Virus record (IMG/VR): IMGVR_UViG_3300042300_000932
Location: 1-33,102 of that record
Length of the DNA: 33,102 nt
Strand: one strand, 5' to 3'
DNA from: a virus
Of the stretch, positions 1 through 33,102 are shown one piece after another (the stretch's first letter is position 1; each line of letters begins with the position of its first letter). A program made the position numbers and the translations under genes. A model generated the notes under the pieces. It was given only the letters and a program-made list of their open reading frames with translations. It was not told where the DNA came from and searched no databases.

Positions 1-186
1 AATGCCAGCGGCTCAAACATTCAAAATTAAGCTCATACCCAGCCTCACTTGGCGCACCAGCAACAGAAGGCGGCATTGTCACCCCATCAAAGAGCGTTTG
101 CCCGCCCATCTTAGCCCGGATCGGTCTGCACATGTGACCAAGCGGATCCACCATCCCAGCCGTGGCCACAGGATCAAGCCCAACCG
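1..186. repeat. Terminal direct repeat, left copy (contig circularity)
   Basis: These 186 bases recur at 32917-33102 with differences only at positions 56 and 59 (A here, C in the right copy). Such end redundancy is the usual assembly signature of a circular or circularly permuted phage genome, giving about 32,916 bp of unique sequence. The repeat lies inside a tail gene that stays open and in frame across the junction, which argues against a chance repeat or a misjoin. Both differences are synonymous third codon positions in that gene (GCT/GCG Ala and GGT/GGG Gly). Confidence 0.95.
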
Positions 187-1354
187 TGCTGACCATCATC
201 TTGGTAGCGTCCGGGGTTTCGCCCACCGAGATGCTGCGCTGAGTCAGAGCGTTGGTAATGTCCGCAATCTCCGCATCATCGGTCAGCCCCCGCTCTTCAC
301 GGTAGCCAAAAACCCCACCATAAATAAATGGCGTATAATTCCCGTCCCCGGTCAAATCAAAGCGCGGAGTGGCTGAAATCTTCGTTCCGTTTGGCGCAAA
401 CACCGTACCAAAAGCCGTCGTCTCACGAAGCGAAGCCGTAACCCCAGTCGTCCCGGCATAGGCCTCATCCCAGAAAATGTCAGGAGCAAGCAAGGTATCG
501 CCCGAATCCGGAGGCTCAGAGAACCACGCATCAACACCAGCCAGAACACCCGAGGTTGGATAGGTGATGGGCGCAATCTGGATACTGACCGAACGCCCAG
601 CCGCAGTACTCGGAAACTTAGCCCAGAACTTCGTACTTGGAGGCGTAATCTCCGGCGATGTAACCGTGTTCAGTTCCTCAAAATCAAAGGTGAAACCCGT
701 CCCCTGGTCAGGAACCACGATCAGCTCCGACTTGCGACCAGGAATAAGCAGGAGCGAAACCCATCGCTGCCCGGTCTGATTCCCCGCCGTGAATCCGCTG
801 ATGCTCGCCTGACCACGGTAAACCCCATCCCGGTAAATCAGAACATTCCCAGTCGAGCTAATCGAAAGCCCAACCCCACCTGCAAGCGTAGCCGTGGAAT
901 TCCAGCCGACCTGAATCACTTCAAAATCCTCAGTACCCGTGCTAGGGACAAGGTAGGAAACGTAGAACCCGCGATTCTTTCCGAACGTCGCGGTGGTGAT
1001 CATCGTCTCGTTTGCCGGGAGGTTTGAGCCGTTGAGATACCAGTCCCCAGCAACCTTAGTCTCCGCTTCGCTCCACTTCGTGCTATCCCCGAAAGCAAAG
1101 TCAGTCTTGCGCCGACGAACATAGTTCCCGGTGGTCGTTTTTGCCCACGTAGGTGACCCTTGGTATGGAGCCAGGAAAGCGGTGTACTTAGCGACCTCAA
1201 TGAATACGTCCGATCCCTTACTGAGCGACCATCCCAGCGTTTTATCCCGCCCCACCCCATCGCTGGAGCCCTGGCACAATACAGCGTTCAGAGGCTTCAC
1301 AATGCGCCCCTGTTCATGGTCTACCTCAATAACGAAAGGATCATCGTAAGCCAT
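1..1354 (-). CDS. Tail tip/baseplate-hub-like protein, N-terminal part (798 aa gene split by contig ends)
   Basis: Reading leftward from ATG at 1354, the frame stays open to base 1 and continues in the same phase at the right end to a stop at 31874, giving a 798-aa protein on the circular genome. The start overlaps the tape measure stop as TAATG, a typical coupled junction. The first ~400 residues are beta-rich. A stretch around residues 165-185 (GLSISSTGNVLIYRDGVYRG) has the look of a concanavalin/LamG-like sandwich. The position just after the tape measure gene is where siphophages encode distal tail or tail-tip proteins. That role is inferred from order and size, not from a recognised domain. 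This left part lacks a stop because the contig ends. Confidence 0.85.
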   Translation of the reverse strand, partial: MAYDDPFVIEVDHEQGRIVKPLNAVLCQGSSDGVGRDKTLGWSLSKGSDVFIEVAKYTAFLAPYQGSPTWAKTTTGNYVRRRKTDFAFGDSTKWSEAETKVAGDWYLNGSNLPANETMITTATFGKNRGFYVSYLVPSTGTEDFEVIQVGWNSTATLAGGVGLSISSTGNVLIYRDGVYRGQASISGFTAGNQTGQRWVSLLLIPGRKSELIVVPDQGTGFTFDFEELNTVTSPEITPPSTKFWAKFPSTAAGRSVSIQIAPITYPTSGVLAGVDAWFSEPPDSGDTLLAPDIFWDEAYAGTTGVTASLRETTAFGTVFAPNGTKISATPRFDLTGDGNYTPFIYGGVFGYREERGLTDDAEIADITNALTQRSISVGETPDATKMMVSTVGLDPVATAGMVDPLGHMCRPIRAKMGGQTLFDGVTMPPSVAGAPSEAGYELNFECLSRWH

Positions 1355-2730
1355 TAGGTGCCTAGCCTTCGCGTTTGCCTCATCACCGGAAACGCCATAT
1401 CAAGCCCAACCACGCCGATCTGGTGAGCGAGTTTCTCACGGTTAGACTTCCCGCGAATCTCCGTGGCAGTGACCCCAATCCGTGCAAGCTCACCACCACC
1501 AAAAGCCGCCTTCTGAATCTCTAAAGCCTGGGCGGTGTTCTTTTCAATCTTGCGTAGGAACTGAGTCGCAGGGTCTTGTGCAGAGTTTTGATCCTCAGTC
1601 TTTTGCTTTTCAGTCTCTGCCTTGGCTTTATCCTGTGCTTCCCTGATAGCCTGGAAATTATCAGCGTTTTCTTGCTGAGCCTTTGCAAGAGACCTATCTC
1701 CTTCCAGTGCCTTAAGTTTTTCAAGAGCAACAATGCCGACGGGCCCGAGTGTGAGCAAAAGAGCTTTGAGCCAGAACATAATATCCGGCATCGCATCAGC
1801 AATCGCCATCGAAAGAACCTCCAGCGTGTTGGCGAACTTCATCAGCCCCTCACCCTCACCACCAGCAACAGCCTCAAAGATGCGCCCGATGTTTGCACCG
1901 AGCGACTCAAAGTATTTGTTGGAGTTCAGTTGGTCTAGGGTTTTAAGCACCGAGTTAAGCGGGTTCCCAACCCCTGAAGCAAGCCCAGCACCAAGCCCGA
2001 CCATCGCGAACTTGAGCGAGTCGGTGATGTTATCAAGTAGGTTCTGCGCACCACCAGCGGCTTTAGGCATCTTTTCCATCGCCTCAACAAGTGCCTCCAG
2101 AGCCATGCCAGACGTGACGCCCATCTTCTTGAGGTCGTTACCATCAGCCGAGCCGAACCGCTCACGAATAATCCGCGAGGCAGGAAGCCCAGCTTCGTTG
2201 AGTTGCATCAGTTCCTCACCTTGCAGAAACGGCTTGTTCAAAATCTGACCAAACGCGAGCATCATGCGCTGGAAACTCTCAACATTCCCACCCGCAAAAG
2301 CGTTCGCGTTTCCAGCGGCAGCCACCGCACGTTGGGAAAACTCAGCATCCGCACCACCGCGCCGAAGCCCCGCATATCCACGCACCGCCTCTTCGTAGCC
2401 AATCCCCGGTTGGCGAGCAATCCGCTTTAGGTCTTCCAGTGCTTGTTTTGCCTTTTTAGCGTTCCCCTCAACCGCAACCAGCCCATTCTCCAAGGACTCA
2501 AAAGCCGCGTACTGCTTGAACGCCGCAAAAGCTCCAGCCGCCGCAATCCCAATGCCAGCCAAAGCGACCCCAGCCGCAACACCAGCAAGCCGCATCGCAT
2601 CCATCACGCCGTTCAGCTTGTTAAAATCGCGCCCCAGCGTATCGTTGAATGACGTCACCATGCCCGCCTCACGCTTGTACTGCGAGGCATCGAGCTTAAA
2701 CTGGGTTTCTAGTACATCTGTTACGCTCAT
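1354..2730 (-). CDS. Tail tape measure protein
   Basis: This 458-aa protein should set tail length and sit inside the tail tube with the chaperones during assembly. Residues ~60-240 resemble the 'tape measure domain' N-terminal family: a hydrophobic Ala/Gly-rich segment near residues 45-72, then a long helical region with an LxxGxxxxxEExxRGYAGL-type pattern. A second hydrophobic segment lies near residues 240-260 and another near 305-335. The C-terminal ~110 residues are Lys/Gln/Glu-rich and probably coiled. At about 1.5 angstrom per residue it would predict a tail of roughly 70 nm. The start ATG at 2730 overlaps the TGA of the frameshift product upstream (ATGA) and has a good SD (TAGGAG). 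It follows the G/GT chaperone genes, as in lambda-like phages. Confidence 0.88.
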   Translation of the reverse strand: MSVTDVLETQFKLDASQYKREAGMVTSFNDTLGRDFNKLNGVMDAMRLAGVAAGVALAGIGIAAAGAFAAFKQYAAFESLENGLVAVEGNAKKAKQALEDLKRIARQPGIGYEEAVRGYAGLRRGGADAEFSQRAVAAAGNANAFAGGNVESFQRMMLAFGQILNKPFLQGEELMQLNEAGLPASRIIRERFGSADGNDLKKMGVTSGMALEALVEAMEKMPKAAGGAQNLLDNITDSLKFAMVGLGAGLASGVGNPLNSVLKTLDQLNSNKYFESLGANIGRIFEAVAGGEGEGLMKFANTLEVLSMAIADAMPDIMFWLKALLLTLGPVGIVALEKLKALEGDRSLAKAQQENADNFQAIREAQDKAKAETEKQKTEDQNSAQDPATQFLRKIEKNTAQALEIQKAAFGGGELARIGVTATEIRGKSNREKLAHQIGVVGLDMAFPVMRQTRRLGT

Positions 2731-2906
2731 TTCACTCCTAAATTGATCCCAGCCATAGCAACCTTCTCGTCAAACTCTATCTCCGCAAGTGCCGCAAGGC
2801 TGAAAACATAATCGTCTAAATCGTCAAAGTGCTTCAGCACCACCTCAGCCGGAGAACCCGCATCCCTTAATCCGCAGAGAAGGAATCGTCTACTGTCACT
2901 GAGTTT
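2727..2906 (-). CDS. Tail assembly chaperone frameshift extension (gpT-like, -1 frame)
   Basis: This is not an independent gene: it is read by -1 slippage from the upstream 154-aa chaperone at the A9 run (2904-2912). After residue 142 the -1 frame continues for about 59 codons without a stop and ends at TGA 2727-2729, exactly overlapping the tape measure ATG at 2728-2730. The product would be a ~201-aa G-T-like fusion. The extension includes the acidic segment EVVLKHFDDLDDYVF. In lambda and many siphophages the longer form recruits the tape measure while the short form coats it. Its position and perfect abutment with the tape measure gene make a real programmed frameshift very likely, although the efficiency cannot be judged from sequence. 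Confidence 0.85.
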   Translation of the reverse strand, partial: KLSDSRRFLLCGLRDAGSPAEVVLKHFDDLDDYVFSLAALAEIEFDEKVAMAGINLGVK

Positions 2907-3331
2907 TTTTTTGCCTCATCAATAAAGTACTGAGTCATCACGCTTTGTACGGTCTTCTGGCCCTGTTCCCACTGGAATTTAAGTAAGACGAACGCTTCGC
3001 CGAGACGCAAAAGACGCATGGCATCTTGAAGCGAAAACTCTTCTTCTGGTTCGGATCTGAGAAACGTCGCATGGATCAAATGAACCGCCGCAAGTTGTTC
3101 GGAAAGCGACTCATCGTCGCCAGTAATTCCAAGCTCCCGAGCTTTACCCAAAACAAGCGCGGCCTTCGAGTAACCGTTTGCCTTCTTAGCCGCCGCCTGG
3201 CGTTCGTTGACGTCCTTGAACCCACGGAACCAAAGCGTCATCTTCCCATTTGGCAACGACGCCACCGGAAGCTCGACCGAGAACTCCTCTTCTGCCTTGT
3301 AATCCTTCTCCAAGGTATCAAGCAGCCCCAT
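2867..3331 (-). CDS. Tail assembly chaperone (gpG-like)
   Basis: A 154-aa soluble, charged, helical protein lying between the major tail protein and the tape measure gene, the standard place of the lambda G-type chaperone. These proteins bind and coat the tape measure during tail assembly and are not part of the virion. Within the last 15 codons is an A9 run at which a fraction of ribosomes should slip into the -1 frame and make the longer gpGT form. The start ATG at 3331 overlaps the stop of the 44-aa gene upstream (TAATG). The family is recognised by position, size, acidic character and the frameshift rather than by strong sequence motifs. Confidence 0.82.
   Translation of the reverse strand: MGLLDTLEKDYKAEEEFSVELPVASLPNGKMTLWFRGFKDVNERQAAAKKANGYSKAALVLGKARELGITGDDESLSEQLAAVHLIHATFLRSEPEEEFSLQDAMRLLRLGEAFVLLKFQWEQGQKTVQSVMTQYFIDEAKKNSVTVDDSFSAD
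2904..2912 (-). promoter_or_regulatory. -1 programmed frameshift slippery site
   Basis: On the minus strand the sequence reads GGC followed by nine A and CTC. In the zero frame the codons are GCA AAA AAA AAC, which fits an X-XXY-YYZ slip (A AAA AAA). Zero-frame translation stops 12 codons after AAC at 2867-2869, whereas the -1 frame stays open to the tape measure start. Confidence 0.85.
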
Positions 3332-3465
3332 TATTCGCCCTCTTCTTCTTCGTCTTGTGGTGCAGGTGCAGGCTCAGTTATCAAGTTTTCCTTTACAACT
3401 GGCACAGGCATGGAATGGGCAGGAAAGCCACCCTCTTTTGTCTTTTTTCCTTCTTCGCTTTTCAT
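3331..3465 (-). CDS. Small acidic protein between major tail protein and tail chaperone (44 aa)
   Basis: ATG at 3465 opens a 44-codon frame that ends in TAA at 3331-3333, overlapping the chaperone ATG (TAATG). Its own start follows the major tail protein stop by one base (TAACATG). The peptide is Lys-rich at the N-terminus (MKSEEGKKTKEGG), has a Pro/Ala stretch in the middle and ends in an acidic run (DEEEEGE). The tight packing at both junctions supports a real gene. No family is recognised. It could be an accessory to tail assembly, judged only by its neighbours. Confidence 0.65.
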   Translation of the reverse strand: MKSEEGKKTKEGGFPAHSMPVPVVKENLITEPAPAPQDEEEEGE

Positions 3466-3466
3466 G

Positions 3467-4297
3467 TTATGTACTCGCAGTAAATGTTGGTGCGCCAGCA
3501 AGAGCAAGAACCCCGCTGATCGTCTGAATGTCTGAATCGTTCACAGTGACCGTCAAACTTTGGACTCTTGCATCAGCAATCGTGATGATCCCAGCCCCGG
3601 TGTCATGGACTAAATCAAAAAGAGAATCAGAAGCCGTGCCAGTAAGTGCTTTACTAATCAAGGCAGTTGCACCAGTCGTAACTGTGCCCGTAATGACCGG
3701 AAGGCCACTCCAACGATAGGTGTGAGGAACCATCATAATCGAACCCCGTTGGAACCCAATCCCAACCGACGCCAGGACAGCATCACCGCTGATAGCCTGA
3801 CCCGATCCCAGGTTCACACTCATTGCCTTCACGCGGTCAGTAGCAGTTGCGCTCAGCATATCAACGACCTGGTCATACTGAAGCTCAGCAACAGGAACCT
3901 GAGCGTCAACAGTTAGCTCCAAAGCCGACCCGCCGACGTAGTTTGCAAAGGTAAAAGCATCGCGACCACCCGAGCCGTCAGCCGTGGAATTGGTCAAAGA
4001 CAAAGTGAAGCTCTTCCAGTGGTCGAGGAAATCATAGCCGCCAGCCGTTAAAGCCGTCACACTCAAATTGCTTCGCGGGATGTAGTCAGCGGCAGTAGCT
4101 CCAGAAGTTGTGTTCTGAATCGTAAAATTCAAAGTGCCGCTTCGCTTAGTTTGCACCTGCACTTCGTACCGAGAAGCACCGCGAGCGTCAACGAGTGTAT
4201 TCGTTAGCTGTAAATCATCAGACCTAATTTGCGCGATCAAGTCAAGAGACTCAATCGTAAAGGACTTGGTGCTTAAATCGGTGCGTCGTGCGCTCAT
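3467..4297 (-). CDS. Major tail tube protein (probable)
   Basis: A 276-aa Thr/Ser/Val-rich beta protein between the neck genes and the tail chaperones, where siphophages encode the tail tube subunit. It should polymerise into the hollow tube around the tape measure. The sequence is a string of alternating beta patterns (for example SFTLSLTN and QSLTVTVND) with few charged helices. The C-terminal ~80 residues could form an extra Ig-like domain. The start ATG at 4297 lies 6 nt after the TAGGTGTTTAG element (4304-4314), with no ordinary SD close to it. This suggests strong late expression controlled by that element. The assignment rests on order, size and composition. Confidence 0.7.
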   Translation of the reverse strand: MSARRTDLSTKSFTIESLDLIAQIRSDDLQLTNTLVDARGASRYEVQVQTKRSGTLNFTIQNTTSGATAADYIPRSNLSVTALTAGGYDFLDHWKSFTLSLTNSTADGSGGRDAFTFANYVGGSALELTVDAQVPVAELQYDQVVDMLSATATDRVKAMSVNLGSGQAISGDAVLASVGIGFQRGSIMMVPHTYRWSGLPVITGTVTTGATALISKALTGTASDSLFDLVHDTGAGIITIADARVQSLTVTVNDSDIQTISGVLALAGAPTFTAST

Positions 4298-4303
4298 ACA
4301 AAG

Positions 4304-4314
4304 CTAAACACCTA
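4304..4314 (-). promoter_or_regulatory. Start-associated late element, copy 1 (before tail tube gene)
   Basis: TAGGTGTTTAG on the minus strand, 6 nt before the ATG at 4297. The first TAG is the stop codon of the upstream gene (4312-4314). It is one of five exact 11-mers in the late arm. Confidence 0.7.
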
Positions 4315-4821
4315 GAACCCTTGACGCTTCAATGCCTCACGAATCCCACGATTCCTAGCCCGCCAGTACCGCTCAATTCGTCCCAAAGAACCGCCCATCT
4401 TGCGACCACCAAACACACCGCGCCGAATCATGCGGCTTGTACCCGTAGGCGAAAGCTGGTACTTGGCATAAGGAGCCGTAGACCCCAGATACCAATTACC
4501 CGGAGTCCGTTCCGTCAGGTAAATCGAACGCCGAAGCCGTCCAGTCTGGGTATTGATCGGGTTTGGCGCCAGCCTAGCACGTCCGCGTCTATTGCCCCTC
4601 TGTCCGCGCCCGGCACTTCCAGCCGATCCACCCCGACCGTATGGGTGTCCCATCTTGCGGAGTGCATCCGTCTTAACTGAACCGCTCATCTCCTTGTGCA
4701 AGTCGCGCCGTGCCTGCTGAACGCTCTTTAAAACAAGCTCCCGGTGAGTCCCGTTCATCTTGGCAAAAGCCTTGATATGAGCCTGGAAAAGCGAAGCAGA
4801 AGAAAGGTGCTTCCTAGCCAC
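4312..4821 (-). CDS. HK97 gp10-like head-tail/neck protein
   Basis: A very basic 169-aa protein. Its C-terminal half contains the hallmark of the HK97-gp10/minor-tail family, an APYAKYQ..GTSRM segment near residues 117-131 (typical form: apYA.y.e.GT.rM). These proteins sit at the head-tail junction and help complete the neck or tail. A Gly/Arg-rich linker near residues 62-85 (GRGGSAGSAGRGQRGNRRGR) is unusual and probably flexible. The start at 4821 overlaps the end of the upstream gene by 8 bases, and the stop TAG doubles as the start of the late element. It is followed by the tail tube gene, as expected for a neck cluster. Confidence 0.75.
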   Translation of the reverse strand: MARKHLSSASLFQAHIKAFAKMNGTHRELVLKSVQQARRDLHKEMSGSVKTDALRKMGHPYGRGGSAGSAGRGQRGNRRGRARLAPNPINTQTGRLRRSIYLTERTPGNWYLGSTAPYAKYQLSPTGTSRMIRRGVFGGRKMGGSLGRIERYWRARNRGIREALKRQGF

Positions 4822-5266
4822 GCGCCCTCTGCACCACGAAACTTACGACCATCTCAACAACCGTTCGCCGTTGACCCGAACCGTCCATCTCCCCGGTAAT
4901 CTCGTCAAGCCCGACCTCTTCCACGAGCGGCATCATCCCCATAGTGCCAAACGTCGCGTTGGTTTCAATCGCAAAGCAAAGCGCATCAACCTGATCAAAT
5001 ACAAGATCAATCGGTCGCTGGGTACTCGCAGTGATCGCAAACTCCCCGCGAACGGTGACGGTGAAAATTCCTGCTGGTTTTCTACCCGTCCCATACTCGC
5101 TGTTCCTATCCGTGGTGATCCGCTGTGGAGCAATGATCGCGTGTGGAATGTTGATCTCGAGTCCAGGCGAACCCATGTACACGTTCGCTTCGCTCAGCCC
5201 CCACTCAGCAACAACCGCATCGTGCAGCTCATCCAAAATCGGCCTGTAATGATCAGAAAATGCCAT
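4814..5266 (-). CDS. Tail terminator/tail completion-like protein
   Basis: A 150-aa protein between a short connector-like gene and the gp10-like gene. Its size, mixed alpha/beta pattern (N-terminal helix, then strands such as GIFTVTVRGEF and VVEMVVSFVVQ) and place suggest a lambda gpU-like tail terminator that caps the tube and docks it to the head. No diagnostic motif is visible, so the role is inferred from gene order. It starts two bases upstream of the previous gene's stop and overlaps the next gene by 8 bases. Confidence 0.5.
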   Translation of the reverse strand: MAFSDHYRPILDELHDAVVAEWGLSEANVYMGSPGLEINIPHAIIAPQRITTDRNSEYGTGRKPAGIFTVTVRGEFAITASTQRPIDLVFDQVDALCFAIETNATFGTMGMMPLVEEVGLDEITGEMDGSGQRRTVVEMVVSFVVQRARG

Positions 5267-5267
5267 C

Positions 5268-5597
5268 TTATAAAATCTCCGAGAGAATCACGTTGCAATT
5301 TGAAGCGATTGGGACAACGTTGAAAGTGAAAGGTGGGCGCATAATCCGAAATGAGCGCGAACTAAACTCCACCACCCCGCCCATAACGTAGAGCGAAGCA
5401 GACGCCGGAGTGGTCAGGAGCAGGAACGGACGATCAATATCCACCCCCGTAAGTTCGTAAGCCGCAGTCGTTGTCATGGGCGTTATCTGCACCGTGTCCG
5501 CAGTCCCAGCCGAGAACGTTTGACCGCCATGCCCTTCCCCACCCACGATAGAGTTGGAGACTGGCAACTTGACCGTCACCGCCAAACTGAGGATCAT
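5268..5597 (-). CDS. Head-tail stopper-like connector protein
   Basis: A 109-aa beta-rich protein between the gp6-like adaptor and the tail-terminator candidate. In HK97/SPP1-type phages this position holds the small 'stopper' that seals the portal after packaging. The sequence shows short strands (LSLAVTVKLPVSN, SRSFRIMRPPFTFNVV) and a Gly-rich loop near residue 20 (VGGEGHGGQ). It overlaps the adaptor gene by ATGA. No family signature is certain; it could also be a small head fibre or decoration protein. Confidence 0.45.
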   Translation of the reverse strand: MILSLAVTVKLPVSNSIVGGEGHGGQTFSAGTADTVQITPMTTTAAYELTGVDIDRPFLLLTTPASASLYVMGGVVEFSSRSFRIMRPPFTFNVVPIASNCNVILSEIL

Positions 5598-6235
5598 AGA
5601 ATCACCATGCGCTTGTACTTGGCAACGACGGCATTGAAACGCTCTTCAGCGGCTCTTGCTTTGCCACCCAGCCCTTCAACAAGCTCCGAGCCTGACGCGC
5701 CGTAGGTTAGCTCCACGGGTCCTTGCTTGACCTTCTCGTAATTGCCACCCGCCGCGTTCGCTTGGTAGTTGTAGATCGTAACCGCCGCCTTGAGCAGGAT
5801 CGCCTCAAACACGTCCTCAGGAATCGTCGTGCTGTATCCCTTGCGACCAGTCACGCTGAAATCCTTGATCCCAAACGAGCGAGGACCACGGAAGCGCACC
5901 ATGTCATAAGGCCCAGCTTCAGGGAGCAAGAAGTAATCCTGATCCACCACCAATTCAGTACCCGCATCGCTCGGAGTAACGTTTGCTTTTAATGAAGTCA
6001 GCGTAAAATACGTCGTTGGCAAATAAAGCGCATCACCGCTCTCATGGGCAGAACTAAAGACCGTGGTGCTTGCGTTCGCGTCTGCCTTAAAAGGCTTGAT
6101 CCCGGTGAGCCTCTCGAAATCTTCAACCGCCGAATCGAGCATGGATTGGTAGCCGCTGGAAATCACCGTCGGCAAAGTAGGTGAGCCGAGGTATCCAGTG
6201 AGTTCGGAGGTCGTAGGGTAGTTTGCTCGCGGCAT
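5594..6235 (-). CDS. Head-tail connector (gp6-like adaptor)
   Basis: A 213-aa protein in the place of the HK97 gp6-like adaptor, which binds the portal and starts the connector stack. The N-terminal helices (SSGYQSMLDSAVEDFERLTG) and a later helical segment with ILLKAAVTIYNYQA fit the adaptor pattern of helices that handle the portal ring. The middle part is beta (VVDQDYFLLPEAGPYDMVRF). The start ATG at 6235 is preceded by a strong hairpin and by a GGTGTTTAG element with 6 nt spacing. Expression is therefore probably set by partial read-through or by the hairpin, unlike its overlap-coupled downstream neighbours. Confidence 0.6.
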   Translation of the reverse strand: MPRANYPTTSELTGYLGSPTLPTVISSGYQSMLDSAVEDFERLTGIKPFKADANASTTVFSSAHESGDALYLPTTYFTLTSLKANVTPSDAGTELVVDQDYFLLPEAGPYDMVRFRGPRSFGIKDFSVTGRKGYSTTIPEDVFEAILLKAAVTIYNYQANAAGGNYEKVKQGPVELTYGASGSELVEGLGGKARAAEERFNAVVAKYKRMVIL

Positions 6236-6241
6236 ATAAAA

Positions 6242-6250
6242 CTAAACACC
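6242..6250 (-). promoter_or_regulatory. Start-associated late element, copy 2 (before adaptor gene)
   Basis: GGTGTTTAG on the minus strand, 6 nt before the ATG at 6235. Here its 5' end is part of the 3' arm of the hairpin at 6247-6270. Confidence 0.55.
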
Positions 6251-6270
6251 CCCCTATCGCTAGGGAGGTG
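6247..6270 (-). terminator. Hairpin terminator/attenuator between capsid operon and connector genes
   Basis: On the minus-strand RNA, CACCUCCCUA-gcga-UAGGGGGGUG forms a 10-bp stem (one G-U pair) followed by UUUAGUUUUAU, the shape of an intrinsic terminator. On the plus strand the same position would be a C/A mismatch, so it is built for leftward RNA. Partial termination would lower connector and tail expression relative to the capsid proteins. The 3' arm also contains the only G-rich, SD-like run before the adaptor start, so folding may hide it. Confidence 0.7.
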
Positions 6271-6294
6271 CTTTTGATCCTGCTATTGCCGCAA

Positions 6295-6744
6295 TTAAGC
6301 GACGTAGACAGAAGCCGCAACAGTTGCTGTTGGGTGAGTTGGAGCGCTAAGCCGACCATCTCCAGCAAATGCAGTCACAGCGTCAAGTACGACGTTGGCA
6401 ACGGTTCGAGCCGAGACAAGCCGCACGTATCGGTACGGCGACGCCGGACGCGCAACACCAATGAGCGCGATCTTGTTGGAGTTAGCCGAGCCAATAACGG
6501 TTGTGGTTGCACCCGTTAAAGCCGTCCAGCCAGTAGAGCCGTTTGCCGATCCTTCCACAGTGAAGATCACCTGACCGGAGCCAGTGATCGCGCCAATGTG
6601 AGCAGAAAAGACCACGGACGCGAAGTCCAGAAGGTCAACAGCCGCAGAGTTTACACTGGTAGTACCAGCCGCAAGAGTGAACGTGGAAGCCGCTGTACCA
6701 TCAGGAGCAACACGTTCGATTCGATAGTTAGATGTTAGGTTCAT
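6295..6744 (-). CDS. Capsid decoration/head fibre-like protein (tentative)
   Basis: A 149-aa Ala/Thr/Val-rich beta protein immediately after the major capsid gene, where many siphophages encode a capsid cement or head-fibre protein. The pattern (VIFTVEGSANGSTGWTAL, then PYRYVRLVSARTVANVVLDA) resembles a small beta sandwich that could bind surfaces. It has a clear SD (AAGGA, 7 nt before ATG 6744), placed just after the capsid stop. A terminator-like hairpin follows the gene, so it is likely produced at capsid-like levels. No family is recognised with certainty. Confidence 0.5.
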   Translation of the reverse strand: MNLTSNYRIERVAPDGTAASTFTLAAGTTSVNSAAVDLLDFASVVFSAHIGAITGSGQVIFTVEGSANGSTGWTALTGATTTVIGSANSNKIALIGVARPASPYRYVRLVSARTVANVVLDAVTAFAGDGRLSAPTHPTATVAASVYVA

Positions 6745-6753
6745 TGTTTTTCC

Positions 6754-8061
6754 TTAGATGCATCGGAGCGTTCTGAACGCCGCTGGTTGTGCCGGTGCGC
6801 CGCCGATTCGGTAGCGCAAAGTAAATAAGGTTCGGTTGGAAGTGTAGTTCACTTCTTGCTGAACCTTAATGGTCATCACACCGCGTCGAGCAAGCACGTA
6901 TTGGGACAGATCACCGAAGATCACAGGCAACGCGCCATCAGCCAAGTTCGGCATGTGCGCGGAGTAAGCAATCGGGTAACCGTTCAAAGTGTCAGGCTGA
7001 GCATCAGTGATACCGTTGTTGACACCGCCACGCCGGAAGATCGGCTGACCGTCTGAACCTTGCAGAGTGATCGCAGCCTTTCCAGCCGATTGTCGGTTCA
7101 TGACAAAAGTACCGTTGGATGCGTATTGCTCCGGAAGCTCCATTGTGATTCCCACCAGGTCTTGCCAGGAGAAGGAGTCGTTGACAGTTGTGGCAACGTT
7201 GGTGATACCGTTAGCGAAGCCAGTTGCAGAAGCAGTGACCAAGCCGAGCGGCCCGAGGTTTCCACCGAGACCGTTTGCAATCAAGCCATCAATGTTCACA
7301 GCCGCCATTTCCATCAAGTTCGTGGTGATCCAAGAACCGAAGTTCACTGTATCTTCCAAGAAGTCGTTGGTAACAGGCAGGGTCGCCATGTACGTGTGAA
7401 TGTTGATCACAGTCTCACCGAATACCGGCTCAGGGTTCACGTTTGCCGCAGTAGCTGAGGCAGGTTGCTCACCCGTGAGGATCGGACGCATACCGGAGGT
7501 ATACAGATCGTCGGCGGTGTACCGGATCGTCGGGTACTTGATCTGGTTGCTTGCGGCTTGGAAGTTGGTCACCAAGTTCTGCAACCGGTACGGAGCCACC
7601 TTTCGCTGGATCGGGTCAGTCATAAACTGAGGAGGAACGAAGAATCCACCTTCAGTATCAACCATTTCGTTGACGACCTTAAGAGTCTGGGTATCGCTTG
7701 GCTTACCCTTGGTCATGAAGAAGTCAACAAATGCCTTGACGTGTTCGTCGGTGCCATAGATTCGAGCTTGCTTCTCGGTCATCTCTGGACGGTCGTCAAA
7801 GGTCAAACCCTTGCTCGAAAGAACAGCAGATTCAGCCTTTGCAGTGGTATCAAGAGCATTGACGCCCTTACCAGCCGCCAGGTCAGCCTGTGCCTTTTCA
7901 GCCGCAACGGCAGCTTCCATTTGGGACTTGAGTGAGGTAAGTTCCTCGGTCATAGCCTTCAGTGCGGTCACTTCTTCCGAGGAAGCCGTGCCAGCCTGAG
8001 CCTTCACAATGATTGGCTCCATTTTGGAGCGCAGTTCAGTTTCTTTTTGAGTGAAATTCAT
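6754..8061 (-). CDS. HK97-fold major capsid protein with N-terminal delta domain
   Basis: A 435-aa protein of the HK97 capsid family. Residues ~1-65 are helical and charged (a scaffold-like delta domain). The mature part probably starts near residues 90-120, before a typical region EMVDTEGGFFVPPQF and QRKVAPYRLQNLVTNFQ. Later segments GGNLGPLGL and GTFVMNRQSA..ITLQGSDG match the P-domain and A-domain pattern of the family, and the C-terminus has the LRYRIGGAP region. The encoded protease just upstream would remove the delta domain. I chose ATG 8061 (MNFTQKETEL) rather than the in-frame TTG at 8103, because 8061 follows the protease stop and gives a standard N-terminus. Confidence 0.93.
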   Translation of the reverse strand: MNFTQKETELRSKMEPIIVKAQAGTASSEEVTALKAMTEELTSLKSQMEAAVAAEKAQADLAAGKGVNALDTTAKAESAVLSSKGLTFDDRPEMTEKQARIYGTDEHVKAFVDFFMTKGKPSDTQTLKVVNEMVDTEGGFFVPPQFMTDPIQRKVAPYRLQNLVTNFQAASNQIKYPTIRYTADDLYTSGMRPILTGEQPASATAANVNPEPVFGETVINIHTYMATLPVTNDFLEDTVNFGSWITTNLMEMAAVNIDGLIANGLGGNLGPLGLVTASATGFANGITNVATTVNDSFSWQDLVGITMELPEQYASNGTFVMNRQSAGKAAITLQGSDGQPIFRRGGVNNGITDAQPDTLNGYPIAYSAHMPNLADGALPVIFGDLSQYVLARRGVMTIKVQQEVNYTSNRTLFTLRYRIGGAPAQPAAFRTLRCI

Positions 8062-8065
8062 AGCG

Positions 8066-8821
8066 TTACGAAAGTGCAAGGACAGCCTCAGCGACAGCCG
8101 CAAGTGCTAATTGAGCATCCGCGTCCGGCGTTTCGGGTTCTTGCTTTTGGTCGTTGTCCGCGATAAAGCCGTCAATCTCTTCACGCATCTGCTTGAGCAG
8201 CTCAAGATTCTCAGGAGAGAACACACCGCCCTTAGATTTGCGAAGTTCAGCGACTTCTTTGGATCTGGTAACAAGTTTCGACACGGCCTCACGAACCGAA
8301 CCGAGTTCATCAGCGAACGGCGCTCCAGACGCCTTAACTGAAACTGTGGACGTGGCAGGGTTGGAACCACGCAAAACCGGGGACACTTCGACCAAATCAG
8401 TCGCAGTCACCCAGTAATCTTCACCCTCTATTTCGCGCCCCTTTTCGTAGTAGCCGACAGACCACTCATCAAGGACGCCGTCGCGAATTAGCGCGAAAGT
8501 CTCCTTTGCCTTCTGGACATCCATCGAGAATTGGCACTTCACAAAAAGACCGCCAAACTCACGAATAGATTCAGGCAGGGAAGGATCACCAGCAGGAATC
8601 TCCCTAGCTTCAATGACCTTGCCAACGAGTTCGCTCCAGTTGTGGAAATAGGCAACCTTCGGCATCTTCTTCGCTAGGGATTCGCCGTAGCAACCATAGC
8701 GCATCCGCTCTCCGTGGCTATCCTTCAGGTTGTAGACCGATACAAACGCTTCCACCATCCCCTCATCGGAGGCAGATTTAAGCACGGTCAAACAGTTCTT
8801 TCGCACGAGGCTTTCGCTCAT
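8066..8821 (-). CDS. HK97-family prohead maturation protease (peptidase S78)
   Basis: A 251-aa serine protease that cleaves the capsid delta domain and itself during prohead maturation. The family's catalytic His is in AYFHNW (H60) and the catalytic Ser in LDEWSVGYY (S121), at the usual spacing. The start of the domain, VEAFVSVYNLKDSHGERM, is also typical. The C-terminal ~75 residues are acidic/helical and probably act as an internal scaffold. The start is ATG 8821 (MSESLVRK), 7 nt after the TAGGTGTTTAG element. An in-frame GTG inside that element (8836) would add only five residues. It lies between the head morphogenesis gene and the capsid gene. Confidence 0.9.
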   Translation of the reverse strand: MSESLVRKNCLTVLKSASDEGMVEAFVSVYNLKDSHGERMRYGCYGESLAKKMPKVAYFHNWSELVGKVIEAREIPAGDPSLPESIREFGGLFVKCQFSMDVQKAKETFALIRDGVLDEWSVGYYEKGREIEGEDYWVTATDLVEVSPVLRGSNPATSTVSVKASGAPFADELGSVREAVSKLVTRSKEVAELRKSKGGVFSPENLELLKQMREEIDGFIADNDQKQEPETPDADAQLALAAVAEAVLALS

Positions 8822-8828
8822 GCCTAGA

Positions 8829-8839
8829 CTAAACACCTA
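8829..8839 (-). promoter_or_regulatory. Start-associated late element, copy 3 (before protease gene)
   Basis: TAGGTGTTTAG on the minus strand, 7 nt before ATG 8821. The flanks can pair (CCTAG/CTAGG), making a small hairpin around the element. Confidence 0.7.
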
Positions 8840-8849
8840 GGGTAAAAAC

Positions 8850-9569
8850 CTAGTCATCAAATGGATCGAAACCGAGCTTGCCGTCCGAGCGCACAATGCG
8901 GCACTGGCAGTTGTGCCTACAATCCGTGGAGCAATCGCCTGGAAAAGAAGGAAGCTCACCAGGTAACCACGGGTTCAGGGATTCGTAGTTAATGCAGTCC
9001 TGGCACGATTCAGCCGCAGAGCGATCCCACTCAAATTCAACATCTAGCCCCTGCTCTTCAGTCCCAAGCACAAATGCCTCGTTGGCAGTCCCGCGTACCC
9101 GCGTACCATAAGCCCGCGCCCGTTCCTTGAGCAAGCCATCAGCCCATTCTTCCCCGTCAAAATAGCGACCGGACACGAAATCATCGCGCCAATTCGCAAT
9201 GAAAAAGGAATCAAAATCAGCCGCAACACGTCCCGCTTGCTGATCGGCTGAGTTGAAGGCATCAGTCATCCCCGAACGCTTGCGACCAAGATACCACGCC
9301 TTAGAATGAGCATCTTCGATCAAAAGGTAAGCATCATCCGCGAACTGCTGAGGATCAATGGCGCCAGACTTGACTTGCTCAACAAGCCCCATGATGTCGC
9401 CCTTTAATGCCCGGTAAATCTGGGTCAAGGTCTCCTCAACATCAAAACCGCTGGGTAATGCCTTCAGTTTATGGTTGCGATAAGCGGCAGACTTCGGCCT
9501 ATGCCCGAGCGTGGTTATAAGCACCGCCTGGTCAGGAGGCAATCCACCGTCTAGCCGAATCTCACACAT
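8850..9569 (-). CDS. Head morphogenesis/minor capsid protein (SPP1 gp7/Mu F-like)
   Basis: A 239-aa protein directly after the portal gene, the standard place of the gp7/MuF-type protein that is packaged in small numbers and may be ejected with the DNA. A helical N-terminal part is followed by RARAYGTRVRGTANEAFVLG and then a Cys/His-rich C-terminus (SCQDCINY ... CSTDCRHNCQCRI). The latter is the conserved metal-binding-like end of MuF domains (typically 'D..C..C......P...P..HP.CRC'). I chose ATG 9569, which overlaps the portal stop by 8 bases. An upstream start at 9620 would overlap the portal gene by 59 bases. The stop TAG at 8850 lies 13 bases before the element preceding the protease. Confidence 0.75.
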   Translation of the reverse strand: MCEIRLDGGLPPDQAVLITTLGHRPKSAAYRNHKLKALPSGFDVEETLTQIYRALKGDIMGLVEQVKSGAIDPQQFADDAYLLIEDAHSKAWYLGRKRSGMTDAFNSADQQAGRVAADFDSFFIANWRDDFVSGRYFDGEEWADGLLKERARAYGTRVRGTANEAFVLGTEEQGLDVEFEWDRSAAESCQDCINYESLNPWLPGELPSFPGDCSTDCRHNCQCRIVRSDGKLGFDPFDD

Positions 9570-10809
9570 CAGATCGCCCTTGCTTCTTTGCCAGACTTTC
9601 AGCAAGCCGAGCCTTTGCAAGAGTCAGACTGGCCGCAGAACTCAAATCCTGGTAAAACCCGTCCACACTGGCCGGCTCAAAGTCGAGCGCAGTTCTCGCT
9701 TCGTTCAGCATGACAATGCCACCCTGGTACAAAAGCGTGTACCTGGCTTCCAATTCTGCACGGTCAAGTTGTAACGCCTCAACACCACGCCTATCATAGC
9801 CCAAATAGAGCGCAGAATCGTCAGTAAAAATACGTAAAAACTGGTCAGTGAATTGACTTGCGATAATGTCAGTCACCGGAATGAGGAACTGGTTCCAAGC
9901 AAGCCGGATCATCTGGGTCAAATTGTTATATGTGCTTGTTTCTTGTCCCGATGCGAGCTGCAGGACAGCAGGAGGAACGCCAAACGCCGCGCAGATTCTT
10001 TGCTCGGGGATATTGCGAACCTTTTCGAGGATCATGTCCTTTGGATTGGATCTGATCTCCTGAATCTTGAGCTTCGTGCTTGATACCAGCGTCTTGCCCC
10101 GGTTGCTTCCGGTCGTTGCGCTCTTCCAAGCCGCCGTAATCGCCTTGACCGCATCCTCGTCAAAGTTCGCGGACTCATCGTCGCTGGAAATGATGGAGCC
10201 AACGACACCAAAGTTTGAAAGAACAGCGCGGAGATACTCGCTTGCCTCCTGGTCAGTCAACACCTCACGGAGGCAAGCCTTCAGCGGTGAGTACCCGCGT
10301 CTGGAATCTTCTGGGTCAATACCGTAGCGCAGAATGATTAGATCCTGCTCGTCAAAATACGTCGTCTCGCCGCTTGGTGCTACATACTGAACCTTCCCGC
10401 CCTGGAACGTGCAGTAATAATGGTACAGGTACTGCAAGCCGACGATGCGACCCCTGGTATCGCGCACAGGGTAGAAGAACGCCGTGCCTTCGGTAATGAG
10501 GGACATCCACATACCGAACATGGCATTGCGGCTGGAGATACCTTGCACCGGAGCGGTGATTGCCTCAAGCACCAACGGCAACTTGACAATCTCGTCCTGG
10601 TCGGTCGCATCGTCCTTCTTGAACACCGCAAGTGGAGCCGCCGAAGACTGAACCCATGCCCAGTTAATCAGCGACATCACCACGGAATTAAGGTGCAATG
10701 GCTCCTTCTGCGGGTCAAGCGAGCGCAAAACAGGAACCTGAAGCATACCGACGCTAGAGCGTGGCGCAGTAGACAGGAAGAACTGCTTTACCCGCTGGGA
10801 TAGATTCAT
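9562..10809 (-). CDS. Portal protein (HK97 family)
   Basis: A 415-aa portal subunit. Twelve copies form the ring at one capsid vertex through which DNA passes and to which terminase and neck bind. Family features are GISSRNAMFGMWMSLITEG near residues 95-110, LQYLYHYYC near 128-136, DLIILRYG.DPEDSRRGYSPLKA near 155-180 and the C-terminal crown segment IPEQRICAAFGVPPAVL. The start ATG 10809 (MNLSQRVKQF) lies 7 nt after the TAGGTGTTTAG element. The in-frame GTG within the element (10824) would add five residues and overlap the terminase stop. The gene sits between TerL and the MuF-like gene in canonical HK97 order. Confidence 0.93.
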   Translation of the reverse strand: MNLSQRVKQFFLSTAPRSSVGMLQVPVLRSLDPQKEPLHLNSVVMSLINWAWVQSSAAPLAVFKKDDATDQDEIVKLPLVLEAITAPVQGISSRNAMFGMWMSLITEGTAFFYPVRDTRGRIVGLQYLYHYYCTFQGGKVQYVAPSGETTYFDEQDLIILRYGIDPEDSRRGYSPLKACLREVLTDQEASEYLRAVLSNFGVVGSIISSDDESANFDEDAVKAITAAWKSATTGSNRGKTLVSSTKLKIQEIRSNPKDMILEKVRNIPEQRICAAFGVPPAVLQLASGQETSTYNNLTQMIRLAWNQFLIPVTDIIASQFTDQFLRIFTDDSALYLGYDRRGVEALQLDRAELEARYTLLYQGGIVMLNEARTALDFEPASVDGFYQDLSSAASLTLAKARLAESLAKKQGRSDV

Positions 10810-10816
10810 ATCTAGG

Positions 10817-10827
10817 CTAAACACCTA
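10817..10827 (-). promoter_or_regulatory. Start-associated late element, copy 4 (before portal gene)
   Basis: TAGGTGTTTAG on the minus strand, 7 nt before ATG 10809. The first TAG is the TerL stop codon. Confidence 0.7.
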
Positions 10828-12174
10828 CACCGCTACCGAAATGCGCTTCTTGGCTGCCAGGTAGTTGAACCCACCAGCGAGCGTATCAACCTGGTCATCA
10901 TGGCGACCACGCGGGAATGTCCGCAATTCTTCAACGAATTCGGTATTCCAATGCGCTCGAGCAATCACGATATTCTCACCCGCGATCTGGGACGCGACAG
11001 GTTCAGCGCGGACTTCCTTGCTTCCCGTTTCCCGTTCATCATAGACCGGAAAGCCAGCGAGCATCCGCTTCATCGCGCTAATCTGAGCATCACCAGCAGA
11101 GCCGGGATCGTTCGGAAACACCTGCCTCACCGCCCGTCCATCCCTGCTCACGGTTTGCAGAATCACCTGGTCACGCTCAAAGACGTTCCAGCGACCACGC
11201 ACTACATCGGTCACATAGAACCGCCCATCTCGGCACGGCCCTTCGATCAAGAGGCCGACGGTATAGTCCCCCTCAGGTGAGCTTGCCAAGTCCCAACGTC
11301 TTACCTTTGGTAGATTGATTGGCACCTCGTCATGGTTGCAGTAGACCAGACTTCCGACCTTAAACAGCGTTCCTTCTCGTGGGCTTGGGTTGCCCTGGTA
11401 CATCGCCTCAAATGAATACGGGTTCTGGAGCTTGCGTTCCTCTAATTGCTCCAATGTCACACGGTCAGGGCATAACGCCTCGCCAGGAGCGCGACCAAGA
11501 ATATCGTTTTCAAGCGCGATCGCTGGGAGGTTTAGGAGCGTCCATCTTTGGTTACCCGGAGCGTTCCGAATACGTCCGTGCAATCCGTCCTGGTGCCATT
11601 CCGTGCCGATAAGCACCTGGTGCTTCATGTTCCGAGCGATCCAAACGTCCGTGAACCACTCCCAAAGCGAGTCCCGGGCATTCAGACTCTCAGCCTGGTC
11701 ACGGTCTTTGATCGGGTCATCAAGTATCCCAATGTCTACCGGGAACGACGTGAACGCACCACCAACACCAGTAGCGCGAACCTTACTACCATCGTCCAGT
11801 TCCCATTCCTGAACGCTCTTGAGGTCACCAGTAAACTCAGCCCCAACGCCTTCCATAATCCGCCGAATCGAGCGCGAGATTCTAAGGCTTGGCGTTTCCG
11901 AGTAGGACGCAATCCCCACGCGAGTTTCCTTGCGCTGGTTGAGCAGGAACGCCCCAAACCCGATAGATGCGACCTGAGTCTTGCCATGCTGAGGAGGGCA
12001 GGAGATCATCAGGTTTTCAATCTCGCCATCAGCTAACGCCTGGAGATGCTCGATGATGACCTTGGTATGCGGCCAGTCCCAGCGCATATTGGGCATCGCG
12101 TAAGGAAGGAAGCGGCTTAGATCGCGCCGCCTAATTTCCGCTTGAATTTCCGCTAGGGAGGGAACCCTTCGCAA
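10825..12174 (-). CDS. terL: Terminase large subunit
   Basis: A 449-aa packaging motor ATPase and nuclease. Walker A is CPPQHGKT (residues 59-66) and Walker B is VDIGILDDP (146-154), with the catalytic acidic pair following. The RNase H-like nuclease domain begins at RRWDLA (D295) and its late acidic cluster is RHDDQVDTLAGG near residues 427-438. The start is TTG 12174, supported by GGAGG six bases upstream and by the N-terminal helix (SLAEIQAEIRRRDLSRFL) typical of the family; the first ATG would remove it. It overlaps TerS by 44 bases in another frame. The motor is recognisable, but whether the phage uses pac or cos packaging cannot be read from it. Confidence 0.95.
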   Translation of the reverse strand: MRRVPSLAEIQAEIRRRDLSRFLPYAMPNMRWDWPHTKVIIEHLQALADGEIENLMISCPPQHGKTQVASIGFGAFLLNQRKETRVGIASYSETPSLRISRSIRRIMEGVGAEFTGDLKSVQEWELDDGSKVRATGVGGAFTSFPVDIGILDDPIKDRDQAESLNARDSLWEWFTDVWIARNMKHQVLIGTEWHQDGLHGRIRNAPGNQRWTLLNLPAIALENDILGRAPGEALCPDRVTLEQLEERKLQNPYSFEAMYQGNPSPREGTLFKVGSLVYCNHDEVPINLPKVRRWDLASSPEGDYTVGLLIEGPCRDGRFYVTDVVRGRWNVFERDQVILQTVSRDGRAVRQVFPNDPGSAGDAQISAMKRMLAGFPVYDERETGSKEVRAEPVASQIAGENIVIARAHWNTEFVEELRTFPRGRHDDQVDTLAGGFNYLAAKKRISVAV

Positions 12175-12526
12175 GTAATGCCTCCAGCTGGGTTAGTTCG
12201 TCAGCCGTGTACTTCGTGACATCTATAGCAGGTTCACCGCTTGATACCTCGAGCTTTGCCTTCTCAACCCACCCAAGCCGCACCTTGCACCAGAAGATTG
12301 TCGCGCTTGGACACTCGCCAGATGTTGCCATCTTGTAAAGGGTGCCTTTGACGGCTTGATTTAAGCAAGGTTCTGCCGCGTCAAGTTCCTCACGGTAATA
12401 CTTGTAAAGTGTTGGGATACTGATTCCAACTTGTTCGCAAATCTCCGCGTGTGTTTGCCCACTGGACGCCCATTCAAAAACAAGCGCACGAGTCTCGTCA
12501 GTAGGCTCATGAGGAATCTTGGACAT
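12131..12526 (-). CDS. terS: Terminase small subunit
   Basis: A 131-aa DNA-binding protein preceding the large subunit. The N-terminal part (residues ~14-45: ALVFEWASSGQTHAEICEQVG, then SIPTLYKYYREEL) is a clear helix-turn-helix of the resolvase-like type used by small terminases to recognise the packaging site. A central region LNQAVKGTLYKMATSG plus FWCKVRLGW matches the pattern of terS-like proteins in which a helical oligomerisation part follows. It recognises concatemeric DNA and stimulates the TerL ATPase. The start at ATG 12526 lies in an AT-rich leader with a promoter-like sequence, suggesting a transcription start for the packaging genes. Confidence 0.8.
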   Translation of the reverse strand: MSKIPHEPTDETRALVFEWASSGQTHAEICEQVGISIPTLYKYYREELDAAEPCLNQAVKGTLYKMATSGECPSATIFWCKVRLGWVEKAKLEVSSGEPAIDVTKYTADELTQLEALLAKGSLPSGNSSGN

Positions 12527-12535
12527 CTTTTATAG

Positions 12536-12564
12536 ACTAAAAATTAAAATAGGAGGGTGTTCAA
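12536..12564 (-). promoter_or_regulatory. Candidate promoter before TerS
   Basis: On the minus strand, TTGAAC (12559-12564), a 17-bp spacer and TTTAGT (12536-12541) make a plausible -35/-10 pair in an AT-rich stretch. The predicted start point is only ~3 nt from the TerS ATG (12526). The -10 candidate TTTAGT-CTA shares bases with the element before the protease gene. The -10 match is only 4 of 6 to consensus. Confidence 0.4.
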
Positions 12565-12591
12565 GACCGGTGAAATTACATAAAACCGTGT

Positions 12592-12608
12592 CCGGAGTTC
12601 TCCTCCGG
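12592..12608 (-). terminator. Hairpin in the TerS leader gap
   Basis: CCGGAG-gagaa-CTCCGG (read on the minus strand) is a 6-bp perfect stem after the stop of the 82-aa gene, followed by ACACGGTTTTATG. The U-tract is short and displaced, so termination may be weak. Together with the promoter candidate it separates lysis from packaging transcription. The gap 12527-12634 holds nothing else I can recognise. Confidence 0.45.
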
Positions 12609-12634
12609 CTCTATTCCCAGGTATTCGTGAAAGT

Positions 12635-12883
12635 CTAGTCAGCGTCGATTTCGCCCTTGCTTGCAAGGAAGACGACGAGGTCGGAACCAGCATCAGCCCA
12701 CACGCGGAAAAGGCGATCTGCCTCAATGCGGTCTTCTTCGCTTAGTCCAACAGCCTTGTAAGTCGCGTCTCGTTGCGCCTTCGGAACCGTCAAAGCTCGC
12801 TCTGCGAAAGCGTGTGCTTGAGCCGGGACTGTGGAAAGTGCAAGCCGAGCCGTTGCGATGATTGAGTTAAGATTGAAGTTCAT
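12635..12883 (-). CDS. Small helical protein of unknown function (82 aa)
   Basis: An 82-aa protein between holin and TerS. The first ~33 residues are Ala-rich and helical (IIATARLALSTVPAQAHAFAERAL), followed by an acidic helical end (SEEDRIEADRLFRVWADAGSDLVVFLAS). There is no clear membrane span or signal peptide, so it is not an obvious second holin or spanin. The start is ATG 12883 (MNFNLN), 7 nt after TAGGTGTTTAG at 12891-12901; an in-frame GTG inside the element (12898) is less likely. The element shows that it belongs to the late gene group. The family is not recognised. A role as a packaging or lysis accessory is only a guess from location. Confidence 0.6.
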   Translation of the reverse strand: MNFNLNSIIATARLALSTVPAQAHAFAERALTVPKAQRDATYKAVGLSEEDRIEADRLFRVWADAGSDLVVFLASKGEIDAD

Positions 12884-12890
12884 CACCGCT

Positions 12891-12901
12891 CTAAACACCT
12901 A
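12891..12901 (-). promoter_or_regulatory. Start-associated late element, copy 5 (before 82-aa gene)
   Basis: TAGGTGTTTAG on the minus strand, 7 nt before ATG 12883. The first TAG is the holin stop codon (12899-12901). Confidence 0.7.
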
Positions 12902-13324
12902 GCTTTCTTCGTTCCGGTCTTTGAACCGTCCGTCTAGAATCTTGATCAGCCAAGGAGCGTCAACGATTCCAGCTTTGCGAAGATTCTCCAGCACGGAATA
13001 AAGTTCAACCCCGATCAGGAAGGAAGCGAGTGCCGTCGCAGTTTGAGCCGATATGCCGTGCATCCCGATGTGAACGAACGACCAAAACACAATGGCCGGA
13101 AGAGCAAGGTACACCGTGACCTTGAAAGCGGACCTGATGAGTTTGCGGCTCGTAATCTTTTCACCAGCCCACCAAGAAGCAAATACTCCGGTGATGCAAT
13201 CCACCGCAACCATCATCCCAGCAAACAAAACGGCTGCGCGAAGCGCATCGATCGGATATGCCACAGCAACGAGAACCCCAATGGACGATGCAAGCCCGCC
13301 CCACCATGCTTTTACTTCGCTCAC
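12899..13324 (-). CDS. Holin (phage_holin_4 / toxin-secretion holin-like)
   Basis: A 141-aa membrane protein right after the amidase gene. It has three hydrophobic segments, near residues 15-52, 70-95 and 100-118. Family signs are the AVDCITGVFASWW segment after TM1/2 (typical 'D..TG..aa....k..S....rg..rK') and the ELYSVLENLRKAG segment (typical 'E..Si.EN....G'), then a basic/acidic C-terminal tail. It should form the timed inner-membrane lesion that releases or activates the amidase. The start is GTG 13324, overlapping the amidase stop (GTGA), with a GAAGG-type SD upstream. Its stop TAG is the first triplet of the next late element. Confidence 0.85.
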   Translation of the reverse strand: MSEVKAWWGGLASSIGVLVAVAYPIDALRAAVLFAGMMVAVDCITGVFASWWAGEKITSRKLIRSAFKVTVYLALPAIVFWSFVHIGMHGISAQTATALASFLIGVELYSVLENLRKAGIVDAPWLIKILDGRFKDRNEES

Positions 13325-13884
13325 TTCTTCGCCTTCTTAAACGCTGGGAGTAAGTTCGTCCAGAAGCGTATCCTGGCATCGCGTGAAATCAGGTAAGCCT
13401 GATCCTGCGGGTTAGTAATGAACCCAAGCTCCACAAGTGTTGCAGGTGGTTTGAAATTCAGCACCGCAAGCCGTCCAACGTGGGTTTGGCTTTCGTGCTT
13501 GACTCCCCGGTTTGGCGCGTCAGGAACAACCCTGGCAAGTGCAGCGAGGACGGTTGTGGCGAGAAGCTTGTCCGCATCGTCACGGTAGAAAGATTCAATG
13601 CCCCGAGCTTTGGTACTAGCCGCCGCGTTGCAATGGAGGCTGATGAAGTGGGTACATCCTTCTTTAGTGGCCGCATCGTCTCGCCTACCGACCGGAGTAG
13701 AGTCCCGGTCATCATCCCTGGTAAGGTATGTCTCGATACCGTTAAGAGCGAAAACCCATTTCCCGGTTAACGCCCATTGGAGCGCGATGTCTGCCTCAGA
13801 TAGAAAGTTCGATACCGCGCCGGGATCATAGACCCCAGACCTTACGTTGGACATCCCGTGACCTGGGTCGATTGCGACTTTCAT
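13321..13884 (-). CDS. Endolysin: N-acetylmuramoyl-L-alanine amidase (Amidase_3)
   Basis: A 187-aa Zn-dependent amidase that cuts the bond between MurNAc and the stem peptide. The N-terminus VAIDPGHGMS carries the first zinc His (H9). The second ligand Glu is in LSEADIALQ (E30), the third ligand His in FISLHCNA (H84), and the catalytic Glu in VELGFITNPQD (E152). All are in the usual order and spacing. There is no signal peptide and no cell-wall-binding domain, so it is a single-domain enzyme exported through the holin lesion. I chose ATG 13884, because the in-frame TTG at 13902 lies upstream of the late element. It is 7 nt after GGTGTTTAG and overlaps the holin start. Confidence 0.93.
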   Translation of the reverse strand: MKVAIDPGHGMSNVRSGVYDPGAVSNFLSEADIALQWALTGKWVFALNGIETYLTRDDDRDSTPVGRRDDAATKEGCTHFISLHCNAAASTKARGIESFYRDDADKLLATTVLAALARVVPDAPNRGVKHESQTHVGRLAVLNFKPPATLVELGFITNPQDQAYLISRDARIRFWTNLLPAFKKAKK

Positions 13885-13891
13885 GCTTCTT

Positions 13892-13900
13892 CTAAACACC
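13892..13900 (-). promoter_or_regulatory. Start-associated late element, copy 6 (before endolysin gene)
   Basis: GGTGTTTAG on the minus strand, 7 nt before ATG 13884. In this copy the last TAG is the stop codon of the sigma-like gene. Confidence 0.6.
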
Positions 13901-14653
13901 AAGAGCGAGTGCCAGTTCTTGTTTCACCGATTGACGCTCAGCCTCAGTCAAACATAGACTTTCAGATGCCTCCTCAAACGTTTGACCGCCCAAGACCAGA
14001 TCCGCGATTTTGTGCGCTAATGATCCGCAAACCAATGGGACATCCATCTCCTCAGACGTCAAGTCCTCGATGAGCGAAAGTTCAGGAGATGCGCGTCCGG
14101 CCTTTTGCTCATAGCGAAACTCGTTAGATAGTCTTGAGTAATACGCGGAGTTCAGGCAAGCAAAGAAGTTCGTGCCTTCAATGTAAGTTATCGCATCCAT
14201 CGCCTTTTGGAATGCGATCAGAGCGTGATAATCTGCCTTGTCCCGGTCAAACCCTTTGGACATCAAATAAGCGCGGCCATTGACCAGGAGGCTCGAATCT
14301 AGCTCCAACATCATGCCGTAGCCTTTAGGTGACTGCCTGGAAATAGCAAGAGCAACAGCAGCCGGCGAGATGTCGCACTCAAGAACCGTCGTCAGTATCT
14401 GCCCGGTGGATTCAAAAGCCCACCGCTGATTATTCCGATTCCAAATGAAGTCATGGTGAAACAGCGTGGAACTAACCTTGACGATGCTCACCAGCATCCT
14501 GGAGCCGTGGAACTCGTTGCCAATGCAAATGAAGGAGTTTTTCCCGTCCGAGAAAACCCTCCGAGCGCGAACCTGCTTCTTGAGCATCCGGTCTTCTACG
14601 GAGCTTGAGACAAGGCTCGAAAGCACGTCATGTGGCAGTTGGCAGATGTTCAT
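13892..14653 (-). CDS. Sigma-70-like protein, candidate late transcription regulator
   Basis: A 253-aa protein between the replication block and the late genes, where many temperate phages encode their late activator. Residues ~126-185 resemble sigma region 2: GFDRDKADYHALIAFQKAMD, then AITYIEGTNFFACLNSAYYS and RLSNEFR, matching the pattern G.d..D..alig...A...fd...g.nF..y....i...iR. Residues ~211-250 resemble the region 4 helix-turn-helix: LAHKIADLVLGGQTFEEASE, then SLCLTEAERQSVKQEL. The first ~115 residues are unassigned. It has a good SD (AAAGGA, 7 nt). The match is by eye to general patterns and regions 2.3-2.4 are weak; a different HTH regulator is possible. It directly precedes the first late element. 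Confidence 0.5.
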   Translation of the reverse strand: MNICQLPHDVLSSLVSSSVEDRMLKKQVRARRVFSDGKNSFICIGNEFHGSRMLVSIVKVSSTLFHHDFIWNRNNQRWAFESTGQILTTVLECDISPAAVALAISRQSPKGYGMMLELDSSLLVNGRAYLMSKGFDRDKADYHALIAFQKAMDAITYIEGTNFFACLNSAYYSRLSNEFRYEQKAGRASPELSLIEDLTSEEMDVPLVCGSLAHKIADLVLGGQTFEEASESLCLTEAERQSVKQELALALGV

Positions 14654-14662
14654 GGTTTTCCT

Positions 14663-15220
14663 TTAACGGCTATTCCGAAGCCTTTCCAGATTTGCTTTCA
14701 CTTCGTCGCTGATCTCCTTTGACGGTTTGGTTTCCCGAACCACCTTTGGAGCCTCAAACTCTCTCAGGATTTGTTTAGATTCCTCAACCGTGCGAGTCGG
14801 GAGTGCCTTTGCAATTCCAAGTTCTTCGCGCCGTGCTTCAACCAGGGCTTTAAGTTCATCAGCCGGAAGATCCCGCCGAACCGTGATCGTGGCCATGTAC
14901 CCGCCTGAATCACCAATGCCGATCGTCACGAAGTCTTTGCCATGCTCGATTCGGTAGCGATGCGCGAAAGCCGCCGTATTTGGCATTTTTGGCGTTTGCC
15001 CGTCATGACCAGCGTTTACTGCAAACCATTCCGCCGTCCGCGTGATGATCTCATGACACGGAAAATTGCCCACGAGCGAGGTGATCGCGTCCACGTAGCT
15101 TTCAGCCTGGATTTTGTACTGCTCAGCGTTTTGCGGCATCGTGCCATAAGGCGATTCGAAGCCACTGAGCCGAAGACGAGCAAGGGCTTTGATCATCACC
15201 TGAGTTGAGTTTTCTTTCAT
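14663..15220 (-). CDS. Unknown early protein, possible replication accessory (185 aa)
   Basis: A 185-aa soluble protein directly downstream of the replication-initiator-like gene, overlapping it by ATGA. The N-terminal ~60 residues are helical (TQVMIKALARLRLSGFESPY ... AEQYKIQAESYVDAITSLVG) and the C-terminal third is strongly charged (EELGIAKALPTRTVEESKQI ... SDEVKANLERLRNSR). There is no Walker motif, so it is not a DnaC-like loader ATPase. Location suggests a partner of the initiator (helicase recruitment or similar). I do not recognise a family. The gene uses an SD-like GGTGA upstream. Confidence 0.55.
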   Translation of the reverse strand: MKENSTQVMIKALARLRLSGFESPYGTMPQNAEQYKIQAESYVDAITSLVGNFPCHEIITRTAEWFAVNAGHDGQTPKMPNTAAFAHRYRIEHGKDFVTIGIGDSGGYMATITVRRDLPADELKALVEARREELGIAKALPTRTVEESKQILREFEAPKVVRETKPSKEISDEVKANLERLRNSR

Positions 15221-16068
15221 GCGATTTCACCTGCGAGTTGGTATGCTTCCTGCGCCATTCCGAGCGCGTCACCCTTGCGGATTGGCGCACCTCGTCCAAA
15301 GTTCGTGACGTGATTTTTAACCCACGTCCTGAACACAGCTCCCGGCGATACGTGCTTTTTGTTGGACTGGTAGAAGCTGGAGCATTCAGCGGCAAGATCG
15401 ATCAGCTCGCGTGACGTGCCTTTGTAGCCTTCAACGATCCTGGAAATGGTCGCAAATTCAGCCTGTGAGTGGTTTGGATCACAAAACCGCTTCCTAAACC
15501 GCGCTACTTCTGCGAGGTGTTTGCAGATGCTCGCTTCGGGCTCCTGAACCAATTCAGGCATGGCCAAGGCTTTTTCGTTGCCTTTTGGCAACAAGAGAGT
15601 ATTTACTTCTTGTTTGTATGTATCTCCGTAAGCGAGAGCGTCAGCGTCAGCGTAAGGGACTACCTTTTCCGCGTTTTGCGACGTTTTGCGACATTCTGCG
15701 TCGTTATGCGGCAAAATGTTTTTCTCTTGAATTGGCTTTTTTTCAGCTTCCAGCTTTTGGATCGTGCGGTCAGAAGCAAACGCCGTGAGGTCAGTGAAGA
15801 CCCATCGATCCCCGCTGATAACGAGTTCCCCTGCTGATACAGCCGCTCCGATGATCTCATTGGCGCAGTCCACAGACACCCCGGCTTTGTGAGCCAGGAC
15901 GGCTGCGCTGATCGCTGGGCAAACACCAAGAGCCTTCTGGCTGGTCATAGTTTCCTCGCACACCTTGAGCATCGTGATAAATGCCCATTTCGCGCCAGGA
16001 GACAGGAACAAGAACCATTCTGCGTCCATCTTGGCAGTGCTAACTCTAAACCATAAAGAATCGCTCAT
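15217..16068 (-). CDS. Replication initiator-like protein with winged-helix start and DnaD-like end
   Basis: A 283-aa protein in the early block. The N-terminal ~95 residues (WFLFLSPGAKWAFITMLKVC, then LAHKAGVSVDCANEIIGAAV and SAGELVISGDRWVFTD) have the pattern of a winged-helix domain found in phage replisome organisers. Next comes a long low-complexity polar linker (~95-165), with DNA containing short tandem repeats (GCGTCA-type and TTTTGCGAC-type near 15640-15700). The C-terminal ~90 residues form a helical DnaD-like segment ending in AVFRTWVKNHVTNFGRG. No polymerase or helicase gene is present, so the phage probably recruits the host replisome through this protein. ATG 16068 (ATGA overlap) is preferred over 16092. 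Confidence 0.6.
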   Translation of the reverse strand: MSDSLWFRVSTAKMDAEWFLFLSPGAKWAFITMLKVCEETMTSQKALGVCPAISAAVLAHKAGVSVDCANEIIGAAVSAGELVISGDRWVFTDLTAFASDRTIQKLEAEKKPIQEKNILPHNDAECRKTSQNAEKVVPYADADALAYGDTYKQEVNTLLLPKGNEKALAMPELVQEPEASICKHLAEVARFRKRFCDPNHSQAEFATISRIVEGYKGTSRELIDLAAECSSFYQSNKKHVSPGAVFRTWVKNHVTNFGRGAPIRKGDALGMAQEAYQLAGEIA

Positions 16069-16439
16069 GATAAATTTCCTTTCTCTTGCCAATAACGGGC
16101 AATTTCTCGCACTTGTCCAGGCTCTAAATTAATCCCTGGCTGGCGTCCAATCTCGTCGTATCTCATTCCAATTCCAAGCATTTGAAGGATCAATTCTCCG
16201 CGCTTCTTACGCTCTTCGCGCTCGGCAGTTGTAAGCCCCTTTGCGCCCTTTGGTCTACCAACAGGGTTTATATCCGAAAAGAACCTAAAACCGTTGCTTA
16301 CATAGCCCTTTGGATGATCCTCAAAGTGATCCGAATAAAGCCAACGATCCACAATGTCCACTTGCTCAGTTCGTGTACGCTTTTTCTTATCCGCGAATTG
16401 GCTAGGTTCCGCACTTTCGTTAAAAAAAAGATTGTTCAT
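16065..16439 (-). CDS. Small basic HTH-like protein of unknown function (124 aa)
   Basis: A 124-aa charged protein between RusA-like and initiator-like genes, overlapping both by ATGA. The C-terminal half (GRPKGAKGLTTAEREERKKR, then LQMLGIGMRYDEIGRQPGIN and LEPGQVREIARYWQEKG) has a helix-turn-helix look and starts with an AT-hook-like GRPKG motif. A similar arrangement (GRGRP, helix, KNPGVTIGKTKIYLIRDEL) occurs in the 84-aa protein at 19053-19307, so the two may be distant relatives. It may bind DNA near the origin or regulate the left arm. The family is not recognised. A clear SD (TAGGAG) lies 8 nt before the start. Confidence 0.55.
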   Translation of the reverse strand: MNNLFFNESAEPSQFADKKKRTRTEQVDIVDRWLYSDHFEDHPKGYVSNGFRFFSDINPVGRPKGAKGLTTAEREERKKRGELILQMLGIGMRYDEIGRQPGINLEPGQVREIARYWQEKGNLS

Positions 16440-16822
16440 GCCGCGCTCCTAATCGTGAAAACCACTTCACTTCGTCCCTGATGCTCTTTTCGGGTTCGAT
16501 ACAAATTTACAGGGTAAATAGCCTTGACAATCTTTCGGTTGTCATCTTCAATCAATCCGGCGTCAACAATGCCGTCAATGGCGGCCTTCAATGCCGAGAT
16601 TGCGTTTTGATTGTCCATCGGGCAATAGAACGTCTTATTGCCCATGTACCAATCGACCTGGATCTCCACCGCCCCCAAGATGGGAGCGGCTTTCTGATTC
16701 TTTGCTAATATGGCGACAAGTGAACGGTGTTCCTTCTTGGCTTTGCTTACCTTCGTCCAGTGGTGACGGTCACCGTTAGGGCTTAGGACTCGGCTTGGAG
16801 GTGGGACGGTAATGGTAGTCAT
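16436..16822 (-). CDS. rusA: RusA-family Holliday junction resolvase
   Basis: A 128-aa endonuclease that cuts four-way DNA junctions, probably to resolve replication/recombination intermediates before packaging. The family's core is visible: PPPSRVLSPNGDRHHW at the N-terminus and the conserved acidic region PMDNQNAISALKAAIDGIVD (D70, K79, D83), followed by AGLIEDDNRKIV (D93, D94), which bind the metal ions. The length is normal. It lies with SSB and ERF in the recombination block and overlaps both neighbours by ATGA. Confidence 0.88.
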   Translation of the reverse strand: MTTITVPPPSRVLSPNGDRHHWTKVSKAKKEHRSLVAILAKNQKAAPILGAVEIQVDWYMGNKTFYCPMDNQNAISALKAAIDGIVDAGLIEDDNRKIVKAIYPVNLYRTRKEHQGRSEVVFTIRSAA

Positions 16823-17172
16823 GCCGCACGATCCATATTTCGCGCCAGGCTTCGCACAACGTCAGCCGATGGCTGGAACGCCTTTCGGTATTCCGCAGCG
16901 TGTCGCAACTCCTTAAACGGCCCGGTATAAGTCACCTTTTCACGGTTCGCATCAAACGCTTTTAATGTGTATGTCCATCGCGTCGGTACTCCCGTATCAA
17001 TTCGAGCCGTGGTTTCGCTGAGCATTTCAACATCAGCAATAGCCCACGATCCGCGCTCTTTGTGATGCCGTATCCAATAGCCGTCAGCGGTTGGAATGTC
17101 AGCCTCTAGGGTCAGAAACTTTTGAATGAATTTAACCCCGGTTGGAGTTTGGTAAAAATTACGATTTGCCAT
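16819..17172 (-). CDS. Unknown early protein (117 aa)
   Basis: A 117-aa protein between SSB and RusA. It is mixed alpha/beta, with an N-terminal strand-rich part (FYQTPTGVKFIQKFLTLE, GYWIRHHKERGSWAIADVEM) and a basic C-terminus (QPSADVVRSLARNMDRAA). The frame is open much further upstream (to 17358), but that would overlap SSB by 185 bases. I therefore chose ATG 17172, one base after the SSB stop, with GGTGA 8 nt before it. ATG 17181 is an alternative. No family is recognised; its place in the recombination operon suggests a DNA-related role. Confidence 0.55.
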   Translation of the reverse strand: MANRNFYQTPTGVKFIQKFLTLEADIPTADGYWIRHHKERGSWAIADVEMLSETTARIDTGVPTRWTYTLKAFDANREKVTYTGPFKELRHAAEYRKAFQPSADVVRSLARNMDRAA

Positions 17173-17173
17173 T

Positions 17174-17578
17174 TCATTCATCACCAAAAGGATCATATTC
17201 ATCAATCGCCTGAGCCTTTGCCCTAGGCGTAGTTGGTGCAGACTTCGGCGCGTCATCCTTCGGTCTATCCAGCGATTGAACCGAATTAGCGACAATCTCA
17301 ACAACATCGCGCTCTGTTCCGTCCTTAGCCGTGTACTTACGGGATTGAAGCCGACCATCTACAGCGATTAGGCGACCTTTGCCGAGATATTGGTTGATGT
17401 ACTCAGCGGTCTTATCCCATGCGGTCACATTGAAGAAGTCCGCATCTGGTGAGCCGTCTTGCGGCTTAAACTTCTTAGTCACCGCCACGGATACGCTTAC
17501 GATAAACTTGCCAGCACTTGTAGTGCGAAGCTCAGGGTCGCGAGTAAGGCGACCAACAATTACGACTCGATTAACCAT
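17174..17578 (-). CDS. ssb: Single-stranded DNA-binding protein
   Basis: A 134-aa SSB with one OB fold. The start MVNRVVIVGRLTRDPELR is the bacterial SSB signature, followed by FIVSVSVAVTKKF, DFFNVTAWDKTAEYINQYLG and GRLIAVDGRLQSRKY. After a short Pro/Ala/Lys linker it ends in an acidic tail DEYDPFGDE, the peptide that binds partner proteins. It should coat phage ssDNA and deliver the ERF protein. ATG 17578 overlaps the upstream stop (TAATG). An in-frame upstream start at 17686 would add 36 non-SSB residues and is rejected. Confidence 0.95.
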   Translation of the reverse strand: MVNRVVIVGRLTRDPELRTTSAGKFIVSVSVAVTKKFKPQDGSPDADFFNVTAWDKTAEYINQYLGKGRLIAVDGRLQSRKYTAKDGTERDVVEIVANSVQSLDRPKDDAPKSAPTTPRAKAQAIDEYDPFGDE

Positions 17579-17811
17579 TATTTGAAGATTCCTGTTTTGT
17601 GAAGTCCGAGGATGTGCTTGCATCCGATTTCGTCGTTGAGTACGTCGCCTTGCCGTTTTCGACATTGGCAGTCCATACAAGAGCAATAGATTGCCCCGGT
17701 GTGACGAGAGACGTTAAGGTCATACGTCGTACCGGGCGTTGTGAATGAGTTGACGATAAAGTAATAGTATTCATTGTCCTTGCCTACCAGCCTAAGATTT
17801 AAGATCACCAT
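17578..17811 (-). CDS. SWIM zinc-finger-like protein (77 aa)
   Basis: A 77-aa protein between ERF and SSB. After a beta-rich start (GKDNEYYYFIVNSFTTPGTT) comes a C-x-C ... C-x-H arrangement: YCSCMDCQCRKR, then NDEIGCKHILGLHKTG. This matches the SWIM zinc-finger pattern of the form CxC-x(n)-CxH, with two extra Cys. SWIM modules bind DNA or proteins and are found with recombination factors. ATG 17811 overlaps the ERF gene end by 20 bases. The fold assignment is by motif only. Confidence 0.65.
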   Translation of the reverse strand: MVILNLRLVGKDNEYYYFIVNSFTTPGTTYDLNVSRHTGAIYCSCMDCQCRKRQGDVLNDEIGCKHILGLHKTGIFK

Positions 17812-18484
17812 CTAGGTAATTAATTACGTCAGCCCAGTTCTTAGCCCCAGATTCCTTTGCCTCTTCCATAAGACGTGTTGCCTCAACCGCAACATAAACC
17901 CCAGTACCAGAAGCGGCTTGCTTGATTTGTGCGGATTGCTCCTTTGTCCATGCCCCCGACTTATCAAAGAAGTCTTTGATTGTCTCCGGTGCTTTTGGTG
18001 CTTCGGCGGTTTTTGCTTTTGCTGGTGCTTTTTGCTCCACGATTGAATCAGGGTCTTGGTCTTCCTTGCACGGAATCAAGAACATCTTCAGCATCGCGTA
18101 CTTGTAAGCGTAAGTCCCAGCCGCTTGATAGGCTTGCGGATTGTAGTAAGTGGCCGCACCATACTTCGTGACCTCTGTAAATTCTCCAGAGTCACTATCC
18201 GTTGCGCGGATTGTCATGCCGACGATCACCTCGGTCTTTCCTGCTTGCAGTGATTGGAAGATTGGTGGTGTTTCGGTAAACGTCAAAGTCACGCCAAACT
18301 TAACAAGAGCCTCGTTGAGTGCTGGCACAACGTCATCCCATGCTTGATAGGCGTACTTGACGCCCTCGGAGCGCATCTTCTTAATGACCCCGACCTCTTC
18401 CATGATTTGATTGATCTTGTAGTGAATCCCAGCCTTTGTAAGCTGTGCCTCTACGCCTTCAAGAGCCTTTGAGATTGCAGCCAT
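17792..18484 (-). CDS. erf: ERF-family single-strand annealing recombinase
   Basis: A 230-aa protein. Residues ~5-125 match the ERF/Sak-type annealing family: VKYAYQAWDDVVPALNEALV, KFGVTLTFTETP, then GAATYYNPQAYQAAGTYAYK and YAMLKMFLIPCKEDQDPDS (typical 'G.ytYarRYgL...L.i...eDdDg'). It should pair complementary ssDNA during replication-linked recombination, together with SSB and the Gp157-like protein. The linker ~150-170 is Ala/Lys/Pro-rich and the C-terminal ~60 residues form a small helical domain. The start overlaps the upstream stop (TAATG). Confidence 0.85.
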   Translation of the reverse strand: MAAISKALEGVEAQLTKAGIHYKINQIMEEVGVIKKMRSEGVKYAYQAWDDVVPALNEALVKFGVTLTFTETPPIFQSLQAGKTEVIVGMTIRATDSDSGEFTEVTKYGAATYYNPQAYQAAGTYAYKYAMLKMFLIPCKEDQDPDSIVEQKAPAKAKTAEAPKAPETIKDFFDKSGAWTKEQSAQIKQAASGTGVYVAVEATRLMEEAKESGAKNWADVINYLDGDLKS

Positions 18485-19014
18485 TAGCGCACCCTCAAAG
18501 AAGTACCGCGCACTCCTAGCTTGGCAAATGGCAACTCTTGGCCGGATTCGAGCGCGGTTCGGATTGCTTCCTTGTTGGCTGAAACCGTGGTAACCGTCTT
18601 CTTAAATTCCTCTGGCAGTGCGTCGGTATCAATGGCTGGATCAATCTCCACAGGAGCAACCCCACCATTCTTCTGAATTGCAACCGTGAAAAGTCCCGTC
18701 TCGATCTTCTCCGTGTCCAGGGTTTCCATCGCCATCTTCAGAACCGATTTCAGCCGTTCGGATTGCTTTGTGAGCGACCCTGCGCTTTCTGATAGCCGCT
18801 TGGCTTCGTCTGATCGGATCTTCGCGTCGGCCTCCAGCTTCTTCATGCGAATGACGTACCCTTCTGCCTTAGCTTTCAGGTCGCCTTCCGCGCTGATCAG
18901 CGCATCGTAAAGAATGGAGGTTGCTTGCTCGTCGGTCAATTCGCCGGATTCTAGGTCGGTAATTACTCGTTCAATGCCGAGCGTCTCTTCTACTATGTCG
19001 TATATGCTTTTCAT
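18484..19014 (-). CDS. Siphovirus Gp157-like protein
   Basis: A 176-aa coiled-coil protein of the Gp157 family, common next to phage annealing recombinases. The helical part includes EGYVIRMKKLEADAKIRSDE, AKRLSESAGSLTKQSERLKS and VLKMAMETL; it is followed by the characteristic ETGLFTVAIQKNGGVAPVEI and ALPEEFKKTVTTVSANKEAI segments. The start MKSIYDIVEETLG at ATG 19014 (or the adjacent ATG 19017) has AAGGA just upstream; the longer frame from 19134 has no comparable support. The family is linked to phage recombination or resistance by context. Its activity is not known to me. Confidence 0.78.
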   Translation of the reverse strand: MKSIYDIVEETLGIERVITDLESGELTDEQATSILYDALISAEGDLKAKAEGYVIRMKKLEADAKIRSDEAKRLSESAGSLTKQSERLKSVLKMAMETLDTEKIETGLFTVAIQKNGGVAPVEIDPAIDTDALPEEFKKTVTTVSANKEAIRTALESGQELPFAKLGVRGTSLRVR

Positions 19015-19052
19015 CATCTGTCCTTGTGTCTTGTGGTCGGGGACAGGTATGC

Positions 19053-19307
19053 TTACTGGGATTGGCTCCTGTACGCATCCTCGTCCGGGGTCATCTGTCC
19101 TGGGGTGCTTGAAGTTGTCGCTTCTGCGCCCCATTCTTTTTTCTTCAGTTCGTCGCGGATCAGGTAGATTTTTGTCTTCCCAATCGTCACGCCTGGATTT
19201 TTGTGAATCAAGTCAATAGGTTGCTTTTCTCTGAGCAATCGCTCCACAAGTTGAACCTGTGAAGGGTCGGTCTGAGGTCTGCCCCTGCCTGTTTTGGTTA
19301 AACCCAT
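19053..19307 (-). CDS. Small HTH-like protein, first gene of the left arm (84 aa)
   Basis: An 84-aa basic protein beginning with an AT-hook-like TGRGRPQTD, then a helical/HTH-like part (QVQLVERLLREKQPIDLIHK, NPGVTIGKTKIYLIRDELKK) and a polar tail. Its place as the first gene transcribed away from the repressor resembles Cro or other early regulators, but no family is recognised. ATG 19307 lies 6 nt after a perfect TATAAT, so its mRNA should be nearly or fully leaderless. The distant resemblance to the protein at 16065-16439 may mean a shared DNA-binding fold. Confidence 0.6.
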   Translation of the reverse strand: MGLTKTGRGRPQTDPSQVQLVERLLREKQPIDLIHKNPGVTIGKTKIYLIRDELKKKEWGAEATTSSTPGQMTPDEDAYRSQSQ

Positions 19308-19312
19308 GCACC

Positions 19313-19340
19313 TATTATACCAAATTTACGGAAAATAGTA
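19313..19340 (-). promoter_or_regulatory. PL-like promoter with repressor operator (inverted copy of 20636-20663)
   Basis: Read on the minus strand this is a 28-bp sequence ending in TGGTATAATA: an extended -10 (TGn-TATAAT, with -10 at 19314-19319) and no good -35. The identical 28 bases occur in the opposite orientation at 20636-20663, so they very probably hold the operator bound by the S24 repressor. The -10 lies 6 nt before ATG 19307, predicting transcription from the start codon itself. Confidence 0.8.
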
Positions 19341-19373
19341 ATAGTATCAGGCGATTTTTTGAAAATAATTCTG

Positions 19374-19379
19374 TATGAT
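19374..19379 (+). promoter_or_regulatory. -10 of the repressor promoter (leaderless start)
   Basis: TATGAT, 6 nt before the repressor ATG 19386, in an AT-rich stretch with no SD. The geometry matches a leaderless mRNA like lambda cI from PRM. A weak or absent -35 fits a promoter that needs activation. Confidence 0.55.
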
Positions 19380-19385
19380 CCTTTT

Positions 19386-20099
19386 ATGGCGTCAGAAAAG
19401 GATAAATTGATCGGCAAAGAAGTGCGGCGCGTCATGGCGTCAGCGCGACCTAGGAAGATCACATCAATAGATTTGGCGTTAAAAATGAACCTCACGCAAT
19501 CTAAGGTGGAAAATCTCCTTGGTGGAAAAATCACGTTCACCCCCGAGCTGCTGCGCGAAATAGCTGAAGCCCTAGACCTTCCCCATGATTGGGCCTCCAG
19601 CGTAGGGAAAGAAGTCAGCGACCCAAGATTCGCAGTGACTTACTTAAAGATGACCATAAAACACGCAGGACAGATTCCCGCCGGACAATGGAGCGATCCT
19701 GGCGAGTCGGAAGAATTCTGCGAAGTCGAGGCAAGACTATTTAAGACCAATAGGTTCTGCGCGGAGATAGTAGGAGAGTCTTGCTACCCTGCATTGCAGC
19801 CGGGCGATTTTACGATCTGGGAAGCCAACCGCAACCCGAAGCTAAACAAGATCATCATCGCTGAAAGATATCCAGACCATGCCGCAACTGTAAAGGTGCT
19901 AATATGGGACGCAGACCTAAAGCGTCCAGCTCTTTTTGCGATCAACCCCGCATTTCAGGAACCGTTAAGCGAACACTGGGACGCCATCGCCTTTCTGGTA
20001 CACGTCTCATATACCGACGATGACGGAGGCGAGATAACGTTCTACCGCGAAGACGGAATCCGGCCAGAGCAACTCATAAAATATAGAGGAGAAAAATGA
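19386..20099 (+). CDS. LexA/CI-like repressor with S24 peptidase domain
   Basis: A 237-aa prophage repressor. An N-terminal helix-turn-helix (~27-65, TSIDLALKMNLTQSKVENLL) is followed by a hinge with a plausible Ala-Gly self-cleavage site (KHAGQIPAG, A94-G95). An S24 peptidase domain follows, with catalytic Ser in VGESCYPALQPGD (S132) and catalytic Lys in ATVKVLIWD (K170). It should hold the PL/PR-like promoters shut in the lysogen and self-cleave when RecA is activated by DNA damage. I chose ATG 19386, because the earlier ATG 19359 lies upstream of the -10 and adds a non-family peptide. It overlaps the next gene by ATGA, so both are probably made in the lysogen. Confidence 0.88.
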   Translation: MASEKDKLIGKEVRRVMASARPRKITSIDLALKMNLTQSKVENLLGGKITFTPELLREIAEALDLPHDWASSVGKEVSDPRFAVTYLKMTIKHAGQIPAGQWSDPGESEEFCEVEARLFKTNRFCAEIVGESCYPALQPGDFTIWEANRNPKLNKIIIAERYPDHAATVKVLIWDADLKRPALFAINPAFQEPLSEHWDAIAFLVHVSYTDDDGGEITFYREDGIRPEQLIKYRGEK

Positions 20100-20560
20100 A
20101 CGACCAAGACTTTTCGCAAGATGATATGATGCAACCGGTTTACTGCATCGATTGCCGAAAACATATATCTAGGGCATACAGCGACCTCACAAAAGGAAAG
20201 TGCGCCACGTGCGCCGCAAAGACGGTCGCTGCCCCGCCAATCCAACCGCAACCTAAAAAGCCGTTTTCCTTCAAATCGCTTTTCTTCGGATCTTTGGTAA
20301 ATACATCTAGGCTAGTCGGACCGTGCCAATCGTGTGGATGCGTGAACTGCTTGTACAAGAATAAGCACAAGCCCGGACCGTACGAAGTTTGTGGAGCAAT
20401 CGCCGCCGGATGCTTTCTTGTGGGCTTCTTTACGTGTGGCGCTACCTGGGTGATTGCCGCCGTCTGCCTTGTTGCCATGCTATTCCTACCACGGGAAATT
20501 GTGTACACGATCAAACGATGCCCAGAGTGCAATGCGGTTGAAAAACTAATGCCGATATAA
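20096..20560 (+). CDS. Zinc-ribbon membrane protein co-expressed with repressor
   Basis: A 154-aa protein with an N-terminal zinc ribbon (YCIDCRK, then GKCATCAAK; Cys pairs near residues 17/20 and 36/39), a Pro-rich linker, a second Cys cluster (GPCQSCGCVNC), two closely spaced hydrophobic segments around residues 98-131 and a final CPEC pair. It is read from the repressor transcript (ATGA overlap) and ends just before a strong terminator. A membrane protein made in the lysogen is a natural candidate for superinfection exclusion or host-surface change, but that is inference. No specific family is recognised. Confidence 0.7.
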   Translation: MNDQDFSQDDMMQPVYCIDCRKHISRAYSDLTKGKCATCAAKTVAAPPIQPQPKKPFSFKSLFFGSLVNTSRLVGPCQSCGCVNCLYKNKHKPGPYEVCGAIAAGCFLVGFFTCGATWVIAAVCLVAMLFLPREIVYTIKRCPECNAVEKLMPI

Positions 20561-20585
20561 GACCTTTTTTTGGCTCAAAATGAAT

Positions 20586-20614
20586 CCTCGCTGAACCCAG
20601 CGGGGACTTTTTTT
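20586..20614 (+). terminator. Intrinsic terminator after the repressor operon
   Basis: CCTCGCTG-aacc-CAGCGGGG is an 8-bp stem (one G-T pair) followed by AC and seven T. It lies 26 bases after the stop of the zinc-ribbon gene and 22 bases before the rightward promoter/operator, separating lysogeny transcription from the early right operon. Confidence 0.88.
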
Positions 20615-20635
20615 CACTTTTTTTTCTACTGACCC

Positions 20636-20663
20636 TACTATTTTCCGTAAATTTGGTATAATA
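20636..20663 (+). promoter_or_regulatory. PR-like promoter with repressor operator
   Basis: A 28-bp sequence identical to the reverse complement of 19313-19340. It holds an extended -10 (TGG-TATAAT, -10 at 20657-20662) facing right. The predicted start is near 20669, leaving a short leader with SD GAGGA before ATG 20697. It should drive the rightward operon that includes the integrase and, by read-through, the methyltransferase. Confidence 0.82.
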
Positions 20664-20696
20664 TATCTTGTAGCCGCGACAACGGCACGAGGATAT

Positions 20697-20987
20697 ATGG
20701 AAACAAAGTTCAAAATCATCATCCCTGGAAAGAACTCCAGGCTCATGTTCCTAGAAACGACCAGCTTTGCAACCGCTTTGAGAGGCGCGTCAGCTATGGG
20801 TGGATACGTCCAGCGAACCAGCGACGGCAAATACTACCAAGACGATTCCTTTGCAACGGGCCAAGTCTGGGTATCCGATTTGCAAACCGTGATTGAGTAC
20901 ACGGAAGGGAAACAGGAAGATAACGCGATTGTTGAGGCAATGATCCAAGCCTACCGACTCGGTGAAGATTTGGGAGATGTGGCTTGA
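20697..20987 (+). CDS. Unknown early protein (96 aa), first gene of the right operon
   Basis: A 96-aa protein with an alpha/beta pattern: strands KFKIIIPG and RLMFLETT, then helix ATALRGASAMGG, strands GQVWVSDLQTVIEYT and an acidic C-terminal helix (NAIVEAMIQAYRLGEDLGDV). ATG 20697 has SD GAGGA 5 nt upstream. It is the first gene behind the PR-like promoter, a place that often holds Cro-like, anti-host or anti-defence proteins, but no helix-turn-helix or family is recognised. Its stop overlaps the next ATG (TGATG). Confidence 0.65.
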   Translation: METKFKIIIPGKNSRLMFLETTSFATALRGASAMGGYVQRTSDGKYYQDDSFATGQVWVSDLQTVIEYTEGKQEDNAIVEAMIQAYRLGEDLGDVA

Positions 20988-21271
20988 TGGCAAAAATCAT
21001 TGAAACAGTAACCCCAGTGATCGAAGTCCCAGACTCCGTTTTCGGGTTCACCGCCGACACCGAACTAGCGTTCAAGATCGGCAAGTACACCGTCAACGCA
21101 GAGTACGATTCAGAGTACAGCGTCACTCAGTACCGACTCTCTATTGGATCGCTGGATTGCGAACAAGAAAGCCTGTACCCGCCAAGTGCCGAGAACGCTC
21201 AGGCGTTCTTGTACGAAGTGATCTTGAAGGGAATCTTTGAGGAAGGGACATTGGAGGTGGTGGCACGATGA
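20987..21271 (+). CDS. Unknown small acidic protein (94 aa)
   Basis: A 94-aa acidic, mostly beta protein (KIIETVTPVIEVPDSVF, TELAFKIGKYTVNAEYD, VTQYRLSIGSLDCEQE) followed by a helix (AENAQAFLYEVILKGIFEE). ATG 20987 overlaps the upstream stop. The preceding TTG at 20984 is in frame but unnecessary. The family is not recognised. The next gene overlaps it by ATGA, so the right-arm small genes form one translational chain. Confidence 0.62.
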   Translation: MAKIIETVTPVIEVPDSVFGFTADTELAFKIGKYTVNAEYDSEYSVTQYRLSIGSLDCEQESLYPPSAENAQAFLYEVILKGIFEEGTLEVVAR

Positions 21272-21489
21272 TCGGCACCTACTCCGCAACCGAACTCGAA
21301 AGCACCGTACTCGGACGCCTTGACGACGAAGCGATCAGCGAACCATCGGACGAGCAGATCGGGCAGATCATCCAAGAAGTGGTAGCCCCCGAGATGTTTG
21401 ACCACGTTGAATTTGGCGCAAAGAGTCAAAACCTCGTTTGGGCTGCAATGGCTCAGTCACTAGCTAGGGAATTGGGAGGTGCAAAGTGA
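21268..21489 (+). CDS. Unknown small acidic protein (73 aa)
   Basis: A 73-aa acidic helical protein (ESTVLGRLDDEAISEPSDEQ, IGQIIQEVVAPEMFDH, LVWAAMAQSLARELGG). It starts with ATG overlapping the upstream stop (ATGA) and ends overlapping a GTG start (GTGA). It has an SD-like GGAGGTGG upstream. There is no recognisable domain. Its size and acidity would fit a DNA-mimic or adaptor role, but nothing specific supports this. Confidence 0.6.
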   Translation: MIGTYSATELESTVLGRLDDEAISEPSDEQIGQIIQEVVAPEMFDHVEFGAKSQNLVWAAMAQSLARELGGAK

Positions 21490-21668
21490 AAGACCTTCCA
21501 CTCTCCGAAGCAAAAGCCGCCCATAAGCCAAAGGACGCCATTGAAGCCGCCAAGAAGTACAACGGACCACGAATGAGCGACCGCCCGGACATTTACGGCG
21601 GCAACGCCTACGGTGAGCTACGACGACAAACGATCTGGCAACGGATCAGAGGAATTTTTAGACGATGA
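21486..21668 (+). CDS. Unknown small basic protein (60 aa)
   Basis: A 60-aa protein starting at GTG (GTGA overlap with the upstream stop) and ending with an Arg-rich tail (RRQTIWQRIRGIFRR). The N-terminal half is Lys/Ala-rich (SEAKAAHKPKDAIEAAKKYN). The C-terminal amphipathic basic helix could contact membrane or nucleic acid. No family is recognised. The next gene overlaps it by ATGA, which supports expression. Confidence 0.55.
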   Translation: MKDLPLSEAKAAHKPKDAIEAAKKYNGPRMSDRPDIYGGNAYGELRRQTIWQRIRGIFRR

Positions 21669-21955
21669 AAAATGAATTTCAATTTGCAACTTGCGACCGG
21701 AATCTAGCCCTTAGATTCTTGCGTCAAAGCTACCCAACGCGGATTGTGGAGGATACCGAAGAATCCGCAAAGAAAGTACTTGACTTAGTTGAGAAGGACA
21801 TCATGCGAGTGCAAGACCCGGATTGTCATAAGCCTTCACAGATGATCGCTGGGACTAACTGGGATGAATCTTTGCGCGAAAGTTGCCATGCAATATGCCA
21901 AGAATTCCACCTTGCGACGCTCCAGACCCAAAAGCCAGCAGAGGTATCCGAATGA
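21665..21955 (+). CDS. Unknown small protein (96 aa)
   Basis: A 96-aa, mainly helical protein with three Cys (residues 10, 54 and 77) and one Cys-His segment (DPDCHKPSQ). The C-terminal part (WDESLRESCHAICQEFHLAT) is amphipathic. ATG overlaps the previous stop (ATGA) and the next gene again overlaps by ATGA. No family is recognised. Confidence 0.58.
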   Translation: MKNEFQFATCDRNLALRFLRQSYPTRIVEDTEESAKKVLDLVEKDIMRVQDPDCHKPSQMIAGTNWDESLRESCHAICQEFHLATLQTQKPAEVSE

Positions 21956-22068
21956 CCTACCTAACACGCCCCGGCAAATTCGCGCTGGCACTCCTTTACA
22001 TTGGACTAGTCGCCGCGTTCCTGACCATTTACGCCGACCACCCTTGGCTTGACGGGGTTTGGAGATAA
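21952..22068 (+). CDS. Small single-span membrane protein (38 aa)
   Basis: A 38-aa peptide: a short basic start (MTYLTRPGK), one hydrophobic span (FALALLYIGLVAAFLTIYA) and a tail DHPWLDGVWR. It starts with ATG overlapping the upstream stop (ATGA), which is the best support for translation. The positive residues before the span suggest an N-in orientation. Function is unknown. Small membrane peptides in early operons may act on host envelope proteins or proteases, which is only a possibility here. Confidence 0.6.
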   Translation: MTYLTRPGKFALALLYIGLVAAFLTIYADHPWLDGVWR

Positions 22069-22073
22069 CGAAG

Positions 22074-22523
22074 ATGAATAATTTAGAAACACAAGAACGA
22101 GCAACCCTCCTGCTGAAAGTGCAACGTGCGCTGGATGCGGCTGGGGTTGGGAGGGAATCTTTGAGCCATGGCGTAGACCCCGGCATTAGCCTAGATGAAG
22201 ACTCGCATCTGCATATCTTTCCTGGCAGTGTAAATGTTTATGTCTCTGATCCATTTGAGAATAATTTTGGAACCGTAGCCACCTTCACATTCGCCGAACT
22301 CTTCCCTGAGTTGGAGTGGGATAACGCGCAGTACAAAGATTGCGCCGATATTGAAGGGTTTGTCTTTGAGATTCCTCATCACCCAACAGAAGTAATTATG
22401 AGCATTTGGGATGAAGAAAGGGATCAAGCCATTGAACTCAACTTCCGCACCCCCGAACGAGCCAAACGCGCCGCGCAGTCAATCGCTGACTTGTTGGCAG
22501 AAGCCGGGAGGGAAGAGGCGTGA
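22074..22523 (+). CDS. Unknown acidic protein (149 aa)
   Basis: A 149-aa acidic alpha/beta protein. The N-terminal helix (QERATLLLKVQRALDAAGVG) is followed by strands (LHIFPGSVNVYVSD, FGTVATFTFAELFPELEW, GFVFEIPHHPTEVIMSIWDE) and a closing helix (PERAKRAAQSIADLLAEAGR). ATG 22074 is chosen over the in-frame TTG 22059, because GGAGA lies 8 nt upstream. The fold could be a small immunity-like or antirestriction-like sandwich, but I see no defining motif. It ends with a GTGA overlap to the next gene. Confidence 0.62.
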   Translation: MNNLETQERATLLLKVQRALDAAGVGRESLSHGVDPGISLDEDSHLHIFPGSVNVYVSDPFENNFGTVATFTFAELFPELEWDNAQYKDCADIEGFVFEIPHHPTEVIMSIWDEERDQAIELNFRTPERAKRAAQSIADLLAEAGREEA

Positions 22524-22726
22524 GTAAGTGGACAACTCAGCGACCGACCAAGCCAGGTTGGTACTGGGCAAAGGTTTTAGCTGGTGGAATTCACTCAATG
22601 ATTTGGGTTGGAGTTGCCCAAAAGACCGAAAAGACATTGATCGCTCGAATGATTGGGGATGGTGGTACTTTCTCGCTCTCTACTTTCCACAACTTCCAGG
22701 GACCGATTCACCCAGAGCAGGACTAA
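22520..22726 (+). CDS. Small 'KPGWYWA' phage protein (68 aa)
   Basis: A 68-aa beta-rich protein beginning WTTQRPTKPGWYWAKVL. Phages often carry short proteins with a similar 'P..pGwYwar' start, usually of unknown function. It begins with GTG overlapping the upstream stop (GTGA). It ends three bases before the next ATG. The function cannot be given; the resemblance is from memory of such small proteins. Confidence 0.58.
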   Translation: MSKWTTQRPTKPGWYWAKVLAGGIHSMIWVGVAQKTEKTLIARMIGDGGTFSLSTFHNFQGPIHPEQD

Positions 22727-22729
22727 CTT

Positions 22730-23068
22730 ATGCAATTCAGCACCGCAGATTTACGAGGATTTAATGCGCTTCCGCTAAAGAAGCGACGTGAATTCCTCGC
22801 GCTTTGCGCTATGCTGGAATCCGATGAGCCAGAACAACGAACCGAATATCCGAGCGAAAGGCAACGGATGGGAAGCGAGGATGCAAATCCAGGGGACAGC
22901 TTATCAAGCCTACGCAAGCACCAAGCAAGAAGCGGTCGCCCGGCTAAAGGAAAAGGTGTCACAGTCGCTCAGGCCGCAGGGCTTGACGGACAACACCTTC
23001 AGGTCATTGATGGAGGGATTGTATCTCCCGACGATCAGCAACACATCGAAGGCATACCAGAGGGATGA
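22730..23068 (+). CDS. Possible ORF overlapping the integrase start (112 aa, uncertain)
   Basis: ATG 22730 has a good SD (AGGA, 7 nt upstream) and the first ~32 codons (RGFNALPLKKRREFLALCAM) look like protein and lie in otherwise unused DNA. From 22824 on, it overlaps the integrase by 245 bases in another frame, where its composition becomes polar and less protein-like. It could be a real overlapping gene, a leader peptide that couples integrase translation, or the original start of the integrase before a frameshift. I rate only the first part as likely translated. Confidence 0.35.
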   Translation: MQFSTADLRGFNALPLKKRREFLALCAMLESDEPEQRTEYPSERQRMGSEDANPGDSLSSLRKHQARSGRPAKGKGVTVAQAAGLDGQHLQVIDGGIVSPDDQQHIEGIPEG

Positions 23069-23870
23069 AATGAGAGTCGCAACACTACACATGCCCTGGA
23101 TAAACACCGACGTTTCCGAGATAAGTAGGCAATGGATTCAGAACCATATCAACCGATTGCCAAAGACCAGCCCGAAGGTCATCAGCGACGTTAAGCGCAT
23201 CACTCGCTCCGTACTTAAATTGGCAGTCATAGACGGCATCTTGCAGGTGAACCCGGCCGAGTACATCAAATTGCCCAAACGCTCGTACAAGCCAGGGAAA
23301 TACCTCACCGCCGAGGAACTTCGAATCTTAATTGCCTACGCCGTAGAAAAGCAATCCCCGGCACTACCAGCAATCGTACTCACTGGGCTACTCGGCATCG
23401 GCTGGGAAGAAATACGCGACATAGAGCCGAAGCACTTCAACAAGAACCTGCTTACGATCGTGCGCGAAAAGACGAGATACCGCCGCCGCATCATCCCAGT
23501 TCCAAACAAAGTCCTGCAGCTCATCAAAGGGCAGACATTCCCGTTGCTGAAATCCGACGTATCTACGATCTACCACCAGATAGAAAAGCTAACCAACGAT
23601 TTATCCATGGAGAAACTAGGCAGGAACATCTTGCGGCATACCTGCGCTACTGGCCTCCAGGAGCTAAACACGAGCCTGGAAATACGGGCAATGATCTTAG
23701 GACATACGCCGCCAGGAGGAGCCACCCGCGACTATTCAGACAGCCAAATGATCGAAGTGAAGTCTGAGCAGCTTAACCTATGGGTAGACACGGTTCTATC
23801 TGAGGGTTGGGAATACAGTTGGGAATGCCGGATCAAAAATCAAGGAGAAATTATTGAACTTTTCCGCTAA
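22824..23870 (+). CDS. int: Tyrosine recombinase integrase (atypical catalytic residues)
   Basis: A 348-aa phage integrase that should recombine attP with a host tRNA-Leu. The N-terminal arm-binding part is AP2-like (RAKGNGWEARMQIQGTAYQA, then YASTKQEAVARLKEK), followed by a SAM-like core domain and the catalytic domain. In the catalytic part, Lys in VREKTRYRRRIIPVP, Arg271 in ILRHTCAT, His294 in ILGHTPP and Tyr304 in TRDYSDS are present. However, the first Arg (TG.R..E) reads LGIGWEEI (Gly193), and the His of HxxR is Asn268. ATG 22824 is chosen because the upstream ATG 22788 adds unrelated residues. It ends just before attP. Placement behind the PR-like promoter is unusual. Confidence 0.85.
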   Translation: MSQNNEPNIRAKGNGWEARMQIQGTAYQAYASTKQEAVARLKEKVSQSLRPQGLTDNTFRSLMEGLYLPTISNTSKAYQRDEMRVATLHMPWINTDVSEISRQWIQNHINRLPKTSPKVISDVKRITRSVLKLAVIDGILQVNPAEYIKLPKRSYKPGKYLTAEELRILIAYAVEKQSPALPAIVLTGLLGIGWEEIRDIEPKHFNKNLLTIVREKTRYRRRIIPVPNKVLQLIKGQTFPLLKSDVSTIYHQIEKLTNDLSMEKLGRNILRHTCATGLQELNTSLEIRAMILGHTPPGGATRDYSDSQMIEVKSEQLNLWVDTVLSEGWEYSWECRIKNQGEIIELFR

Positions 23871-23878
23871 TTTGAACC

Positions 23879-23937
23879 TGGTGCCCAGGGCGGGACTCGA
23901 ACCCGCACGTCCTTGCGAACAACGGATTTTAAGTCCG
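23879..23937 (-). other. attP: attP core: 3' half of tRNA-Leu(UAA)
   Basis: On the minus strand this reads as the 3' part of a tRNA: anticodon arm CGGACTTAAAATCCG (anticodon TAA, Leu), a long variable arm, T arm GCGGGTTCGAGTCCCGC, acceptor strand CCTGGGC, discriminator A and encoded CCA. The 5' half (acceptor GCCCAGG and D arm) is absent from the adjacent sequence, so this is not a working tRNA gene. Such a fragment next to an integrase is the standard attP form: integration restores the host tRNA. The rest of 23871-24065 holds no gene and probably arm-type integrase sites. Confidence 0.88.
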
Positions 23938-24065
23938 AAAGAATTTAGCCTCAACGCGCCACAAATTCAGGTAGAAATCTGCACCAAAACGGTGTATTCT
24001 TCCAGTTCAGTGCGTCCATTCCCAACCTTATTCCCAACTAGGTTTACCCGCTTGGAGGTAGACGC

Positions 24066-24794
24066 TTGACGCACCTTTCACTCTTTAGCGGAATAGGCGG
24101 AATCGATCTTGCAGCTCATTGGGCTGGATTCTCTACCATTGCTCTAGTCGAGCGCGACGAATACTGCCAAAAGGTTCTCGCAAAGAACTTTCCAGGCGTA
24201 CCCATTTACGACGATGTTACAACTTTCAATGGAGAGCCTTTTTTGGGACGAGTCGCCCTGCTTTCAGGCGGGTCACCTTGTCAAGACATTTCAACAGCAA
24301 ACAGGACAGGAAAAGGTGTTGATGGAGAGCGGTCAGGGCTTTACCGAGAAATCATCCGAATTGCTACCGAATGCAGACCAAATTGGGTACTTATTGAGAA
24401 CGTACATCAGCTCATACATCGAGGACTTGATCGGGTTCTGTCCGACCTGGAAGGAATTGGCTACCGCGCAACAACGATTGTATTATCAAGCGCAAGCACC
24501 GGAGCTACCCATAAACGGAAGCGTATCTGGGTGGTTGCACACTCCGACCAGGACGAGCAATTTGCTTTGCCAATCAATGATGAAGCACCAATGCTGTCGG
24601 AATTTCAGAGACACCTTTGGAGAAACCTTGGAGCCGTGGATGTACGAACGCATGATGGGATTCCCCGAGGGCTGGACAAGTATCGACGACGACGATTAGA
24701 GGCTCTGGGAAATGCGGTTTCGCCTACCCAAGCGTTCCCCATCCTCCAAGCCATAGCAGATTTAACCAACCCACCCCCACAGGTGGACATTTGA
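24066..24794 (+). CDS. C5-cytosine DNA methyltransferase
   Basis: A 242-aa enzyme adding a methyl group to C5 of cytosine in a short target, probably to protect phage DNA from restriction. Motif I is SLFSGIGGIDLA (residues 5-16), motif IV with the catalytic Cys is GGSPCQDIS (C72), motif VI is ENV (111-113), motif VIII is RKRIW (151-155) and motif X is GNAVSP (215-220). The target-recognition region between VIII and X is only about 55 residues, very short. The start is TTG 24066 with GGAGG 7 nt upstream; no earlier ATG fits. A second open frame with methyltransferase-like sequence is nested inside (24214-24699). The Mom-like gene follows one base after the stop. Confidence 0.9.
   Translation: MTHLSLFSGIGGIDLAAHWAGFSTIALVERDEYCQKVLAKNFPGVPIYDDVTTFNGEPFLGRVALLSGGSPCQDISTANRTGKGVDGERSGLYREIIRIATECRPNWVLIENVHQLIHRGLDRVLSDLEGIGYRATTIVLSSASTGATHKRKRIWVVAHSDQDEQFALPINDEAPMLSEFQRHLWRNLGAVDVRTHDGIPRGLDKYRRRRLEALGNAVSPTQAFPILQAIADLTNPPPQVDI
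24214..24699 (+). CDS. ORF nested in the methyltransferase gene, methyltransferase-like C-terminus (uncertain)
   Basis: A 161-codon open frame lies wholly inside the methyltransferase gene, shifted by one base. Its product contains HLVKTFQQQ, SGWLHTPTRTSN, then KHQCCRNF and PWMYERMMGFPEGWTSI. The last is like the 'LNPEWVEWLMGFPIGWT' end of phage proteins usually annotated as DNA methylases, and I recall proteins beginning '..LVKTS/ARTS..'. Each matched piece lies opposite a conserved motif of the main frame (IV, VIII, DGIPRGLD). So it may be a true dual-coded partner or simply the shadow of conserved motifs. Besides ATG 24214, an internal ATG at 24322 has a good SD (AGGAAAAGG). I see no other proof of translation. 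Confidence 0.35.
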   Translation: MLQLSMESLFWDESPCFQAGHLVKTFQQQTGQEKVLMESGQGFTEKSSELLPNADQIGYLLRTYISSYIEDLIGFCPTWKELATAQQRLYYQAQAPELPINGSVSGWLHTPTRTSNLLCQSMMKHQCCRNFRDTFGETLEPWMYERMMGFPEGWTSIDDDD

Positions 24795-24795
24795 C

Positions 24796-25416
24796 ATGGG
24801 CAATCGCCCCACGACCGACGAGAGAAAAAGAACGATGAGTTACCCATACATAAGCGGTGAGGGTGTTCCAGTAGCACATCCGTTATTCCAAACGGAAGGG
24901 GACGGTGCAATTCCGATCTCGCCGCTCCAATTTAATTACAGTGAAATAGATGTCGTTACAGCTATTCAGCTAAACAAACACTGGCATAGTTTATTGCCAA
25001 ACGTAGTGAGGGGAAACATAGATCGGAACCGACGCAAGGTTTGCTACGTTGCGGAATATTCAAACCGATATTTAGCGTGTGCGATATGGACTGATCCAGT
25101 TGCCGCAAACCGATTTTCGGATGGTCATTTGATGCTGGAGCTTAGGCGCATGGCTATCTCACCAGAAGCTCCAAAAAATACGGCAAGCAACATGATCGCG
25201 TGGATGATTCGTGACATTAAAAAGAAATTCCCTGAGTTAGCGCGAGTCATAAGTTACCAAGACACCGTTGCTCACCATGGGACAATTTATAAAGCAAGCG
25301 GGTGGACGCCATGCAACGTTGCGTCTACTATGGTGGATTGGAATGTAAACGGCAGAGTTCGCGCTGAAACACAATCTAAAGCCCCAAAGATACGTTGGGA
25401 AAAACAACTTTACTGA
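24796..25416 (+). CDS. Mom-like/GNAT-type DNA modification protein (probable)
   Basis: A 206-aa protein directly after the methyltransferase. The central and C-terminal parts have a GNAT-like layout: YLACAIWTDPVAANRF, LMLELRRMAISPEAPKNTAS, NMIAWMIRDIKKKFPELARV and ISYQDTVAHHGTIYKASGW. The last resembles the 'lSY.Dt..HkGtIYraagf' segment of Mom-family adenine-modifying proteins. The end KIRWEKQL is also seen in such proteins. Mu Mom converts adenines to a bulky derivative that blocks restriction. Together with the C5 enzyme this forms an anti-restriction cassette. The start ATG 24796 has AGGTGG 9 nt upstream; ATG 24835 is an alternative. The family call is from memory of motifs. Confidence 0.6.
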   Translation: MGNRPTTDERKRTMSYPYISGEGVPVAHPLFQTEGDGAIPISPLQFNYSEIDVVTAIQLNKHWHSLLPNVVRGNIDRNRRKVCYVAEYSNRYLACAIWTDPVAANRFSDGHLMLELRRMAISPEAPKNTASNMIAWMIRDIKKKFPELARVISYQDTVAHHGTIYKASGWTPCNVASTMVDWNVNGRVRAETQSKAPKIRWEKQLY

Positions 25417-25441
25417 GGCGATTAACCCCGCGATTCGCCTC
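25415..25441 (+). terminator. Hairpin at the end of the right arm
   Basis: GAGGCGA (25415-25421) pairs with TCGCCTC (25435-25441), starting inside the stop codon of the Mom-like gene. A third copy, CTGAGGCGATT, follows at about 25447 and repeats the sequence at 25413. There is no T-tract, so this may be a weak or Rho-type end, or a folding element. Confidence 0.4.
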
Positions 25442-25647
25442 AAATGCTGAGGCGATTGAGCCGCGACACTAAGAACCCCGGCATGGTCACTGACTTGCGC
25501 CAGGATAGCATGATCCGGGGAATAACTACATTGTACGATAGAAGGACGGTTTGCGGGCACCTTCCGTACATCTTGACCATATTGCCGACGTCGGGAAAAT
25601 GGTTTAGCGTTAAACCTTCTCAACCCGCCGATATTCCTCGTTTGTAT
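25417..25647. other. Convergent intergenic region (231 bp)
   Basis: This lies between the right arm (plus) and the end of the late arm (minus). It contains two hairpins and a short repeat (CTGAGGCGATT twice). A plus-strand frame from 25444 and a minus-strand frame from 25623 are open, but both lack an SD and run into neighbouring genes in the wrong frame. I see no convincing gene. Confidence 0.5.
25601..25616 (-). terminator. Terminator-like hairpin at the end of the late arm
   Basis: On the minus strand GGTTTA-acgc-TAAACC forms a 6-bp stem followed by ATTTTCCC, 32 bases after the phosphoesterase stop. It is a plausible but weak intrinsic terminator for leftward late transcription. Confidence 0.45.
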
Positions 25648-26436
25648 TCATGCGTTGAGCCTATCCCGGAAGATGGAGAGTATCGCCGTTTCAGCGTCCC
25701 AGTTCTTAGCCCGGTACGCCTTTCGGCCTTCTTTCAGCAGCGTAGAATCTTTGGAGTAAATCTCGCCGCGAACGACGCCCATTCCCCACCCCTGGAAGTT
25801 TGACCGCTGAATGTAGCGAGCCTTCGAGATATTGATCCCCGTGCCTACGTTGGCATACCAAAGATCGGCCGGCTGATTCCCAGCCAAAGAGTCACGGGTA
25901 ACAACGACAGGTCTATGCGAGTGAGCGGAGATAGTCAAGCCGTGTGGAACGCAATGCATCCTGGCTTCGTCCCTGGCAGAATAAACGTTGGCTTTCGTGC
26001 CATGTGTAAAAGAAATTGGGCCGAGGTTCCACCGAACGCTCGACCCATACTTTCTAATGACGTGCCAATCTCGCACCTCGTCCCTAAGCCCCCCGCCCGG
26101 TGGACTCCAGTCTTGCCAATCCACAATATCACGCTGAGACTTCTTCAACCGCCCCGGTTCGCTGATGTTTGCTTCGTGGTTCCCGTAAAGCCAGACGCGC
26201 TTCTTGATAAACGAGAAAGCGTTCAGAATACGCGCATGGTCGCGAGCCGCACGGTACTCGTCAATGATCGTCCAAGGGTTCTCATTGTCCCAGCGCGACC
26301 ATCCCTCACCGTCGTACCAATCCCCCAGGTTCACTAGCACGTCAGGCTGAAAGGATTCAATCTGATCGTGCAGGAACCTTAACGCCGCCGGATCAGCGAC
26401 CGGGTGATGCAAGCAACCAAAGGCGAGAAAGCGCAT
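25648..26436 (-). CDS. Calcineurin-like metallophosphoesterase
   Basis: A 262-aa protein with the order of metallophosphoesterase motifs: FGCLHHP (DxH site, residues 7-12), VNLGDWYDG (GDxxD, 38-42), YGNHEAN (GNHE, 85-88), then FTHGTKAN and ISAHSHRP (the two late His sites). These enzymes hydrolyse phosphomono- or diesters using two metals. The first Asp of DxH is Cys8 here, which may change metal binding. It is the last gene of the late arm, five bases after the deacetylase-domain gene. Its substrate is unknown: a role on DNA, nucleotides or teichoic-type surface polymers are all possible, and a late gene at the tail end favours the host surface only weakly. Confidence 0.8.
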   Translation of the reverse strand: MRFLAFGCLHHPVADPAALRFLHDQIESFQPDVLVNLGDWYDGEGWSRWDNENPWTIIDEYRAARDHARILNAFSFIKKRVWLYGNHEANISEPGRLKKSQRDIVDWQDWSPPGGGLRDEVRDWHVIRKYGSSVRWNLGPISFTHGTKANVYSARDEARMHCVPHGLTISAHSHRPVVVTRDSLAGNQPADLWYANVGTGINISKARYIQRSNFQGWGMGVVRGEIYSKDSTLLKEGRKAYRAKNWDAETAILSIFRDRLNA

Positions 26437-26440
26437 GGCA

Positions 26441-27874
26441 TTATTTTAGGTGCCGAATCCCAGTACCAGAACCAGTCGTAAGAGCAGGAATCGCAGTTGT
26501 TACAGGCTCCACCGAAGTGAACCCAGCCTGACGAAGTGAAACAACCCGATCAAGGAAGGTTTCCAGTTCAGTGGTCGCAAGCATCGTGCTATCCGTTGGT
26601 ACGTTTAGGAATTGGTGGAGCATAACCATCGGGCTTGCGCCATTCATGCAAGCCTGAGTGTACTGGTCTACCATCGTAGCGATGTTGTATCCCGTACCTG
26701 TTGTGAACGCGCCGGTTGGCCCCATAGTATTGAAGTCAATACGCGGGATAAAGAACGGAGAAATAAGCTGCCCGCCGATAGCTCGGTTAGTTGTTCCAAA
26801 CGATGCCACGCACCCAGCCTGAGTGATAGCCGCTCGGTAGTTGGTGCAGTTCATTTGTTGCATCCCGCCAAATGGAGATACAAAGTATTTTGGAGCGTTG
26901 TTTCTGATCCAGCCGTTTGATTTGATGAACTGTTCGCAAGCATCAATTTCCGCGAAGCATTGAGCCTGTGTAAATCCTGCCATCGTAGCCGGCAAGAGGT
27001 GCGAGCGAGTGTGGTTCACAATGTCCCAACCAGCGTCGTAAAGCTCGCTGATCTGGGCAACCGTCATAAACCCAGGAGTGCCAACAGAAGAACTGATGAT
27101 CGGAAGCGTTCCAACAAGACCACGCGCCCGCATCAGCGGAAAAGCGTCAGTGTAAACCGTGTCACGAGCATCATCAAAGATCAAGCAAGTCTTAGAGTCT
27201 GCTTGATAGTTGTCCACAATCTCCTTGACAAAGAACCTAGAGTACAAGCTTGCTCCTGCACTAGCCACTGTGATCCTTAATTGAGCCCCAGTTCGCACTG
27301 CATCATAGAGAGAGCTTGTAAATGCAGCCCCAACTGCCGGAACTCCATCTACCCCAGTACCAGAAGGAATCCCAACTGTGCCAGTCCCCGAAAGCTGTGG
27401 ACGTATTGCAGTTGCACCCGCATTGCGAGCAACGTTTGCCGCGTATGCCCGCGAAAGTGGAATAACGTTCCACCCACGAGTAAGCACTACTTGGTACAAA
27501 TGCGAAGTGTCATTATAAGTGATCGAGTCGTTTGAAATTGCAATAGTGCATTGAAGCTGGTTGAACGCAGTACTCGATGAAGCAATCGTTGTGAACCCGG
27601 AGTCAGTGTAAAAATCATCCAAGTAGATTGCAAGTGCAAATCGCCCAGTGTAAAGCCTTGTTTCAAACGTTGCTGTCACTCCGTTTGCAGTATCGGCAAC
27701 AGCGTTTCTCACTGAAACCAAGGATTCGCCGCTACCGTCCGGAACAGTTTGCAGTGATGGAGTGGCAGTGTTACCACTCGTGGCCGCCGCGCCCGTAGCA
27801 GTCGAAAACATACGAGTAGTGCCGCCAGAATAGTTGACCTGAGTCGGTGCTGATTTGATTAGTGAACTTGGCAT
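26441..27874 (-). CDS. Tail protein with NodB-type polysaccharide deacetylase domain
   Basis: A 477-aa protein. The first ~220 residues are beta-rich and Ser/Thr/Gly-rich, like a tail-fibre or particle-binding part. From ~230 a NodB-homology domain follows: motif 1 LIFDDAR (DD 234-235), motif 2 NHTRSH (two His, 288 and 292), motif 3 SPFGG (333-337) and motif 5 MVMLHQF (His 420). NodB enzymes remove acetyl groups from polysaccharides such as capsule or peptidoglycan with a metal ion. On a tail it could modify the host capsule or wall during adsorption. The Arg usual in motif 3 (RxPY/F) is not at its place. The gene starts with ATG just after the stop of the 100-aa gene (TAAGATG). Confidence 0.78.
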   Translation of the reverse strand: MPSSLIKSAPTQVNYSGGTTRMFSTATGAAATSGNTATPSLQTVPDGSGESLVSVRNAVADTANGVTATFETRLYTGRFALAIYLDDFYTDSGFTTIASSSTAFNQLQCTIAISNDSITYNDTSHLYQVVLTRGWNVIPLSRAYAANVARNAGATAIRPQLSGTGTVGIPSGTGVDGVPAVGAAFTSSLYDAVRTGAQLRITVASAGASLYSRFFVKEIVDNYQADSKTCLIFDDARDTVYTDAFPLMRARGLVGTLPIISSSVGTPGFMTVAQISELYDAGWDIVNHTRSHLLPATMAGFTQAQCFAEIDACEQFIKSNGWIRNNAPKYFVSPFGGMQQMNCTNYRAAITQAGCVASFGTTNRAIGGQLISPFFIPRIDFNTMGPTGAFTTGTGYNIATMVDQYTQACMNGASPMVMLHQFLNVPTDSTMLATTELETFLDRVVSLRQAGFTSVEPVTTAIPALTTGSGTGIRHLK

Positions 27875-27875
27875 C

Positions 27876-28178
27876 TTAGTTTCTCACCAGCCCCGCATCA
27901 ACGGTGCCTGTAAATGTTGTAAAAGTAGCAAAAAGTCCGTTTTTTAGCAGAATTCCATTTGCTGGTAAAGGCACAACCGTTGTCCCTAGTTCTGCTCGGA
28001 TTGTTTGAAGAGGTGTTGAGCCAGATGCCGCCGTGTTATCGTAAAGAATTACGGTTCCCGCCGCCGTTGCGTTAATCCGCAGATAGGTTAAACGGCACGG
28101 CGCAGTTGCCAAAGCCGCGTTTGTAGCCGTTGCAGTGACCACATAAGGCCCGGAAGTTAGTATCTGAGGAACGCTCAT
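27876..28178 (-). CDS. Small beta-rich virion-like protein (100 aa)
   Basis: A 100-aa Ala/Thr/Leu-rich beta protein (GPYVVTATATNAALATAP, AAGTVILYDNTAASGSTP, NGLFATFTTFTGTVDAGL). Its composition is like the decoration-like protein at 6295-6744 and like small tail/fibre accessory proteins. It sits between the large tail protein and the deacetylase tail protein. It starts at ATG 28178, 6 nt after TAGGTGTTTAG, whose first TAG ends the large gene. No family is recognised. Confidence 0.6.
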   Translation of the reverse strand: MSVPQILTSGPYVVTATATNAALATAPCRLTYLRINATAAGTVILYDNTAASGSTPLQTIRAELGTTVVPLPANGILLKNGLFATFTTFTGTVDAGLVRN

Positions 28179-28184
28179 GCCATT

Positions 28185-28195
28185 CTAAACACCTA
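28185..28195 (-). promoter_or_regulatory. Start-associated late element, copy 7 (before 100-aa gene)
   Basis: TAGGTGTTTAG on the minus strand, 6 nt before ATG 28178. The first TAG is the stop codon of the 1167-aa gene. Confidence 0.7.
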
Positions 28196-31100
28196 CGCAA
28201 AAACGCGCCCATCTTGGCTCGACTTGCTCGTCACCGAACCGCTCACCATGTAGTACAAAGTGAACCGAAGCCCGCCAGGAACCCCACCAGGCACGTTGTA
28301 CTGGCAATCCACCCCGATCTGCGCGTCATCCACACCAGAAGCAACCGCCGTGAAGGTATCAATCACGTTCCCCATCGCATCGTAAATCTTGCCAAGGATC
28401 GCCCCGCCATCTACCCGGTAGGTATATTCCAGGTTGTCAGGAGCGCAAACCGCCGCCACTTGTGAACCGTTTCCAATCGTTGTCATAGTAAATGAAACAC
28501 CCTCGTTGTTCGTCCTGTGCCGCTCGCAAGACCCCGCATCGGACACGTACAAATTAAGCTCATTCGCCCCACCATTCACCCACTCCAGGAAAACCGTTTC
28601 AGCTGCAATCCCGGTATCAGTAAAAGCGATACTCGAAAGGTTCGCGTGATCCGCGATCCCGAGCCAAGCCGTCCCGCCCTGAACATAAGCGACCGCATGG
28701 CGCAAGTTCAGCCCGACCGCGTAGGCGACCCCATCGCTTTCCAGAATTTCAAGAATCCCAAACCATCCCCGCCAGGGCGTAGCATCCGCGTACTTGGTCG
28801 CGCCAATGTTAATGTCCCAGGTAGCCGTCTCGGTATTGTCCACCGCTACCTGGTGAGTGGTAATCGCCCAGCCAAGCGGAGCCGTCGTTGGTGATGTAAT
28901 CAAACCAGGCCCGGTAGCCGTCTCCTGATCCATGCGGTTCGATGGGTGAATCAAGTGCCGTGCTTCCTGGCTCCAATCAATCGCCTGGTGCTTGTAAGCG
29001 CCCGTCTGCGCCCAGCTAGCCGAAGCAACCACAAAAGACTTGTTCGGAAAGCACATGAGTGGAGGCGACTCAGCCATGGTATTCACCAGGCTCCACTGAT
29101 AGCTCGAGACCGTGGAATGGTCACCCTCAGCAGGGTTGATCCAAGCGCACGAAAACTTATCCACCACCCCCACGGACTGCCCTTCATAAGTATCAAAGAG
29201 CGTGGTGAGTTCGGTAGTCAAACCGTCATTGTGCGCCCTCGCCTCAAAGATCAAACGTATGGAACAAAGCGCGTCTATGATGGTCGTCTTAGCGTTTCCA
29301 AGCACCACCGGAGGATTCATCAGCCCAAGGCTAATGTCGTAGAAAGTCCAGTTCCCAAGCCTAAGAACAGATCCGTTCGGCCATAGCAAAGTCTGAATAT
29401 GCCCCGACTCCCAGTACATCTTAGGCGTCGTAGCATTTCGCTTGAAGATCGGGTTCGGAACCGTAGCCGTCAGCGCGGCATTCGTCTTTACAATGTCGTA
29501 TCTCAGCCTATAGTAAGACCGGGCAGGTAAGAGCGAAAACGCCGAGCAGTGCAAAGCCGAAGCCATGACCGTGGTAGAAATTCCGCTACCCGTTGCATCC
29601 ACACCCAGATCAGGAGTGACGCCAGGGTCTGGTGAGTTCTCAATACCCCAAGACCCGGCATACTTCACGTTCGCGCCCTTTGGGATGACGTGCGTACCAC
29701 TAGCCGTGCAAAGCTCCACTTCCGAGCCGTCTATGCCGATCAGTTTCACGGAGAATGAAGCAACGTTCGTAAACCCAGTTGCAGGTATCTCGATCCTGTC
29801 ACAGATCAAAGGGTACATATAAGGGTAGGCAGTAAACGAGAGCGCATCCAGTGTCGCCTTCGTCGTCGTCGTGCCAACCGTGACCGTAGTAGCCCCGACC
29901 GTTCCCGTCCCGTCCCAGGTTTCCGTGTCCTCGTCGTATTCCCCAAAGTTCCAGACCGCAGTTTCTCCCGTCTGACATGACGCGGGAATAGTAGGAGAAT
30001 AGAGCCGTTGCCTGGAAGTGCCGAGCCAGCGATGCGTTGTGGCAGTGTCCATGAAGACCGTATGCCCCGAATCATCGAAGCAAGAGCCGAGAATGTCCGT
30101 GCGCGTATCCGTCTTTTCAGCCGTCGGCAGCGAGGAATTCCCCAGCCATTGCTGGCGTCCAGGCCCCCAATAGTCCGCGAAAACCAAACTCGAAAAGTCG
30201 TCCTTAAAATGGAAGTAGTGCCAAAGCGGGTTGCCCCAACTCCCAACGTATCGCAAGATCATACTCGCGTGGCTTTGGTAGTTGGACAAAGTATCCACAA
30301 AGTTAATGGAAGTCCAGCCAATCGCCTCCTCCTTGTTTGACCCCGTTGGAGCAGTCGGGAAAACCTCAATAGGACTGATAATACGAATAGGTGCAGATGG
30401 GCAGACCGCGATTACCAAAGGATTCGATGGCGCATAAGTCGAGCAGACGGTATTGCCATAGAAAGAAATACTCTTCAGCTCAGTCTTAGACTTATTGATC
30501 GTCACCGGAGCCACCGTATCCAGTGCCAAAAAGTCCTCCATTGGATGCGTTCCAAGCCCAACCCCGCCTAGGAAGGCCGCCGAACCAGGGTAAATCTGCG
30601 GAGTGGAACTGGCAGACGTGGTGACCGAATCAATCGTGCAAGTCCTAGACGCCGAGCCTCTCACCACGGGGAAATCGTTCCGGTAGATCAAAGACTTGTA
30701 ATCGCTATTTCCTAGCTTGAAAATATCTTTTTCAAGGTTCGGAAGAAGCATAATGGAACCATCAGCCGGCTCATTCGTGAGCGTCGTTCGGTAGTAATCG
30801 CGGTACGGATCAGTCGCCGAGGAATCGCACAAATCCAGGCATGGCTCCACCATCAGCAGATCAGCCGTAGCAATCACGTTGCCAAACCCGTCCTCGCATT
30901 CCACCCGCGTGTACCCCACGCCCATTGTGCGGCCGATGTACTCTAAGACCTGGCTCCCCTTTGCCGTCACATTCACCGTGCCAGAGTAGGTATCAGCCGC
31001 CGACACAATCCCGGTAGCCGTCAAACCAAAAGGACACCCAGTACCCGCCACAGTCCGAACGTCCACATAGACCGGCAAAGCGTTCCACGTAGTGCCGCCA

Positions 31101-31696
31101 TCATCCTCAAACCTCCATCCCCCCTCAATCACAGCCGGAACGTTATAATTCCAGTTCCCACTTGCCACGTCCGATGGATCGCACGGATCATAAGCCCAAC
31201 TCGTATCCACCCCACCCGTCGCCGATCCTTGAATCTGGAACGGGACGCCAATATAGTTGAGGTAACAAGGCCCAACCCCGTTGCTCGTCTCATCACCACT
31301 TCCAAGCGTGGTAGAAAGTGAACCGTTCACGTAGATTTCGATAGAATCCCACATCACCCGGTAGAGCGCGCCCGTCAGTTTGGAATAGATTTTGAGGTTG
31401 ATAAACCGTGCAACGATGGAAGTCGCCTGGTAACCCGAACCACTAACCGTGTAACCACCAGAAGGCTCGTTTGGACCACGATACGTCACCTCCCAAGTGC
31501 CAGAAGTTCCGTTCCAATCGGACTCCACATAAAGCTCAATCCCCGTCGGAGAGTTGACAGTATCCGGCGCCCACCGTGTGTACCCAGACCCCGCGTACCC
31601 ATAGGATAAAGTCCCACCTGCACCCGTAGCCGTAGCCGACCCAGCCAGGCGATATTCCAGCTTATCCCACGCGATGATCAGCCCGTTATTAGGCAT
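28193..31696 (-). CDS. Large tail protein, probable central fibre/receptor-binding component (1167 aa)
   Basis: The longest gene of the genome. It encodes a 1167-aa, Gly/Ser/Thr-rich, strongly beta protein with many aromatic residues and more than a dozen Cys spread along its length, which is unusual for a phage tail protein. Repeated local patterns such as strand-turn-strand segments (TWEVTYRGPNEPSGGYTV, GGWRFEDDGGTTWNALPV) suggest several Ig/lectin-like modules. It follows the hub-like gene and a 62-aa Cys protein, the position of central tail fibres or host-recognition proteins. I do not recognise a specific family. The ATG at 31696 overlaps the end of the 62-aa gene and lies in an AAGGATG context. 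Confidence 0.65.
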   Translation of the reverse strand: MPNNGLIIAWDKLEYRLAGSATATGAGGTLSYGYAGSGYTRWAPDTVNSPTGIELYVESDWNGTSGTWEVTYRGPNEPSGGYTVSGSGYQATSIVARFINLKIYSKLTGALYRVMWDSIEIYVNGSLSTTLGSGDETSNGVGPCYLNYIGVPFQIQGSATGGVDTSWAYDPCDPSDVASGNWNYNVPAVIEGGWRFEDDGGTTWNALPVYVDVRTVAGTGCPFGLTATGIVSAADTYSGTVNVTAKGSQVLEYIGRTMGVGYTRVECEDGFGNVIATADLLMVEPCLDLCDSSATDPYRDYYRTTLTNEPADGSIMLLPNLEKDIFKLGNSDYKSLIYRNDFPVVRGSASRTCTIDSVTTSASSTPQIYPGSAAFLGGVGLGTHPMEDFLALDTVAPVTINKSKTELKSISFYGNTVCSTYAPSNPLVIAVCPSAPIRIISPIEVFPTAPTGSNKEEAIGWTSINFVDTLSNYQSHASMILRYVGSWGNPLWHYFHFKDDFSSLVFADYWGPGRQQWLGNSSLPTAEKTDTRTDILGSCFDDSGHTVFMDTATTHRWLGTSRQRLYSPTIPASCQTGETAVWNFGEYDEDTETWDGTGTVGATTVTVGTTTTKATLDALSFTAYPYMYPLICDRIEIPATGFTNVASFSVKLIGIDGSEVELCTASGTHVIPKGANVKYAGSWGIENSPDPGVTPDLGVDATGSGISTTVMASALHCSAFSLLPARSYYRLRYDIVKTNAALTATVPNPIFKRNATTPKMYWESGHIQTLLWPNGSVLRLGNWTFYDISLGLMNPPVVLGNAKTTIIDALCSIRLIFEARAHNDGLTTELTTLFDTYEGQSVGVVDKFSCAWINPAEGDHSTVSSYQWSLVNTMAESPPLMCFPNKSFVVASASWAQTGAYKHQAIDWSQEARHLIHPSNRMDQETATGPGLITSPTTAPLGWAITTHQVAVDNTETATWDINIGATKYADATPWRGWFGILEILESDGVAYAVGLNLRHAVAYVQGGTAWLGIADHANLSSIAFTDTGIAAETVFLEWVNGGANELNLYVSDAGSCERHRTNNEGVSFTMTTIGNGSQVAAVCAPDNLEYTYRVDGGAILGKIYDAMGNVIDTFTAVASGVDDAQIGVDCQYNVPGGVPGGLRFTLYYMVSGSVTSKSSQDGRVFA

Positions 31697-31877
31697 CCTT
31701 GCACCCGCACGGCTTGCGTTCAGGCTCTACCGCAGCATCAGCCCCAGCCTTCCAGTCGTTCGCAAACCCAACAAGTGCCATGACGAAATCCTCAGCGCGG
31801 CACGAACAGCCCGAAACCGTCACAGGTATCTCCACCTGCTCACCATCCCCGCCAATGTTAATTTGTACGGTGATCAT
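31689..31877 (-). CDS. Small cysteine-motif tail accessory protein (62 aa)
   Basis: A 62-aa protein with an N-terminal beta part (MITVQINIGGDGEQVEIPVT), a CSC motif (residues 24-26), a helix (AEDFVMALVGFANDWKAGAD) and a CGC motif near the C-terminus. The two CxC pairs could bind a metal or form disulfides. It begins with ATG overlapping the stop of the 798-aa gene (ATGA) with a good SD (GGTGGAG), and its stop overlaps the start of the large tail protein. The position between two big tail genes suggests an assembly factor or a small tail part. No family is recognised. Confidence 0.6.
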   Translation of the reverse strand: MITVQINIGGDGEQVEIPVTVSGCSCRAEDFVMALVGFANDWKAGADAAVEPERKPCGCKDA

Positions 31878-33102
31878 TGCTCCACCCCAAACGTCCCAGG
31901 CTTGCCGCTGATAAGCTGACCACCAATCGCCACAGGGTACGGAATGTTGGATTGCAACCTGTCCATCGCAATTCGCACCGCTACGTCAAAGTTTGCCGTC
32001 CTAAGCGACCCGCGCCAGGGCGTCGTCCCGCTGATGATCTCGCCCATGTACTGCGTCGGAGTCGAGAAGTAAGGCCAAGCATCATAGCAGTCCAGATCGC
32101 TCTCAATCCCCGTAATCCGCACCTCAGCGTCAACCCCGTCATAGATGTTCTTCAGCGTCACCGACATCGGTGGGTAAAGGTATTGTCCGGAAGCCGTCAG
32201 CTTAATCCAAACCGGGGAACCAAACTTCACAAGGCGCCGCTTAGGAGTGAGCCGATCAAAGAGCAAATTGACCGCACGGTTCACGCTCGTCTGCGAAGTG
32301 ATCCCAGGATTCACAATCGCCGCGACCGAGCGATACCCGACCCAGTTAGAAGGCCGCAAACTCGGAAGAGTCGTAGGATCAGCCGCCGCATAATCCACCT
32401 TGAAAGCCGCAATCGGCTGATTGTTTTTAGGATTGCGACCAATGACCCGAACTTCGTTTGCTTCCGGTGGCAACTGCTCCTCTTGGAAATCTTGCCACAG
32501 CCTATGCGCGTAATACTTAGCCGCGTCACCAGCAGAAAGCCCTTCCGATACCAGCTGCGCAACCGCCTGAGCAACCGTTCCCCACAAAGTGAGGACAGGA
32601 GTGGAACCCATGCCCGTCGGTGAAAGCACCTTGAACTCCATGCCCCCGGTGGACTTTGGAACCCAGTTATAGAACCAGTTCCCGGCATAGCCCTCAAACA
32701 CCTTAGCGATCCACTCATTCACCGTATCACCAGGCCGAATAAGGAGCGACCATTCACCGAGCGAGGCAGTCTTGCCAGAGTCAAGCGTGATACTTGGATT
32801 TTCAATGTTCATCAGCGCATCCGGCACGCCCGCCTGGCGAAGCAAGAAGCTAATGGAATTAACGAAAGTAAACCCGTCCAGCGCATAAGGAGCGCGAAAC
32901 TGTGCCTTATCGCCCAAATGCCAGCGGCTCAAACATTCAAAATTAAGCTCATACCCAGCCTCACTTGGCGCCCCCGCAACAGAAGGCGGCATTGTCACCC
33001 CATCAAAGAGCGTTTGCCCGCCCATCTTAGCCCGGATCGGTCTGCACATGTGACCAAGCGGATCCACCATCCCAGCCGTGGCCACAGGATCAAGCCCAAC
33101 CG
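31874..33102 (-). CDS. Tail tip/baseplate-hub-like protein, C-terminal part (798 aa gene split by contig ends)
   Basis: This is the C-terminal part of the gene that begins at 1354 and crosses the contig ends; bases 32917-33102 repeat 1-186. The frame is open to the end of the contig with no start needed here; an internal ATG at 33085 is not the true start. This part contains segments typical of siphophage hub-like proteins: FVNSISFLLRQAGVPDALMN, DTVNEWIAKVFEGYAGNWFY and a C-terminal region rich in strands (VWIKLTASGQYLYPPMSVTL). It resembles tail proteins in which two halves form the hub ring at the tail tip. The stop TGA overlaps the ATG of the 62-aa gene. Confidence 0.82.
   Translation of the reverse strand, partial: VGLDPVATAGMVDPLGHMCRPIRAKMGGQTLFDGVTMPPSVAGAPSEAGYELNFECLSRWHLGDKAQFRAPYALDGFTFVNSISFLLRQAGVPDALMNIENPSITLDSGKTASLGEWSLLIRPGDTVNEWIAKVFEGYAGNWFYNWVPKSTGGMEFKVLSPTGMGSTPVLTLWGTVAQAVAQLVSEGLSAGDAAKYYAHRLWQDFQEEQLPPEANEVRVIGRNPKNNQPIAAFKVDYAAADPTTLPSLRPSNWVGYRSVAAIVNPGITSQTSVNRAVNLLFDRLTPKRRLVKFGSPVWIKLTASGQYLYPPMSVTLKNIYDGVDAEVRITGIESDLDCYDAWPYFSTPTQYMGEIISGTTPWRGSLRTANFDVAVRIAMDRLQSNIPYPVAIGGQLISGKPGTFGVEQ
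32917..33102. repeat. Terminal direct repeat, right copy
   Basis: These 186 bases match 1-186 except at 32972 and 32975 (C here, A in the left copy). The copies mark the point where the circular genome was opened by assembly and are not a biological end that I can support. Confidence 0.95.

Follow-up and report, generated by a model that had tools for sequence, protein, structure and literature searches.

Can a temperate phage hold both of its arms silent with one repressor and a single operator at each early promoter? This question is raised by a locus of the viral record IMGVR_UViG_3300042300_000932, where a repressor gene and a partner gene lie between two outward-facing copies of one 28-bp sequence (Table 1). 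Throughout, the window is the whole stretch of DNA that was analysed, namely, the 33,102 bases of this record. We examined the pair and the genes around it, compared the cassette with those of related contigs, and weighed the resulting switch against its rivals and against known phages.

Table 1. Coordinates of the cassette and its flanks in the window.
Feature	Position	Strand	Remarks
First left-arm gene, 84 aa	19053..19307	(-)	divergent from repressor; position of lambda cro; ATG 6 nt after -10
Left promoter/operator copy (putative)	19313..19340	(-)	28 bp; TATAAT 19319-19314 after TGG, facing left
Probable repressor -10, TATGAT	19374..19379	(+)	6 nt 5' of ATG; 33 nt beyond left 28-mer
Repressor, 237 aa	19386..20099	(+)	Cro/CI-type HTH residues ~23-70; Peptidase_S24 95-194; ATG 19386
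Partner gene, 154 aa	20096..20560	(+)	overlaps repressor stop; position of lambda rex
Intrinsic terminator	20585..20614	(+)	9-bp stem, then T run; end of repressor operon
Right promoter/operator copy (putative)	20636..20663	(+)	28 bp; TATAAT 20657-20662 after TGG, facing right
Right-operon 5' leader	20664..20696	(+)	small stem-loop GCCG...CGGC; GAGG ahead of ATG
First right-arm gene, 96 aa	20697..20987	(+)	
Tyrosine integrase	22788-23870	(+)	same strand as first right-arm gene, further along

The inverted pair and the genes around it

The perfect inverted pair reported in the initial annotation was confirmed: the two 28-nt arms are 100% complementary, stand 1295 nt apart and both carry TGG directly 5' of an outward-facing TATAAT, in line with the extended -10 pattern TGnTATAAT. 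Since a consensus scan that requires both hexamers reports neither outward promoter, no good -35 is present at either, and since the bases flanking the two copies differ, the repeat ends at 28. At a tolerance of 3 mismatches, the window, and hence the record (the same 33,102 bases), contains the 28-mer only as the two arms, and none of 100 dinucleotide shuffles of the window contained a match at this threshold. The search for further copies that had been called for was extended to 10 mismatches out of 28 by an exhaustive scan, which found none elsewhere in the record; at 11 mismatches four places appear, of which two fall on the left site, matched in shifted registers on its opposite strand.

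Within 300 bp of either 28-mer nothing better than 11 mismatches was found besides the sites, and the places with 11 or 12 mismatches overlap them. At the level of 17-mers, the best places near the sites have 5 or more mismatches, and places of this kind number 4 to 11 per 17-mer over the window as a whole. Three tandem operators per control region, as in lambda, were not found, no second copy lying near either promoter, and the proposal of a single operator per promoter rather than three stands. Upstream of the -10, the left and right promoters agree at 20 of 26 nt, which none of 5000 shuffles equalled. To have taken the whole 28-mer for the operator was, however, an overstatement, as its identity owes part to the common -10 element and its dyad is not significant (908 of 2000 shuffles were as good).

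The repressor matched Peptidase_S24 of Pfam (PF00717) with 26.3 bits, above the cut-off of 23.3, and HTH_3 with 19.5 bits, under the cut-off of 23. Against PHROG it matched phrog_4, annotated as 'transcriptional repressor' (E 2.6e-11), and its N-terminal part gave a weak alignment with the 434 repressor (E 0.018). Its structure model is confident in the N-terminal domain only. A fold search with this model returned mostly XRE-type HTH proteins on top, with a best E of 2e-3 and the lambda repressor at rank 10, and no PDB match at E 0.001. The protein also carries Ala94-Gly95, Ser132 and Lys170, which we take to be the positions of the cleavage site and of the Ser/Lys pair in self-cleaving repressors. 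It combines, when judged against these motifs, the features of an S24 repressor of the CI/LexA kind, namely, an HTH (below the Pfam cut-off), Peptidase_S24, the cleavage site and the Ser/Lys pair.

Directly behind the repressor comes an extra gene and then a terminator, which is the position of rex, in an operon predicted from the sequence. This position suggests that the partner gene is expressed in the lysogen. Its product contains CxxC pairs and is hydrophobic in its C-terminal half; it matched no Pfam or PHROG family above chance and showed no homology to Rex; its structure model was unusable (mean pLDDT 41). We infer a candidate exclusion or host-modifying membrane protein. The terminator pattern is also present in the five related contigs described below.

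On the left arm, the 84-aa gene is followed by Gp157 and an Erf-like annealing protein, with the terminase further on. The 84-aa protein matched HTH_32 weakly (E 0.075, under the cut-off). On the right arm, the integrase matched phrog_1 (E 1e-31), its Pfam match being under the cut-off. Beyond it, at 24066-24794, we noted a C5 cytosine methyltransferase gene (PF00145, E 5e-37), possibly short, as the match spans profile positions 1-168 of 324; it had no match in the related loci compared, many of which end before that region.

The mRNAs of the first left gene and of the repressor are probably leaderless, because their ATGs (19307 and 19386) stand 6 nt after TATAAT and TATGAT, respectively. A TAnnnT hexamer ending 6 nt before the start was found in 3 of 45 upstream regions (those of the left gene, of the repressor and of 25648-26436), and one ending 3 to 10 nt ahead of it in 8 of the 45. 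Many of the 45 are mechanical ORF starts and one (6754-8064) was not at a start codon, so we make no claim of a genome-wide leaderless habit. A -10 element adjoining the ORF is a known mode of expression in Deinococcus-Thermus, according to the excerpted text of the report (PMC12340547), and no host is assigned here on this basis.

Three immunity types in one cassette

The cassette was compared across six contigs, that is, the window and five contigs found by scans of the viral_contigs collection, which fall into three immunity types. Type A comprises the window, IMGVR_UViG_3300033981_001774 and IMGVR_UViG_3300034092_003405; type B is represented by one contig, 3300034012_001657 (35,372 bases); and type C by 3300042906_001069 and 3300042924_004960. 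Alignments and segment comparisons covered the window and the loci L004, L005 (type B), L011 and L013 (both type C), leaving out 3300033981_001774, whose repressor, partner and both flanking first genes are identical to those of the window. Gene order and direction are common to all six contigs. The HTH matches of the type A and type B repressors are all under the Pfam cut-offs. In the position of cro, the type C gene matched Sigma70_r4_2 (E 0.0018, under the cut-off) and the type B gene had no match; the first left gene starts 8 nt after the -10 in both types (L005, 9925; L013, 1275).

In type A, the 28-mer is exact in all three contigs, at both sites of each. The partner gene of 3300034092_003405 belongs to the other lineage, with 444 of 464 positions identical to L013 versus 347 of 467 to the window. 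This contig is nevertheless of the window's type in the HTH part of the repressor (267/270), in the 20 bp that precede the right site (20/20) and in the right 28-mer (28/28); thus, the exchange within the cassette has not separated the repressor from its sites. The partner proteins of the other lineage have 82-83% identity to that of the window. As a separate observation, the partner gene is kept across the three immunity types despite replacement of the adjacent repressor.

In type C, the repressor is an unrelated HTH protein of 114 aa (HTH_31, E 2.5e-10; L013 857-1201, minus strand, with the same gene in L011) and has no S24 match, so this relative would not be induced by self-cleavage of its repressor, whereas types A and B could be. 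Each type C contig has exactly two copies of the palindrome TTTGCACAAAATTGTGCAAA, one beside the -10 of either outward promoter; the palindrome is compact (20 bp), near-perfect and in the same place relative to the -10 at both. Of 2000 shuffles, 27 had a dyad as good as that of the left site and 159 one as good as that of the right. Upstream of the -10, left and right agree at 23 of 26 nt, which no shuffle out of 5000 matched.

In type B, the repressor joins a new HTH to the S24 domain of type A, the S24 part agreeing at 407 of 444 nt and the HTH part at 131 of 277 nt. Both promoters carry the core TTTGTGGAAA, and TTTGTGGAAA-N4-GGTAA occurs nowhere else in the 35,372 bases, although this pattern was built from the same two sites that it then finds. 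The left and right promoters agree at 14 of 26 nt, with 197 of 5000 shuffles as good, and neither site has a significant dyad, as good a one being found in 1485 and 1438 of 2000 shuffles. The right promoter resembles the right (16) and left (15) promoters of type C more than its own left one (14), and the left promoter resembles the left one of type A (17) more than its own right one (14). The left-right match in type B is therefore weak and ambiguous, with ancestry and function mixed.

Free local alignment gave within-type scores of 28, 15 and 27 for A, B and C, respectively, and between-type scores of 10 to 15. Two between-type pairs, type C left with type A right (14) and type C left with type B right (15), also beat 200 of 200 shuffles; the former score comes from the -10 and the bases below it. 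Overall, the view that the putative operator and the DNA-binding domain change together is largely supported by these comparisons, clearly between A and C and ambiguously in B. The proposal that one S24 repressor acts through the same site on both arms gains from this, weakly as regards B, as well as from the S24 match and the two outward copies, and it is retained here as a prediction.

The small stem-loop of the right leader is found in all three types (z -2.98, -1.74 and -1.97), and 3, 13 and 8 of 200 shuffles equalled the folds of the leaders of the window, of L005 (~11268-11306) and of L011/L013, respectively. The outer G-C pair of its stem in types A and C is A-U in type B (GCCG/CGGC to ACCG/CGGU).

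In viral_contigs, a search for more immunity types with the partner alignment, the terminator pattern, the type C right-arm gene and a 979-aa protein encoded by L013 brought up no contig beyond these five, and three types only were found. A terminase scan of this collection added seven contigs with at least 96% identity (L009, L012, L014, L015, L017, L018 and L019), none of which matched a type A cassette protein in the stretches compared; most of these contigs are short. In genome_contigs, the partner and terminase patterns matched 52 and 32 stretches, respectively, none of which was a relative by tblastn. The 'phages' collection had no match to the cassette DNA or to the repressor protein at E 1e-5, and the terminase matched 2071 phage records, all below 60% identity and from mixed hosts.

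A proposed simpler variant of the lambda switch and its rivals

The order of the lambda immunity region is OL-rexBA-cI-OR. The placing of repressor and partner between the two copies, which had been counted as a second difference from lambda, is this same order, mirrored, and the point does not hold. The left promoter takes the place of PR/OR, ahead of the gene in the cro position; the partner that of rex; and the right promoter that of PL/OL, towards int. As in lambda, a repressor of S24 type and an extra gene behind it are flanked by outward early promoters, the repressor has a small gene divergent from it and the integrase is on the opposite arm. In the sections available of one account (PMC11077077), lambda has rex beside cI, PRM, and OL and OR at PL and PR with three sites each. 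Unlike lambda, the cassette has one putative operator per promoter, its gene in the cro position has a weak HTH match only, and its sites are ~1.3 kb apart, versus ~2.3 kb as given in the portion consulted of PMC5880393. The lambda-type arrangement, in which a repressor lies between outward early promoters that share a site, is found in the window and in type C, and weakly in type B. Since the cassette would work as in lambda and has no threefold operators, it is best called a simpler variant of lambda's switch.

We consider it very probable that a temperate tailed phage has here a lambda-like immunity cassette in which each early promoter has a single operator, at which binding is predicted. 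The S24-type repressor would bind the same single operator at both outward extended -10 promoters and block RNA polymerase there. In the lysogen, the left arm (the small HTH-like gene, Gp157, the Erf-like annealing protein and the terminase) and likewise the right arm (small genes and the integrase) would be silenced, and between the promoters only the repressor and its partner would be transcribed, up to the intrinsic terminator. Upon DNA damage, the repressor could cleave itself as CI and LexA do, which would free both promoters at once. The two sites, ~1.3 kb apart, may be bridged. Binding, repression, SOS induction and possible bridging are what we infer from the sequence; that the two-operator immunity cassette is real and coherent is well supported by the comparisons above.

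Other readings of the 28-mers were weighed. The lambda operator is 17 bp, and a 28-mer longer than that, with no clear single dyad, could hold two or more overlapping sites, which would make this a multi-site switch like lambda's, compressed; the one compact, near-perfect palindrome at each type C promoter speaks against such a design, which we regard as unlikely. The missing dyad, together with the part of the identity explained by the -10 element, would also suit two promoter copies that either stay alike for the sake of expression or serve a host regulator, the phage repressor acting elsewhere. We give this little credence, as the identity extends ~20 bp upstream of the -10, where there is no -35 consensus, and at both ends this upstream stretch has another sequence in the type whose repressor is unrelated; the site of a host regulator would not be expected to track the phage repressor.

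Hardly credible to us is that the pair delimits a repressor cassette that is invertible or mobile. Perfect inverted repeats do bound a 1.3-kb unit, yet this has one orientation in six of six contigs, at the same two positions A, B and C have ends of different sequence, and the inner partner gene has been exchanged with the ends unchanged. In addition, neither inner gene matches a recombinase, in a scan that covered these two genes and not several small right-arm ORFs before the integrase.

Relation to known switches and significance

Single or few operators are already known, in PY54 and at PR of mycobacteriophage BPs, and so are repressors that diverge together with their sites, in lambda and 434 and in Cluster A mycobacteriophages, as far as the excerpts of the cited reports go. 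The immB regions of the telomere phages PY54, phiKO2 and N15 resemble our cassette, by their description, as simpler switches, PY54 having one operator between cI and cro; unlike it, OR has three sites in phiKO2 and N15 and OL, located at repA, has two, and their CB repressor is described as lacking the residues conserved in self-cleaving repressors (PMC4997575, in part). BPs is alike in that its early PR holds an operator between the -10 and -35 and in having a divergent repressor promoter. In the text available of the report on this phage, the activity of the repressor is tied to integration and to an ssrA-like degradation tag, and the repressor binds five genome regions, a full site being two half sites, which sets BPs apart from the present case (PMC4557955).

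The phages lambda and 434 are described as having homologous circuitry with different operator specificities (PMC6550527, in part). The same passages on the Cluster A phages, such as L5 and Bxb1, report that repressor and site motif co-diverge into heteroimmune groups, as here, although with 20 to 30 asymmetric sites genome-wide versus two per contig in our case (PMC6550527); L5 sites are bound by a repressor monomer, as stated in the excerpt of another report (PMC4557955). Our comparison with the literature was not exhaustive, and we do not claim that similar switches are absent from print.

A broader proposal appears to us evenly balanced. In a two-site switch, one site per promoter, perhaps bridged over ~1.3 kb, would do the work of lambda's six operators, and the lineage would swap the HTH together with both operators and keep partner and terminator. 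At least three specificities would exist, with type C, which has no self-cleavage domain, responding to another inducing signal.

The biology is familiar, and the main interest of this lineage is as a natural experiment in specificity exchange. It offers a comparative case, drawn from uncultured phages alone, in which the specificity of the repressor and both matching operators appear to be exchanged as a set, with the rest of the cassette kept. As a simple two-operator switch, it may also provide a way to ask whether a lysogen can be both stable and inducible without lambda's threefold operators.
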